DNA of 64,000 nucleotides from Rhodospirillales bacterium (GTDB lineage: Bacteria > Pseudomonadota > Alphaproteobacteria > Rhodospirillales > Defluviicoccaceae). Shown here one piece after another: positions 1 through 64,000 of this stretch; the first letter of the stretch is position 1; each line of letters starts with the position of its first letter. The stretch spans positions 1 through 64,000 of the forward strand of contig JAEULH010000026.1 in NCBI GenBank assembly GCA_016793925.1. Reading direction: 5' to 3'. Both the position numbers and the translations under genes were made by a program. The notes below the pieces were generated by a model. It did no database searches, had not been told where the DNA came from, and worked only from the letters and a program-made list of their open reading frames with translations.

Positions 1-474
1 CACTCACACTTACTCACCATCCTCAAGCCAACTCAAAAGCTCAAGAACATGCAAACAACAGTCCTACACGCACCAAACAAGCACACGCAAAACCGCCGCC
101 TACACATCCCTTCCTAAACCATCCAACAATGTCAAAGAACAAAAGCATCCCGTCGGCGGAGCGACTCTGCCTACCGCCGGCGCGGGAAGCAGGGGTATAC
201 GGATCCGCAGGTAGCCTGTCAATCAGAATCGCCGGAAAAAAGAAGCGTGGCGACAGGGCGGCCGTCTCGCGGCGGGTGGGACGCGCCGGCCGCACCGGGC
301 CGACATTGCGTCGGCTCGCCGAGAAAATGCGGCCCATTCCAGCACGTCCGGTCCCCGGCGAGCGGCATCCACCGGAACGGCTTCTTCGGCCTTGACACCA
401 CCATATCATGTGGCACTCTTTGGCCAGAGTGGTGAGCCCCTTTCGAAATACAACCTTCCATAGCAAGAGTAGCC
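1..474. other. Left-edge non-coding region, upstream of the M23 peptidase
   Basis: No credible gene is seen here. The first ~125 bases are strikingly poor in G on the plus strand (about ten G) and rich in C and A, unlike everything that follows. That skew suits an unstructured C-rich transcript such as a Rho-utilisation site for a gene ending left of the window. A perfect -35-like TTGACA lies at 392-397 but has no convincing -10 at normal spacing. A 6-bp hairpin (CACTCT/AGAGTG) lies at about 414-431. Confidence 0.4.
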
Positions 475-2064
475 GTGTCGCCTCCCCGCCTCTCCAAGCG
501 CCCTGCCAGCGGTCGCGTCATCGTTCCCTGGGCGCTGACATTGGCCGCAGCCTTGACCTGCTTCGGCGGCTCGCTGGGCGCCGTACTCGACCCGCAGCCG
601 ACGGACGGCGGCGACAGCGCCTTCGCAGCCGGCACGCGCGAGACAGCTCAGAACGCCGCCTACGCGCGCTCGCCGGACAAGAGCGCATACGAGCCGATCC
701 TCGTCGCCCTGGCGTCGCCCGCCGGCGCACAGCCGCGGCCGGAGGCGCCCGGCACGACGGCGGCGCCCCCCGGCGGCGGCGCCGCCCCGCCATCGATTGC
801 GGCGAAGGCGAGCGGACGGGCCGACCCGGTCGCCGGTCCGGGCTCGGATGCCGGTCGGGTTTCGGCGCCCGGGAGCGAAGAAAGCAGCGAAGACAGCGAA
901 GACGCGCTGCCCGCGGCCGTGGCCGGCATCGAGGAACGCCTGATCACGATCGAGCGTGGCGACACCCTGTCGGGAGCCCTCCATGCTGCCGGCGTTCCCA
1001 CGCCCGACGCGCAGGCCGCTCTCGACGCCCTGCGCCCGGTCTTCGACCCGCGCAACCTGCGCGTCGGCGAAGCGGTCACCGTCGCGGTGGCCGCCGCCGC
1101 GGACGAAGAGGCTCAGGGCCGCCTAATCAAACTGGCCGTCGCCCTCGACTCCCGCCGCAGAGCGGTTGTCACCCGGGGCGCCGACGACGGTTTCACGGTG
1201 TCGATCCAGGATCTCGCGACGGTTCGGACGCCGGTTCGCGCCGACGGGGTTATTGCTTCGAGCCTCTACGCCGCGGCGGCCCGCGCCGGCGTTCCGGATG
1301 CCATCGTCAGCGAGATGATCCGCGCGTTCTCGTACGAGATCGATTTTCAGCGGGACCTGCGCAGCGGAGACCGCTTCAGCGTGATGTACGAACAGGTCGG
1401 TGGCGCCGACGGCGCCGTCCTCGACGCCGGAGCGTTGATCTACGCCAGCATGTCGGTCGACGGCGAGGAGCACATCCTCTACCGGCACGTCGGCTCGGAC
1501 GGCGCGGCCGACTATTACGGACCTGACGGCAGCGGCGTGCGGACGGCCCTGCTGCGCACGCCCGTGAACGGCGCGCGGCTGTCGTCCGGCTACGGCATGC
1601 GCCGCCACCCCGTGCTCGGCTACAGCCGGATGCATCGCGGCATCGACTTCGCCGCGCCCATCGGCACCCCGGTCTACGCCGCCGGCGCCGGGCACATCAG
1701 CGCTATCGGCCGCAACCGCGGCTACGGCAATTATATCCAGATCGAGCACAGGGGCGGCTACGCAACGGCCTACGGCCATCTCAGCCGTTTCGCCGCCGGC
1801 CTGCAGCGCGGCAGCGCGGTGAAGCAGGGCGAGGTCATCGGCTACGTCGGCAACACCGGCCTGTCGACCGGGGCGCACCTGCACTACGAAATCCTCGTCA
1901 ACGGCCAGCAGGTGGACCCGCTCGATGTCAAGGGCGTGCGCGAGGCTCACCTCGACGACGACGAGATGGCGAAGTTCGCCCTGACCAAGGCGGCCATCGA
2001 CAGGCGTTACGCGCAGCTCGGCAGCCCTGGCCCTGTCGCGAGCGTCGCGGCGCGGGACCGCTAA
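475..2064 (+). CDS. M23 family metallopeptidase (OapA/LytM type)
   Basis: This 529-residue protein is a predicted envelope zinc endopeptidase that would cut peptidoglycan cross-bridges. A hydrophobic segment at about residues 12-28 is a signal anchor, followed by a long Ala/Gly/Pro/Glu-rich linker. An OapA/LysM-like region lies at about 155-200 (ERGDTLSGAL). The C-terminal M23 domain spans about 360-490 and keeps the zinc and catalytic residues: H387 and D391 (HRGID), H435 (YGHL), and H468 and H470 (HLH). The start is a GTG chosen because the hydrophobic segment follows directly. The gene converges on clpB. The family assignment is secure; substrate and partners are inferred. Confidence 0.9.
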   Translation: MSPPRLSKRPASGRVIVPWALTLAAALTCFGGSLGAVLDPQPTDGGDSAFAAGTRETAQNAAYARSPDKSAYEPILVALASPAGAQPRPEAPGTTAAPPGGGAAPPSIAAKASGRADPVAGPGSDAGRVSAPGSEESSEDSEDALPAAVAGIEERLITIERGDTLSGALHAAGVPTPDAQAALDALRPVFDPRNLRVGEAVTVAVAAAADEEAQGRLIKLAVALDSRRRAVVTRGADDGFTVSIQDLATVRTPVRADGVIASSLYAAAARAGVPDAIVSEMIRAFSYEIDFQRDLRSGDRFSVMYEQVGGADGAVLDAGALIYASMSVDGEEHILYRHVGSDGAADYYGPDGSGVRTALLRTPVNGARLSSGYGMRRHPVLGYSRMHRGIDFAAPIGTPVYAAGAGHISAIGRNRGYGNYIQIEHRGGYATAYGHLSRFAAGLQRGSAVKQGEVIGYVGNTGLSTGAHLHYEILVNGQQVDPLDVKGVREAHLDDDEMAKFALTKAAIDRRYAQLGSPGPVASVAARDR

Positions 2065-2164
2065 CGCCGGTCCCCACGTCCCGGTGCCGCGAGCGGATGC
2101 GGTCTCGGCGGCGCCGCCCGGGCTGCGCCGCCGCCGTCCTCCGGTTCAGGCCGGCTCTGGCAGT

Positions 2165-4756
<2,592 letters not shown>

Positions 4757-4842
4757 TGGTTGTTCGCCCCTTTTGCGACGGAGCCCGGCGCCCCTTGGCA
4801 AGGCAGCGCAAGACCCCTCAATGAGTAGAGGTATCGATAGCT

Positions 4843-4872
4843 ATATGGACTGTCGCCGCGTGGGTCCGCAAC
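4843..4872 (-). promoter_or_regulatory. Possible heat-shock-type promoter of clpB
   Basis: On the minus strand GTTGCGG (4866-4872) and GTCCATAT (4843-4850) are separated by 15 bases. This loosely resembles the sigma-32 pattern CTTGAAA / CCCCATnT, and it lies about 90 bases before the clpB ATG. The -35 match is poor, so it rests mainly on clpB usually being a heat-shock gene. Confidence 0.2.
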
Positions 4873-4946
4873 CGGTCGAGGTGGCGGGTGAAAAAGCCAA
4901 GGCTTCAGAATTGGGCGGTTTGGCCGCTGCTGAAAAATCTGACGCG

Positions 4947-5939
4947 TTACGAATGGGTGGGGCGTCTTCGCACATGCGTTTCAGCGAACCTCTTCGGCCT
5001 CAAGCCACTCGTCGTCGCTACGGCTATGGTTGGGCGCTTGTCCTTGAATTCAGCCGCCAGCTTCTTCAACCGCTTGTCTTTAAGGTGAGCGTATAGATAC
5101 CGCTCGGCATGCGCCGCGAGGCAGCGATTAAGATGCATCACATGGTCGCGCTCGATGGCAAATCTAATTGGCGCTTCTTCCCATGATAGCCGAAGAAGAA
5201 ATCTTGGTGACAGGGGAAATATAACTTTTGCGGTCCTATCATAGAATCCATGGTGTCCATCCTTCCGGTTGGCAGTCCATGGATCATTCAGACAAACAAC
5301 CGGACTGTCAGAGGTAATGAAAAAACCATGGCGTGATTTCACGATCGACCAATTCATGTCAAACAAAAGAGGCGCAATCTTGTCAGAAGCAGCCAATACG
5401 TCTAGGGTTAACTCCTTTGGAACTTCTACGATAAAATCGCTGGAGTCGATCATATTTCTTTGAATATAATCCTTTTGTATTTGCGTCAAATGGCCTCGAT
5501 GTTTCCCGAAACCATTTACAAACTCTTCAAACTGTTCCTCATTTTTCGCACAAACATAGCTGCGTAACTGATGCAAGTGACTTGCAAACTCCGCCCTCAT
5601 TCGCCGTATCCCAGGCGTGCGCACGTGCATTAACGCAAGAAAGTTTGCAAAATCAGCCCGCCCCTGCGTTTTCTCCGGCACATGTTCCTGTAAAATCTCT
5701 TCGTAAACAGGTGAAGCCTTGCTTTCAACACTGGACAAAAAATCTTCTATTCTCGTGTCCATTGTTCCATCTATGCCGAGGAAGGAATAAAAATGGTTCT
5801 CCACGCCGGTTTGCTCCGGTGTAGCGGAACGCACTTGGCCGTTCAGGGCATCATAGGTCCAAACTTGGCCCCTCGGTTCCGATCCTGTAAAGTGTTGCAA
5901 ATGCATCCGCGGGACGAAGTGCTGGCGCTTTCGTGTCAC
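4947..5939 (-). CDS. DUF4238 domain-containing protein, low-GC gene
   Basis: The product of 330 residues opens with TRKRQHFVPRMHLQHF, the N-terminal signature of DUF4238, a family of unknown biochemical role found sporadically in bacteria. I see no signal peptide or membrane segment. The start is a GTG at 5939 because GGAGGG lies nine bases upstream and the family motif follows at once; the frame is open 52 codons further but that part is unlike the family. Base composition is visibly lower in GC than both neighbours, with many AT-rich codons, which suggests horizontal transfer. It sits alone between clpB and the fumarase operon. A defence role is possible but not shown. Confidence 0.8.
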   Translation of the reverse strand: MTRKRQHFVPRMHLQHFTGSEPRGQVWTYDALNGQVRSATPEQTGVENHFYSFLGIDGTMDTRIEDFLSSVESKASPVYEEILQEHVPEKTQGRADFANFLALMHVRTPGIRRMRAEFASHLHQLRSYVCAKNEEQFEEFVNGFGKHRGHLTQIQKDYIQRNMIDSSDFIVEVPKELTLDVLAASDKIAPLLFDMNWSIVKSRHGFFITSDSPVVCLNDPWTANRKDGHHGFYDRTAKVIFPLSPRFLLRLSWEEAPIRFAIERDHVMHLNRCLAAHAERYLYAHLKDKRLKKLAAEFKDKRPTIAVATTSGLRPKRFAETHVRRRPTHS

Positions 5940-6366
5940 CGCTAGTAACCCTCCGTCGATGTTTAAATAGCCTCGATCATATGCAGCTCGGGTGCGCACT
6001 TTTCCCGTGCCGCTACAGTAGAGAGAGTTCATGCGCTCGCTCGCCCAAAACTTCAACTCCAGATCTATCCGCGGCTCCCGGCGAGACGAGAGCATTGGTT
6101 GTCACGTCGGCGGCGACAGCGATTTCGTGCCAATCTTCGGCTCTCGCTTCGAAGCAGACAGCGGATGCCGGTGTGCTTAAAGGCACTCAGCGCCAGTCCA
6201 GTAGCGGCGGGCTTTGCCTGCCTCCGGGCCACCGATGGGCGGCGGCTCCAAAGCGCATCGGGGCCGCGCGCGGGATGGCCAAGCGGCGCGCAACCCGATA
6301 GTCTCAGAAGCGCAGAAGTCGCGAACGACGGGACGCTACAGACGGATACGGGGCGAGGGCGCAGGG
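5940..6366. other. Intergenic region between DUF4238 and fumarase genes
   Basis: This divergent spacer must carry promoters for both flanking genes. Composition changes from AT-richer on the left to GC-rich on the right. The frame of fumarase is open through the right half, but those residues do not resemble the family. I see no RNA gene, clear operator or terminator. Confidence 0.4.
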
Positions 6367-7997
<1,631 letters not shown>

Positions 7998-8001
<4 letters not shown>

Positions 8002-8678
8002 CCGCCGCCGCCGCGCCGCCGGTTCTTATCGACGGCCCCGCGAGCGCCGGCACGACGTGCGTGCTCGCCCACGGGGCAGGCGCGGCGATGGACAGCCCGT
8101 TCATGGTCTTCTTCGCCCAAGGGCTCGCCGCGGGCGGCGTGCGCGTTGTGCGGTTCGAGTTTCCCTACATGGCCGAGCGGCGGCGGACGGGCCGGCGTCG
8201 TCCGCCCGATCGCACGGCCGTGCTGCTGGAGGCGTGGCGGACGGCGGTCGCCGATCTGGATCCGCACCGCACCGTCGTCGGCGGCAAGTCGCTGGGCGGG
8301 CGGATGGCCAGCATGATCGCCGACGAAATCGGCGCGCGGGGGTTCGTCTGCCTCGGCTATCCGTTTCATCCGCCGAACGCGCCGGAGAAGACCCGGATCG
8401 ACCACCTCCGCGACCTCCGCACCCGTGCGCTGTTCCTGCAAGGCGCGCGCGATGTCTTCGGCGGCCGCGATGAGGTGGACCGCTACCCGCTTTCGCCGGC
8501 GATCCGCGTCCACTGGCTCGCGGACGGCGACCACAGCTTCAGGCCGCGCCGCGCCTCCGGCCGCAGCGAGCGGGAGAACCTGGATGAGGCGCTGGCCGCC
8601 GCCACGGCTTTCATCGGCGCGCTCGGTCGCGACCGCGAAGCGCCGGGCGACAAACCCGTACGGGAGGATCGGTCATGA
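7998..8678 (+). CDS. Alpha/beta hydrolase, KANL3/Tex30-like
   Basis: The 226-residue product has an alpha/beta-hydrolase fold close to the KANL3/Tex30 and dienelactone-hydrolase group. The oxyanion strand VLAHGAGA is near the start, the nucleophile elbow is GGKSLGGR (Ser), an Asp is in the [11 protein letters not shown] segment and a His in DGDHSF completes the triad. The likely start is a TTG whose last two bases overlap the fumarase stop (TTGA), typical of translational coupling; later starts would cut the first strand. Its own stop overlaps the fumC ATG. The substrate is unknown. Confidence 0.8.
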
Positions 8679-10090
8679 CCAGCGAACGGAACGTCCGCGT
8701 CGAAAGCGACTCGATGGGCGCGATCGAGGTGCCGGCGGACCGCTACTGGGGAGCGCAGACCCAGCGGTCCTACGAGAATTTCCGCATCGGCGGCGAGCGC
8801 ATGCCGATCGCCCTCGTCCATGCGCTTGGCATCCAGAAGAAGGCGGCGGCGCTGGCCAATATGTCCTTGGGCGTGCTGGACCGCGAGATCGGCGAAGCGA
8901 TCGTCGCCGCCGCCGACGAGGTCATTTCAGGCGATCGCGACGAGGACTTCCCGCTGGTCGTCTGGCAGACCGGATCGGGCACCCAGAGCAACATGAACGC
9001 CAACGAGGTCATCGCCAACCGGGCGATCGAGATGCTCGGCGGGACCATCGGGACCAAGGCGCCGGTGCACCCCAACGACCACGTCAATCGCTCGCAATCG
9101 TCGAACGACAGCTTTCCGACGGCGATGCACATCGCCGCCGTGCTGGCCTTCAACACCCGGTTGTTGCCGTCGCTTCACGCCCTGCAGTCGGCTCTGGACG
9201 CCAAGGCACGGGCCTTCGCCGACATCATCAAGATCGGCCGAACCCACACGCAGGACGCGACGCCCCTGAGCCTGGGCCAGGAGTTCACCGGCTACGCCGC
9301 GCAGGTCGGCTACGGGATCGAGCGCGTCGAGGCCGCCCTGCCACAGCTTCTCCGCCTGGCCCAGGGCGGCACGGCCGTCGGCACCGGACTGAACGCGCCG
9401 GAAGGCTTCGCCGAAGCCTTCGCCGCGGAGGTGGCGCGGATCACGGGCTACGACTTCGTCACGGCGCCGAACAAGTTCGAGGCGCTGGCCGCACACGACG
9501 CGCTCGTTGCCGGCTCCGGCGTTCTGAATGTGCTCGCCGTTTCGCTGAACAAGATCGCCAACGACATCCGCTTCCTCGGCTCGGGCCCGCGCAGCGGCCT
9601 CGGCGAGCTGATCCTGCCGGCGAACGAGCCCGGCTCGTCGATCATGCCGGGAAAGGTCAACCCGACCCAGTGCGAGGCCCTGACCCAGGTCTGCGCCCAG
9701 GTGATGGGCAACCACGTGACCGTCACCATCGCCGGCGCCACAGGACACTTCGAGCTCAACGTCTTCAAGCCGGTGATCATCTACAACGTGCTGCAGTCGA
9801 CGACGCTCCTCGCCGACGCCTGCCGCAGCTTCACCGACAATTGCGTCGCCGGCATCGAGGCCGACCGGGAGCGGATCGGCGAGCTGATGAACCGCTCGCT
9901 GATGCTGGTCACCGCGCTCAATCCGCACATCGGCTACGACAATGCGGCGAAGATCGCCAAGACCGCGTTCGCCGAGGGCAAGACCCTGAAGGAGGCGGCG
10001 GTGGCGTCGGGCCTTCTCAGCGGCGAGCAGTTCGACGCCTGGATCGACCCGCGGGCGATGATCGGACCGACGCCGCGCCAGCCGCAATGA
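8675..10090 (+). CDS. fumC: Class II fumarate hydratase
   Basis: This is the iron-free, oxygen-stable fumarase of 471 residues, active as a tetramer in the cytosol. It carries the superfamily signature [15 protein letters not shown] in the catalytic SS loop, the substrate-binding [11 protein letters not shown] segment and the GSGTQSNMN loop. Length is normal. The ATG overlaps the preceding stop (ATGA). Having the cluster-containing and cluster-free enzymes in one operon gives fumarase activity under both reducing and oxidising or iron-poor conditions; that interpretation is inferred. Confidence 0.97.
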
Positions 10091-10121
10091 GCCGGCCGAC
10101 GCCGGTCCGGGTCGCTGCCAA

Positions 10122-10748
10122 ATGGCGGTAGACGGATCGACCCTGGCGGCGTTCGCACTTGTGGCCTTCGCCATCGTGATCTCGCCGGGGCCGGACACCT
10201 TTCTCATCCTGCGCTCGGCCATGACCGCACCGAAAGCCGGCTATGCCGCGGTGCTCGGGGTCCAGCTGGGCCTGCTGGTTCATACGGCGTTCGCCGTCTT
10301 CGGCCTTTCGCTGCTGATCGCCCGCTCGCCGCTCCTGTTCAACGCACTTGCGGTCTGCGGTGCGGCCTATCTGGCCTGGCTCGGGATTCAGGGTCTGCGC
10401 CACGGATCCGTCGTCATCGCCGACGGCGCGGCGGCGCGGCTAACTCCGGCCCGCGCCTGCCGCGACGCCATGCTGACCAACCTCCTCAATCCGAAGGTGC
10501 TGGTCCTGTTCCTGGCGCTCTATCCGAACTTCGTCGCCACCGAGCGCGGCCATGTCCCCGCTCAGCTGATGACGTTGTCGGCGGCGTTGATTGCGATCAA
10601 TCTCGCCTGGCAGGCGCCGATTGCCTGGGCCGCCAGCTATGCGCGCGCATGGCTGACGCGTCCGCGAGTGCGGAGTGCGGTGACGCGCACGGCCTCGATC
10701 GCGCTCATCACCTTCGCCGCGTTGTTGTTGTACGATCACTTTCGCTGA
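10122..10748 (+). CDS. LysE/RhtB family amino-acid exporter
   Basis: This 208-residue inner-membrane protein belongs to the LysE/RhtB translocators, which export amino acids or derivatives. It has about six hydrophobic segments and the N-terminal signature ISPGPDTFLILR typical of the family. It follows fumC by 31 bases on the same strand and may be co-transcribed. The substrate cannot be read from sequence. It converges on the small minus-strand gene at 10794. Confidence 0.9.
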   Translation: MAVDGSTLAAFALVAFAIVISPGPDTFLILRSAMTAPKAGYAAVLGVQLGLLVHTAFAVFGLSLLIARSPLLFNALAVCGAAYLAWLGIQGLRHGSVVIADGAAARLTPARACRDAMLTNLLNPKVLVLFLALYPNFVATERGHVPAQLMTLSAALIAINLAWQAPIAWAASYARAWLTRPRVRSAVTRTASIALITFAALLLYDHFR

Positions 10749-10793
10749 GGCGGCCAGCGCGAGCCTCCATGGCGCGGTCGCGCTGTCGGCGGC

Positions 10794-11030
10794 TTAAGCC
10801 GACACCTCGCGGCCCGGCGCTTCGACCAGGCGTCCCGGCCGACGGAACAGGCTTTTCCATGTCTCGAACATCTGCCGCCCCCAGGCGGCGAGATGCGCGG
10901 AGCGGATCTGCCGCCCCCGGCGAACGCACCGTTCGATGTCTTCGGTGGAGAGATCGGCGATTGTAAAGGATGAAGCCACTTCGCCCGTCCGTTCGGGCTC
11001 AACGCGGCTGAGGTCTGTGAATCCGGTCAT
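10794..11030 (-). CDS. Small conserved-type protein (78 aa), function unknown
   Basis: The start is supported by GAGGTA eight bases upstream of the ATG. The second half, RGRQIRSAHLAAWGRQMF, is an amphipathic basic helix reminiscent of the short Arg-rich proteins of the DUF1127/RSP_7527 kind common in alphaproteobacteria, with which I associate it only loosely. There is no signal peptide or membrane segment. It is divergent from the lactate permease gene and sits in the same spacer, so a regulatory link is possible but unproven. Confidence 0.6.
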   Translation of the reverse strand: MTGFTDLSRVEPERTGEVASSFTIADLSTEDIERCVRRGRQIRSAHLAAWGRQMFETWKSLFRRPGRLVEAPGREVSA

Positions 11031-11442
11031 TGGTGTTACCTCGAACTCTGGTTCAATTCACCTTTTGGCGGATCCTCCCCTCTGTTTCTTGTGCGGCGAG
11101 CCAAGCCCGCGTCTGTCAGGTTCGCCTGGAGACAAGGTAATAATCTTTCGCTACCCAATCAAGGGTTTTTGTGCAGCGCACCAAATTACAACCTGAGGGT
11201 GGTGCGCAACTGCAGCATAGAGGCGCGATGAAAAAGTCTGCTGGCTCAAAAAGCAGATGCAGCGCAAGATCGCCGGCAACAGGCGGAGCCGCTGAACTGA
11301 TAAGAGGTCGCTTACTCAGAAACCGCTACAACGGCCTGGTCTTCTGTGCTCGCACGTTTCATGACCGGGTCGCAGGACATTCGCGGCGCTGCCGAAGTCG
11401 ACATTGCTGTATCAAGGCATATAAAAACAGGAGGCAGACAAG
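11031..11442. other. Divergent spacer upstream of lactate permease
   Basis: No coding signal is seen. It holds a perfect 7-bp inverted repeat (GCGCACC at 11176-11182 and GGTGCGC at 11201-11207, 18-base loop) with TGCA flanks on both sides, which could be an operator or a leader hairpin. A strong ribosome-binding site AGGAGG lies at 11429-11434 just before the permease ATG. A TCGACA/TATAAA pair at 11398-11425 would start transcription inside that ribosome site, so I do not accept it as the promoter. Confidence 0.4.
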
Positions 11443-13116
11443 ATGGAGACGTGGACGCAGGTCTATACGCCAGTTGCAGGAGGTCTGTGGCCTTCGGCCG
11501 CGGTCGCATTCATCCCTATCGTCTTTTTCTTTGTCGCCCTCGCCGTCCTGCGCATGAAGGGATACGTGGCCGCGGTGATCACCGTCGTGCTCGCCCTTCT
11601 CGTGGCGATCGTTGCGTATGGCATGCCGCCGACGATGGCTTTGATGGCGACCTGGTACGGCTTTCTTTACGGGCTTTGGCCCATTTCCTGGATCATCGTC
11701 GCCGCCGTGTTCCTCTACAAGCTGACGGTGAAGACCGGCCAATTCGAGGTGATTCGCGCGTCGGTGGTGTCGATCACGCCCGACCAGCGCCTGCAGATGG
11801 TGCTCGTCGGCTTCTGCTTCGGCGCCTTCCTCGAAGGCGCCGCCGGTTTCGGCGCGCCGGTCGCGATTACCGCGGCGCTGCTGGTCGGGCTCGGCTTCAA
11901 TCCGCTCTACGCCGCCGGGCTTTGCCTGATCGCCAACACCGCACCGGTCGCCTTCGGTGCGCTCGGCATCCCCATCACCGTAGCCGGCAAGGTCACCGGG
12001 ACGGATCCCTTCCTCATCGGCCAGATGGCCGGACGGCAGCTCCCGTTCCTCGCGATGTTCGTGCCCTTCTGGCTGGTGCTCATCATGGACGGCGTGCGCG
12101 GCCTCAAGGAGACGTGGCCGGCGGTGCTGGTCGCCGGCGGCTCGTTCGCCGTCTGTCAGTTCTTCACCTCCAACTTCTGGGCTTACGAACTGCCCGACAT
12201 CACCTCGGCGTTGTTCAGCCTGGTGGCGCTTGCGCTGTTCTTGCGGGTGTGGCAGCCGGCCAACATGTTCTCGTTCCAGAGCGCCGGCGCGGCGGCGGCC
12301 ACGGACGTGCCGCACGGGGAGTACAGCCTCGGCCAGATCATCAAGGCCTGGTCGCCGTTCATCGTCCTGACGATCATGGTCACCATCTGGACGCTGCCGG
12401 CCTTCAAGGCCCTGTTCGACCCGGCAGCGAACGGCCCGCTGGCGGGCTGGACCCTGTCCTGGCACATCCCCGACGTCGACAACCTGGTGATCAGGGACGT
12501 GCCGATCGTCGGAAAGCCGACCCCGTATCCGGCCGTCTACAAGTTCGACATCCTGGCCGCGACCGGCACCTCCATCTTCTTTTCGGCCATCGTCTCGGCC
12601 TTCATCCTGCGCGTCGGGCCCGGCCTGTTTCTCAAAACCTTCGGTGAGACGCTGCGCGAACTGATGTGGCCGATCATCACCATCGGCCTTGTGCTCGGCT
12701 TTGCGTTCATCGCCAACTACTCGGGGATCTCGTCAACGCTCGGCCTCGCTTTCGCCGCGACCGGCGCCCTGTTCCCCTTCTTCTCGCCCTTCCTTGGCTG
12801 GCTCGGGGTCTTCCTGACCGGTTCGGACACCTCGAGCAACGCCCTGTTCGCGAACCTGCAGAACGTCACGGCCCAGCAACTCGGCATCAACCCGATCCTG
12901 ACGATCGCCGCCAACACCACCGGTGGCGTGACCGGCAAGATGATATCGCCGCAGTCGATAGCCGTGGCGTGCGCGGCGGTGGGGCTTGTCGGCAAGGAGT
13001 CGGAGTTGTTCCGCTTCACGGTCCTGCACAGCCTGTTCTTCGCCTCCGTCATCGGGGCGATCACATTCCTGCAGGCGTACTATCTGCCGAGCGTGGTGCC
13101 GATGGCCGTTCACTAG
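11443..13116 (+). CDS. lctP: L-lactate permease (LctP family)
   Basis: This 557-residue inner-membrane protein is a lactate (and possibly glycolate) proton symporter of the LctP/LldP family. About twelve or more hydrophobic helices span the sequence, and family-typical segments include [17 protein letters not shown] near residue 130 and the [11 protein letters not shown] loop near residue 465. Length is normal. AGGAGG precedes the ATG. No lactate dehydrogenase gene is adjacent, so the catabolic enzymes lie elsewhere. It fits the carboxylate-based metabolism suggested by the acetate block at 38-50 kb. Confidence 0.95.
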
Positions 13117-13135
13117 CGCCTGGGCCGGACGACGG

Positions 13136-13169
13136 AGACCGGCGGGCGCCAGGCAGCGTTCGCCGGTCT
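13136..13169 (+). terminator. Hairpin after lctP, weak terminator
   Basis: A perfect 9-bp stem, AGACCGGCG paired with CGCCGGTCT across a 16-base loop, lies 20 bases after the lctP stop. It is followed only by TT and a TTTC stretch, so termination may be partial, which would allow some read-through into the small membrane protein gene. Confidence 0.4.
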
Positions 13170-13197
13170 TGCGCTTTCTTCACAACAATGCTTGTTG

Positions 13198-13500
13198 ATG
13201 ACGATGGATGCCCCTCCCGACGCCCTCAGCCTGGACGTGATCCTGTCTTATGCCGCGCTCGGCCTGATCGTCGGGTTCGGCTACTACGCCTCCCAGCGCC
13301 TTGGTGCGCCGGCGCAGGCGGAAGCGAACGGGGGAACGCCGCAGTGGCTGACGACGGCTGTGCATCTCCTTCGCCTCGCCGCCGCGATCGCTTTTTTCGC
13401 CTGGATCGCCTCGCTGGGCGTGGTCCCGATCCTGTCCGCGTTCGCCGGGTTTCTCTGCGGGCGCGTCATCGCCTTTCGCACAGCCGGCTACGACGCCTGA
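13198..13500 (+). CDS. Small membrane protein, AtpR-like
   Basis: The ~100-residue product has three predicted transmembrane helices (about 15-32, 55-75 and 78-95) and ends in a short basic tail. The last two helices, LLRLAAAIAFFAWIASLG and the segment ending GRVIAF, resemble the AtpR subunit of N-type ATPases, but no N-ATPase genes are near, so this is only a fold-level resemblance. Several starts are possible (TTG 13192, ATG 13198, ATG 13204) and none has a strong ribosome site. It may be read through from lctP. Confidence 0.55.
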   Translation: MTMDAPPDALSLDVILSYAALGLIVGFGYYASQRLGAPAQAEANGGTPQWLTTAVHLLRLAAAIAFFAWIASLGVVPILSAFAGFLCGRVIAFRTAGYDA

Positions 13501-13574
13501 TCTGCTCAGGTAATGGGAAGCGCGGGTAACGGGTGTAATGGCCGGCCGTGCCGGGGAGGAGGTGTCGTCGTCGG

Positions 13575-14324
13575 CTACTTGCTGCCGGCGGGCGTCCGCG
13601 AAGCTCGCTCATCCGCGTGACCGGCGCTGTTTTTTCCGGCCGCCTTGCCCTTCGCCCGGTCCCCCGACCTGGCGCTTTCCGTTTGCGCCACGCCGGTTGC
13701 GGGTTTCTCGCCGGCATCGCCCCGCCGCGCGACCAGCGCATCGAGCTGGCGTTGCATTTCGTTCAGTCGCGCCCGCAACTCGTCGATCTGCTTGTCGGCC
13801 TGCGGCGCGGCTTGCGCTTCGGAGCGATCCGGCGTCGCGAGTTCGTCGACGTGAAACGGACTGAACATTTTCACCGCCCGCTCGAACATCGCGAGCTGCT
13901 GCTTGCTCATTTCCTCGAATGACGTGAACGGGTTGAGGCCGTCGAATGCACCCGCCATGTACTCTCGCATCTGTTCCTGGTTACGGGAGAAAGCCTGCAT
14001 GCTGTGTTCGAGGTAGCGCGGAACGACGACCTGGAGGCTGTCCCCGTAGAAACTGATGAGATTCCGGAGGAAACTGACCGGCAGCATGCTCTGTCCTTTT
14101 GCTTCCTCCTCGACGATGATATGCGTCAGCACCGATCGGGTGATATCGTCGCCGCTGCGCGCGTCGTAAACGGCAAAATCGGCGCCGGCTTTGACCAAGT
14201 TGGCAAGGTAGTCGAGCGTCACATAGCAGCTTGTCGCCGTATTGTAGAGCCGGCGATTCGCGTATTTCTTGATTGTGATCTTGGCGCACGGGCCTGCCGG
14301 AGGCGCGTCGGTGCTATCGCTCAT
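13575..14324 (-). CDS. phaR: Polyhydroxyalkanoate synthesis regulator PhaR
   Basis: This 249-residue DNA-binding protein senses polyhydroxyalkanoate granules and represses granule-associated genes and usually itself. The N-terminal PHB/PHA accumulation DNA-binding domain (about 14-75, KKYANRRLYNTATSCYV) is followed by the PHB_acc domain (about 80-125). The C-terminus from about residue 170 is a charged, Ala/Arg-rich tail including a coiled-coil-like stretch that may contact polymer. No pha biosynthesis genes lie in the window. A perfect palindrome upstream may be its operator. Confidence 0.95.
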   Translation of the reverse strand: MSDSTDAPPAGPCAKITIKKYANRRLYNTATSCYVTLDYLANLVKAGADFAVYDARSGDDITRSVLTHIIVEEEAKGQSMLPVSFLRNLISFYGDSLQVVVPRYLEHSMQAFSRNQEQMREYMAGAFDGLNPFTSFEEMSKQQLAMFERAVKMFSPFHVDELATPDRSEAQAAPQADKQIDELRARLNEMQRQLDALVARRGDAGEKPATGVAQTESARSGDRAKGKAAGKNSAGHADERASRTPAGSK

Positions 14325-14393
14325 ACGGGAGTGGCCTTTGCTCGAAGATCCGATGTCGAAAATGTGCCCTCAGTCTCCAGTATCGATCAAAAG

Positions 14394-14410
14394 ATATTGC
14401 AATGCAATAT
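14394..14410. promoter_or_regulatory. 17-bp palindrome upstream of phaR, candidate PhaR operator
   Basis: ATATTGCA and TGCAATAT flank a single central base, a perfect palindrome about 70 bases before the phaR ATG. On the minus strand it overlaps a possible -35 (TTGCAT) placed 17 bases from a GATACT -10. PhaR proteins are known to bind TGC-rich sites and repress their own gene, so autoregulation is a natural reading. Confidence 0.5.
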
Positions 14411-14463
14411 GCGGGCTTGACGTTTCGTGAAAACGTGGGCGCGCATCGAGCGGATCCGGCAGG

Positions 14464-14499
14464 GTCAACCTGTTAGTCAACCTGTTGGTCAACCTGTGC
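14464..14499. repeat. Three tandem copies of a 12-bp repeat
   Basis: The unit GTCAACCTGTTG occurs three times head to tail at 14464, 14476 and 14488 with only small changes (TTA, TTG and TGC endings). On the minus strand each unit reads AGGTTGAC, so it offers three TTGAC boxes. It lies in the spacer between the CBS gene and phaR. Function unknown. Confidence 0.8.
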
Positions 14500-14542
14500 A
14501 TGACGCTGCGGCCGCTAAGCGGTCGAGTTCTCCGAAAGCCGA

Positions 14543-14980
14543 TCAGGCGGCGAATTCGCCAATTCCGCCGACGTCGCTCGTTTCGGGTTCGTCCGCCGAC
14601 GCCTTTGGCTCAGACGGCAAGGCGAGAAGATCGTCCTCGCAGACCATGCCCAGCAAAACCTTTTCCTTGCTCAAGACCGGCAGGCGCCGAACCAGGCTCG
14701 CCTGCATCTTCCTGATCGCTTCCTCGGCACTCTGGTCATCGTAGCAAAACAGCACCTCAGGCAGCATGACCTTGGCCACCGAGGTCGCCGCAATGTCGCG
14801 CTCGGCGGCGACGGCATGAACGATGTCGGCTTGCGTTATCATACCGAGCAGCCGGCCTGCGTCCGTGACGGCGAGCGCGTCGACGTCCTGATCGGTCATG
14901 ATCCGCGCCGCTTCCAGCGCAGTTTGTCGAGGTTCGATTGCGATGATCTTGCAAATCATGTGGTCGCTGACGTGTGTCAT
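14543..14980 (-). CDS. CBS-domain protein
   Basis: This 145-residue cytosolic protein is a pair of CBS domains (about 8-60 and 70-128) forming one Bateman module, which normally binds adenine nucleotides and acts as an energy sensor. Segments such as DQDVDALAVTDAGRLLGM and VRRLPVLSKEKVLLGMV are typical. GGAG lies six or seven bases before the ATG. It is upstream of phaR on the same strand, 218 bases away, but the spacer probably has its own promoter. Target protein unknown. Confidence 0.9.
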   Translation of the reverse strand: MTHVSDHMICKIIAIEPRQTALEAARIMTDQDVDALAVTDAGRLLGMITQADIVHAVAAERDIAATSVAKVMLPEVLFCYDDQSAEEAIRKMQASLVRRLPVLSKEKVLLGMVCEDDLLALPSEPKASADEPETSDVGGIGEFAA

Positions 14981-15179
14981 TTCGGTCTCCGCGAGCTGTC
15001 CAAACGATGATGTCGATTGCTCCGCATCCCCGCCCGCGAGGCCTCCCTTGTTCCTTGTTATCGCGCTGCATCCTTGGGGCGCCGCGTCACCATCGACCTA
15101 CGCTGCGCCGACGGCCTTAAAGCTGGATACGTTCATGCAGGCTCGCAAGCCTTCGAACCTGCGACATTCCGCGCCGTTG

Positions 15180-15337
15180 GTATCACAGGTTAACGCCGCG
15201 AGCCCGCCGCGCCCATAACCTTTGGCATTCTCCTGGAGCGCAGCCAGCGCATCCCATCCCCGCTCCGGCTGTGATCCCGGCCATTGGGCCACACAGCCGG
15301 GAGAGACTCAGCGCCGCCTCACGAGGCGGCGCTTTTT
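15180..15337 (+). ncRNA. Candidate small RNA ending at an intrinsic terminator
   Basis: The 3' end is set by the terminator; the 5' end is a guess and could lie anywhere from about 15010 to 15200. The body contains a 9-bp perfect hairpin just before the terminator. I could not assign it to tmRNA, SRP RNA, RNase P or a riboswitch. A CCTTAAA element with a neighbouring hairpin further upstream recalls 6S RNA, but I cannot build the long closing stem, so I do not name it. Confidence 0.35.
15310..15337 (+). terminator. Strong intrinsic terminator with no upstream gene
   Basis: AGCGCCGCCTC pairs perfectly with GAGGCGGCGCT (11 bp) and is followed by TTTTT. The T-run is only on the plus strand, so the terminated transcript runs rightwards. 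It lies 80 bases before the cupin ATG. Confidence 0.85.
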
Positions 15338-15416
15338 CATTGCGGCGCCGGCATCCGGAAGATAGTGCAAGCCCCGACCGCGACATAACCGATACCGACA
15401 CGCGGAGCGCCAGCCC

Positions 15417-15845
15417 ATGATCCCGCCGACGGCCGCCGCAATCATCGAACAACTCGGGCTCGAGCCGCATCCCGAGGGCGGTTTCTACCGCGAGACCTAC
15501 AGGCACAAAAGCGCCACCGGCGGCCGCGGCGCGTTGACCGTCATCTACTACCTGCTGCACCGCGGTGCTGTGTCGGCCTGGCACCGGATCGACGCGGTCG
15601 AGGTCTGGCACTTCCACGCCGGCGCACCGCTCGAACTCGTCGTGGTCGAAGATGCGCGGCGGATGGTGTCGATCCTCGGGGTCGAGTTCGACGCGGGACA
15701 GGCCGCGCATGCTGTCGTTCCGAGCGGCGCCTGGCAGTCGGCGCGCAGCCTCGGCGACTGGACGCTGGTCGGCTGCACCGTTGCGCCGGCGTTCGCGTTC
15801 GCCGGCTTCGAACTGGCTGCTCCGGACTGGACGCCTCCGGAATAA
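15417..15845 (+). CDS. Cupin domain-containing protein (DUF985)
   Basis: The 142-residue single-domain protein matches the DUF985 cupins: the opening IIEQLGLEPHPEGGFYRET, the YYLLHRG strand, the metal/ligand face SAWHRIDAVEVWHFHAGAPL, and the late GDWTLVGCTVAPAFAF. Catalytic role is not established for the family. It precedes the ligD gene by 39 bases on the same strand and may be co-transcribed with it, although no functional link to DNA repair is known. Confidence 0.93.
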   Translation: MIPPTAAAIIEQLGLEPHPEGGFYRETYRHKSATGGRGALTVIYYLLHRGAVSAWHRIDAVEVWHFHAGAPLELVVVEDARRMVSILGVEFDAGQAAHAVVPSGAWQSARSLGDWTLVGCTVAPAFAFAGFELAAPDWTPPE

Positions 15846-15884
15846 GCGACGTGTTGAAACGGGCGATGCGGTTCTCATTTCTGA

Positions 15885-18572
15885 ATGAACCAGGACGCCG
15901 GCCGCCCTGAATGCGAAGAGGAGCGCAGCGCGAGGCGAGAGCCGTTGCCCGACGCACTCGAGATCTACCGCCGCAAGCGGCGCTTCGACCGGACGCCGGA
16001 ACCGGCGGGCAAGCCGGCTGTTGCCGCCGGAGACGCCTTCGTCATCCACAAGCACGCTGCGCGCCGCTTGCACTATGACCTGCGGCTGCAATTCGGCGAC
16101 GTACTCAAGAGCTGGGCGGTAACGCGCGGCCCCAGCCTGGATCCGGCCGACCGGCGGTTGGCGGTGCACGTCGAGGATCACCCGTTCGACTACGGCTCGT
16201 TCGAGGGAAGGATTCCCAAAGGCGAGTACGGCGCCGGCGGCGTAATCGTGTGGGATCGCGGCCGTTGGGTTGCGATGGGAGATCCGGAAGACGACTACCG
16301 ACGCGGCGCCCTCAAATTTCGGCTTCTTGGCGAGAAGCTGCTCGGCGGCTGGACGCTGGTCCGCCTCAAGCGGCGCGAGGGCGAGCGGGACAACTGGCTG
16401 CTGATCAAGGAGCGCGACGAATTCGCCCGCCCGGGCGACGGCGACGCTCTGCTGCGTGAAGCGCCCGAAAGCGTTGTATCGGGCCACACCCTGGAGACAC
16501 TGCCGCCTGCCGATCCGGCGAAGGAACCGGCGGCCGGCGCGGTGCGCAAGCCTCGGACAGGCGGGTCGGTCAGGGGAATCGAATTCGACGACGCGCCGGC
16601 GGCCGCCCTGCCCGACTTTGTCGCCCCGCAACTGGCGACACTGGCCGAAAAGCCCCCCGATGGCGACGGCTGGCTTCATGAAATCAAGTTCGACGGCTAT
16701 CGCGCGCTCGTCCGCGTCGACGCCGGCGACGTGCGGATCTTCACCCGCAACGGGCACGACTGGACGGCGCGCTACGGCGATCTTCCGGACGCCTTTGCGC
16801 GCCTCGGCGACCGCCGGCTGCTGCTCGACGGCGAAATCGTTGTCCAGGACGACGACGGAGTGAGCTCGTTCGCGGCGCTGCAGGAGGCGCTCGCCCGCGG
16901 CCGGCCGCAGACGCTGCTTTTCTACGCCTTCGACCTGCTGCATCTCGACGGCCACGATCTGCAACGAATTCCGCTGCTTCGCCGCAAGGAGGCCCTTGCC
17001 GCGGTGCTTGCAGCCTTGGCCGACGGACCGGCGCCGGTCCTGCTCAGCGACCATATCCTCGGGCGCGGCGCGGCCTTCGCCGGCGAGGCCTGCCGGATGG
17101 GCCTCGAGGGAATCGTTTCAAAGCGCATCGACGCACCCTACCGCTCCGGTCGGACGAGAACCTGGCTCAAGAGCAAATGCGTCGCCGGCGACGACTTCGT
17201 CATCGTCGGCTTCACCGAAACCAAGGCCGCCGGCGGCCTCGCCGCCCTGCTCCTGGCCTCCCACGGCGACGAGGGGCTGGCCTACGCCGGGCGCGCCGGC
17301 AGCGGCATCTCCAGGCAGGAAGCCGAACGGCTGGATGCGGCGCTGCGGCCGCTCATCAGGCCGACGCCGGCGCTGAGGGTGCCGCCGGCCACGGCCGGCG
17401 AGACCGTTCGCTGGGTGGAGCCGTCGCTCGTCGCCGAGATCAACTTCGCCAATCGCACCGGTGACGGTCTGCTCCGCCAGGCGCGATACAAGGGGCTGCG
17501 CCCGGACCTGGCCGCCGCCGAGGCCGGGTCACCGCAGCGAGGCGGCAAGGCCGCCGGAAAGGACGCCGCGGCCGTGCCGACGACGGCGGTCTCGCCGCCT
17601 GAGCCGCCGCAGCCGCCGCCGAAACCGGTTGTGAAGCCGCGTCTGGTCAGCGATGCCGACCTGGCGACGATCTGGGTGACCAATCCCGAACGCTCGATGT
17701 TCGGTCGCGACGGCGCGACCAAGCTCGATCTGGCGTTGTACTACGCCCGGGTGGGCGACTGGATGCTGCCTGAAATCACGAACCGGCCGGTCAGCCTCGT
17801 CCGCTGCCCGACCGGCGAAGCCAGCGCCTGTTTCTACCAGCGCCACGCCGGCGCCGGCATGCCGCCTTCGATCAAGCGCATCGCGCTCCGGGAGGAGCGC
17901 GCGGGCAAGCGCGCGGATTTCGTCTACCTCGACGATGCCCGCGGCCTGCTCGGCCTGGCGCAGTTCGGCGTTGTCGAGTTTCACCCGTGGGGCTGCCGGG
18001 TCGACCGCCCGGAGCGCCCGGACCGGATGATCTTCGACCTCGACCCGGACGAGTCGGTGCGCTGGCGAGAGGTTGTCGCGGCGGCGTTCGACATCCGCGC
18101 CGTGCTCGAGGCGATCGGACTGGCCGTCTTCGTCAAGACCACCGGCGGCAAAGGCCTTCACCTCGTCGTCCCGCTGGCGCGTCGGCAGTCGTGGTCCGGC
18201 GTACGCGATTTCAGCGCGGCGGTGGTCAAGGCGCTCGCCCGGCGCGAGCCGAAACGCTTCACCGCCAGCCTTTCGCTGGCCAGCCGCAAGGGCAAAATCT
18301 TCATCGACTACCTTCGCAACGGCCGCGGAGCGACCGCGGTGGCCGCCTATTCGCTGCGCGCACGCGCCGGTTTGCCGGTTGCAACGCCGGTCGACTGGCA
18401 GGAACTGGACGGGCTGGATGACCCGGCCGCGCTGAATTTCCGTACAGTTCCCGAGCGCCTCGCCGGCCTCCTCGCAGATCCCTGGGCCGGCATGGACGAC
18501 GGTGCCAAGGCCGTGGACGCAAGCAGGCTACGCAAGCTGGAAACAATCTGCCCGCCGCCCCAGGGACGGTGA
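15885..18572 (+). CDS. ligD: Multifunctional DNA ligase LigD
   Basis: This 895-residue enzyme carries all three activities of bacterial non-homologous end joining. The order is 3'-phosphoesterase (about 30-190, with HKHAARRLHYDLRLQF and PKGEYGAG), ATP-dependent ligase (about 220-520, nucleotidyl-accepting Lys268 in HEIKFDGYRAL), then a primase-type polymerase (about 590-880, with FDLDPDE metal residues). A Pro/Ala-rich linker near 545-590 joins ligase and polymerase. In mycobacteria the polymerase comes first; this order is the usual one in pseudomonads and rhizobia. It is followed by Ku, so this is a functional NHEJ operon. Confidence 0.97.
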   Translation: MNQDAGRPECEEERSARREPLPDALEIYRRKRRFDRTPEPAGKPAVAAGDAFVIHKHAARRLHYDLRLQFGDVLKSWAVTRGPSLDPADRRLAVHVEDHPFDYGSFEGRIPKGEYGAGGVIVWDRGRWVAMGDPEDDYRRGALKFRLLGEKLLGGWTLVRLKRREGERDNWLLIKERDEFARPGDGDALLREAPESVVSGHTLETLPPADPAKEPAAGAVRKPRTGGSVRGIEFDDAPAAALPDFVAPQLATLAEKPPDGDGWLHEIKFDGYRALVRVDAGDVRIFTRNGHDWTARYGDLPDAFARLGDRRLLLDGEIVVQDDDGVSSFAALQEALARGRPQTLLFYAFDLLHLDGHDLQRIPLLRRKEALAAVLAALADGPAPVLLSDHILGRGAAFAGEACRMGLEGIVSKRIDAPYRSGRTRTWLKSKCVAGDDFVIVGFTETKAAGGLAALLLASHGDEGLAYAGRAGSGISRQEAERLDAALRPLIRPTPALRVPPATAGETVRWVEPSLVAEINFANRTGDGLLRQARYKGLRPDLAAAEAGSPQRGGKAAGKDAAAVPTTAVSPPEPPQPPPKPVVKPRLVSDADLATIWVTNPERSMFGRDGATKLDLALYYARVGDWMLPEITNRPVSLVRCPTGEASACFYQRHAGAGMPPSIKRIALREERAGKRADFVYLDDARGLLGLAQFGVVEFHPWGCRVDRPERPDRMIFDLDPDESVRWREVVAAAFDIRAVLEAIGLAVFVKTTGGKGLHLVVPLARRQSWSGVRDFSAAVVKALARREPKRFTASLSLASRKGKIFIDYLRNGRGATAVAAYSLRARAGLPVATPVDWQELDGLDDPAALNFRTVPERLAGLLADPWAGMDDGAKAVDASRLRKLETICPPPQGR

Positions 18573-18615
18573 CGGGCTCGGTCGAAAGGCCGGATCAACT
18601 GGAGGAGGACGGGCG

Positions 18616-19494
18616 ATGCCACCACGCGCTACCTGGAAAGGCCACCTGCGGTTGTCGCTCGTTTCCTGCCCGGTGCGTTTGTACAATGCGGTCGGCTCGG
18701 GCCGGCGCGTTTCCTTCAACCTCCTGCATCAGGAAACGCACAACAGGGTGCGCATGGTGCCCCATGACCCCGAACGCGGCGCCGTCGAGCGCAGCGAACT
18801 CGTGCGCGGGTACGAATACGAGCGCGACCGCTACATCGTCGTCGGCGACGAGGACTTGGCCAAGATCAAGCTGGAGTCGTCGGACGTGATCGATATCGAG
18901 CGCTTCGTCGACGCCGCCGATGCCGATCCGATCTACTTCGAATCCCCTTATTATCTCGCCCCGGACGGTCCGATCGCCGAAGAGACCTTCCGCGTCATCC
19001 GCAACGCCATGACGCGCAAGAACAAGATCGCGCTGTCGCGTGTCGTCCTGTCTTCGCGTGAGCACCTGATCGCGATATCCGTGCGCGACAAGGGCTTGAT
19101 GGTCACGACCCTGCGCACGGCCGACGAGGTTCGCGCCGATGCCCCCTATTTCGAGGATATCGGCGACGACCCGCCGGAGCCCGAGCTGGTCGAGTTGGCC
19201 GAACAGCTCATCGAAAAGAAGTCCGGCGCGTTCGAGCCGGCGAGCTTCCACGACCGCTATCAGGATGCCCTGCTGGCTCTGGTCCAGGCCAAGATCAAGG
19301 GCGAAGAGCCGGTGATCGCCAAGGCGCCCGAACGCGGCAAGGTGATCAACCTGATGGACGCCCTGAAGCGCAGTGTCGGCGAAATCGACGAGCGCAAACC
19401 GCCGGCCAAGAGCGCGGCTGCCGGCGGCCGCGGGAAGGAGCGCGCCGCACCGCGGCCCGCCGCGCGGCGGAAAAAGGCTGCAAGCGACGCCTGA
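18616..19494 (+). CDS. ku: DNA end-binding protein Ku
   Basis: The 292-residue Ku homodimer subunit would thread onto double-strand ends and recruit LigD. The Ku core begins at MPPRATWKGHLRLSLVSCPVRLYNA and runs to about residue 255, followed by a Lys/Arg/Ala-rich tail typical of bacterial Ku proteins. GGAGGAGG precedes the ATG. The gene begins 43 bases after ligD and is followed 20 bases later by the BRCT-TPR gene, so the three are very likely one operon. Confidence 0.97.
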   Translation: MPPRATWKGHLRLSLVSCPVRLYNAVGSGRRVSFNLLHQETHNRVRMVPHDPERGAVERSELVRGYEYERDRYIVVGDEDLAKIKLESSDVIDIERFVDAADADPIYFESPYYLAPDGPIAEETFRVIRNAMTRKNKIALSRVVLSSREHLIAISVRDKGLMVTTLRTADEVRADAPYFEDIGDDPPEPELVELAEQLIEKKSGAFEPASFHDRYQDALLALVQAKIKGEEPVIAKAPERGKVINLMDALKRSVGEIDERKPPAKSAAAGGRGKERAAPRPAARRKKAASDA

Positions 19495-19514
19495 TACGGA
19501 GCGGGTGATTGTCC

Positions 19515-20714
19515 ATGGCGCAGGTCGGTCGGGCCGCTGCAGATGGCCTCGACTTCGCGGGGAAGTCGGTGTTGATCGTCGGCCGGCTGGAAACCATCGA
19601 CCGGCGCACCGCCGCCGGGCTGGTCAAGGCGCGGGGTGGCCGCATCGGCCGGAGCCTGGGCCGGGACACGCTATGCCTTGTCGTCGGTCATCGCGCTTTC
19701 GACCTCGTTACCAGCGGCGTTCTGCAGGCCCGCATCGCCGAGGCCGATCGAGCCGGTGTGCTTTGTCTCAGCGAAAACGCCTTCGTCCGCGCCATCAGGC
19801 ACGGCATTGGGAAGACCGCCGATGCCGCCGACTCGTTCGGAGAGATCTTTGCCTCTGGTGGCGAACCCGCCGCTGCGCCTGCCGTTGACGCCGACGAGGG
19901 CGCGTTCGGCGCCGCCGAGATCGCGAAGATGGCCGGCCTGTCGGAGGACATGCTGCGCCTTCTTGCGCTGCTCGACATCATCGGGCTGGACGGCGGCCGC
20001 GGCGGCTTTCACGCGCTCGCCGCGGCGCGCCAGGCCGCGCGCCTGCTGAACGAGGGCGTTTCGGTGGCCGCTCTGTCCGCCTCCGTCAGGCGGATGCTCG
20101 CGATCCGCTGCGGCGACGATCCGCATCCGCTCGCCCGGTTCCGCTTCGACCTGGACGAATGCCGGCGGCCGGTCCTTCGCATCGGCGAGCGGTGGGCCGA
20201 AGTCGACGGGCAACTGCGTCTGCTTTTGCCGGAGAGCGGCAACCCGGTCGTCGAAGATCTTATGGCCGGAGCGGAAGAGGCAGAAGCCGCCGGCGATTGG
20301 ACCTCCGCCGAGGCGCTCTACCGACGCTGCGTCGACCTCGACCATCGCAACCCGACGGCGCCGTTCAACCTCGCCAACGTCCTGTGCGAGCAGGACCGGC
20401 CGCGCGAAGCGGCTCTGTTCTACCAGGTGTCGCTATCTCGCGATCCCAACTGCGCCGCGGCCTGGTACAACCTCGCCCACCTCGCCGAAGCGGGCGGGGA
20501 CATCGACGCCGCCTGCGATCGGCTGCAGCGCGCTCTCGACTGCGAGCCCGATTTCGCCGACGCCGTTTACAACCTCGCCCGGCTGCACTACCGCGGCGGC
20601 GCCTACGCGCGCGCGGCGGAGGGGTGGCGGCGGTACCTTCAGCTGGATCAGGACAGCGAGTGGGCTCGCAAAGCGCGAACCGGGATCGCCCTCTGCCGCC
20701 AGCATCAGCGCTGA
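19515..20714 (+). CDS. BRCT-HTH-TPR protein in the NHEJ operon
   Basis: The 399-residue product has an N-terminal BRCT-like domain at about 12-95 (GKSVLIVGRLETIDR, then GGRIGRSLGRDTLCLVVG), an acidic Ala-rich linker, a MerR-like helix-turn-helix at about 130-200 (FGAAEIAKMAGLSEDML) and at least three tetratricopeptide repeats from about 260 to the end (NPTAPFNLANVLCEQDR, AAAWYNLAHLAEAGGD, ADAVYNLARLHYRGG). GGAGCGGG fits the ATG at 19515; a TTG six bases earlier is too close. Its place 20 bases after ku suggests a scaffold or regulator for end joining; BRCT modules bind repair proteins and phosphopeptides. Function is inferred, not known. Confidence 0.82.
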   Translation: MAQVGRAAADGLDFAGKSVLIVGRLETIDRRTAAGLVKARGGRIGRSLGRDTLCLVVGHRAFDLVTSGVLQARIAEADRAGVLCLSENAFVRAIRHGIGKTADAADSFGEIFASGGEPAAAPAVDADEGAFGAAEIAKMAGLSEDMLRLLALLDIIGLDGGRGGFHALAAARQAARLLNEGVSVAALSASVRRMLAIRCGDDPHPLARFRFDLDECRRPVLRIGERWAEVDGQLRLLLPESGNPVVEDLMAGAEEAEAAGDWTSAEALYRRCVDLDHRNPTAPFNLANVLCEQDRPREAALFYQVSLSRDPNCAAAWYNLAHLAEAGGDIDAACDRLQRALDCEPDFADAVYNLARLHYRGGAYARAAEGWRRYLQLDQDSEWARKARTGIALCRQHQR

Positions 20715-20830
20715 AGACGGGGAAGCCGCTCGGTACCGTCAAGAAGGAATGAGTTGCAAAGAGAGTAGTTTTTAGGCTACCCGTAAAGAAGGGCAAAAAC
20801 GGCCTAACTTGTCTTGCGGAGGATGCTTAT

Positions 20831-21061
20831 ATGAAACGGGGCTTTAGTTCCGGAATCGCCTTGTCCGCGGTTATCGCCGCGGGTGCGATCGCGCTGTCGA
20901 TGCAAAGCGGCAACGCCGCCGAGTCGCCCGCGAAAAAGACTCTGATGGAATCTCTCAATCAGTGCGAAATGAAGCAGAAGACGGATGCTCGCGAGAGCTG
21001 CATGGATCAGGCCTGGGCGACCTACAAGAAGGCTACCGCCACTGAACACAAGATGAAGTAG
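20831..21061 (+). CDS. Small secreted protein with two cysteines
   Basis: This 76-residue product has a classical signal peptide (MKRGF then a hydrophobic core to about residue 24, with cleavage near NAA-ES). The mature part of about 46 residues is Lys-rich and holds Cys45 and Cys57, which could form one disulfide in the periplasm. GGAGG lies upstream and a strong terminator follows, so it is a self-contained monocistronic gene. I do not recognise the family. Confidence 0.75.
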   Translation: MKRGFSSGIALSAVIAAGAIALSMQSGNAAESPAKKTLMESLNQCEMKQKTDARESCMDQAWATYKKATATEHKMK

Positions 21062-21110
21062 GCGTTTTCGATCTGCTTCATAAATAATTGCTTTCTGTCG
21101 GCCTTCAGAG

Positions 21111-21147
21111 CAGCGGCAGCCGTTTCGTGCTGCCGCTGTTTTTATTT
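21111..21147 (+). terminator. Intrinsic terminator
   Basis: CAGCGGCAGC pairs perfectly with GCTGCCGCTG across an 8-base loop and is followed by TTTTTATTT. It ends the 20831 gene and could also shield the convergent cytochrome gene. Confidence 0.9.
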
Positions 21148-21191
21148 AATTATACGTCCGCTCGTGGCTTGTCCGCGGGTCGGTGAGCTCG

Positions 21192-23525
21192 CTACTGTTC
21201 CGGGCGGTCATGCGGTTTTGGGACCGACCGTTGCAGCTGATCGACGAGACTTTGCGCCGCCGGATCGATGGCGGCGAGGCGGATGGCCCACGCGAGAGCG
21301 GCATCGCCGCGACCGGCGTCGCGGTTAATCGTGGTCAGCGCAAACAGCGTGTCGCGGTCGGCCGGATGCCGGGCATGGCTTTCCTCCAGAACCCTGATCG
21401 CTTCCTCAGAGCGCCCAACCGCATTCAGCGCGACGGCATACACGTACGCGTAAAGTGAGTCCGCCGGATCGAGCTCGGCCGCCCGGGCGAATTCCGCCAC
21501 CGAGGCGTCGGCCCCATGCTGGCGCACCAGGTTGAGGCCGAGCGCATGGTGCAGTTCGGGCGCATCCGGGTAGCGCGTCAGCGCGTCCCGAAGCACGCGC
21601 TCGCCGTCGGCATCGCGTGATTGTTGAGCGTAGAGCTGGGCGAGGCTGGTGTAGACCGGCGTGAAGCTGGGATCGAGAGTCTGAGCCGCGACCAGTTCCT
21701 TTTCCGCTTCGGCAAAGCGGCCCTGTTGCAGATAGAGATTGCCAAGGTTGACCCGGTGTTCGGGACGATCGGCGTTGACCCGTTGCGCCGCCTCGTAGTC
21801 GGCCAAGGCGGTCGCCAGGCGGTCCCGATCGGCCGGCGAGAGGCGATCGGCCGGCGTCGTGGCCAGGAGCCCGGCAGCTTCGATGCGGACCGCGAGCACG
21901 GGATCGGAGAGGAGCCCATTCGCCAACTGCCACGTCCCCTCCACCGGAAACGCGCGCATCGCCCGGAGCGCGCCCAAGCGGACCAGCGGATCCGGATCCG
22001 CCAGGCCCCGTTGCGCCGCCGCAGCGGAATCGCGGCCGGGGTAATCGGCCAAGCCCTCGAATGCGGTCGCTCGCACGATCGACGGCGCTTCGAGGCTCGT
22101 CGCGAGTTTGAGCAGCAACGCGGCCGCCTTGGGGTCGCCTGCGCGCGCCGCGGCGAAGGTCCCGGTCCAAGTCTGAAAGCCCTTGCGTACCGGCCCGAAC
22201 CACTGCTCGATGGCGGCCGCGGCCCAGGCAGCGTCCTTGTCGGCATGGCAGTCGTTGCAGGCGTTCGAGGTGCCGAAGCGCACGGATTCGTCGGGCCTCG
22301 GCACGCGGAAGGCGTGGTCGTGTCGCGGGTCGACCTGCATGTAGGTCTTGACCGGCATGTGACAGGCGACGCACCGCGTCCCCGCCGATCCCTCGGCATG
22401 GTGCGTGTGCGCAGAGACCGCGTACTTCCCCTCGTCATGGCACTGTGTGCAAACGGCGTTCCCATCCGCGACCAGCTTCAGGGAGTGGGGGTTGTGGCAA
22501 TCGCTGCAGGAAACGCCGGCCATGAACATCTTGCTCTGACGAAACGGCGCGTAGTTGTAGACCTCGTCCAGGCTCTTGCCGTCAGCTTCGAACAGCCCGG
22601 CGTACAGGAGGCTTGGCACGTGGGTCTCGAGCAGGGAGTGTCCCGGCCGCCACGGCTCGGCGATCTTGCCGCTGCGCGAATGACATACGCCGCATGTCTC
22701 CAATTCCTTTGCCGACGTTCGCGGTGCGCTGCGACGCGCATTGCCGGTTGTCGGGTCGATGGCCCACGAGACGGCTTCCCGCTCATCGAAGTGGACGCTC
22801 AGCCCGTCATCGCCTCCCGACTGCGGCCAGTCCGCGGTTTTCCGGCGCTCCGCCCAGGCGACGTGAGCCGCGCCGGGCCCGTGGCAGGCTTCGCAGCCGA
22901 CGTTGATTTCGGCCCAGGTCGTGGCGTACGTGTTGCTGGCCGCGTCGTAGTTCTTGCGAAGCTCGGTCGAATGGCACTCGGCGCACTGGAAGTTCCAGGT
23001 CTGATCGATGCCGGTCCAGTGGACGGGATCGCCGGCCTTGAGCCTCCGGTCGGGATAGAGGTGAAACCAGCGCTGGCCACCGGCTTCCTTCGGCCGGCTG
23101 TCCCAGGCAATGCCAAGCGCCTGCATTCGGCCATCGGGAAAGGCAATCAGGTACTGCTGAAGCGGCGTGACCCCGAAGGTGTAGCGAATTTCGAAATCGG
23201 CAAGCTTGCCGTCGGGTCCGTCGGTGTTGACGAAGAACTTCCCGTCCCGCTTGAAGAAGCGCGAGGTGATGTCGCCATACGTAAAGGTTGCGCCCGAGAA
23301 ATCGCCGAGCACGCTGCTCTCGGTCGCTTTCTGCATGGCGAGATCGTGATGAGAACCGCGCCACGCCGTCGCTTCCGCCTGGTGGCAACCGGCGCAGGCG
23401 GCGCTTCCCACGAATGCAGCGGCGGTAGCCGGGGCGTCGGCTTCCCCGCGCGTGGGCGCCGATAGCGAAACGACGAGGCCGGCGACGGCCGCCAACGCCA
23501 ACCGCTTGAGGCACAAGAACGTCAC
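21192..23525 (-). CDS. Secreted eight-haem cytochrome c with TPR domain
   Basis: The 777-residue product has a signal peptide and eight CxxCH haem-binding motifs starting at residues 44, 181, 211, 278, 340, 359, 385 and 423, so it is predicted to be a periplasmic multihaem cytochrome of the cytochrome c-554-like group. From about 445 HEAT-like and then tetratricopeptide repeats (about 595-760) follow, suggesting a docking role. Electron donor and acceptor are unknown; the neighbours are a lipoprotein and a FadL porin, not a reductase. Length and the long repeat tail are larger than in simple c-554 proteins. Confidence 0.9.
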   Translation of the reverse strand: MTFLCLKRLALAAVAGLVVSLSAPTRGEADAPATAAAFVGSAACAGCHQAEATAWRGSHHDLAMQKATESSVLGDFSGATFTYGDITSRFFKRDGKFFVNTDGPDGKLADFEIRYTFGVTPLQQYLIAFPDGRMQALGIAWDSRPKEAGGQRWFHLYPDRRLKAGDPVHWTGIDQTWNFQCAECHSTELRKNYDAASNTYATTWAEINVGCEACHGPGAAHVAWAERRKTADWPQSGGDDGLSVHFDEREAVSWAIDPTTGNARRSAPRTSAKELETCGVCHSRSGKIAEPWRPGHSLLETHVPSLLYAGLFEADGKSLDEVYNYAPFRQSKMFMAGVSCSDCHNPHSLKLVADGNAVCTQCHDEGKYAVSAHTHHAEGSAGTRCVACHMPVKTYMQVDPRHDHAFRVPRPDESVRFGTSNACNDCHADKDAAWAAAAIEQWFGPVRKGFQTWTGTFAAARAGDPKAAALLLKLATSLEAPSIVRATAFEGLADYPGRDSAAAAQRGLADPDPLVRLGALRAMRAFPVEGTWQLANGLLSDPVLAVRIEAAGLLATTPADRLSPADRDRLATALADYEAAQRVNADRPEHRVNLGNLYLQQGRFAEAEKELVAAQTLDPSFTPVYTSLAQLYAQQSRDADGERVLRDALTRYPDAPELHHALGLNLVRQHGADASVAEFARAAELDPADSLYAYVYAVALNAVGRSEEAIRVLEESHARHPADRDTLFALTTINRDAGRGDAALAWAIRLAAIDPAAQSLVDQLQRSVPKPHDRPEQ

Positions 23526-23584
23526 CGGCTTCAGGTCATGGCCAGGCTATTGAAGGCCGCTTTCACGCAGTACGGTCCTATCGC

Positions 23585-23926
23585 TTACGGCTCACCGTAG
23601 AATCGGCCGGGGCCGGCGGCGAAGCAGCCGTCGCCTTCATCGGGACAAAGCACCACAAAGGTCTTGCGATCGCCACAGCCGCTGACACCGACGGTGTATT
23701 CGGCCCGAGCGATCCCGTACAGCCTTGGGCCCTCGACGGCGGGCTCGACAACTTCTCGCGAGAGCACCGTGGGTACGACGGCAGAGCAGTTCATCTCGAA
23801 CTGCCCGCTCTTGACCGCGGTCGCCTCGGCCGAAGCCTGCTTGGAGTCGAGAAACTGCCTGTCGCTCTGGCACGCCGCCACAGCGAGCGCGACGGCGAGG
23901 AGCCCCATCGTCCATTGCTTCTGCAT
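23585..23926 (-). CDS. Small predicted lipoprotein
   Basis: The 113-residue protein begins with a lipoprotein signal (MQKQWTMGLLAVALAVAAC), giving lipidated Cys19. The mature domain contains four more cysteines (CSAVV, SGCGD, VVLCPDEGDGC) that may form two disulfides, and ends GRFYGEP. The family is not recognised. It lies 59 bases upstream of the multihaem cytochrome on the same strand and may be co-expressed. Confidence 0.7.
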   Translation of the reverse strand: MQKQWTMGLLAVALAVAACQSDRQFLDSKQASAEATAVKSGQFEMNCSAVVPTVLSREVVEPAVEGPRLYGIARAEYTVGVSGCGDRKTFVVLCPDEGDGCFAAGPGRFYGEP

Positions 23927-24026
23927 AGAATCCCGCCTTCCGAACCGTCACATCCGAGAGCGCCTGTCGCTCACGGACGCTGAGTACATTTCTCCACTTC
24001 GCCAGTGTGGCACTCTTGATCCGAAT

Positions 24027-25295
24027 TCAGAATTTCCAGTTCAATGTCGCGTTGAAAAAGTGGATCTCGTTGGTGGAGTAGTCTCCCTGGAGCGTACCGG
24101 CGAGCGGCTTGCTGCGACTCAGGTCGGCATCGCCGAGGTTCACGTATTCGTAAGCGACGCCGACCGTGGCACGCTCGTTGAGCGCATACTGGACCCCGGT
24201 GCCGATGCGAAACTGGCGGTCGAGCGGCAATGCCGGAGTTCGCTGACTTTTCGACATCGGCGAGGTGTCGTAGGCGAAACCGACGGACCACAACCACGCC
24301 GGCGCGAAGCGATAACGCCCGCCGATCGCGAAGCCCCATGTGTCGTTGTAGTCGAGATCGGTGGTGGCGCTGCCGCTGGTGGTTGACGTGACCTCCAGGG
24401 TCGGCTGCCCGAACTGGCTCCATTGCTGCCAGACGACGTTGCCGACAATGGCGATGGTGTCGGTTATGTCGTGGTAGCCGCTGATCATAACCTGGTTGGG
24501 TATGGTCAGGCCGAGATCGATCTTCGAGCCGCTCAACCCTGACACGTCGAGCGCGTCGGAGAAAAGCGGGCCGAGGTTGTTGGTCTTGGGCCGATCCTTG
24601 AAGTCGAGTTTGACCTGCGACTGGTAGGTGATGCCGAAGCGTGTGCCCTCCACCGGCTCGATGAGGATGCCGGCCATACCGCCGTAGCCGACGTCGCCGG
24701 AGTCCACGGAAATGCTGCCGTCGCCGCCATCGAGCACGTCGTTAATGCCCGTCTTGTAATCCAGCTTGCCGTAAATGATCTGCGCGCCGGCGCCGATCGA
24801 CAGCCAGCGGTTGATCCGGTAGGCGGCGACCGGGTAGGCGCCGAGGGTTACCAGTTCGGACTTCAGGCTGTAATAGCGGCCGGACCAGTTGCTCTGGTAC
24901 TGGGCGGACAGGCCGAAGTTGGACCCCAGGGAAAGGCCGAACTTGATATCGGGCGATGCGCTGTAAACGAAATACGCACCCAGCCCCGGGATGAACCCGA
25001 GCGCATTGCCGCCGTTCCCGCCCGATACCGTGGTTGCGCTGTCTCGGTCGAAGCGGCTCACGCCATAAGCCGGCTGGATCCCGACAAGGATCTGCGATTG
25101 ATCGAGCCGGGTCATGCCGGCGGGGTTGCCGAACGCGATCGCCGCGTTGTCCGCAGTCGCCGCCCGTCCCGCGGCTGCCGTGCCGAGATCGGGCGTCCCC
25201 ATCTCGGTGAGGAACAGCCCCGCCGCATGCGATGGCACGGCCAGAGCCGCCGCGACAACGCCCGCGACTGCCGCAAGGGTTCGCTTGCCGCACAC
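24027..25295 (-). CDS. OmpP1/FadL family outer-membrane transporter
   Basis: This 422-residue outer-membrane beta-barrel belongs to the FadL/TodX group that takes up hydrophobic compounds such as long-chain fatty acids. A signal peptide is present (cleavage near SHA-AGLF). The family hallmarks are the N-terminal hatch segment with GTAAAGRAATADNAAIAFGNPAGM, regular alternating aromatic beta-strands, and a terminal aromatic residue (NATLNWKF). The small lipoprotein gene lies upstream on the same strand, 66 bases away. Confidence 0.93.
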   Translation of the reverse strand: MCGKRTLAAVAGVVAAALAVPSHAAGLFLTEMGTPDLGTAAAGRAATADNAAIAFGNPAGMTRLDQSQILVGIQPAYGVSRFDRDSATTVSGGNGGNALGFIPGLGAYFVYSASPDIKFGLSLGSNFGLSAQYQSNWSGRYYSLKSELVTLGAYPVAAYRINRWLSIGAGAQIIYGKLDYKTGINDVLDGGDGSISVDSGDVGYGGMAGILIEPVEGTRFGITYQSQVKLDFKDRPKTNNLGPLFSDALDVSGLSGSKIDLGLTIPNQVMISGYHDITDTIAIVGNVVWQQWSQFGQPTLEVTSTTSGSATTDLDYNDTWGFAIGGRYRFAPAWLWSVGFAYDTSPMSKSQRTPALPLDRQFRIGTGVQYALNERATVGVAYEYVNLGDADLSRSKPLAGTLQGDYSTNEIHFFNATLNWKF

Positions 25296-25361
25296 CGCCC
25301 CCTCCTTGCCCTCACGTAGCGCCGCTTTCGTCCAGCCGCCTCTCAGGCGACTAAACGTGCC

Positions 25362-25685
25362 CTACTTGACCTTGCACTTGCTTTTTATTTTCGCGATCTC
25401 GTTGCTGAGAATCTGGTTATAGTCACCGCTCGCCATGTCGATACGATCGCCTTCGGTCTGGGTTGCGACCCCGACAAGGAAGCCGACCGGCACAATAGAA
25501 ACGACACCTTCCGCAATGCGCTCTTCGACGTTCGCCTTCTCGGCCCGAAGCATCCGAATGTCGCCTTCCGCGGTAGCGCAATTTATGGGAGCGACTTCTG
25601 CCGCCTTCACTTCCTTCGCTTCTTTTTGGGCGACGCACCCGCTCAGCACGACCGCAGCCGCGAAGACGCTGATCATGGATCTCAC
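25362..25685 (-). CDS. Small predicted lipoprotein
   Basis: A lipoprotein of about 107 residues, with the lipobox VVLSGC after a short hydrophobic segment and a Lys/Glu-rich mature start. A hydrophobic stretch VVSIVPVGFLVGV lies in the middle and the C-terminus is basic (KIKSKCKVK). I use the GTG at 25685 because GGAGGG lies four bases upstream and it adds an Arg to the signal n-region; the ATG at 25676 is the alternative. Function unknown. Confidence 0.7.
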   Translation of the reverse strand: MRSMISVFAAAVVLSGCVAQKEAKEVKAAEVAPINCATAEGDIRMLRAEKANVEERIAEGVVSIVPVGFLVGVATQTEGDRIDMASGDYNQILSNEIAKIKSKCKVK

Positions 25686-26039
25686 CGGTCCCTCCCTCGA
25701 GATGGTTCGTTGTCTCGCACCTCGGGCCAGAATCTCGCCCGTCGTTACGACCCCCGCAACTTGCAGAGCCCACCTTCGCACCTTTTGCCAATACTCGCAA
25801 TGGCGCCGGGCCGACCGACTTGATCCGGGAAACTAAAGCCGGCAGGTGGGCGCGCCAGCCTGCGCTAGGAATGCGCGCCCGCTCTGTGCTTGCCCGCTCC
25901 GTGCGGGCCCGTCATTGCCGAATTACACGCCGATAGGGAAGCAGCCATCGCTTCGCCCCTCCCGATGCATCGGAGGCAGGCAGGCCGAGACGTTGATTTG
26001 GCGAGGTCCGCTGTCTCGCGCCCTGCGGCGTGCGACGCG
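25686..26039. other. Intergenic region after the Fo operon
   Basis: I see no gene. A short GC-rich hairpin (GCCCGC/GCGGGC) lies at about 25896-25912 without a T-run, and the region should contain the promoter for the lipoprotein-fadL pair on the minus strand. No F1 genes follow. Confidence 0.35.
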
Positions 26040-26597
26040 TCAGTTCAGTCGCTTCGGCAGCTCGTAGATCGCCGCATCGATAAGCTCGTCGGCGCGTGCG
26101 CCGCTGACCCTCTCGACGAGGAGCCGTCGGGTCGCCTCCAGGGCGATCTCGGTCGCGCGGGCGCGGACCTCGGCGACGGCCGACGCTTCCGCCTGGGCGA
26201 TCCGGTCGTAGGCAAGCTGCTCGCGCCGCTTGAGCGACCGCTCCAGGTCCTGGGCCGCCTGATCCGAGAGCCGGTCGGCCTCCCGACGCGCCATCTCGAC
26301 GACGGTTTCTGCCTCGGCAGTCGCGTCACGCTGCTTTCGCTCATAGGTGGCAAGAAGCTGCTGGGCCTCTTCGGCCAGCCGCGTCGCCTCGTCGACCTGG
26401 TCCTTGATCCGCTGCGCCCGGTCGTCGAGGGCGGCGGTAACGACGCGCAGCGCCGTCCGCCCGACCAGAAGGACGAAGATGACGAAGGCGACGAAGACCC
26501 AGAACTCGGCCTCGAGATAGAACGGCTCGGCCCCGTGCTCCGCCGCGTGCTCGGCGGCGACCTCCGCCGCAAACGCCGTTGCCGCCCATGCCATCAC
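26040..26597 (-). CDS. atpF: ATP synthase Fo subunit b
   Basis: This 185-residue protein is one strand of the peripheral stalk: a single N-terminal membrane helix (about 26-48, AEFWVFVAFVIFVLLV) and a long charged coiled coil that holds F1. It overlaps the upstream b' gene by four bases. Two b-type genes in tandem (b and b') are characteristic of alphaproteobacteria and phototrophs. F1 genes are not in the window. Confidence 0.94.
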   Translation of the reverse strand: MMAWAATAFAAEVAAEHAAEHGAEPFYLEAEFWVFVAFVIFVLLVGRTALRVVTAALDDRAQRIKDQVDEATRLAEEAQQLLATYERKQRDATAEAETVVEMARREADRLSDQAAQDLERSLKRREQLAYDRIAQAEASAVAEVRARATEIALEATRRLLVERVSGARADELIDAAIYELPKRLN

Positions 26598-27085
26598 GCG
26601 TGCTCCCGCATGGCGCCGTCAACCGCGTTGCTCACGGCCGATGAATCGAGCTTCTCGCCGACGAGACGCTCCACCGCCGCTCCGGCCACCTCGACCGCAA
26701 GCCCGCGGAGCTCGCCGACGGCCTGGTCGCGGGCTGCCGCGATGCGGGTTTCCGCCGCCGCCACTTCGGCGCTCAGCCGATCGTTGAGTTCGGCGTGGCG
26801 TTTGGCGGCGTCACGCGCGGCGCGCTCACGGACCGTGTGAACCTGGTCCTGAGCCTTCGCCCTGGCGTCCGTCATCAGCTTTTCGTAGGCCGCCACCGCC
26901 GATTCCGCGTCCTGCTTCAGGCTCTCCGCCCGCCGCAGGCTGTCGCTGATGCGAAACTCGCGATCTTCAAGGATGCTCGATACCCGCGGCAGCGCGACCC
27001 GCGCCATCAGCAGATAGAGGAGGACGAACGTGATGATCAGCCAGACGAGCTGGGGTGACCATACGGTTGGGTCGAACTGGGGCAC
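26594..27085 (-). CDS. atpX: ATP synthase Fo subunit b'
   Basis: This 163-residue partner of subunit b has its membrane helix at about 12-30 (LVWLIITFVLLYLLM) and the conserved ALPRVSSILEDREFRISDSL start of the stalk helix, which distinguishes b' from b. The rest is coiled coil. It lies between atpE and the b gene and overlaps the latter. Confidence 0.95.
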   Translation of the reverse strand: MPQFDPTVWSPQLVWLIITFVLLYLLMARVALPRVSSILEDREFRISDSLRRAESLKQDAESAVAAYEKLMTDARAKAQDQVHTVRERAARDAAKRHAELNDRLSAEVAAAETRIAAARDQAVGELRGLAVEVAGAAVERLVGEKLDSSAVSNAVDGAMREHA

Positions 27086-27161
27086 ATGGCCCTCCCGCGG
27101 GCTACTCGAACGAGGCGAAGACGATCAAAAGGAGCGCTGAGGATGCGCGTCGGGCGTTCGC

Positions 27162-27389
27162 TCAGGTAACGAACATGAGCATCAGCGCGACGACGAGAGC
27201 ATAGAGCGCCACCGCCTCGACGAGTGCGAAGCCGACCCACATGGGCAGCTGCACGACCGGCTGCGCCGCCGGGTTGCGGGCAAGAGAAGCGATCGTGGTC
27301 GCGAAGATATTGCCGATACCCGCGCCAACTCCCCCCAATCCGACCACGGCGATACCGGCGCCAATCATCTTTGCTGCATCAACGTCCAT
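27162..27389 (-). CDS. atpE: ATP synthase Fo subunit c
   Basis: The 75-residue proteolipid forms the rotor ring. It has two helices with the polar loop R38-N39-P40 and the ion-binding carboxylate Glu58 in the second helix (FALVEAVAL). No sodium-type Gln/Thr set is evident, so a proton ring is expected. I start at the second of two adjacent ATGs, which gives the 75-residue length known for Rhodospirillum; the first adds one Met. Confidence 0.96.
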   Translation of the reverse strand: MDVDAAKMIGAGIAVVGLGGVGAGIGNIFATTIASLARNPAAQPVVQLPMWVGFALVEAVALYALVVALMLMFVT

Positions 27390-27471
27390 CATCCAGTCCC
27401 CATCCAAGGGTTGCAAAATCTTTTCTTCTAAAGGACCGGCCCCTCGCCGTTCCCCGGTGCTCTCGCTCTGC

Positions 27472-28194
27472 TTAATGCATGTGCAGGGCGTCGTTGAGGT
27501 AGATACACGACAAGACCGCAAAAACATAGGCCTGCAAGAAGGCGACAAGCATCTCGAGGCCGGTCAAGCCGATGACGGCGGCGAGCGGCACCACGCCGGC
27601 GATGCCGAGCGCCGCAACAAAGCCGGCGAAGACCTTGAGCAGGGTGTGGCCGGCGGTCATGTTGGCGAACAGACGCAGCGACAAGCTGATCGGCCGGGTG
27701 AAGTAGGACAGGATTTCGATCGGCACCAGGATGGGCGCGATGAACCACGGCGTCCCGTGCGGCAGGAAAAAGCTCAGGAAGTGCAGGCCGTGCTTGATGA
27801 AGCCGATGATCGTCGTGCCGATGAAGACGACGAGAGCCATGCCCAGCGTCACGGCCAGATGGCTCGTGAACGTAAAGCTGTAAGGCACGATCCCCAGCAT
27901 GTTGCCGAACAAAATAAAAACGAAAAGAGAGAAAATGAAGGGAAAGTACTTTCTGCCTTCGGTGCCCACGTTCGTTCGCACCATGTTGGCGACGAACTCG
28001 TACGTGATTTCGGCCATCGATTGCCATCGCCCCGGAATGAGCGACTTCTCCCGCGTGCTCGCGATCAGGAAGAGCGACGCCAGCCCAACGGCAATCACCA
28101 TGAACAGGCTCGAGTTCGTGAAGGAGGCATCGACGACGCCGAGATCGACGTCGAGGATTTTCTCGATCGTGAATTGTTCGATCGGACTGGCCAC
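27472..28194 (-). CDS. atpB: ATP synthase Fo subunit a
   Basis: This 240-residue inner-membrane stator subunit provides the proton half-channels. The essential Arg is present in LSLRLFANMTAGH, and the C-terminal helix with conserved polar residues follows (LEMLVAFLQAYVFAVL). The start MASPIEQFTIEKI is typical of alphaproteobacteria. It starts just four bases after atpI ends. Confidence 0.97.
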   Translation of the reverse strand: MASPIEQFTIEKILDVDLGVVDASFTNSSLFMVIAVGLASLFLIASTREKSLIPGRWQSMAEITYEFVANMVRTNVGTEGRKYFPFIFSLFVFILFGNMLGIVPYSFTFTSHLAVTLGMALVVFIGTTIIGFIKHGLHFLSFFLPHGTPWFIAPILVPIEILSYFTRPISLSLRLFANMTAGHTLLKVFAGFVAALGIAGVVPLAAVIGLTGLEMLVAFLQAYVFAVLSCIYLNDALHMH

Positions 28195-28197
28195 GCG

Positions 28198-28587
28198 TTA
28201 TTGCCCCTTTTCCCGCCGTCCGGTGGCCGGCATTTGTTTTTCATTTTCCGTCCCGGCGGGTTCGCCCCCCGCCGGTCGGTAGCCTAGCGCCATGCCCATC
28301 CCCGTCGTCATCCGGTAGACATTGAGCACGCCGGACGCCGCGCCGAGGAAAAAGAACACAACGAACAGCCAGGGCTTCGTGTGCAGCCAGGCATCGAGCA
28401 ACCAGCCAAGTCCCGCGCCCACCGCAATCCCGGTCACCAGATAGGTCGTGACCGTGAATGCGACCCCCAAACCCGTCGTCGGCTCGTCGACCGCCGGCCT
28501 GTGCGTCGGAGACTCGCAGCGTCCCCGCAACTGCTTCAGCCGCTCCTCGAAATCCCTCAGCGGGGAGGATTGGGGTTCATCGCTCAT
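28198..28587 (-). CDS. atpI: ATP synthase-associated protein AtpI
   Basis: The 129-residue first gene of the Fo operon encodes the small AtpI protein, thought to help c-ring assembly. Two membrane helices (about 45-65 and 75-95, with GVAFTVTTYLVTGIAVGAGLG split by the turn) follow a charged N-terminus (MSDEPQSSPLRDFEERL). I start at this ATG since the 27 codons upstream overlap the promoter. Confidence 0.88.
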   Translation of the reverse strand: MSDEPQSSPLRDFEERLKQLRGRCESPTHRPAVDEPTTGLGVAFTVTTYLVTGIAVGAGLGWLLDAWLHTKPWLFVVFFFLGAASGVLNVYRMTTGMGMALGYRPAGGEPAGTENEKQMPATGRREKGQ

Positions 28588-28638
28588 CAACTGTTCAACC
28601 CGACGCCCGAGACTACGACCGAGGCACGGGCGAGGCGA

Positions 28639-28668
28639 ACCATAGAAGCGGGCATTTACGGCTGTCAA
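28639..28668 (-). promoter_or_regulatory. Promoter of the Fo ATP synthase operon
   Basis: On the minus strand a perfect TTGACA (28663-28668) and TATGGT (28639-28644) are separated by 18 bases. Transcription would begin near 28632, about 45 bases before the atpI ATG. This is the best vegetative-type promoter I see in the window. Confidence 0.6.
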
Positions 28669-28741
28669 GCGTCAAGCCGGCCAAGCGGTCCGCCGGCGCA
28701 TGCCTTAACGGGCTGAAACACTTGCACATTGCGAAGTAATC

Positions 28742-32284
<3,543 letters not shown>

Positions 32285-32403
32285 GGCCGAATTGGTTCGC
32301 TAGATCAAATTGCCTGGCTGATCGAACATCCGAGGGCAGGAAGTTGCCCGGTACACTGCGTCACGCATTCTTCTGCGCCGAAGCGGGCGCATATGGCCGA
32401 CAC

Positions 32404-33015
32404 CTAGCGGGTTTTCGCCGAGGCCGCGTCGATCGCCTCGCTGAACGCCTCGAAGCTCTGCTCGCCGGTGAGCTTCTTGCCGCCGATGACGAAGGACGGG
32501 GTGGAGTTGATCCCGTACTCCTTCTGGGCCTCCTGGGCTCGCTGCTGGATCGCCTGAATGAGAGCCTTGTTCTCGAGGCAGGCGTTGAAGTCGCTTTCGG
32601 ACAGGCCGGCAAGCTGGCTCCGGATCTTCAGCTCCTTGAGCGGATCGGTGCTCTGCGTCCAGGCAGCCTGATCGCGGTACAGCATCTCGATAAAGCCGAA
32701 GCGGCGCGCCGGGTCGACGCAATGCGAGACGACCGCCGCTGCCAGCGCCGCCCGGTCCAGGGGGAAGTCGCGGTAAACGAGGCGCGCCTTGCCGGTGTCG
32801 ATGTAGGTCTCCTTGATCTTCGGCATGGTCTCGCGATGGAAGGCGGCGCAGTGCGGACAGGTCAGCGACGAAAATTCGAGAATGGTGACCGGCGCCTGCG
32901 GATCGCCGATCGTCGTCTCCGACATCGGATCGGCAGCGGCGGATGGCCGGGGCGCGCCGAGGGCGCCGCCGAGGAGAATGACGACAACCGCAACAGCTTG
33001 TATCATGTGCCGCAA
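32404..33015 (-). CDS. DsbA-family thiol:disulfide oxidoreductase
   Basis: A 203-residue periplasmic protein with a thioredoxin fold of the DsbA/Com1 type. A signal segment (about 4-22) ends near SAAADP, and the redox site is Cys53-Pro-His-Cys56 (SLTCPHCAAFH). A cis-Pro loop is seen in NSTPSFVIGGKKL. It probably oxidises or shuffles disulfides of secreted proteins, such as the multihaem cytochromes. I prefer the TTG at 33015 (AAGGGG six bases upstream, adds Arg-His before the hydrophobic core) over the ATG at 33006. Confidence 0.9.
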   Translation of the reverse strand: MRHMIQAVAVVVILLGGALGAPRPSAAADPMSETTIGDPQAPVTILEFSSLTCPHCAAFHRETMPKIKETYIDTGKARLVYRDFPLDRAALAAAVVSHCVDPARRFGFIEMLYRDQAAWTQSTDPLKELKIRSQLAGLSESDFNACLENKALIQAIQQRAQEAQKEYGINSTPSFVIGGKKLTGEQSFEAFSEAIDAASAKTR

Positions 33016-33147
33016 GATCGACCCCTTTGCTACAATATGTGGACCAACAATACCCTCTGCGGCGCACCCGCACAAGGACCGCTTGTACGCATCGCATTGC
33101 GGCCGTCGCCCACAACCGCGGCGCGCGGCGGGTCGCGGGGCGGACGA

Positions 33148-33681
33148 TCAGGACTGCGGTTCCCGGCGGCTGCGGCCGATCACGGCGCGACCGAGGGCGT
33201 CGAGGGTCGCGCGTAACGCCGCGTCGCCGACACCCGCGAGCCGCGCGTTCAGTCGCCTCTCCTCCTCGCCGGTCAATGGCCGCGGCGGCGGCGGCCGTTC
33301 GGCGATTTGCGCAGGCGCCGAAACCGGTCCCTGGATCAGCTTGACCCGGTCAATGGCGCGATGGCCGAAATAGGCGTTGATCCGCTCGATCAGGATCGGC
33401 TCAAGGTGCTGCAACTCCATGGCGAGGCTGCCCGACGCCACCCGCAGCCGCAGCGTGCCGCCGCTGCTGCGCTTCGGCGGATAGGCGATGCGTTCCGGTA
33501 CGCAACTGGCCGCCAGTCGCTCGCCGACGATCGTCGGCCATTCCGCCATCAATGCGCCGCGCGCGAACCCCCGCCGCGCGATGATCGGCCCGGTGAGCGC
33601 CGCCACCGCTTCGCCCAGCGCTCGCGGCCCGCCGCCGCGCGGACGCGGCGCCCTCGGCGCCGGCTCGGTCGGTTCAGCCAT
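33148..33681 (-). CDS. dciA: DciA (DUF721) replicative helicase loader-like protein
   Basis: The 177-residue DUF721 protein corresponds to DciA, which loads or activates the DnaB helicase in bacteria lacking DnaC. The conserved domain lies at about 20-110 (IARRGFARGALMAEWPTIVGERLA and TLRLRVASGSLAMELQ), followed by a Pro-rich linker and a short basic helix. AAGGA precedes the ATG at 33681. It is divergent from mutY, a common arrangement in alphaproteobacteria. Confidence 0.9.
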   Translation of the reverse strand: MAEPTEPAPRAPRPRGGGPRALGEAVAALTGPIIARRGFARGALMAEWPTIVGERLAASCVPERIAYPPKRSSGGTLRLRVASGSLAMELQHLEPILIERINAYFGHRAIDRVKLIQGPVSAPAQIAERPPPPRPLTGEEERRLNARLAGVGDAALRATLDALGRAVIGRSRREPQS

Positions 33682-33758
33682 GGGCGGTCCTTCTTGCTGC
33701 AGACCCCATGTTATGCTCCGCAACGCCCGCGAACAACGAGCAACGGCCTCCTCTGACG

Positions 33759-34964
33759 ATGAGCGATCGACGGCGAGCGATAACGCCTGAGCGTGCGCAT
33801 CCGCGCCTCGCGCCCGGACTGCCCCTCCCCGACCACCCCCGGGAGGAGGCCTCGGCGGGTATCCTCCAGGAGCGCCTGCTCGCCTGGTACGACCGCGAGC
33901 GCCGCGCACTGCCGTGGCGGCCGCCGCCGGGGACGGCCGCGGATCCTTATCGGACCTGGGCCAGCGAAATCATGCTCCAGCAGACCACTGCCGCTGCCGC
34001 GGCGCCCTATTTCAACCGGTTTATCGAAAGATGGCCGAGGGTCGAGGATCTCGCCGCCGCCGAACTCGATGAGGTGCTGCACGCCTGGCAGGGGCTCGGC
34101 TACTACGCGCGCGCCCGCAACATGCACGCCTGTGCCCAGGCCGTCGCCGCCGCCGGCGGGCGCTTCCCGGACCGCGAGGAGGCGCTGCGGGCGCTTCCGG
34201 GGATCGGCGCCTACACTGCCGCCGCTATCGCCGCCATCGCCTTCGGCCGCAGGGCGGCGCCGGTCGACGGCAACATTGTCCGCGTGCTCGCCCGCCTCGA
34301 TGCGGTCGAGACGCCGCTGCCGAAGGCCCGCGGCGAGATCGCCGTACGGGCGCGGGAATTGGCGCCGTCGGTGCGACCCGGCGATTTCGCCCAGGCGATG
34401 ATGGATCTCGGGGCGACCGTCTGCACGCCGCGCCGGCCGCGCTGCGCCCTCTGTCCGTGGCGAGAGCCTTGCGCCGCCCGCGCCGCAGGTAACGCCGAAG
34501 CCTATCCGCGTCGAGCCGAAAAGAAGGACCGCCCCGTCCGCTACGGCGTCGCCTTCTGGATCGAACGCGGCGACGGCGCGGTCCTGCTGCGCAAACGGCC
34601 GCTTCGCGGATTGCTGGGCGGATTGATGGAGTTTCCCTCGACGGAGTGGCGGGCGCGGCCATGGGGCGGCTCGGAGGCCGCCGACTGCGCCCCCGCCGGC
34701 ATCGCCGCCGGCGGCTGGCGGGCCATCGCCGGAACGATCGGGCACACGTTCACCCACTTTCACCTGCAGATGTCGGTCCTCGCCGCGCGGGCGGAGCGAA
34801 GCGTTGGAACGTCGGCCGGTACCTGGGTGGCCCTCGATCGGCTCGGCGAGCACGCACTGCCGTCGCTCATGACGAAAATCGCGGATCATGTCCGCCGCGC
34901 CGGAGACGGAGACGCGCACCCCGCGCCACGGCCGAAGCGGCCGCCGCGGCGTCAGGAGTCGTAG
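33759..34964 (+). CDS. mutY: A/G-specific adenine DNA glycosylase MutY
   Basis: This 401-residue repair enzyme removes adenine paired with 8-oxoguanine. The HhH-GPD fold spans about 35-230 with catalytic Asp in [12 protein letters not shown], and the [4Fe-4S] loop Cys-x6-Cys-x2-Cys-x5-Cys is complete ([17 protein letters not shown]). The C-terminal NUDIX-like domain at about 260-370 recognises 8-oxoG. The frame is open 17 codons earlier, but MSDRRRA is a more usual start. Its 3' end overlaps that of apt by 13 bases. Confidence 0.96.
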
Positions 34965-35482
34965 GCGACGAGAGAAGCGAAAGGCGCGTCGAGCCGCGAC
35001 CGACCCTCCAGAAAGGTCAGTTCGATGATGGTCGCGCAACCGACCACTTCGGCGCCAACATGGCGGAGCAGGGAGCAGGCGGCGATCATTGTGCCGCCGG
35101 TCGCGAGCAGATCGTCGAGGACGACCACCCGCTGCCCCGGAACACAGGCGTCGTCCTGGACCTCGATGACGTCCGAGCCGTACTCGAGCGCATACTCGTG
35201 CGGAACCGTCCGCCCGGGCAGTTTGCCGCGCTTGCGGATCATGATGAAGCCGAGACCGAGCTTGAGCGCGAGCGGCGCGGCGACGAGAAAGCCGCGCGAC
35301 TCGATGCCGGCGAGGAAATCGGGCTGATGCCGGCTGACGATTTTGGCGAGCCGGCCCATGGCGACGGACCAGGCGTCGGCATGGGCGAGCAGCGTCGAGA
35401 TGTCGTAGAACAGGATCCCCGGCTTCGGAAAATCGGGAATGCTGCGGATGTAGTTCTTGATGTCCATGTCGGGCACGGTCAT
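34952..35482 (-). CDS. apt: Adenine phosphoribosyltransferase
   Basis: This 176-residue salvage enzyme makes AMP from adenine and PRPP. The N-terminus [18 protein letters not shown] and the PRPP-binding loop [14 protein letters not shown] are diagnostic. GGGAGCG lies at proper distance before the ATG at 35482; an inner ATG five codons later is a second option. It is tail-to-tail with mutY. Confidence 0.96.
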
Positions 35483-35631
35483 GACGACGCTCCCAGTGAA
35501 GCCGATCAGACGCGTCGGCAAGCGGCCGCATCTGATCGCTCGATCATCCGAATTTCCGCTCTTTACCCGGCTCGTTGACCCAGGGCAACGGCCGCCGCCG
35601 TTTGCCGCGCCTGATCGACCGCCGTCGGCCG

Positions 35632-35835
35632 CTACTGCTTGGCGTCGCGCTGAGGCCGTTCGCCGTCGAGAAGATCGCCGATCGCGGCCAGGATCCGCCG
35701 CCAGAGGGCGGCTCCGGCGCGATCGCCCGCCGTCTGAAGCTCCTCGGCCCGCACGGCCGCATCGACGACCGCGTCGTCGCCGAACGCGGCGATAAGAACA
35801 TGCGCGGCGCAATAGATGTCCTGACGCTCGCTCAC
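35632..35835 (-). CDS. Small DUF6961-like protein (67 aa)
   Basis: A short all-helical protein that begins with GTG after GGAGAG at six bases. Its sequence ([21 protein letters not shown], then [16 protein letters not shown]) resembles small alphaproteobacterial proteins with the pattern GD-x-A-x-x-x-W-R. It has no membrane segment. Function unknown. The frame is open far upstream, but that stretch looks non-coding. Confidence 0.6.
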
Positions 35836-36085
35836 CGCCGCTCTCCATGTCGAGGTGACCGTGCCGCGGTCCAGCCCCGATCCGACCGTCGCGTTGCACA
35901 GCGACCGAAGGCGCGATCGCCCGCCGCTGTCTCCTCCCGCCTTGCCATCGCCGACGCCCTTGCACAGTCCACCCGCGGCCACACCGCAAGCGCCGTGCCA
36001 GGCAGGAAGGCGTTGAGATCGTTGAGGATTGCCGGACAACGCGGCGTCCGCGGCGACGCCCCTGTAACAGCCTGTAACGGCCCTG

Positions 36086-36775
36086 CTACACTCCGGCGCG
36101 GCCTCCGGCGGCGACCCGCTCGGCGTGCCCGGGCCGTCGCGGCGGCTGCGCACGTTCGTCGCCGCCGTTCTTGGCGAACACGCGCCGGTCGGCCACGAAT
36201 TCCCAGACCACGGGGATTCCGCGCAACAGGCAGGTGGCGACCGAAGCCAGCACCAGCGTCATGGTCACGACCCTGACCGGCGCGGCCCAGGCGGTCCACG
36301 TCGCAGCGTCCAGATGCGGCCACGGCTGGATGAGCAGCACCCACGCGAAGGTGACGGCCTTCAGCGCGCCGTAGAAAGCGCGCATGCCGCGGCTGGCGAC
36401 GACGGCCCGACCCCAGCGCGACGCCATCATGCCGTAGACGGTCTTGCCGCCGGAAATGGCCGCGTAGCGGATCGAATCGACGATAGCGCCGCGGACGATG
36501 AAGACGATGGCGACCCAGATCGGGATCAGCCCGAGGTTCCCGAGGACGATCCACAGCACGTTCTCGACCACGCGATCGACGGCGATGTCGAAGATCGAAC
36601 CGAACACCGTCGTTTCGCCCCGTCGGCGGGCGACATAACCATCCAGACCGTCGAGCGAGATGATCAGGACCAGGAGCGGCGCATTCGCCAACTGCCACTG
36701 CGGCGGCGCCCAGTAGGCCATCGCCACCAGGACGAAGAGCAGAAGAAACCGAAGCAGCGTTATCAGGTTGGCCAT
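36086..36775 (-). CDS. CDP-alcohol phosphatidyltransferase family protein
   Basis: This 229-residue membrane enzyme transfers a phosphatidyl group from CDP-diacylglycerol, or a related group, to an alcohol. The catalytic motif is complete: DGYVAR, then Gly, Asp and Asp in GSIFDIAVD, matching DGxxARx8GxxxDxxxD. About five hydrophobic helices are seen. The alcohol acceptor cannot be told; it is shorter than PssA and unlike PgsA at the ends. It starts the minus-strand run that ends with apt. Confidence 0.9.
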   Translation of the reverse strand: MANLITLLRFLLLFVLVAMAYWAPPQWQLANAPLLVLIISLDGLDGYVARRRGETTVFGSIFDIAVDRVVENVLWIVLGNLGLIPIWVAIVFIVRGAIVDSIRYAAISGGKTVYGMMASRWGRAVVASRGMRAFYGALKAVTFAWVLLIQPWPHLDAATWTAWAAPVRVVTMTLVLASVATCLLRGIPVVWEFVADRRVFAKNGGDERAQPPRRPGHAERVAAGGRAGV

Positions 36776-36970
36776 GCTCTCCCCGCCGGCCTTATCCGAA
36801 TCGCCAACCCTTTATGGGCGCGAGCGTCGCAAAAGCGCAAGACACCGCCGCGCCGATGCCAATGCGCAACGCTGACGAACCTGCGCCGGCTGGAGCGGTA
36901 CCGAGCGGCCGCGGCTGCGGCCGGTTTCTCCCACTAACGCACGAATAGCCGAGAAGATCCAAGGTCATGG

Positions 36971-37528
36971 TCAGATGCCGCCGCCGGCCTCGATGATGCC
37001 GGTCAGGTGCTCGACGCGCTTGAGCAACGGATGCAGCCGTGCGTCGACATACCCCTCCTTCTCAAGTCGGCGAACCGTGTTGATGAGGTAATCGCGGTTA
37101 AGCCCGGCGACGCCGCGGGCCTCCATGATGATTTCGGCGCTGCGCTCGATACCGAGGTCGCCGGCGTACTGGCGATGCGCGGGGTCGGCGACGAAGGTAT
37201 AGGCCTCGACGGCGGCCGCCGGGGTCTCCACCCGGAGGGTGCGCGGCAGATAGGCGTAGGTGACGAGTTCGCGTTCATCGAGATAGTCGCGCACGGCGAC
37301 CTCCTCCGCCCTGGAAACGCGGAAGGCAAGCCCGCGACACGAGCCGCCGGGCGCCAGGCCGAGGACGAGCCCCGGTTGCTCGGGCGTCCCCCGGTAGTGG
37401 TGCGAGTAGACGCAAAACCAGCGGTGATAGCCGCGCAGCAGCGCCGGCACGGCCTCGATGTATGGAAAACCCGGCTGCCACATGAGCGAGCCGTAGCCGA
37501 ACACCCAGAAATCGTCCCGCTTCGCCAT
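36971..37528 (-). CDS. chaC: Glutathione-specific gamma-glutamylcyclotransferase (ChaC-like)
   Basis: This 185-residue cytosolic enzyme is predicted to split glutathione to 5-oxoproline and Cys-Gly. Family marks are the substrate loop WVFGYGSLMWQPGF, the residues YDHE-type replaced here by YLDERELVTYAYL with the catalytic Glu, and the segment ending GVAGLNRDYL. Length is normal. The gene is divergent from the response-regulator gene. Confidence 0.92.
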   Translation of the reverse strand: MAKRDDFWVFGYGSLMWQPGFPYIEAVPALLRGYHRWFCVYSHHYRGTPEQPGLVLGLAPGGSCRGLAFRVSRAEEVAVRDYLDERELVTYAYLPRTLRVETPAAAVEAYTFVADPAHRQYAGDLGIERSAEIIMEARGVAGLNRDYLINTVRRLEKEGYVDARLHPLLKRVEHLTGIIEAGGGI

Positions 37529-37833
37529 GAAGCGACTCTCCCCGCCCTGGGGGTCGTGTCAACCGGCTCCCGCGGCTGGGAGCCTGTCGGCGCAGCGCCG
37601 CAACCGCGGAGCGCCGTCGCCTTGGCCCGCCGGCGGCCCTCGTCGGCGTCGTCGCCCCGCTCGCCGCAGTTTCGCCGCTCGCGCAATCGCGCTTGCCAAT
37701 TTTCGATCTTGGCGCGAACGGGTCCGCTGCGACGCTTGGCCTCGCGCGAAAGATGATATAGTGACTGCGCGCGATAAGCCTAAAGCGCTTCAAGCGGCCC
37801 AAAATAGCGCACGCGCTGCAGCTGGAGGAGGGA
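37529..37833. other. Divergent spacer chaC / response regulator
   Basis: No gene is seen. A possible plus-strand promoter has TTGGCC at 37736-37741 and TATAGT at 37757-37762, but the spacing of 15 is short. GGAGGAGGG directly precedes the regulator ATG. Confidence 0.35.
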
Positions 37834-38208
37834 ATGGCGAAATCCATTCTTGTGGTCGAGGACGAACCGAACATCGTCCTCTCGCTACAGTTCCTGATGA
37901 AAAAGGCGGGGTTCGAAGTAAGGGTTGCGCGCGACGGCGAAGAAGCTCTGGCTGCGGTCGAAGAGCGCGCGCCGGACCTTATGCTGCTCGACGTCATGAT
38001 CCCGAAGCGCGACGGCTACGACGTCTGCCAGACGGTGCGCGCGAACCCGGCGTGGCAGGGCGTCTACATCATCATGTTGACCGCCAAGGGCCGCGAGGTC
38101 GACCGGGAGAAGGGCATCGCGCTGGGCGCCAACGACTACGTGACCAAGCCGTTTTCGACGCGCGACCTGACGGAGAAGGTCAAGCAGCTCCTCGGTCACA
38201 CGGCGTAG
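37834..38208 (+). CDS. Receiver-only response regulator
   Basis: This 124-residue CheY-like protein is a stand-alone receiver: phospho-acceptor Asp53 (LLDVMIP), acidic pocket E9/D10-E11, Thr83 and Lys105 (DYVTKPF). There is no output domain. It opens a plus-strand run with the exonuclease fusion and the symporter-kinase, so it is a plausible phosphate carrier between that kinase and a target not in the gene itself. A very strong GGAGGAGG site precedes it. Confidence 0.95.
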   Translation: MAKSILVVEDEPNIVLSLQFLMKKAGFEVRVARDGEEALAAVEERAPDLMLLDVMIPKRDGYDVCQTVRANPAWQGVYIIMLTAKGREVDREKGIALGANDYVTKPFSTRDLTEKVKQLLGHTA

Positions 38209-38285
38209 GCCGGCGTTCGGGCGGGGCTTTCCGCCCGAACGGGCCGCGATGCGGCGCGCAACTGGACCCTTCGCGATGTGATGCC

Positions 38286-40403
38286 ATGGGCCCGCGGCTT
38301 TTTCTCATCGTCTGTTTCGGCGGACTGGCGGCAGCCGCCCTCCTCGCCGTGGTCGTCGGCGTGTGGCTGATCGCCGCCGCCCTGCCCGAAAACGGCGAGA
38401 GCGTTCGCAGCTTGGTGATCGTGTATGGCGGCGGCATCGCCTGCCTGCTGGTCGCCGTGATCGCGGTCCTCTGGGGCTATCTCGACCACGCCCTGGCGGC
38501 GCCGCTGGCGGCGGTCGTCCGCGGGATCCAGACCGTGGTCTACGCCAACGCCGAGCATCGCATCGAGGTCGACGACGACCACGAACTCGGCGGCCTGCCG
38601 ACGGCGGTCAACGATCTGGTGCGCAAGCTGTCCCAGGCGCGCAACAACGTCGAAGACGCGGTCGCGGCCGCGACCCGCTCGCTCGAAAAGCAGAAAAACC
38701 AGCTCGCCGTCATTCTTCAGGATCTTTCCGAGGGCGTCATCGTCTGTACGCTCAATCACAGCATCCTGCTTTACAACCGCCAGGCGCTGCAGCTTCTGCA
38801 CATCGGCGGCGACATCGGTCTCGACCGGTCGCTGTTCACCTTCATGACCCGGCAGCCGATTCTGCACTGTCTCGGCCGGCTGACCAACCGCGTCGCCGAG
38901 GGGCGCCACACCGACCATCCCGACGGGTTGATGGCCGCATGCGTCGGCGCCACCAGCGACGGCCGGCACATCCTGGATACGCGCATGAGCCTGATCCTCG
39001 ACCCGGAGGGCTCGGCGAGCGGATATGTTCTCACCTTCGACGACAATACGGACGAACTCGCGGCGCTGGGACTGCGCGACCGGCTGCTGCGCGAGGCGAC
39101 CGAAGGTCTGCGCGCGCCGGTCGCCAATCTGTCCGCCGCCGCCGAGATCCTTGGCGGCAATCCGGCGATGGACGCCGCCCAGCAGAGCCAGTTCAAGCAG
39201 GTGATCCTGAGCGAGAGCCGGTTCCTCGCCAACCGGCTCGAGCGCCTCTCCGCCTACTACCGCGACATCATCACCGCGCATTGGCCGATGCGCGACATCT
39301 ACTCGGGCAACCTGTTCAACCACGTCTCGTGCCGGCTCAGGGAACAGCGCGACGTGGCCACGGTGATGACCGGGCTGCCACAGTGGTTGCACGGCGACAG
39401 TTATACGCTGGTCGAGTTGCTCAATCGGCTGATCCTCAAGGTGGGCGACCTGGCCGGCGCGACCAGCTTCGACCTGGAGGCGGTGCGCGGCGACCGCCAC
39501 ATCTATATCGACGTCGCCTGGCGCGGCGACGCCGTTCCGGCGGCGGCGCTGAGTTCGTGGCTCGCCGACCGCCTGGACGATACCCTTGCCGGCCTCAGCC
39601 TGCGCGAGGTGCTCGATCGCCACCGCACCGATATCTGGAGCTTGGGCGGTCGCGATGGCGGCGCACGCTTGCGCCTGCCGTTGCCCCAGGCGAAACGAAG
39701 CACCCAGGGCGCCGACGTCCGGCAGTTGCCGCCGCGCCCGGAGTTCTACGACTTCGGTTTGCTCTCCCGCCCCGGCGACCTCGGCGAGCGCGCACAGCGG
39801 CCGCTGCGCGCCATCACCTACGTCGCCTTCGACACCGAGACGACCGGTCTGAACCCGGAAGCCGGCGATGAGATCGTCGCGCTGGCCGGCGTGCGCATCG
39901 TCAACGGCCGCATTTTGACGGGGGAATCCTTCGACCGCGTCGTCGACCCGGGGCGCGAGATCCCGGCGGAGTCGATCCGCTTCCACGGCATAACGGCCGA
40001 GGCCGTGAAGGACAAGCCGCCGATCCAGGTGGTTCTGCCTCAATTCCGGGCGTTCGTCGGCGATGCCGTGCTCGTCGCCCACAACGCCGATTTCGATCTG
40101 ACATTCATCCGCCTCAAGGAGAGAGAGAGCGGCGTCAGCTTCGCGATGCCTGTGCTCGACACGCTGTTACTTTCCGCGTACTTGCACGACTATACCGGTA
40201 AGCATAGCCTGGACGTGGTCGCCAAGCGCTTCGGCATCGAGGTTCGCGGCCGCCACACCGCGCTGGGTGACGCGCTGGTCGCAGCGGGCGTATTCTTGCG
40301 GATGATCGACGTGCTGGAGGCGCGGGGCATCCGCACCCTCGATGAGGCGCTGGTGGCGACGAACGCGCTTGCCGAGGCGCGGGCCAGACAAGCACGGGTG
40401 TAG
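38286..40403 (+). CDS. Membrane PAS/degenerate-kinase protein fused to DnaQ-type exonuclease
   Basis: The 705-residue product has two N-terminal membrane helices (about 3-30 and 45-70), a HAMP-like region, a PAS domain (about 140-260), a histidine-kinase-like dimerisation helix in which Glu273 stands where the phospho-His should be (TEGLRAPVANL), a degraded ATPase region, and a C-terminal 3'-5' exonuclease of the DnaQ/RNase T superfamily (about 510-690). The exonuclease keeps Asp516 and Glu518 (FDTETTGL), HNADFD and HTALGD. It therefore looks like a membrane pseudokinase controlling a nuclease. The ATG at 38286 is the only reasonable start, though its ribosome site is weak. Role inferred from neighbours: carboxylate signalling. 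Confidence 0.9.
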   Translation: MGPRLFLIVCFGGLAAAALLAVVVGVWLIAAALPENGESVRSLVIVYGGGIACLLVAVIAVLWGYLDHALAAPLAAVVRGIQTVVYANAEHRIEVDDDHELGGLPTAVNDLVRKLSQARNNVEDAVAAATRSLEKQKNQLAVILQDLSEGVIVCTLNHSILLYNRQALQLLHIGGDIGLDRSLFTFMTRQPILHCLGRLTNRVAEGRHTDHPDGLMAACVGATSDGRHILDTRMSLILDPEGSASGYVLTFDDNTDELAALGLRDRLLREATEGLRAPVANLSAAAEILGGNPAMDAAQQSQFKQVILSESRFLANRLERLSAYYRDIITAHWPMRDIYSGNLFNHVSCRLREQRDVATVMTGLPQWLHGDSYTLVELLNRLILKVGDLAGATSFDLEAVRGDRHIYIDVAWRGDAVPAAALSSWLADRLDDTLAGLSLREVLDRHRTDIWSLGGRDGGARLRLPLPQAKRSTQGADVRQLPPRPEFYDFGLLSRPGDLGERAQRPLRAITYVAFDTETTGLNPEAGDEIVALAGVRIVNGRILTGESFDRVVDPGREIPAESIRFHGITAEAVKDKPPIQVVLPQFRAFVGDAVLVAHNADFDLTFIRLKERESGVSFAMPVLDTLLLSAYLHDYTGKHSLDVVAKRFGIEVRGRHTALGDALVAAGVFLRMIDVLEARGIRTLDEALVATNALAEARARQARV

Positions 40404-40511
40404 GATGTGTCCTGCGCCCCGCAATGAGAGGGCCGCGCATACACTTCAGCCGCCGGCACCATTCATCCGTCGGCGCGGAGCCGCCAGGATGATCTGGCAG
40501 GGAGAAGCGAT

Positions 40512-40802
40512 ATGGAGGCGAACGGCGCGGGGGCGGCCGAAGCCCCCGAGGTGATCGAGCCGGAACGCGAAACGGCCGGCTTCATTGCGCTGTATCTGTT
40601 GGGCGTCGTCCTGTTCAGCCCGTTGCTGCTGACCGTGTTCGACGCGGCAGGCGCCCGTGTCGCCGGCGTCCCGCTGCTTTTCGTTTATCTGTTCGCAGCT
40701 TGGGCCGTGCTGATCGCGCTGACGGCGTGGCTCAGCCGGCGGATCGACGATCCGCCGACCGCCGCTCCGCTGCGGCCGGAACCGCAGTCGGACGGCGGCT
40801 GA
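40512..40802 (+). CDS. Small two-helix membrane protein before the symporter-kinase
   Basis: The 96-residue product has two hydrophobic helices (about 25-45 and 55-78, FIALYLLGVVLFSPLL and VYLFAAWAVLIALTAWL) between acidic N- and basic C-terminal ends. GGGAGAAG precedes the ATG. It begins 12 bases before the end of its own spacer to the kinase gene, so the two are likely co-translated. Small proteins of this kind often accompany SSS transporters; I infer an accessory role. Confidence 0.75.
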   Translation: MEANGAGAAEAPEVIEPERETAGFIALYLLGVVLFSPLLLTVFDAAGARVAGVPLLFVYLFAAWAVLIALTAWLSRRIDDPPTAAPLRPEPQSDGG

Positions 40803-40814
40803 GACGGGAGGCGA

Positions 40815-43601
40815 ATGAACGTGCTTCCCGGCTGGCTCATCATTGTCGCGGCTTTCGGCTACGTCTCGTTGCTGTTCGCCATCGCCTACTTTGCGGACCG
40901 CCACGGGCGCGGTCGCGGGCTGATCGCGAACCCCTACATTTACGCGCTGTCGATCGCCGTCTACTGCACCGCCTGGACCTTTTACGGCAGCGTCGGGCTG
41001 GCCGCGAAGAGCGGCATCGGCTTCTTGCCGATCTACCTCGGGCCGACCCTCGCGTTCCTTCTCGGCTGGATCGTTCTGCGCAAGATCCTGCGGATCAGCA
41101 AGGTTCACCACGTCACCTCGATTGCCGACCTGGTCTCCTCGCGCTACGGCAAGAGCCATCTCCTCGGCGGGCTGGTCACCATCATCGCCGTGGTCGGCAT
41201 CATGCCGTACCTGTCGCTGCAGCTTAAGGCGGTGTCGACCAGCTACAACGTCCTGCTTCACTATCCGGAAGTGACGGCGGCGGTGACGCCGGCGGACATG
41301 CCGTTCTTCGGCGACACCGCGCTCTGGATCGCGGCGATGATGGCTCTGTTCGCCATCCTGTTCGGCACCCGGCACATCGACGCCACCGAACATCACGAGG
41401 GCATGGTCGCGGCGATCGCCTTCGAGTCGGTGGTCAAGCTCGTCGCCTTTACCAGCGTCGGCCTGTTCGTCACCTACGGGCTGTTCGACGGTTTTCATGA
41501 CCTGTTCGCACAGGCGGCGGCCGAGCCGCGGCTGGCGCAACTGCAAACCGCGGACGCCGCCGGCGGGCAGTGGTTCCCCCTGACCTTCACCGCCATGTTG
41601 ACGATCATCTGCCTGCCGCGGCAGTTTCAAGTGATCGTGGTCGAAAACGCCGACGAGAGCCACCTGAAGAAGGCGATCTGGCTTTTTCCCCTATACCTCC
41701 TCCTGATCAACATCTTCGTCCTGCCGATCGCCTTCGGCGGCCTCTTGCGCTTTCCATTGGGCACGGTCGACGCCGACACCTTCGTCCTTGCCCTGCCCAT
41801 GGCCGAGCGACAGCCGTTGCTGGCGCTCCTCGCCTTTATCGGCGGCCTTTCGGCGGCGACCGGCATGGTCATTGTCGAGACGGTGGCGCTCAGCACCATG
41901 ATCTGCAACGACCTGATCATGCCGCTGTTCCTTCGCTTCGCCTTCTTGCGCATGTCCGAGCGGCGCGATCTGTCCGGGCTGCTGCTGGCGATTCGCCGCA
42001 CCGCCATCGCCGTGATCATGATGCTCGGCTACCTCTACTTCCGGCTTATCGGCGAATCGTTCGCGCTTGCCTCCATCGGCCTCGTCTCCTTTGCCGCTGC
42101 AGCGCAGTTCGCTCCGGCGATCCTTTTCGGCATCTACTGGAAAGGCGCCTCCCGTCGCGGCGCCTTGACCGGAATGATCGCCGGCTTCGTCGTCTGGGCT
42201 TACACGCTGCTCATCCCATCGTTCGCATTGTCGGGATGGCTGGAGGAATCGTTCATCGAGAACGGGCCGATGGGGATCGCGCTGCTCCGCCCCTACGCGC
42301 TGTTCGGCCTGGACGGCCTCGATCACATCACCCACTCGCTGTTCTGGAGCCTGCTCGCCAATGTCGGCGCCTTTGCCGCAGTGTCGCTGTCCGACCGGCA
42401 GAGCACCATCGAGCGGATCCAGGGCACTCTGTTCGTCGAGGTCTTCCGCCAGCCGGGCGCCGAGCCCGCCGGCATGTGGCAGGGGGCGGTTCCGCTCAGC
42501 GATCTGCGCGCGATGGCCGAGCGCTTCCTCGGGGGCGACCGGTCGCGCGAAATCTTCACCGAGTACGCCCGCAGGCACCGGGTCGACCTCACCCACGCCA
42601 CCCACGCCGACGGCGATCTGGTGCAGTTCGTCGAGCGTCGCCTTTCGGGCGTCATCGGCGCCGCCTCCGCTCGGGTCATGGTCGCGACGACGCTGAAGGG
42701 CGAAGGCGTCGGCCTCGAAGAGATCATGCAGATCCTCGACGAGACCTCGCAGGTTCTCGAGTACAGCCGCCAGCTCGAGCAGAAGTCGCGCGAGCTGGAG
42801 CGGGCTACGACCGACCTGAAGGCGGCGAACGAGCGGCTGACCGAACTCGACCGGATGAAGGACGACTTCCTCTCGACGGTCACCCATGAGCTGCGCACGC
42901 CGCTGACCTCGATCCGCTCTTTCTCGGAGATCCTCCACGACTCGCCCGACCTCGACCTGACCGAACGCCAGCATTTCCTGACGATTATCATCCGGGAAAG
43001 CGAGCGCCTGACCCGCCTCATCAACCAGGTTCTCGACCTGACCAAGATTGAGACCGGACGGATGAAGTGGCAGATGACCGATGTCGACCTCGGCGACGTC
43101 ATCGACCACGCGGTTTCGGCGCTGCGCCATCTGTTCGAAGAGAAGTCGATCGAGCTCACCGTTCATGCGCCCGATCGGGTGCCGCCGATCCACGGCGATC
43201 GCGACCAGCTCATTCAGCTCGTGATCAACCTGCTGTCCAACGCCGAGAAGTTCTGCCGCGCCGGCACCGGCCAGGTCGACGTGTCGCTGAAAACCGGCGC
43301 GCGCGCCGTCACGGTGAGCGTCGCCGACAACGGCGTCGGCATCCCGCTGAACGAGCAGGAGCTGATTTTCGAGAAGTTCCACCAGGTCCGCGCCGGCAAC
43401 ACGGGCAATCCGATGGGTTCGGGCCTTGGGCTTGCCATCTGTCGCGGCATCGTCGAACACCTTGGCGGCCGGATCTGGGTGCGCAGCACCCTGGGAAAGG
43501 GCGCGACGTTCTTCTTTACCGTCCCCTACGCCCGCGGCCGGATCGACGGGTCCGAGACGGCCTCGGCAGCGACGACAGAGGTCGGTGCGGCCGGCTCCTG
43601 A
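40815..43601 (+). CDS. Sensor histidine kinase with sodium:solute symporter input domain
   Basis: The 928-residue protein has an SSS-type transporter part of about 13 helices (1-520), a STAC-like linker, a coiled coil, a HisKA domain with phospho-acceptor His691 (VTHELRTPLTSI), and a HATPase domain with N box (LVINLLSNAEKF), G1 (VADNGVGIP) and G2 (GSGLGLAI). This is the CbrA/CrbS architecture, in which transport or binding of a carbon source is coupled to kinase activity. There is no attached receiver; the stand-alone receiver at 37834 is the likely partner. Acetate-type ligands are suggested by the neighbouring ActP genes. Confidence 0.95.
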   Translation: MNVLPGWLIIVAAFGYVSLLFAIAYFADRHGRGRGLIANPYIYALSIAVYCTAWTFYGSVGLAAKSGIGFLPIYLGPTLAFLLGWIVLRKILRISKVHHVTSIADLVSSRYGKSHLLGGLVTIIAVVGIMPYLSLQLKAVSTSYNVLLHYPEVTAAVTPADMPFFGDTALWIAAMMALFAILFGTRHIDATEHHEGMVAAIAFESVVKLVAFTSVGLFVTYGLFDGFHDLFAQAAAEPRLAQLQTADAAGGQWFPLTFTAMLTIICLPRQFQVIVVENADESHLKKAIWLFPLYLLLINIFVLPIAFGGLLRFPLGTVDADTFVLALPMAERQPLLALLAFIGGLSAATGMVIVETVALSTMICNDLIMPLFLRFAFLRMSERRDLSGLLLAIRRTAIAVIMMLGYLYFRLIGESFALASIGLVSFAAAAQFAPAILFGIYWKGASRRGALTGMIAGFVVWAYTLLIPSFALSGWLEESFIENGPMGIALLRPYALFGLDGLDHITHSLFWSLLANVGAFAAVSLSDRQSTIERIQGTLFVEVFRQPGAEPAGMWQGAVPLSDLRAMAERFLGGDRSREIFTEYARRHRVDLTHATHADGDLVQFVERRLSGVIGAASARVMVATTLKGEGVGLEEIMQILDETSQVLEYSRQLEQKSRELERATTDLKAANERLTELDRMKDDFLSTVTHELRTPLTSIRSFSEILHDSPDLDLTERQHFLTIIIRESERLTRLINQVLDLTKIETGRMKWQMTDVDLGDVIDHAVSALRHLFEEKSIELTVHAPDRVPPIHGDRDQLIQLVINLLSNAEKFCRAGTGQVDVSLKTGARAVTVSVADNGVGIPLNEQELIFEKFHQVRAGNTGNPMGSGLGLAICRGIVEHLGGRIWVRSTLGKGATFFFTVPYARGRIDGSETASAATTEVGAAGS

Positions 43602-43693
43602 TGTTCCTTCAGGCCCAGCGATCGTGACCTGTTCTTGCCAGCCGTTTCGCCGGCCGTTCCTGCCCCAGCGGACGGTAGCCGGCGGGTCTCGCG

Positions 43694-45196
43694 TCAGAAG
43701 ATCTGGCCGGTGAACTCCAGGTGGACACGCTTGCGCAAGGAATCGATCGCCTTGAGCGCGTCGAGCAGGGCGGTGCGCTCCGCCTTCGCCAGGCGACGCG
43801 GATCGACGTAATAGGTGACCGGTTTGCCGGCCTTCAGATCCGCGATCTGGTGGCGAAGAAGAACGTTCGTGACAAGGTCGAACGACGCCGTCAGGTCCGC
43901 GCGCTCGCCGTCGCTCAGCACGCCCTGCTCGGTCAACGCCGAGATGCGGTGCACGGTCGAGGTCGCCTCGACCCCCTCGCGCAGCGCCAAGAGGCGGATC
44001 GCGCCCACCAGCGGGATGGTGCCGGTGTGTTTGAGGTTCACGCGGCCGCGATGCTCGCGCTGCTCGCGCTCGGTCACGAAGCCGCCGAAGAACCCGAGCG
44101 CGACGTTGTGCCCGGCCTTGTCCTGGAACATCTGGCGGAGAAAGTGGTGGTTGTTGCGCACCATGCCGGTCACGCGTCGGCGCAATTCCTCGGCCAGTTC
44201 CTGACGGCCCCAGACCGGCTGGAAGTCGAAGAAGATGTCCGCCAGCCGGATGGCGACGAAGTTGCTCTTCTTACCCCAGAGCGCGATCTGCTGGGTCCAT
44301 TGCGACAGGCTCTTGCGCCACAGCGGGTTCACCGCCATGCAGTAGCCGTTGCAGTAAGGGATGCCGATGGCGTCGAGGTCGCGGCACAGCCGCTCGGCCA
44401 GCTCGCGGTAGAAAGCGTCGACCTGCGCGTGGCGATCGTCCGGGTAGTCGGCGATGATGATGCCGTTGTCCTGGTCGGATGAGAGGAAGTTCTCGCCGCG
44501 GCCGCCCGATCCGGTGACGATCAGGCAGGCCTCCACCGGAATATCCCCCCAGCCCTCGGCCCCCATCCGGTTCAGGGTCGCTTCGCCCACCCGCCGGTAG
44601 ATGTCGTTGTTGATACGGCTCAGAAGCTGCTGGATCTCCGGGGCCGGCAGGTTGTCGGCGAACAGGTCCTCGGCGAGATCGACCTGGGCCGCCCTGAGCG
44701 CGCGAAGGCCTTCGCTCGTCCCCTCGTGGGTCAGCCGGTCGATCTGACGCATGAGCTGCTCGTCGGTCGCGGCGAGCGCATCGTGAAGGGACAGCAGTCC
44801 GGCAAGCTGGCCGTGTGCGTCGACGACCGGCATATGGTGCAGACCGTGACGGCGCATCAGGGCGATGGCGTAGTAGAGATAGTCCCTGCGCCGGACGGAC
44901 ATCGCCGGGGAGGTCATCACCCGTTCCACCGGCGTCTCTCCGGGCACCCGATAGGCGATGCGCAGGGCGATATCGCGCTCGGTGATGATGCCGACCGGTC
45001 TGGCGGCGGCGTCGACGACCACGGCGCAGGTTGCCTGCGTCGCGGCGAGCCGGCCGATCATGTCCTCGCACGCCGTATCCGGGCGGACAGCGAGGACCTC
45101 CTCGCCCGGTCGCATGAAATCGCGGGCAAGCTTGCTGAAGACGGCGGTGCGCGGATGATGTCGGGAAGGCCGCGCCGGCAGTGGCGCCCCGCTCAC
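43694..45196 (-). CDS. CBS-domain DUF294 nucleotidyltransferase
   Basis: This 500-residue protein has two CBS domains (about 25-140), a DUF294 nucleotidyltransferase-like domain (about 165-310) and the DUF294 C-terminal helical domain (about 340-490). The active-site pattern GSGGRGE with DQDNG is intact, so it could transfer a nucleotide to a protein partner, as GlnD-type enzymes do. Such proteins recur next to acetate/carboxylate symporters and CrbS-like kinases. It is on the opposite strand to its neighbours and divergent from the SSS transporter. Confidence 0.93.
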   Translation of the reverse strand: MSGAPLPARPSRHHPRTAVFSKLARDFMRPGEEVLAVRPDTACEDMIGRLAATQATCAVVVDAAARPVGIITERDIALRIAYRVPGETPVERVMTSPAMSVRRRDYLYYAIALMRRHGLHHMPVVDAHGQLAGLLSLHDALAATDEQLMRQIDRLTHEGTSEGLRALRAAQVDLAEDLFADNLPAPEIQQLLSRINNDIYRRVGEATLNRMGAEGWGDIPVEACLIVTGSGGRGENFLSSDQDNGIIIADYPDDRHAQVDAFYRELAERLCRDLDAIGIPYCNGYCMAVNPLWRKSLSQWTQQIALWGKKSNFVAIRLADIFFDFQPVWGRQELAEELRRRVTGMVRNNHHFLRQMFQDKAGHNVALGFFGGFVTEREQREHRGRVNLKHTGTIPLVGAIRLLALREGVEATSTVHRISALTEQGVLSDGERADLTASFDLVTNVLLRHQIADLKAGKPVTYYVDPRRLAKAERTALLDALKAIDSLRKRVHLEFTGQIF

Positions 45197-45748
45197 GAAG
45201 ATGGCTCGCCCAGCGCCGCGGCGGGCGACGTCACCGCCGCACGACGGCGAGATCGACCGGGGAACGACCTGGAGGCGGCACCAGCGGGGCGCCGCCTGCT
45301 AGCATAGGTAGATAATGATCGATGCATGCGCGTCAAGGTTCTCGCCTGTTGTGCGTGTCTCAGGAAAATGCTATCGGTAAAATAACGTAAAGGCGTCGTC
45401 GAATGGTGGGCGGCCCGGCAGAGACTTTGAAAACGAGTTCTGTAAGCGCGTGATAAGAAGATGGGGACCGGGCGGTGACGCGTCGGGTTCCCCAAGGCCC
45501 GGGGGCCTCATGGGAGGGTAAACGCCGGCTGGCCGATCCGTGGTGGGCGCAAGGGGCGCAGGACGTGCGCCGCGATGTCCGGGCGATTGTCCACTTGAGG
45601 CAGGCTTTCCCGCCGAAACCTTTCGGGCGCGGCTCAAGCATCGTCGGGTGCGTATGTTCCGGCACGATGCGTGATCGGGCGCAGTGGCAGGGCCGACGGC
45701 CTTTCTTCCGCGCCGGCCCCGGAACGCGTACGAGAGGAGTAGGCGGTC
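45197..45748. other. Large divergent regulatory spacer before the SSS transporter
   Basis: There is no credible gene in 552 bases. It is the natural control region of the transporter and the DUF294 gene. A perfect 7-bp inverted repeat (GCATCGT at 45638-45644, ACGATGC at 45664-45670, 19-base spacing) lies about 80 bases before the transporter start. An AT-richer stretch with TAAAAT lies around 45379. No sigma-54 -24/-12 match was found. Confidence 0.4.
45638..45670. promoter_or_regulatory. Inverted repeat upstream of the SSS transporter
   Basis: GCATCGT and ACGATGC form a perfect 7-bp inverted repeat with half-site centres 26 bases apart. It is a candidate site for a dimeric regulator, or a leader hairpin. 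No family is assigned. Confidence 0.35.
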
Positions 45749-47737
45749 TTGGAAGCAAAAATCATTTGGCTGTTCGTCTTCGTCATTCTTTATTGGGCCT
45801 ATTGCATTTTCTGGGGCATCCGCGGCGCGCGCATGGCGCGCACGGCGAGCGATTATTTCATCGCCGGTCGGAAACTCTCTCTCTGGGTCTTCGTTCTCGC
45901 CGCGACAGCGACGTCCTTCTCCGGCTGGACCTTTATGGGCCATCCCGGGCTGATCTACCGTGACGGCTTCCAGTACGCCTTTGCGTCATTCTACACGATC
46001 ACGATCCCGTTCACGGGGGTCATCTTCCTTAAGCGGCAGTGGATGCTGGGCAAGCGTTTCGGCTACGTCACCCCCGGCGAGATGCTGTCGGATTACTTCC
46101 AGGGCGACGTCATCCGGATCCTCACCGTCGTCGTCGCCTTGTTGTTCTCGATCCCCTACCTCGGCGTTCAGCTTGAGGCGGCCGGTTACCTCTTCAATGT
46201 CCTGACGACAACGTCCCTCTATCCCACAGGGCTGGTCAGCGAAAACTTCGGCATGTGGGTCCTGGCGATCGTCGTGCTGATCTACGTCGCCTCCGGCGGC
46301 CTGCGCGCCGTCGCCTACGTCGATACGCTGCAATGCCTCCTTCTTGCCTTCGGCATCATTGTCACCGGTCTGATCGCGCTCAGCGCGGTCGGCGGCTGGG
46401 AAGCGCTCAACGAGGCCATGGCCCGCCTGGCGGAGACCTCGATCGGCAAGTGGGGCAAGACGGACGGTCTGGGCGGCGGTGACTACAACGCCTACTTCGC
46501 GATACCCGGCGTCATCCAGTGGACCGCGGGCCTGGGCAAGGAGACGCCGATCGGCGGCCTGTGGACCGGGGTGATGATCCTGACCTACATGTTTGCGCTG
46601 ATGGGGATCCAGGCGGCTCCCGCGTTCACCATGTGGGCCTTCTCAAACACCAACCCGTCGCCTTTTGCACCGCAGCAGGTCTGGGCGTCGTCTTTCGGGA
46701 TCGGTTTTATCCTCTTCTTTTTCACCGCAATCCAGGGCATGGCGGCGCATTTCCTCGGCGCTCAGCCGGCGGTCACGGAGGCCGGACTGGCGGTGGCCAA
46801 CGTCATACCATCCGAAGTCAACATCCGTCCCGATGCGCTCGTTCCCTTCTACTTCAACATGCTGAGCGAGCACTGGCCGTGGCTGATCGGACTGCTTGCG
46901 GTTTGCGCCCTGGCGGCGATGCAGTCGACCGGCGCCGCGTACATGTCCACCGCGGGCGGCATCCTGACCCGTGACCTTTACAAGCGCTATCTCAACCCGG
47001 GCGCGACCCACGCGACCCAGAAGCTGTTCGGCCGCCTCGGCGTCGCCTTCATCGTGATCTCCGCGTTGATGGTCGCCACGTACTCAAAGGATGCGCTGGT
47101 TCTCCTGGGCGGACTCGCGGTCGCCTTCGGCTTCCAGATGTGGGTGCCGCTCGCCGCGATCTGCTATATTCCCTGGGTGACCCGGCAGGGTGCAACGCTG
47201 GGGCTTGCGGCGGGCCTGCTCGGCGTCACCTTCACCGACAGCTTCGGGCTGACGCTGCTCAACGCCCTCGGTCTGCAGCCCTGGGGGCGGTGGCCGCTGA
47301 CGATCCACTCCGCCGGCTGGGGGATCCTGCTCAACATCGTCGTCTGCCTCGTCGTCTCGGCGGCGACGCAGAGCGACCAGGCCCGCGCCCATCGCATGAA
47401 GTATCACAACTTCCTGCGCGAGCACGCCAGCCTGCCCCAGGCCAGGCGTCACCTCGTTCCCGTCGCCTGGATCGTAACGCTGGCCTGGTTCTTCTTCGGC
47501 ATCGGGCCCGGCGCAGTCATCGGCAATGACCTCTTTGGGGCTCCGGACGCCGGTCGCGACGGCTGGACTTTTGGCATCCCGTCGATCTGGGCCTGGCAGA
47601 TCCTGTTCTGGCTGCTCGGCGTCGCGATGATGTGGTTCCTCGCCTACAAGATGGAAATGTCGTCCGTGCCCAAGGCGGAAGTTTCGGCACTGGTCGAAGA
47701 CATCGGCGACAGCTCTCTGGAAAAGCCCGGCGTATAG
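45749..47737 (+). CDS. Sodium:solute symporter family protein
   Basis: This 662-residue inner-membrane transporter of the SSS family has about 13-15 helices. The segment DYFIAGRKLSLWVFVLAA near the start and the SGGLRAVAYVDTLQ region are family-typical. It is about 100 residues longer than acetate permease ActP, the extra length being loops and a C-terminal helix. The start is a TTG with GAGAGGAGT eight bases upstream. The solute is probably a short carboxylate judging by neighbours; sequence alone cannot say. Confidence 0.92.
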   Translation: MEAKIIWLFVFVILYWAYCIFWGIRGARMARTASDYFIAGRKLSLWVFVLAATATSFSGWTFMGHPGLIYRDGFQYAFASFYTITIPFTGVIFLKRQWMLGKRFGYVTPGEMLSDYFQGDVIRILTVVVALLFSIPYLGVQLEAAGYLFNVLTTTSLYPTGLVSENFGMWVLAIVVLIYVASGGLRAVAYVDTLQCLLLAFGIIVTGLIALSAVGGWEALNEAMARLAETSIGKWGKTDGLGGGDYNAYFAIPGVIQWTAGLGKETPIGGLWTGVMILTYMFALMGIQAAPAFTMWAFSNTNPSPFAPQQVWASSFGIGFILFFFTAIQGMAAHFLGAQPAVTEAGLAVANVIPSEVNIRPDALVPFYFNMLSEHWPWLIGLLAVCALAAMQSTGAAYMSTAGGILTRDLYKRYLNPGATHATQKLFGRLGVAFIVISALMVATYSKDALVLLGGLAVAFGFQMWVPLAAICYIPWVTRQGATLGLAAGLLGVTFTDSFGLTLLNALGLQPWGRWPLTIHSAGWGILLNIVVCLVVSAATQSDQARAHRMKYHNFLREHASLPQARRHLVPVAWIVTLAWFFFGIGPGAVIGNDLFGAPDAGRDGWTFGIPSIWAWQILFWLLGVAMMWFLAYKMEMSSVPKAEVSALVEDIGDSSLEKPGV

Positions 47738-48031
47738 CCGGGCGGTTCCACGACGAGAGAAACGTACCGCTACGCTCGCCGTCGACCTGTTGCGAACAAC
47801 GCAGAGCGTCGGCGGCGCGCAGGTCGTTCAGTATTGCGCCGTCGCGGCGAGAACGACCGGTTGCTTTCGTGCCACACCCTCAGGCTCTTCACTCATCGCT
47901 CCGCGATAACGCGCGTCCGTGTTGACGCCGGCCAGCGCCTCTGCCATTGCTGTCACACTTTAAGAGCCGTATTGCGCAATCAACTATGCTATGTTTTGCG
48001 CAATCAACAATGCAGTGTTTAGGGAGGAGGT
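47738..48031. other. Leader region of the yjcH-actP pair
   Basis: There is no gene here. Its right end consists of two directly adjacent 24-bp repeats followed by AGGGAGGAGGT and the ATG. A TTGACG lies at 47922-47927 without a good -10. A GCCCGGC/GCCGGGC hairpin overlaps the end of the preceding gene but lacks a T-run. Confidence 0.45.
47972..48019. repeat. Two perfectly abutting 24-bp direct repeats, each with a TTGCGCAA palindrome
   Basis: Copy one is 47972-47995 and copy two 47996-48019; they match at 21 of 24 positions. Each begins with the palindrome TTGCGCAA followed by TCAAC. The second copy ends two bases before the ribosome-binding sequence of the DUF485 gene. The position suits an operator or a translational control element. 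Confidence 0.85.
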
Positions 48032-48304
48032 ATGGCTCACACGGATCCGCGGCTTCATTCATTGGCCGCACGGCGATGGCGGATCGCCATCTGGCTCAGC
48101 GTCTTCATGCTGCTCGCCTACTACGCATTCATCTTGCTGGTCGCTTTCGACAAGCCTCTGCTCGGCGTCGTCCTGACGCAGGGCCTGACTCTCGGCATTC
48201 TCCTTGGCGCCCTCGTCATCGTGTTTGCCTGGGTTTTGACGTTCATCTACGTCGGTTGGGCAAACGGCAAGTACGACCACGAACTTGCCGAGCTGAGGAG
48301 GTAA
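48032..48304 (+). CDS. yjcH: DUF485 membrane protein (YjcH-like)
   Basis: The 90-residue protein has two membrane helices (about 18-40 and 50-75) with the DUF485 features RRWRIAIWLSVFMLLAYY and FAWVLTFIYVGWAN. In E. coli yjcH lies directly before actP, and the same arrangement holds here with four bases between stop and ATG, so it is a likely small partner of the acetate symporter. A very strong AGGGAGGAGG precedes it. Confidence 0.93.
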   Translation: MAHTDPRLHSLAARRWRIAIWLSVFMLLAYYAFILLVAFDKPLLGVVLTQGLTLGILLGALVIVFAWVLTFIYVGWANGKYDHELAELRR

Positions 48305-48307
48305 GTC

Positions 48308-49936
48308 ATGAGCGGTGGAACGAACATCGAAGCGATCATATTCTTCTTCGTCTTCGTCTCCTTCACCCTGGGCGTCACCTACTGGGCGGCGCGTCGGACC
48401 AAGACGGCCGAGCACTTCTATGCCGCTGGCCGCTCGATCACCGGCTTCCAGAACGGCCTCGCCTTGGCCGGCGACTACATGAGCGCGGCGAGCTTTCTCG
48501 GCATCGCCGGCCTCGTGGCCCTGAACGGGTTCGACGGTCTGATCTACTCGACCGGCTGGCTGGTCGGCTGGCCGATCATCCTGTTCCTCATCGCCGAACC
48601 GCTGCGCAACCTCGGCAAGTACACGTTCACCGACGTGGTCGCCTACCGGCTTCGGCAGAAGCCGGTGCGTCTCGCGTCTTCGCTGGGTACGCTGGCCGTC
48701 GTCCTGACCTACCTCATCGCCCAGATGGTCGGCTCGGGAACGCTGATCAAACTGCTCTTCGGTCTCGACTACACCTTCGCCGTGATCATCGTCGGCGTGG
48801 TGATGATGACGTACGTCCTCTTCGGCGGCATGATCGCGACCACCTGGGTGCAGGTGATCAAAGCCTGCCTGCTCCTGGGCGGCGCGACCATCATGGCGCT
48901 GATCGTGCTCTCCAAGTTCGGCTTCAACCCGATGAACCTGTTCTCCAAAGCGGCGGAAATGAACGGCCAGAAGGTTCTCGAGCCGGGCACCAAGGTCGTC
49001 ACCGGCGCCTGGGACGCGGTCTCGCTCGGTCTCGCCCTGATGTTCGGTACCGCCGGACTGCCCCACGTACTCATGCGCTTCTACACCGTGCCGGACGCCA
49101 AGGCGGCCCGCGTCTCGGTGATGTGGGCAACCATCTGGATCGGCTCGTTCTATCTGATCACCTTCATCCTTGGCTTCGGCGCGATGGTGCTGGTCGGTCA
49201 GCAGCAGATCCTCGCCGTCGGCGGCGGCGGCAACATGGCGGCGCCCTTGCTCGCCCAGGCAATCGCCGGGAATATCTTCTTCGGCTTCATCTGCGCGGTA
49301 GCCTTCGCGACCATCCTCGCGGTGGTGGCCGGCCTGACCCTTGCCGGCGCCGGCGCGCTGTCCCACGACCTGTGGGTCAACGTCATCCGCGGCGGCCATG
49401 CGCCGGAGCGCGAGCAGCTCGTCGTCGCCCGGATCTCGTCGATCATCCTCGGCATCGGCGCGGTGATCCTGGGGATCGTCTTCCAGGGCCAGAACGTGGC
49501 CTACATGGTCGGGCTGACGTTCTCCATCGCCGCTTCTGCCAACTTCCCGGCGCTGATCATGTCGGTGTTCTGGCGGCGCTTCACCACCTGGGGCGCGGTC
49601 TGCAGCATCCTGTTCGGCACCATCGGCACGCTGTTGCTGATCTACCTCGGGCCGACCATCCAGATCGATCTGCTTGGCCCGAAAGCGGCGGCGGCGGGTG
49701 CGGCACCGGATGCGGTCGCCGCGGCGAAGGCGGCAATGGACGCCCACGCGGCCCACGTAACCAGCCAGTGGTGGTACTTCCCGCTGAAGAACCCGTGCCT
49801 GTTCACGATGACCGGCGCCTTCCTGGTCGGCATCATCGTCTCGCTGATTGCTCCGGAGCGGTCGGCGGAGGAAGGCTTTACCGAAGTCGAACGCCGGGCA
49901 CTTCTCGGCGAACCGACGGTGTCGGCGGCGGAGTAG
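48308..49936 (+). CDS. actP: Cation/acetate symporter ActP
   Basis: This 542-residue SSS transporter takes up acetate and related short acids with Na+. The helix pattern, the early [20 protein letters not shown] segment and the late [19 protein letters not shown] segment match ActP. Length is normal. It is coupled to the DUF485 gene and is closed by a strong terminator. With PhaR it fits import of acetate for polymer storage. Confidence 0.96.
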
Positions 49937-49979
49937 CGTCCGCTCAAGAACGACCGGCGACCGCGCGTCGCCAGGGACC

Positions 49980-50017
49980 TCAGGCCGGAGGGTTTCCACC
50001 CTCCGGCCTGATTTTTT
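49980..50017 (+). terminator. Intrinsic terminator of the yjcH-actP operon
   Basis: CAGGCCGGAGGGT pairs perfectly with ACCCTCCGGCCTG (13 bp, four-base loop) and is followed by ATTTTTT. It lies 45 bases after the actP stop. Confidence 0.93.
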
Positions 50018-50086
50018 CCGAGCCACACATTCGCCGCGTTGCTACCCTCCAATCGCGGCCACCAACACAGGATTATGGGACATCCA

Positions 50087-50464
50087 ATGAGCAGGACGAT
50101 TGCGAACAAAATAACGGCGCTGTGCCTCGTCTTATTTTTTGGCGCGGCTTTGGCCGGCGTGACCGGCGGAACGGCGCATGCGCAAGCGGCGGCCACGACG
50201 AACTTCAGCGACGCGAAGTTGAGCTCCTTCATCGATGCGGCCAAAAAGATCGACGGCCTGATCGTCGACTGGAACCCGAAGATCGCCGCGGCCAAGACTC
50301 CGGAAGACAAGCAGAAGGTGATGGCCGAGGCGGAAGCCGAGGCGATCAAGGCAATCGAAAAGACGAAGGGCATTACCGTCGACGAATACCGCCAGATCGG
50401 CGAGGCGGCGCGAAAAGATCCGGCCCTCGCCGCGCGGCTCGACAAAATGTATCAGGCGCGCTAA
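50087..50464 (+). CDS. DUF4168-like secreted protein
   Basis: A 125-residue protein with a signal peptide (core about 8-24, cleavage near AHAQA). The mature part is a charged helical domain (FSDAKLSSFIDAAKKIDGL, then GITVDEYRQIGEAARKDPALA) typical of DUF4168, a periplasmic family of unknown role. I start at MSRTIANK because GGGACAT precedes it and the signal peptide follows. It is a monocistronic gene after the actP terminator. Confidence 0.8.
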   Translation: MSRTIANKITALCLVLFFGAALAGVTGGTAHAQAAATTNFSDAKLSSFIDAAKKIDGLIVDWNPKIAAAKTPEDKQKVMAEAEAEAIKAIEKTKGITVDEYRQIGEAARKDPALAARLDKMYQAR

Positions 50465-50561
50465 CTGGATCACTGGTGAGCCGCTTGCGCGCCCGCGCCA
50501 TCGCGGCTCTCCGCTACCCTTGCTATACCCTGGCTTCGGCAAGCCTACGGAGAGTTGGACA

Positions 50562-50915
50562 ATGACGGTCGCTCGCGGTCTTCTGGTGGCAATGCTCCTC
50601 GGCGTCTCAAACGGAGCCTTCGCCGCAAGTCAGGAACCTGTTGTCCTCGCCTGGCAGATGGAGACGGTCGAGCCGGGCCAGGGCCAAGGCATCGCCGGCG
50701 ATGACAACGGCGCGTCCGGATATGGCCGCGGCGGCGGCGTCGGCTCCAGCAGCGGCGCAGGCTCCGCTGTCGAGCCGGTTCGGCCCGGCGGTCGCGGGTC
50801 GCTCTTCGGCAACGACGCCTCGCGGCCAACGATCGGCGAAGGGCGCGAGCCGTTCTACCGACCAGGCTCCGGGCGCAATTGCTCCGGCGAGGGACCTGGC
50901 CGGGTCTGTTTCTAG
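50562..50915 (+). CDS. Small secreted Gly/Ser-rich protein
   Basis: A 117-residue product with a signal peptide (MTVARGLLVAMLLGVSNGAFA). The mature chain is low in complexity, Gly/Ser/Pro-rich and probably disordered, and ends in a short segment with two Cys (GRNCSGEGPGRVCF) that could form a disulfide. GGAGAG precedes the ATG. Not recognised. Confidence 0.6.
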   Translation: MTVARGLLVAMLLGVSNGAFAASQEPVVLAWQMETVEPGQGQGIAGDDNGASGYGRGGGVGSSSGAGSAVEPVRPGGRGSLFGNDASRPTIGEGREPFYRPGSGRNCSGEGPGRVCF

Positions 50916-50964
50916 ACCCTCGCTTCCGGACCGGCGGGCGTCGGCCGCGAAGGGACGAAGCGAG

Positions 50965-51510
50965 ATGGCGCGCAGCGAAAAAGCCAAGATGCTCGCCGGC
51001 ACGCTGTACGATCCTGCGGATCCGGAAATCCTGGCCGATCAGGCGGCGGCAAAGGCGTGGATTGTTCGCTACAACGCCGCCCTCGCCGCTCACCCGACCG
51101 AGCGGCGGGCGCTTCTCCTCGAGCGCTTCGCCAGCGTCGGCGAAGGCGCGGTCATCCGGCCGCCGTTCCATTGCGACTATGGCTTCAACATCAGTCTCGG
51201 CGCTCACGTCTTCCTGAACTACAACTGCGTCATCCTCGACGTCGTTGCCGTCGCGATCGGTGAGCGAACCCAGATTGGCCCCGGCGTGCAGATTTATGCC
51301 GCCGACCATCCGCGCGATCCGGCCGCTCGCGCCGGCGGCCTCGAGTTCGGCCGGCCGGTCGTCATCGGCGCGAACGTATGGATCGGCGGCGGCGCGATCA
51401 TCCTTCCCGGCGTCACCATTGGCGCCGACGCCATTATCGGCGCCGGCAGCGTCGTCACCCGGGACGTTCCCGCAGGCGCCACCGCGCGCGGCAACCCGGC
51501 GCGCATCTGA
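50965..51510 (+). CDS. Maltose/sugar O-acetyltransferase (hexapeptide repeat)
   Basis: This 181-residue trimeric left-handed beta-helix enzyme of the Maa/NodL/LacA group moves acetyl from acetyl-CoA to a sugar hydroxyl. The N-terminal Mac domain (SEKAKMLAGTLYDPADPEI) is followed by hexapeptide repeats; the catalytic His is in YAADHPRD, and GANVWIGGGAIILPGVTIG is characteristic. The end is normal (VPAGATARGNPARI). The sugar substrate is unknown. Confidence 0.93.
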   Translation: MARSEKAKMLAGTLYDPADPEILADQAAAKAWIVRYNAALAAHPTERRALLLERFASVGEGAVIRPPFHCDYGFNISLGAHVFLNYNCVILDVVAVAIGERTQIGPGVQIYAADHPRDPAARAGGLEFGRPVVIGANVWIGGGAIILPGVTIGADAIIGAGSVVTRDVPAGATARGNPARI

Positions 51511-51566
51511 CCCCGACCGCCGTTCCCGGTTTGCCTGTGGGTACGCGAACCGTAAGGAGAGCGGCG

Positions 51567-53057
51567 TCAACTTCTCCAGAAGGTGCGCGTCAACGGCACG
51601 ACCAGGACGAGGATTTCCAATCGCCCGGCCAGCATCTCGACGGAAAGCAGCCACTTCGCCGGGGTGGACACCGGGGTGAAGTTGCAACACGGTCCGATGA
51701 CGTCGCCGAGGCCCGGCCCGACGCCGCCGAGCGCCGTCGCCGAGGCGCTGAGGCTCGAGATGAACGACAGGCCGGTAAAACCAAGCGCCAGGGCGAACGC
51801 GAAAAAGGTCGCGAGATAGGTGAAGAAGTAAAGGCCGACGCCGAGGCGGATCATCTCGGGCACCGCCTGCTTGTTGTAGGTCACCGTGTAGGCGATGTGA
51901 GGGAAGACCTGCCGGTGGATCTGCGCCCGGACCGCCCGCAGCAGGATGACCAGACGGAACATCTTGACGCCGCCGGCGGTCGATCCGGTGCATCCTCCGA
52001 CCAGCATGCAGGCAAGCAGGACGAGCGAAGGGAAATCGCCCCAGAGGTTATAGTCCTGCGAGGTGAAACCGGTTGTCGAAATGATCGAGACGACGTTGAA
52101 GGTTGCCTGGCGCGTGGCATCGATGAGGCCGAGGTCCAGGCGCGCGACCAGCCACACGGTCACCGATACCACAGCCCCTGCAATGATGATGAGGAAAAGA
52201 ACGACCTGCGAGTCTTCGAACACCACGCGAGGGCCGCGATTGAGGATCTGCGCAAGCAGGACGAAGGGCAGCGCCGCCAGAAACATGAAGAGCGAGGCGG
52301 TCCATTCGATGGCGGGACTGTGAAAGAAGCCGATGCCGGCGTCGTGCGACGAGAAGCCGCCGGTGGCGATGGCGGCCATCGCATGGCCGGCGGCGTCGAA
52401 GGTGTTCATACCCTCGAGGCGAAAAGCGGCGGCGCAGGCCAAGCTGAGGATGAGGTAGACCAGCCCGATCTTCATGACCACGGCCGTCGCGCGCGGGAGC
52501 AGCTTGCCCGCCTGCGCCGAGAGGTCGATGGTGAAAAGCTGCTGACCGCCGATCCGCAAGAAAGGCAGGACCAGGACCATCAACGTAACGACGCCGAAGC
52601 CGCCCATCCAGATCAGCAGGAACCGCCAGAGGAGCAGACCCCGCGGCGCCCCGTCGAGCCCGACGATGACGGTCGAGCCGGTCGCCGTCAGTCCGGACAT
52701 CGTCTCGAACACGGCGTCGACGAAGGAGAGGCCGAACTGCGAGAACATGAACGGAAGCGCGGAGACGACCGCGGCGAACAGCCACGTCGTCGGCACCGCC
52801 AGCGTCACCTCGCGCGTGCCCATGTTGTAGCGTCCGCCGCGACAGGCGAGCGCCAGGCTGAGACCGGCGAAGATCGAGATCCCGGCAGAGGTGAGAAAGA
52901 CCCTGAAGTCCTGGTTGCCGTCCATCAGGTCGAGAAGGGCGGGGAGCAACATGGCAACCCCGAACGAGACGACGATGACGCCGACGAAAAAGAACACCGC
53001 CCCCATATCGATGGCGAACCGTCGGTGCGCTATACGGGAGGAAGGCTCTAAATTCAT
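51567..53057 (-). CDS. trkH: Potassium uptake protein TrkH
   Basis: The 496-residue membrane protein is the K+-translocating subunit of the Trk system, with four M1-P-M2 repeats. Filter-like Gly residues occur in pore loops such as LTATGST, IATGGFSSHD, STTGFTSQDY and LGGVGPG. It needs the NAD-binding partner TrkA, not found here. The start is the first Met; the ribosome site is weak. It is divergent from the HiPIP gene. Confidence 0.95.
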   Translation of the reverse strand: MNLEPSSRIAHRRFAIDMGAVFFFVGVIVVSFGVAMLLPALLDLMDGNQDFRVFLTSAGISIFAGLSLALACRGGRYNMGTREVTLAVPTTWLFAAVVSALPFMFSQFGLSFVDAVFETMSGLTATGSTVIVGLDGAPRGLLLWRFLLIWMGGFGVVTLMVLVLPFLRIGGQQLFTIDLSAQAGKLLPRATAVVMKIGLVYLILSLACAAAFRLEGMNTFDAAGHAMAAIATGGFSSHDAGIGFFHSPAIEWTASLFMFLAALPFVLLAQILNRGPRVVFEDSQVVLFLIIIAGAVVSVTVWLVARLDLGLIDATRQATFNVVSIISTTGFTSQDYNLWGDFPSLVLLACMLVGGCTGSTAGGVKMFRLVILLRAVRAQIHRQVFPHIAYTVTYNKQAVPEMIRLGVGLYFFTYLATFFAFALALGFTGLSFISSLSASATALGGVGPGLGDVIGPCCNFTPVSTPAKWLLSVEMLAGRLEILVLVVPLTRTFWRS

Positions 53058-53370
53058 GTCTTCAACTCACCGAGGGCCTGCGAAGCGTCCGTCCGCGCTT
53101 TGCTCAGGCGGGCTTTCTCCAATCCGGGAGCGAGGCCCGATCGGCGCGTCCCCGTCATGTCCCACGCCTCATTGACGCCGCAAAAGCCGGCCTATATCAG
53201 CTTGAGGAAATTTGGCAATGACGCTCTTCTCGATTGCGAGGGATTGAGACGATGCGACTTGCTTGGCCGCCGTCAACGTCCGATCCGACGCGGACCGCAC
53301 CGTGACCTGCCGGCGGCTTCAGTGCGGTTCTCCCGACCGGCAACCCCACGGCGCGCGAATGAGAAAGACA
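53058..53370. other. Divergent spacer trkH / HiPIP
   Basis: No full gene is seen. A promoter candidate lies on the plus strand, TTGACG at 53172-53177 and TATATC at 53193-53198 (15-base spacer). After it come two very short open frames, at 53218 (9 codons, MTLFSIARD) and 53252 (17 codons, MRLAWPPSTSDPTRTAP), which could be leader peptides but may be chance. Confidence 0.4.
53172..53198 (+). promoter_or_regulatory. Possible promoter of the HiPIP gene
   Basis: TTGACG and TATATC are 15 bases apart, good matches to -35 and -10 boxes but with a short spacer. Transcription would begin about 165 bases before the HiPIP ATG, a long leader. Confidence 0.35.
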
Positions 53371-53667
53371 ATGGAGCAGCGGAATGAAAAGGCGCAGCGG
53401 GCCCGGACCGGGGCCCTCTCGCGCCGGTCGCTGTTGCGCGCCGCTGCGCTTCTCGCCGCCGGTGCGCTGGGCACCGGCGCGGCCCGCGCGAGCCGGGCGG
53501 AAGCCAGGCTTCCGCAGGATCAGGTGAGCTACCAGAACGCACCCAAGGGCGACAAGCGCTGCAAGGACTGCGTCAACTTCGAAGGCCAAAACTCCTGCCG
53601 CGTGGTCGCGGGGACCATCAGCCCCGACGGCTGGTGTCGGTTGTGGAACGCGCGCCGGCTGGGATAG
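53371..53667 (+). CDS. High-potential iron-sulfur protein (HiPIP)
   Basis: The 98-residue product has a twin-arginine signal (SRRSLLRAAA at 17-26) and a small mature domain with four cluster ligands, Cys64, Cys67, Cys76 and Cys89 (CKDC, NSC, WC). HiPIPs are periplasmic one-electron carriers in purple bacteria and some aerobes, feeding reaction centres or terminal oxidases. Export folded through Tat fits a pre-assembled cluster. Two close Met starts (53359 and 53371) are possible; the second has GAGAAAG upstream. Confidence 0.95.
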   Translation: MEQRNEKAQRARTGALSRRSLLRAAALLAAGALGTGAARASRAEARLPQDQVSYQNAPKGDKRCKDCVNFEGQNSCRVVAGTISPDGWCRLWNARRLG

Positions 53668-53844
53668 ATCTGCCGGGGTATTCCCGTGAGCGCTCGCGTG
53701 CCTCGACAAGCGAAGAGGCATCTTCGCGCAAGGAAGAACCGGCGGAAGCAGACGCTGCCTGAGTGCGACGCGGGAGCGCCCGCGACTTGATCCTGTGCAA
53801 CGGACATTGGTCAGGACGACCGCGTCAGCGAAGAGGAGAAGTGC

Positions 53845-54948
53845 ATGCCGGGGCCCAAACTGTTCGAGCCGCTCACGCTCGGACGTATCACGTTCGCCAA
53901 CCGCATCGTCATTGCGCCGATGTGCCAGTATTCGGCGGTCGACGGCTGCATGACCGACTGGCACCTGATCCACCTCGGCCATCTCGCGCTGTCGGGCGCG
54001 GCCCTTCTGATTATCGAAGCCACGGCGGTGTCGCCCGAAGGGCGCATCAGCTATGCAGATGTCGGACTGTACGACGACGCGACCGAAGCGGCGATCGGGC
54101 GGACGATTGAGGGCGTGCGGCGATGGTCGGCCATGCCGATTGCAATCCAATTGGCACATGCCGGTCGCAAGGCGTCGACCGAGGTGCCATGGAAGGGCGG
54201 CGCGCAAATCGCGCCCGACGCTGCGAACGGCTGGCAGACGGTGGCCCCCTCTGCGATCGGTTTCAATCGGGACGGCAATGCGCCCGCAGCGCTTGACCGC
54301 GAAGGGATGGACCGCATACGCGACGCCTTCGCCGACGCCGCTCGCCGCGCCGCGCGCCTGGGGATCGACGCGGTGCAACTGCACGGAGCCCACGGCTACC
54401 TGCTGCACCAGTTCCTGTCCCCACTGTCAAACCATCGCAACGACGACTATGGCGGCAGCCTGGAGAACAGGATGCGCTTTCCCCTTGAGGTGTTCGAAGC
54501 GGTCCGCGCGGTCTTTCCGGCCGACCGACCGGTGACGATGCGGCTGTCGGGTTGCGATTGGGTCGATGGGGGCTGGGATATCGCACAGACGATCGCATTC
54601 GCGCGGGCGCTCGAGGCGCGCGGCTGCAACGCAGTGCATATTTCCAGCGGCGGCCTGCATCCCGCCCAGGCCATCCCCCTCGGCCCCGGTTACCAGGTGC
54701 CGCTGGCGCGCGCCGTGAAACAGGAAACCGGCATGCCGGTCGTCGCCGTCGGGCTGATCACCGGGTTCGATCAGGCCGAGGCGATCATCGGCACCGGCGA
54801 TGCCGATTTCGTCGCGCTGGCCCGGGGCGTCCTGTACGACCCGCGTTGGCCGTGGCATGCCGCCGCGCACCTCGGCGCGACGGTCTCCGCCCCGAACCAG
54901 TATCTCCGTTCGCAACCAGGCCGGTTCCGGCACCTGTTCGACCGATGA
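53845..54948 (+). CDS. Old Yellow Enzyme family NADH:flavin oxidoreductase
   Basis: The 367-residue FMN enzyme reduces activated C=C bonds in enones and similar electrophiles. The NamA/YqjM-type features are IVIAPMCQYSAVDG (FMN contact Cys), the HAGRKASTE loop, the substrate His pair in AVQLHGAHGYLLHQFLSP, and VGLITGFDQAE near the end. Length is normal. GAGGAG lies upstream of the ATG. A detoxifying role is likely but the substrate is not known. Confidence 0.94.
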   Translation: MPGPKLFEPLTLGRITFANRIVIAPMCQYSAVDGCMTDWHLIHLGHLALSGAALLIIEATAVSPEGRISYADVGLYDDATEAAIGRTIEGVRRWSAMPIAIQLAHAGRKASTEVPWKGGAQIAPDAANGWQTVAPSAIGFNRDGNAPAALDREGMDRIRDAFADAARRAARLGIDAVQLHGAHGYLLHQFLSPLSNHRNDDYGGSLENRMRFPLEVFEAVRAVFPADRPVTMRLSGCDWVDGGWDIAQTIAFARALEARGCNAVHISSGGLHPAQAIPLGPGYQVPLARAVKQETGMPVVAVGLITGFDQAEAIIGTGDADFVALARGVLYDPRWPWHAAAHLGATVSAPNQYLRSQPGRFRHLFDR

Positions 54949-54963
54949 GGTCGCGCGATGGGG

Positions 54964-55386
54964 TTACTCGGCGATCACCTCGCCGGAGCCGCCGAACTCC
55001 GCCGGGAAGTCCTTGAGCTTGGGCAGGCCGTCGCGCATCGGCAGCACGGTCTCGGCATAGTTGACGTGAACGCCGGGTGTGAACGCGAGCGTCGGAATCG
55101 TCGCGGCGTACACGTCGACCAGCCCGATCGTCGGATGCCGGGTCATCAGGTGCCCGCCGCACTTCGCGCAGTATTGGCGCTCGCTGAACGGCGTCTTCGA
55201 GAAGGTCGCAAGGTGTTCGGCGCCGGCGGTGACGCGCACCGCCTCGGGCGCCCACAGGCTGAAGGCGTTCACCGGACCGGCCGACCAGGATCGGCACGAA
55301 CTGCAGTGGCAGTAACCCATCGCCGCGGGCGACCCGGTAACCTCGATCTCGACTGCGCCGCAAAAGCAACGTCCCTGGTGGGTCAT
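54964..55386 (-). CDS. GFA family protein
   Basis: The 140-residue zinc protein belongs to the glutathione-dependent formaldehyde-activating (GFA/CENP-V) family. Zinc ligands are seen in GRCFCGAVEIEV, CHCSSCRSW and YCAKCGGHL. Formaldehyde activity is not proven for most members. It converges on the OYE gene with only 15 bases between stops. Confidence 0.93.
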   Translation of the reverse strand: MTHQGRCFCGAVEIEVTGSPAAMGYCHCSSCRSWSAGPVNAFSLWAPEAVRVTAGAEHLATFSKTPFSERQYCAKCGGHLMTRHPTIGLVDVYAATIPTLAFTPGVHVNYAETVLPMRDGLPKLKDFPAEFGGSGEVIAE

Positions 55387-55521
55387 GACCGTTTCCTCTT
55401 TGCTTCCCGACCTCGCACCATCCTGGCGTCGGCCTGGGCCAGGATCGCACGAGCGAAAGCCGGGTGCAAAGGCGTCCTTGACTTCAACCCGGATTGAACG
55501 GCCGGTCGACCGCAGCCCCCC

Positions 55522-57123
55522 CTATTCCCACTCGATGGTGCCGGGCGGCTTCGAGGTCAGGTCGTAGACGACGCGGCTGACGCCGTGCACTTCGTTGACG
55601 ATGCGCGAGGCGACGCGGGCGAGGAAGGCGTGGTCGAAAGCGAAGCTGTCGGCGGTCATGCCGTCGGTGGAGGTCACCGCGCGCAACGCCGCGACCTGGT
55701 CGTAGGTCCGGCTGTCGCCCATGACGCCGACGGTGTGCAGCGGGAGCAGCACGGCGAGCGCCTGCCAGATCTCGTCGTAGAGGCCGGCGGCGCGGATCTC
55801 ATCAAGAAAGATCGCGTCCACGTGGCGCAGGATCGCGCAGCGCGCCGCCGTCACCTCGCCAAGAATACGGACCGCCAGCCCCGGCCCGGGAAAAGGATGA
55901 CGGCCGAGCAATGCCTCGGGCAGGCCGAGCTCACGGCCGAGAGCCCGGACCTCGTCCTTGAACAGCTCGCGCAGCGGCTCGATCAGCGCCAGATTCATCC
56001 GTTCGGGCAGCCCGCCGACGTTGTGGTGGGACTTGATCGTGGCACTGGGGCCGCCGTGGACGGAGACCGATTCGACCACGTCGGGGTAGAGCGTCCCCTG
56101 GGCGAGGAAATCCGCGCCGCCGAGCTTATGCGCCTCCTCCTCGAAGACATCGATGAAGGTCGCGCCGATAATCTTGCGCTTGCGTTCCGGGTCGGTAACG
56201 CCTTCGAGCGCGCCGAGGAAGGCGTCGGCTGCATCCCGGTGAACCAGCGGAATATTGTAGTGGCCGCTGAACAGGCCGACCACCTCCTCCGCCTCGCCGG
56301 CGCGCATGAGCCCGGTATCGACCAGGATGCAATGCAGCTGCTCGCCGATCGCCTCGTGCAGCAGGACCGCCGTGACCGAGGAGTCGACCCCGCCCGACAG
56401 GCCGCAGATGACCCGGCCCGAGCCCACCCGCTCGCGAATCGCGCCGACGGCCTGCTCGCGGAAGGCCGCCATGGTCCAGGCTCCGCCGCAGCCGGCGATG
56501 CGGTGGGTGAAGTTGCGCAGCAGCTCGGCGCCGCGCGGGGTGTGCACGACCTCGGGGTGAAACTGCACGCCGTAGAGCCGGCGGACGTCATCGGCGATGG
56601 CGGCGAACGGCGCGCCGGCCGAAACCGCGACGGAGCGGAAGCCCGCGGGCAGGATGCTGACGTGGTCGCCATGGCTCATCCACACCGGCTCGCGGCTGCT
56701 CAGCGCGAACGCCCCGGCGAAGAGCGGGCAATCGTCGACGATCTCCAGAAGGGCGCGGCCGAACTCCCGGGTCCGGCCCTTCTCGACCGCTCCGCCAAGC
56801 TGCTCGACCATCAGTTGCTGGCCGTAGCAGATTCCGAGCACCGGGACGCCGCACGCCAGGATCGCCGCCGGCGTCCGCGGGCCGGTTTCGTCGGTGACCG
56901 ATGCCGGTCCGCCGGAGAGGATGATGGCCTTCGGCGCAAAGTTCGCGACGAAGGCGGCATCGACCTTGTGGTAGGGATGGATCTCGCAATAGACGCCGCT
57001 TTCGCGCACGCGCCTGGCGATAAGCTGGGTGACCTGCGAGCCGAAATCGACGATCAGCACCCGCTCGGCGAGCGCCTCGGCATCGACGACGGAAGAACCC
57101 GAACGCGGCTGCGCGTTATCCAT
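55522..57123 (-). CDS. guaA: GMP synthase (glutamine-hydrolysing)
   Basis: This 533-residue enzyme turns XMP into GMP. The N-terminal class I glutaminase has Cys in GICYGQQL and His/Glu in QFHPEVVHT; the ATP pyrophosphatase has the P-loop [10 protein letters not shown]; the C-terminal dimerisation domain ends with PPGTIEWE. The ATG at 57123 is chosen over a GTG nine bases earlier because the latter has a site too close. It is monocistronic. Confidence 0.97.
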
Positions 57124-57182
57124 GTGCGCCACGTCCGTGGATTGCGCCGATCACGGACGCGCGGTCACCGGCCGCGGCCGAC

Positions 57183-58220
57183 CTATGGCCGGGTCCGGGC
57201 CGGGGCGTGGCCGAGCCACTCGACGTACGGGCTCTTGTAGCTCTGCAGAACCTTGATGTAATTCGCCCGCTCGAACGCCGCCGGGTCGCCGACCTTCTGC
57301 TGGCTCATCGAGCCCTTCATCTGTTCGATGGACTCGTAGCCGCGCCGCTCCATCCAGCCGGTGACGCCGTCGAGCAGCGTCTTCATGTGGCCGACCCCGT
57401 TGCGCAGCAGTGACGAGGTCGTCATCACCGCGTCGGCGCCGGCCATGACGTACTTGATGACCTCGGTCCCGCTCTGGACCCCGCGGGTGGCGGCGAGCGA
57501 GCACTGCAGCCGGCCGTGCAGGACGGCGATCCACAGCAGCGGCAGGCGGATCTCGCTGGCGCTGCTGAGCTCCAGATCGGGGATCACCTCCAGCTCGTCG
57601 AGATCGAAGTCGGGCTGGTAGAAGCGGTTGAACAGCACCAGCCCGTCGGCGCCGGCCTCGACGAGACGCCTCGCCATGTCGCCGGTCGAACTGAAGAATG
57701 GACTGAGCTTGACCGATACCGGGATCTCAACCGCGCTTTTGACCGCGCCGACCACGTCCAGGTAGCGCTGCTCGACGTCCGCGCCGCTCACATGAATGCT
57801 GGCCGGGATGTAGTAGACGTTGAGCTCGATGGCCTTGGCGCCGGCGTCCGCCATGTCCTTGGCGTAGTCGGTCCATCCGGACTTGGTGATCCCGTTCAGG
57901 CTGGCGATGATCGGCACATCGGTTGCCTCGGTCGCCTTGCGGATCAGCTCGAGGTAAGGCTCCGGTCCAACCCGGTAGTCCTCGACGGCCGGGAAATACG
58001 TCAGCGACTCGGCGAACTGGTCGGTGCCGGCCTCCATCATGTACTCGAAGGACTCGTTCTCGTTCCTGATCTGCTCCTCGAACAGCGAGAACATCACGAT
58101 CGCCGACGCGCCGGCATCCTCCATCCGCTTGATGCCGTCGAGCGTGCGCGACAGCGGCGAGGCCGACGCGACGATTGGATGCTTCAGATGAAGCCCGAGA
58201 TAGGTGGTTGCCAGATCCAT
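57183..58220 (-). CDS. Dihydroorotate dehydrogenase-like protein
   Basis: The 345-residue protein has a DHOD-type TIM barrel (LGLHLKHPIVASASPLSRT, then IPVSVKLSPF and GADGLVLFNRFYQPDF) and would bind FMN. It is not the pyrimidine enzyme by context; such DHOD-like proteins occur next to NifJ-type pyruvate oxidoreductases, as here, and their reaction is not established. It lies 115 bases after nifJ on the same strand. The ribosome site is weak. Confidence 0.92.
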   Translation of the reverse strand: MDLATTYLGLHLKHPIVASASPLSRTLDGIKRMEDAGASAIVMFSLFEEQIRNENESFEYMMEAGTDQFAESLTYFPAVEDYRVGPEPYLELIRKATEATDVPIIASLNGITKSGWTDYAKDMADAGAKAIELNVYYIPASIHVSGADVEQRYLDVVGAVKSAVEIPVSVKLSPFFSSTGDMARRLVEAGADGLVLFNRFYQPDFDLDELEVIPDLELSSASEIRLPLLWIAVLHGRLQCSLAATRGVQSGTEVIKYVMAGADAVMTTSSLLRNGVGHMKTLLDGVTGWMERRGYESIEQMKGSMSQQKVGDPAAFERANYIKVLQSYKSPYVEWLGHAPARTRP

Positions 58221-58335
58221 GGTTCGGGATACCTTGTGCCTTGCGTGACTTACGTCAAACGATACTGCATCCGGCCGAACCCGGGCCGCGCCTGCCGCGG
58301 TCCGGGCCTGTCACGGCCGATAAAGCGCGCCCGGC

Positions 58336-61887
<3,552 letters not shown>

Positions 61888-61996
61888 ATGCCTTCCCTCC
61901 GCTCGGGCTGCGACAGGCGGCGTTATTTCGAACGCCGCCGCGCCGCCCTCATCCCGTTCCTGTCGTTCTCGCTCATGGGCCTTCCGGCGCCCGGTC

Positions 61997-63631
61997 CTAC
62001 CGGCCGAGCCCCGGCTCCGGCATCATCTGGATCGCATGGCACGGACACTGCTCGAAGCAGATCGCGCAGCCCGTGCAGAGATCGTAGTTGTATTCGTAGC
62101 GCTTCCCCGGCCCGAGCTTGATGATCGCATCTTCGGGACAGGCGCCGAAGCAGCCGTCGCATTCGAAGCAATTGCCGCATGACAGGCAGCGCTTGGCTTC
62201 GTAAACGGCGTCCTTCTCCGCCAGGCCCTGGACGACCTCTTCGAACGTCGCCCGCCGCTTGAGCAGGTCGGCGTGGCCCTGCGGCCGCTGCTCGGCGTCG
62301 GTGTAGAACCACAGGTGCAGCTTCTCGAACTCGGCGAGGGCGCCCTTCGGCGGCTTGCTGTAGGTTTCGCCGCGGAGATAGGCGTCGATGTTGCGAGCGG
62401 CTTTTTTGCCGTGGCCGACCCCGATCGTCACCGTCCGGTCCGACGGAACCATGTCACCGCCCGCAAACACGCCCGGTGCGCCGGTCATCATGTTCGGCGC
62501 GACAATCACCGTGCCGTCCTTCTGGAACTCCACGCCCGGGACCTTCTTGAGAAAGCCGGTGTCGGTGTCCTGGCCGAGGGCGAGAATGAGGTCGTCGGCC
62601 TCGATCGTCTCGAACTGTCCGGTTCCGCGCGGCCGCCCGTTCTCGTCGATCTCCATCACCTCGACGGTGAAGCTGGTTGCGTCGCTCGACTTGATCGTCC
62701 GCAGCCAGTGGATCTTGACGCCCTCCTCGATGGCCTCGTCGGCCTCGAACTCGTGGGCCGGCATGTGCGCGCGGTCGCGGCGATAGATGATCATCGGCTC
62801 GACGCCGAGACGCATCGCAACCCGCGCCGCGTCCATCGCGGTGTTGCCGCCGCCGTAGATGGCGACCCTGCGCCCCAGCTTCGGCGTCGCGCCGGCCTCG
62901 ACATCGCGCAGGAAGCTGACCGCGTCGAAAATCTTGGCGGCGTCGCGGCCGGGAATGTCGGTCTTTTTCGAAAGGTGCGCGCCGACGGCGACGAAAGCGG
63001 CGTCGAAGCCCCCCTCCGCCATCTCGACGGCCAGATCCTCGACCTTGTGATTGAGGACGATCGTGACGCCCATCCGCTCGATTCGACGAATCTCGCCATC
63101 GAGCACGTCGCGCGGCAGCCGGTAGGCGGGAATGCCGAAATGCATCATGCCGCCGGCCATGGGGCCGGCCTCGCGGATCTCGACGGTGTGGCCCATCAGC
63201 GTCAGATGATGCGCGGCCGAAAGGCCGCTCGGCCCGGCGCCGACGACCAGCACCCGTTTGCCGGTCGCGGCCGCCGTTATCGTCGGCGTCCAGTCTTCCG
63301 CCAGCGCCATGTCGCCGAGGAAGCGCTCAACGGCGTGAATGGTGACCGCACCATCGAGGTGTTCGCGGTTACAGTTCGTCTCGCACGGGTGATAACAGAC
63401 GCGACCGTGAACGGCCGGCAGCGGGTTGTCTTTGAGGATCGTCTCCCAGGCCTGAAGGAACCGGCCCTCCTGAGCGTGCGCCAACCAGGCCTGGATATCC
63501 TCGCCCGCGGGGCAGGCGTTGTTGCACGGCGGAAGCATGTCGACGTAGATGGGACGCTGGCTCCGGTACGGACCGACGCCGCGCTCGTGGCTCAGGTCAG
63601 GTGGAAGCGTCAGGTCGGTGGGGCGGCTCAT
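61997..63631 (-). CDS. GltD-like NAD(P)-binding flavoprotein with C-terminal ferredoxin domain
   Basis: The 544-residue protein has an N-terminal Cys-rich segment for Fe-S binding (CNNACPAGEDI and CYHPCETNCNREHL), FAD site GAGPSGLSAAHHL, NAD(P) site GGGNTAMDAARVA, and a C-terminal region of eight Cys in two clusters (SCGNCFECDGC and LCTGCAICFEQCP). It resembles glutamate synthase small subunits but is longer and has the added ferredoxin domain, so it may be an NAD(P)H:ferredoxin oxidoreductase linking to NifJ, 109 bases downstream. GGAGGAGAG precedes the ATG. Confidence 0.92.
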   Translation of the reverse strand: MSRPTDLTLPPDLSHERGVGPYRSQRPIYVDMLPPCNNACPAGEDIQAWLAHAQEGRFLQAWETILKDNPLPAVHGRVCYHPCETNCNREHLDGAVTIHAVERFLGDMALAEDWTPTITAAATGKRVLVVGAGPSGLSAAHHLTLMGHTVEIREAGPMAGGMMHFGIPAYRLPRDVLDGEIRRIERMGVTIVLNHKVEDLAVEMAEGGFDAAFVAVGAHLSKKTDIPGRDAAKIFDAVSFLRDVEAGATPKLGRRVAIYGGGNTAMDAARVAMRLGVEPMIIYRRDRAHMPAHEFEADEAIEEGVKIHWLRTIKSSDATSFTVEVMEIDENGRPRGTGQFETIEADDLILALGQDTDTGFLKKVPGVEFQKDGTVIVAPNMMTGAPGVFAGGDMVPSDRTVTIGVGHGKKAARNIDAYLRGETYSKPPKGALAEFEKLHLWFYTDAEQRPQGHADLLKRRATFEEVVQGLAEKDAVYEAKRCLSCGNCFECDGCFGACPEDAIIKLGPGKRYEYNYDLCTGCAICFEQCPCHAIQMMPEPGLGR

Positions 63632-64000
63632 CGCTTTTCTCTCCTCCTCGCGTCCGGCGTTCTTTGCCGTGTTTCACGCGGCTGTTGGCATATTGCGAGT
63701 AATAATAAAACTATGAGATCAAAGGAAATGGCGGATCGGAATATGCGGACCCGGCACGCACTGGCTTGTCTCTAGACCATGTCAAAAAGCAGCGCCGCAT
63801 TAAGCGTGCGCTGCATTTGCACTGCCGGTCCGATTGCATGATGAAAAGAGACGCCGACTTGCACAAGCCGCTGATTCCTCCCACCTCGTTGTTATTATTT
63901 ATTCGAACACCGGTGCGGTGGCCTTGATTCCGCACCATACAGCCGTTGTGCAGGCAAGACAAGACCATGGTCCGAGACATTGTCGCAGCAATGGCATCCC
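63632..64000. other. Right-edge region, promoter side of the nifJ group
   Basis: I see no confirmed gene. It should hold the minus-strand promoter of the GltD-like/nifJ run; a half FNR-like box TTGAT lies at about 63717-63721 on the minus strand without a matching partner. AT-rich stretches are at 63700-63715 and 63888-63905. An open frame begins with ATG at 63967 and runs out of the window, but only 11 codons are visible. Confidence 0.35.

Follow-up and report, generated by a model that had tools for sequence, protein, structure and literature searches.

A BRCT and tetratricopeptide repeat protein encoded directly after ku in one subtype of alphaproteobacterial end-joining loci

Bacterial non-homologous end joining (NHEJ) is taught as a pathway of two proteins, Ku and LigD. 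Ku and LigD alone are described as forming the whole NHEJ machinery in other bacteria (PMC1378119), two NHEJ factors only are described in a further study (PMC5124664), and the main text of a study that compared the genes around ku and ligD (PMC7719229) mentions neither BRCT nor tetratricopeptide repeats (TPRs). The locus described here lies in a stretch of 64,000 nucleotides (hereafter, the window) from a Rhodospirillales bacterium of the family Defluviicoccaceae (contig JAEULH010000026.1). It resembles the two-component systems in its adjacent ku and ligD genes, the latter encoding PE, ligase and polymerase domains, but differs from them in a third gene fixed after ku (Table 1). The name BTP was coined for its product, a BRCT - MerR-like helix-turn-helix (HTH) - TPR protein. 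No description of BTP was found in the accessible literature, which left out key S. meliloti NHEJ studies; the protein appears to be new, with some risk of an earlier mention.

Table 1. Position and supporting evidence of the end-joining genes in the window and of the domains encoded by the BTP gene.
Feature	Position	Strand	Description
ligD (PE, ligase, polymerase domains)	15885..18572	+	NF004628 E=1e-296; Pfam LigD_N, DNA_ligase_A_M/C, LigD_Prim-Pol
ku	18616..19494	+	TIGR02772 280.5 bits, E=1.2e-83
BTP gene	19515..20714	+	BRCT - MerR-like HTH - beta hairpin - 4 TPR; 399 aa; alternative start TTG 19509; 26 full-length members
BRCT domain, residues 11-97	19545..19805	+	Profile matches LigA 1l7b and RFC1 2ebu, E=1.4e-8; VIA Z 10.3 to LigA BRCT
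Disordered linker, residues 98-126	19806..19892	+	pLDDT under 50; mostly gap in homologues, longer in the window protein
Predicted MerR-like winged HTH, residues 127-200	19893..20114	+	Foldseek fold matches; MerR_1 in 2/11 homologues
Beta hairpin and linker, residues 201-245	20115..20249	+	Strands 210-213, 219-223 and 226-228 in the model; conserved Q233 (DGQ motif)
Four TPRs and capping helix, residues 246-399	20250..20711	+	Pfam TPR_17/TPR_19 E about 1e-13; pLDDT about 98

The earlier note on this DNA had placed the BTP frame 20 bases after ku, within a Ku-LigD operon, and this holds for a real gene: the frame begins 20 bp past the ku stop (19494), and both ku and ligD are unambiguous by NCBIfam. 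The open frame counts 399 aa from ATG 19515 and 401 aa from TTG 19509, and a GGAG motif upstream of it is located 13 nt from the former and 7 nt from the latter, a spacing that suits TTG 19509 better, the exact position of the start being unsettled. Since two close homologues with 89% identity (L037 and L039) showed a dN of 0.074 against a dS of 0.912 (dN/dS 0.08), BTP encodes a protein and evolves under purifying selection. The same architecture was kept in homologues of 27-41% identity, which came from 12 families among the genomes sampled. A chance open reading frame on high-GC DNA was rejected on the basis of the homologues and the dN/dS. The operon was also scanned for promoters; no convincing general-stress site (GGAAC-N15-18-GTT) was detected, with counts equal to the chance expectation, and no sigma-70-like promoter was found. 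Two neighbouring frames were recorded: a small, putatively cupin-like ORF (15417-15845), ending 39 bp before ligD, with which the operon may begin, and, adjoining the operon on the opposite strand, a multihaem cytochrome-like protein (21192-23525) whose C-terminal TPRs weakly match the BTP profile.

The N-terminal domain of BTP was confirmed as a BRCT of the LigA/RFC1 type by a homologue profile together with the predicted fold, in agreement with what the earlier note had read from the sequence and against the non-BRCT fold that it had named as a refuting outcome. The window protein alone scored 15.7 bits against the Pfam BRCT model, under the cut-off of 21.3, and E=1.4e-4 against a LigA model, whereas a profile of 14 homologues returned LigA/RFC1-type BRCTs as its sole significant PDB matches (best E=1.4e-8). 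In the AlphaFold model, strands at residues 18-22, 43-45, 52-57 and 83-86 and helices at residues 30-39, 69-79 and 87-96 follow one another as the beta-alpha-beta-beta-alpha-beta-alpha fold of about 90 residues that defines the BRCT superfamily, a topology given by two models. Foldseek and VIA-align both ranked the BRCT domains of LigA and RFC1 first, with VIA-align Z scores for the model of residues 11-241 of 10.3 against LigA and 9.4-10.0 against RFC1. In phosphate-binding BRCT domains of the RFC1/LigA type, a Ser or Thr with a role in phosphate binding (T415 in RFC1) precedes the conserved Gly of strand 1. The residue found there in BTP is Ile, Val, Tyr or Leu in 25 of the 26 members and Thr in the remaining one, while Arg is kept in 22 of the 26 at the basic loop position corresponding to the first Lys of the RFC1 SKKT motif. 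The BRCT domain of RFC1 prefers DNA ends carrying a 5'-phosphate (PMC9293009); because the phosphate-binding Thr is missing in 25/26 members, BTP is unlikely to read 5'-phosphates in the same manner. The BTP domain is closest to the LigA and RFC1 domains by both profile and fold and shares their basic loop residue, but it differs from them in the replaced Thr and in extra residues that separate strand 3 from helix 2, and it is joined to an HTH and TPRs rather than to a ligase or clamp loader.

The earlier note had further proposed that a MerR-like HTH and TPRs share the frame with the BRCT domain; the TPRs are certain, and the HTH finds support in the predicted fold, its sequence signal being weak. 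The C-terminal part consists of tandem 34-residue helix pairs (helices between residues 246 and 398), several Pfam TPR models scored above their cut-off, and this part showed the highest mean identity of all BTP domains. The whole-protein AlphaFold2 model reached a mean pLDDT of 86.2 with a pTM of 0.53, the mutual placement of the domains being unsure. Because matches to the TPRs crowd the fold search with the whole model, the N-terminal part (residues 11-241) was modelled alone (pLDDT 82.9). One row from a plasmid record was left out of the alignment for structure prediction. Both models gave a BRCT topology followed by a winged HTH and a hairpin, and the whole-protein model added four TPRs; within the hairpin and linker region, Q233 is nearly invariant in the alignment of BTP homologues. 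Fold matches of the predicted HTH in Foldseek were SoxR (2zhh), MerR (5crl), NmlR (5d90) and CbpM (3ucs), with probabilities of 0.96-0.99 and E values of 0.15-0.28. MerR_1 matched two of the 11 homologues (best E=3.4e-4) and stayed below threshold in the window protein, and a PDB profile search returned a DNA-binding domain (2jml) at an E of only 0.034. The predicted HTH would share the winged-helix topology with MerR-family proteins and CbpM, but the window protein has no significant match to the MerR family, and the long dimerisation helix and C-terminal sensor domain of MerR are absent from the model, in which a short hairpin and then the TPRs come after the HTH. A short homologue (G281; L108:1484-2146) combines BRCT and TPRs with no HTH; the ku frame of that locus overlaps the homologue by 161 bp, perhaps owing to a sequencing error.

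These features bear on whether BTP could regulate its own operon, its MerR-like HTH binding the operon promoter while the BRCT or TPR parts sense damage or the Ku level. Such a role would fit the MerR-like fold found by Foldseek, the MerR_1 matches of two homologues and the location of the gene within the operon, as is frequent among autoregulators. However, the HTH is weak by sequence and lacks the dimerisation helix and sensor domain typical of the family, one homologue dispenses with it while keeping BRCT and TPRs, and MerR-like folds can also be protein adaptors, such as CbpM, whose matched structure is in complex with a J-domain; we regard a regulatory role as quite improbable. Since the dimerisation helix and sensor domain are absent from the model and the HTH itself from the short homologue, the MerR-like fold is more likely to be a module for protein or DNA contact than a classical regulator.

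The distribution of BTP was surveyed in several samples of genomes. Ku was present in 55 of 385 alphaproteobacterial genomes, and a BRCT+HTH profile detected BTP with E<1e-16 in 13 of the 385, in all cases directly 3' of ku and on the same strand (13/13), with a 14th BTP present as a fragment at a contig end (G129). The probability that all 13 genomes would be Ku-positive by chance was about 3e-12, a value that ignores their relatedness and does not count the adjacency. Six strong homologues beyond the window were retrieved by a protein search of 190 alphaproteobacterial genomes that was blind to ku, and all six lie directly after ku. A phylum-wide sample of 398 genomes added nine full-length BTPs, all of them alphaproteobacterial with ku just upstream; five candidates per genome were scored in this sample, which does not prove absence outside the class. 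A GTDB scan with a narrower alignment gave six loci, the new ones being two from Mesorhizobium (ligD-ku-BTP) and one from a Geminicoccaceae MAG, and S. meliloti carries ligD-ku-BTP on pSymB, with BTP annotated only as 'tetratricopeptide repeat protein'. In 13 of 14 loci, ku and BTP were either 8-59 bp apart or overlapped by 1-4 bp. In total, 26 BTPs were linked to ku and one was not, so that the family keeps its operonic place beside ku in distantly related genomes and does not lie mostly away from it, the outcome that the earlier note had named as refuting. The unlinked BTP belongs to the Geminicoccaceae MAG (L166:5998-7125), whose Ku is encoded on that contig too, at a distance of about 170 kb. 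Weaker profile matches (E of 1e-9 and worse, among the matches listed), found in nearly all genomes, were confined to the BRCT part, lay mostly in frames about as long as that of LigA and were read as LigA; one such match that was read out proved LigA-like. TPR-only matches were set aside as unrelated TPR proteins, and PADLOC assigned BTP to no defence family, its only matches being of the TPRs to a PrimPol model and to TPR models.

The order ligD-ku-BTP was found in most loci, but ku-BTP-ligD was observed in two (G371 and G180), ligD was divergent in two others (G205 and G073), and no ligD was located nearby in another (G243). Comparison of 16 loci showed that only ligD, ku and BTP are common to all or nearly all of them, other neighbours recurring in groups of three to four loci. 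Because ligD changes its place between loci and distant loci have no further neighbour in common, the genetic bond of BTP is to ku rather than to ligD; the earlier note, which had joined BTP to Ku-LigD as a unit, needs correction here, as BTP follows ku with ligD upstream, downstream, divergent or not nearby. In the clustering of neighbourhoods, matches along the antisense frames of ku, ligD and BTP were discarded as frame artefacts of GC-rich coding DNA. Directly upstream of BTP in the MAG VGES01000006.1 (L109:7767-9920 on the reverse strand, L164:3883-5904), a single ORF joins LigD (about residues 1-460) in-frame with Ku from residue 34, representing either a deletion fusion or an assembly error. 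In Sinorhizobium and Mesorhizobium (L036:8554-9976, L167 and L168), the operon runs on after BTP with genes for an alpha/beta hydrolase and exodeoxyribonuclease III (xth). This continuation, together with the action of bacterial Ku on abasic sites described in PMC4245934, could indicate that BTP serves a Ku role other than general end joining. Ends that are abasic or otherwise damaged might be repaired with exonuclease III, foreign DNA might be taken up, or ends might be protected under particular stresses. However, xth is confined to the rhizobial loci and elsewhere only ligD accompanies ku-BTP, and we consider such a role unlikely.

A tree built from 90 Ku proteins contained a clade of 23 members (support 100/97), among them 21 whose genes are adjacent to BTP, the two exceptions being the Ku on a long branch from the genome with the unlinked BTP and the Ku of G009. 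Five further ku-BTP pairs belong to other Ku clades with other arrangements of ligD, and the BTP label changed seven times on the tree compared with 22.8 changes expected after shuffling. Because of this distribution across the clade, BTP is considered old in this Ku subtype and lost at least once, and outside the main clade it has either moved or been repeatedly lost. The genome G009 (L204), which belongs to the window's own family, combines ligD with a Ku of this clade but lacks BTP in an assembly that is 99% complete, its ligD-ku pair being followed by a short-chain dehydrogenase-like ORF; therefore, BTP is not obligatory. In each genome checked that carries two to four ku genes, exactly one ku was linked to BTP. 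The distances of Ku and BTP were correlated, at r=0.93 across 25 pairs and at r=0.59 across the 12 that were left after dereplication (21 of 5000 permutations as high), as would fit partners but is also expected for linked genes. Since most pairs fall in one Ku clade, their association is in part a single inherited event, as it would be if BTP were a passenger kept after ku by common descent of the whole locus and had no Ku function. Against this, the flanking genes are scrambled while ku-BTP persists, the pair recurs in other Ku clades and with other ligD arrangements, and the gene is under purifying selection, making a passenger highly improbable.

The near-constant adjacency of ku and BTP points to a third partner in one branch of bacterial end joining, a system generally regarded as consisting of two proteins. 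Within one NHEJ subtype, BTP is probably a partner or scaffold dedicated to Ku, produced together with Ku and usually from a ligD-ku-BTP or ku-BTP-ligD operon, although common transcription with ku is no proof of a common function. As an adaptor at Ku-bound ends, BTP would use its TPR superhelix to bind a peptide, which could come from Ku, from LigD or from an enzyme that processes the ends, while its BRCT domain, with basic residues kept and the phosphate-binding Thr gone, would attach to a repair protein or to the DNA close to the break. BTP may recruit or regulate Ku-LigD, as the earlier note had proposed. The idea of an undescribed third gene in alphaproteobacterial NHEJ loci is supported for one subtype (14 of the 55 Ku-positive genomes) and not for the class as a whole. 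Conserved after ku and not after ligD, this gene sets one NHEJ subtype apart within the alphaproteobacteria, of which many carriers are associated with soil or plants, and provides a handle on why Sinorhizobium and Mesorhizobium genomes keep several ku genes. The presence of BTP on pSymB of the genetically tractable S. meliloti opens its role to a deletion test, and BTP may matter for genome editing based on end joining in these bacteria.

Eukaryotic NHEJ and break-repair proteins such as ligase IV, Pol mu/lambda/TdT and XRCC1 resemble BTP in that they carry a BRCT domain and are connected with Ku or with ligation. We see an even balance of chances that three proteins make up the machine in this branch of bacterial NHEJ, in which BTP as a BRCT scaffold would bind Ku at the break and organise LigD or end-processing enzymes, as a convergent functional counterpart of the BRCT- and scaffold-dependent assembly of eukaryotic NHEJ. 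The NHEJ complexes of ligase IV and Pol mu appeared low in the list of fold matches of the N-terminal BTP model. In contrast to the eukaryotic proteins, BTP has no catalytic domain and carries a TPR scaffold in place of their coiled coil, and the relation shown between them is that of the BRCT fold alone.

Follow-up and report, generated by a model that had tools for sequence, protein, structure and literature searches.

Two-component systems in which an SSF symporter is fused to a HisKA kinase have been described as CrbS/CrbR and RpuS/RpuR, and their genes lie beside those of SSF transporters (PMC5715377, PMC9100948). In Pseudomonas putida, PP_0353 and PP_0354 are targets of MxtR/ErdR, the equivalent of CrbS/CrbR: PP_0353 is a lone RNase_T exonuclease whose operon also encodes a CBS-domain protein (PMC9927547). 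As reported there, strains without PP_0353 grow more slowly on pyruvate, whereas a mutant of the CBS gene PP_0354 has no pyruvate defect; the authors suggest a role in mRNA decay, and the control that they describe is transcriptional, via ErdR (PMC9927547). The locus presented here lies in a 64-kb stretch of Rhodospirillales DNA, referred to as the window. As in CrbS/CrbR and RpuS/RpuR, there is an SSF symporter-HisKA kinase (40815-43601) beside SSF transporters; unlike in CrbS/CrbR, the only receiver of the window is a single-domain protein that lacks a DNA-binding part. By description, the locus also resembles PP_0353/PP_0354, as it has an exonuclease gene beside a CBS-DUF294 gene and a link to a symporter-kinase two-component system. 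It differs from that pair, as described in PMC9927547, in that it has a dead kinase and a stand-alone receiver in addition.

With the DEDDh exonucleases of PF00929 (DnaQ epsilon, PolC exo, DinG, ExoX, RNase T and Cap18), the protein shares the fold and the five catalytic residues, but the domain, for which 3'-5' nuclease activity is predicted, is anchored in the membrane behind a dead kinase. A second comparison concerns this dead kinase. In DivL, the phospho-His is replaced, and DivK is a single-domain receiver. In Caulobacter, DivK~P reportedly works together with the pseudokinase DivL, whose reported target is the kinase CckA (PMC4853435). Here, too, a kinase fold without the phospho-His is found beside a stand-alone receiver, a link that comes from genomics, whereas DivL carries no exonuclease. 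Finally, a neighbouring gene encodes a protein with the polymerase-beta-type domain and motif of the GlnD/GlnE/DUF294 nucleotidyltransferases as described in PMC3710099; in contrast to those, its partner is an exonuclease, to which it is in some cases fused.

Results

Architecture of the fusion protein

The features of the locus are as follows, with the evidence in brackets.

37834..38208, + strand: stand-alone receiver, 124 aa, with phosphoacceptor Asp53 and Lys105 retained (Pfam, alignment)
38286..40403, + strand: membrane PAS / pseudo-histidine-kinase / DEDDh exonuclease fusion, 705 aa (ORF, Pfam, alignment, model)
38292..38486, + strand: two transmembrane helices, residues about 3-31 and 39-67 (hydrophobic stretches around 5-33 and 42-67; helices in the model)
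38700..39044, + strand: PAS-like domain, residues 139-253 (sub-threshold Pfam PAS matches; PAS fold in the model)
39048..39278, + strand: dead two-helix docking (DHp-like) domain, residues 255-331 (alignment, pattern scan, Foldseek, model)
39102-39104, + strand: Glu273 at the phospho-His position of the docking domain (alignment)
39291..39689, + strand: degenerate ATPase-like (CA) domain, residues 336-468, lacking N box and G1 (alignment, pattern scan, model)
39735..39755, + strand: conserved linker motif RPEFYDF, residues 484-490 (homologue comparison)
39819..40310, + strand: DEDDh 3'-5' exonuclease domain, residues 512-675, with D516, E518, D604, H657 and D662 (Pfam, alignment, VIA)
40512..40802, + strand: small membrane protein, 96 aa, encoded ahead of the symporter-kinase (translated sequence)
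40815..43601, + strand: SSF symporter-histidine kinase with HisKA and HATPase, the proposed phosphate donor (Pfam)
43694..45196, - strand: CBS-DUF294 nucleotidyltransferase, GSGGRGE...DQD motif seen in the translation (Pfam; motif in neighbours)
45749..47737, + strand: SSF sodium/solute symporter (Pfam)
48308..49936, + strand: second SSF symporter

The ATG start of the 705-aa open reading frame, upstream of which the frame stays open, takes its sole support from homologues that likewise start with MxPR. A Pfam search of the protein reported no kinase domain and matched the exonuclease family PF00929 at 513-670 (E=3e-34). The AlphaFold2 model, built from 41 sequences (mean pLDDT 81.8, pTM 0.52), places from the N- to the C-terminus two membrane helices, a PAS fold, docking helices, an ATPase-like domain, a low-confidence linker and the exonuclease. 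In a first model, made from 16 sequences, the middle of the protein resembles WalK, YycG, HK853, HK853-RR468 complexes and the pseudokinase DivL (structure 4q20) according to Foldseek; the folds of HisKA-type docking and ATPase domains are present (Foldseek matches; pLDDT 82 for the 41-sequence model). A PAS-like fold is seen in this first model too. The C-terminal end of the 41-sequence model resembles PolC (Z 25.2) and DnaQ epsilon (Z 21.8) in VIA-align, the top-ranked matches covering mostly the kinase part in Foldseek and the exonuclease in VIA-align. The linker motif RPEFYDF is also found, slightly changed, in stand-alone membrane exonucleases. These analyses bear out the original prediction, which had described two membrane helices, a PAS domain, Glu273 in place of the phospho-His, degraded ATPase motifs and an intact DnaQ-like exonuclease, all in a gene between a stand-alone receiver and a symporter-kinase; the 96-aa membrane protein, which precedes the latter, has to be added to this order.

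Conservation and distribution of the family

The loss of the phospho-His and the retention of the exonuclease residues both extend to the family. At position 273, 87 aligned homologues of at least 580 aa have Glu (46), Asp (20), another residue (17) or a gap (4); His is present in none of the 83 with a residue there, and a pattern scan found the canonical His box in none of the 117 fusions that have docking helices. The same scan gave an N-box pattern in one and the DxGxG (G1) pattern in two of these 117, at least one of these matches being misplaced. In the long homologues, D516 and E518 are kept in 87/87, and D604, H657 and D662 in 84/84, with three gaps; the scan patterns used to find homologues, FDTETTGL and [PSA]RPEFYDF, partly selected for the first two residues, and the other three are free of this bias. 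Neither outcome that would have refuted the original prediction was seen: no homologue has a normal His, and no long fusion has lost its exonuclease residues. Likewise, 98-99 of the 99 receiver-linked fusions keep all five, with one gap, and many of these 99 had been detected by their N-terminus alone. Positions +1 and +4 of the His box, which are the phosphatase residues of HisKA kinases, are not conserved in the alignment of long homologues (G/R/A and A/R/G). Since these positions are lost as well, docking would be the remaining known role of the dead kinase. Judged from the alignments, the kinase fold has been kept and all kinase motifs lost, and the exonuclease residues are invariant.

The fusion of two membrane helices, PAS, dead kinase core and intact DEDDh exonuclease is an old and widespread family. 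Among 41 genomes (the window's own and 40 relatives), the long orthologous fusion is present in the own genome and 17 others, and a membrane exonuclease without the kinase part in four. Distribution searches used a profile of the first 480 residues. With a cut-off at E 1e-20, it matched 20 of the 289 genomes searched in the class, at 22 places, 8 of which lack the exonuclease and resemble ordinary sensor kinases; in the window's own phylum, 53 of 397 sampled genomes gave a strong match (E no higher than 1e-25). Pattern scanning retained 80 of 326 confirmed loci, the titles of which name alpha-, beta-, gamma- and deltaproteobacteria and a few MAGs of Nitrospirota, Acidobacteriota and Flavobacteriales. 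Viral contigs gave 20 matches, all to the exonuclease part (residue 507 onwards), and no fusion. There are also short forms that consist only of membrane helices, PAS and exonuclease. Eight matches (L151-L157 and L159; E about 1e-21 to 1e-24, about 760-850 aa) have no exonuclease and were not counted as members; we take them to be ordinary PAS sensor kinases of the NtrY type.

The own genome encodes a second fusion (34% identical), and this gene (L214, contig C47) directly follows a cNMP-CBS-DUF294 gene and a CBS protein and has no receiver beside it. A Halomonas locus has another, lone exonuclease about 7 kb downstream of its fusion (L098:18592-19260). On an Agrobacterium plasmid, a relative without a Pfam-recognised kinase part (L226) follows genes for DUF4212, an acetate symporter and a cNMP-CBS protein and adjoins an IS6 transposase and nos genes. 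At L197:1445-3850 (-), beside a DUF294 gene, the start of a fusion is joined in frame to the rear of an apparent acetyl-CoA synthetase; this reading frame is a probable misassembly.

Association with a stand-alone receiver

The gene at 37834..38208 encodes the only receiver in the 64-kb window. Collapsing 178 loci with such an exonuclease left 165, of which 161 were family members by score; 154 of these were usable (at least 500 bp upstream, no frameshift), six being left out for want of upstream sequence and one as frameshifted. Docking helices and a receiver directly upstream occur together at 99 of the 154 loci, docking helices only at 18, neither at 36 and a receiver only at one. A receiver thus lies directly upstream of 99/117 fusions with docking helices as compared to 1/37 relatives without them (Fisher p 1.7e-20), and the sole receiver-only locus, L207, has docking helices by eye and is a detection miss. 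On the 154-tip exonuclease tree, a model of dependent evolution of docking domain and receiver beats the independent one (LR 43.3, p 8.8e-9), in a quick fit with some extreme rates; by parsimony, the docking domain changed 12 times and the receiver 18 times. All 100 receivers are single-domain proteins that end at most 17 residues past the matched domain, and by sequence they are phosphorylatable: Asp53 is kept in 99/100 and Lys105 in 100/100.

Among the 18 loci where the docking helices are present but no receiver lies directly upstream are the paralogue of the own genome and L054, where the receiver is directly downstream. At L212 and L213, two loci that lack the docking helices, a receiver gene follows the exonuclease gene at a distance of about 2 kb. 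When covariation between receiver and docking helices was analysed by direct coupling in 99 proteins, the interface was not enriched: it accounted for 7 of the 100 best pairs, against 11.3 expected, at a low power set by an effective number of 78. A natural single chain of receiver and fusion was not found, and the structure model is that of a monomer. The absence of the receiver from relatives without the docking part suggests that the nutrient signal may control the nuclease directly, beyond the switching of genes; the linked losses could also reflect the loss of a whole operon module.

The symporter-kinase and its operon

A full symporter-kinase is encoded within 5 kb at 25 of the 68 loci that have 5 kb of sequence on either side: at 23 of the 35 with docking domain and receiver versus 2 of the 33 others, so that 12 of the 35 have none nearby. 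The 96-aa membrane protein, which matches no Pfam family above the cut-off, has homologues in several loci. In Paracoccus denitrificans PD1222, plasmid 1 carries a string of genes for the nucleotidyltransferase, the small membrane protein, the symporter-kinase, the receiver and the fusion (PDEN_RS25395-RS25415), each of which overlaps the next by a few bases.

The CBS-DUF294 nucleotidyltransferase

By gene association, the strongest partner of the fusion is the predicted CBS-DUF294 nucleotidyltransferase; neither this partner nor its natural fusion to such an exonuclease figures in the original prediction. A DUF294 gene lies within 5 kb of the exonuclease gene at 54 of the same 68 loci, and the GSGGRGE...DQD motif is kept in 113/114 distinct DUF294 neighbours. 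Conversely, 19 of the 31 DUF294 genes in 22 related genomes are within 7 kb of an exonuclease gene, and of the three true DUF294 genes in the own genome, two are near the two fusions. The pairing persists at 21/22 loci without docking domain or receiver; the neighbourhood controls consisted of only three plain DnaQ-type loci, none with DUF294. Moreover, a relative encodes a 704-aa single-chain exonuclease-CBS-DUF294 protein (L227:1199-3313), and such single chains were found in 6/397 genomes of the phylum (L231-L236), with 38-42% identity over nearly the full length. The five exonuclease residues are all kept in six of the seven single-chain proteins; L236 has lost three. The L236 genome has a separate membrane-PAS-exonuclease gene about 1 kb from its single chain.

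Discussion

On balance, we favour the view that the protein is a membrane-anchored DEDDh exonuclease, the dead kinase front of which serves as a docking and signal-transmitting module for the receiver, so that the signal would run from the symporter-kinase via the receiver to a gated exonuclease that works with the nucleotidyltransferase. The symporter-kinase would sense carboxylate uptake, autophosphorylate and pass the phosphate to the stand-alone receiver. By analogy to DivK~P and the pseudokinase DivL, this receiver may dock on the dead two-helix domain and, with the PAS domain as a second input, change the activity of the exonuclease; we infer both the docking and the direction of control. 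As to the substrate, the exonuclease and the CBS-DUF294 nucleotidyltransferase might share one, from which the former removes and to which the latter adds nucleotides, the more tentative step of this scheme. The original prediction had put the nuclease under direct control of the acetate-sensing pathway; what stands of this is control by the neighbouring symporter-kinase pathway, which gains support, at the level of genomics, from the receiver/docking association, from the fact that the 64-kb window has no other receiver, and from the Paracoccus operon.

A more speculative, and rather doubtful, extension is that the direct output of the two-component system is a writer-eraser pair in place of transcription: a CBS-gated nucleotidyltransferase would add nucleotides to an RNA 3' end, a protein or a small messenger, and the receiver-gated membrane exonuclease would remove them, thereby bringing post-transcriptional or post-translational control into line with carbon uptake. 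This idea is limited by P. putida, where, as reported in PMC9927547, the exonuclease mutant has a pyruvate defect and the CBS-gene mutant has none, which argues against a simple shared task.

Three other explanations have to be weighed. First, the dead kinase might work backwards, sequestering the receiver to tune the symporter-kinase pathway, with the exonuclease as an independent output that is tethered for location or expression. The same association of receiver and docking domain fits this view, and the docking part can be lost where exonuclease and DUF294 stay together (21/22 loci), so that the exonuclease does not need the receiver. However, the 64-kb window offers no other receiver as the possible real output, and the docking part is always joined to the exonuclease, the sole exception among the strong matches being the probable misjoin L197. 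We regard this explanation as unlikely. Second, the PAS domain and the state of the membrane alone might regulate the exonuclease, the receiver and the symporter-kinase belonging to a pathway of their own that has only the operon in common with it, as the 18 fusions without a receiver directly upstream and the forms made of membrane helices, PAS and exonuclease could indicate. This is hard to reconcile with the coincidence of docking-domain and receiver losses across independent losses, also where no symporter-kinase is near (12/35 loci), and it seems improbable to us. Finally, that an ordinary DnaQ-like exonuclease for DNA repair or proofreading was fused by accident to a decayed sensor is very hard to believe in spite of the closest structures being DNA exonucleases (PolC, Z 25; DnaQ, Z 21.8), given the conservation across phyla with invariant residues, the constant gene partners and the membrane anchor that is kept even in the short forms examined.

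The link of an exonuclease to such regulons is already known from Pseudomonas, as described in PMC9927547. New are the association of receiver and docking helices, the DUF294 neighbourhood with its single-chain proteins and the overlapping five-gene string of P. denitrificans PD1222; the dead-kinase fusion, its receiver and the exonuclease-DUF294 pair as such were not found in the open-access literature. If the gated-exonuclease reading is true, a sensor of nutrient uptake would be wired straight to a nuclease via a dead kinase, an output that we did not find in that literature either. The compact Paracoccus operon, present in a named and culturable bacterium, makes this reading testable. If true, the reading would also explain the role of the exonuclease and CBS-DUF294 genes in the acetate and pyruvate regulons.
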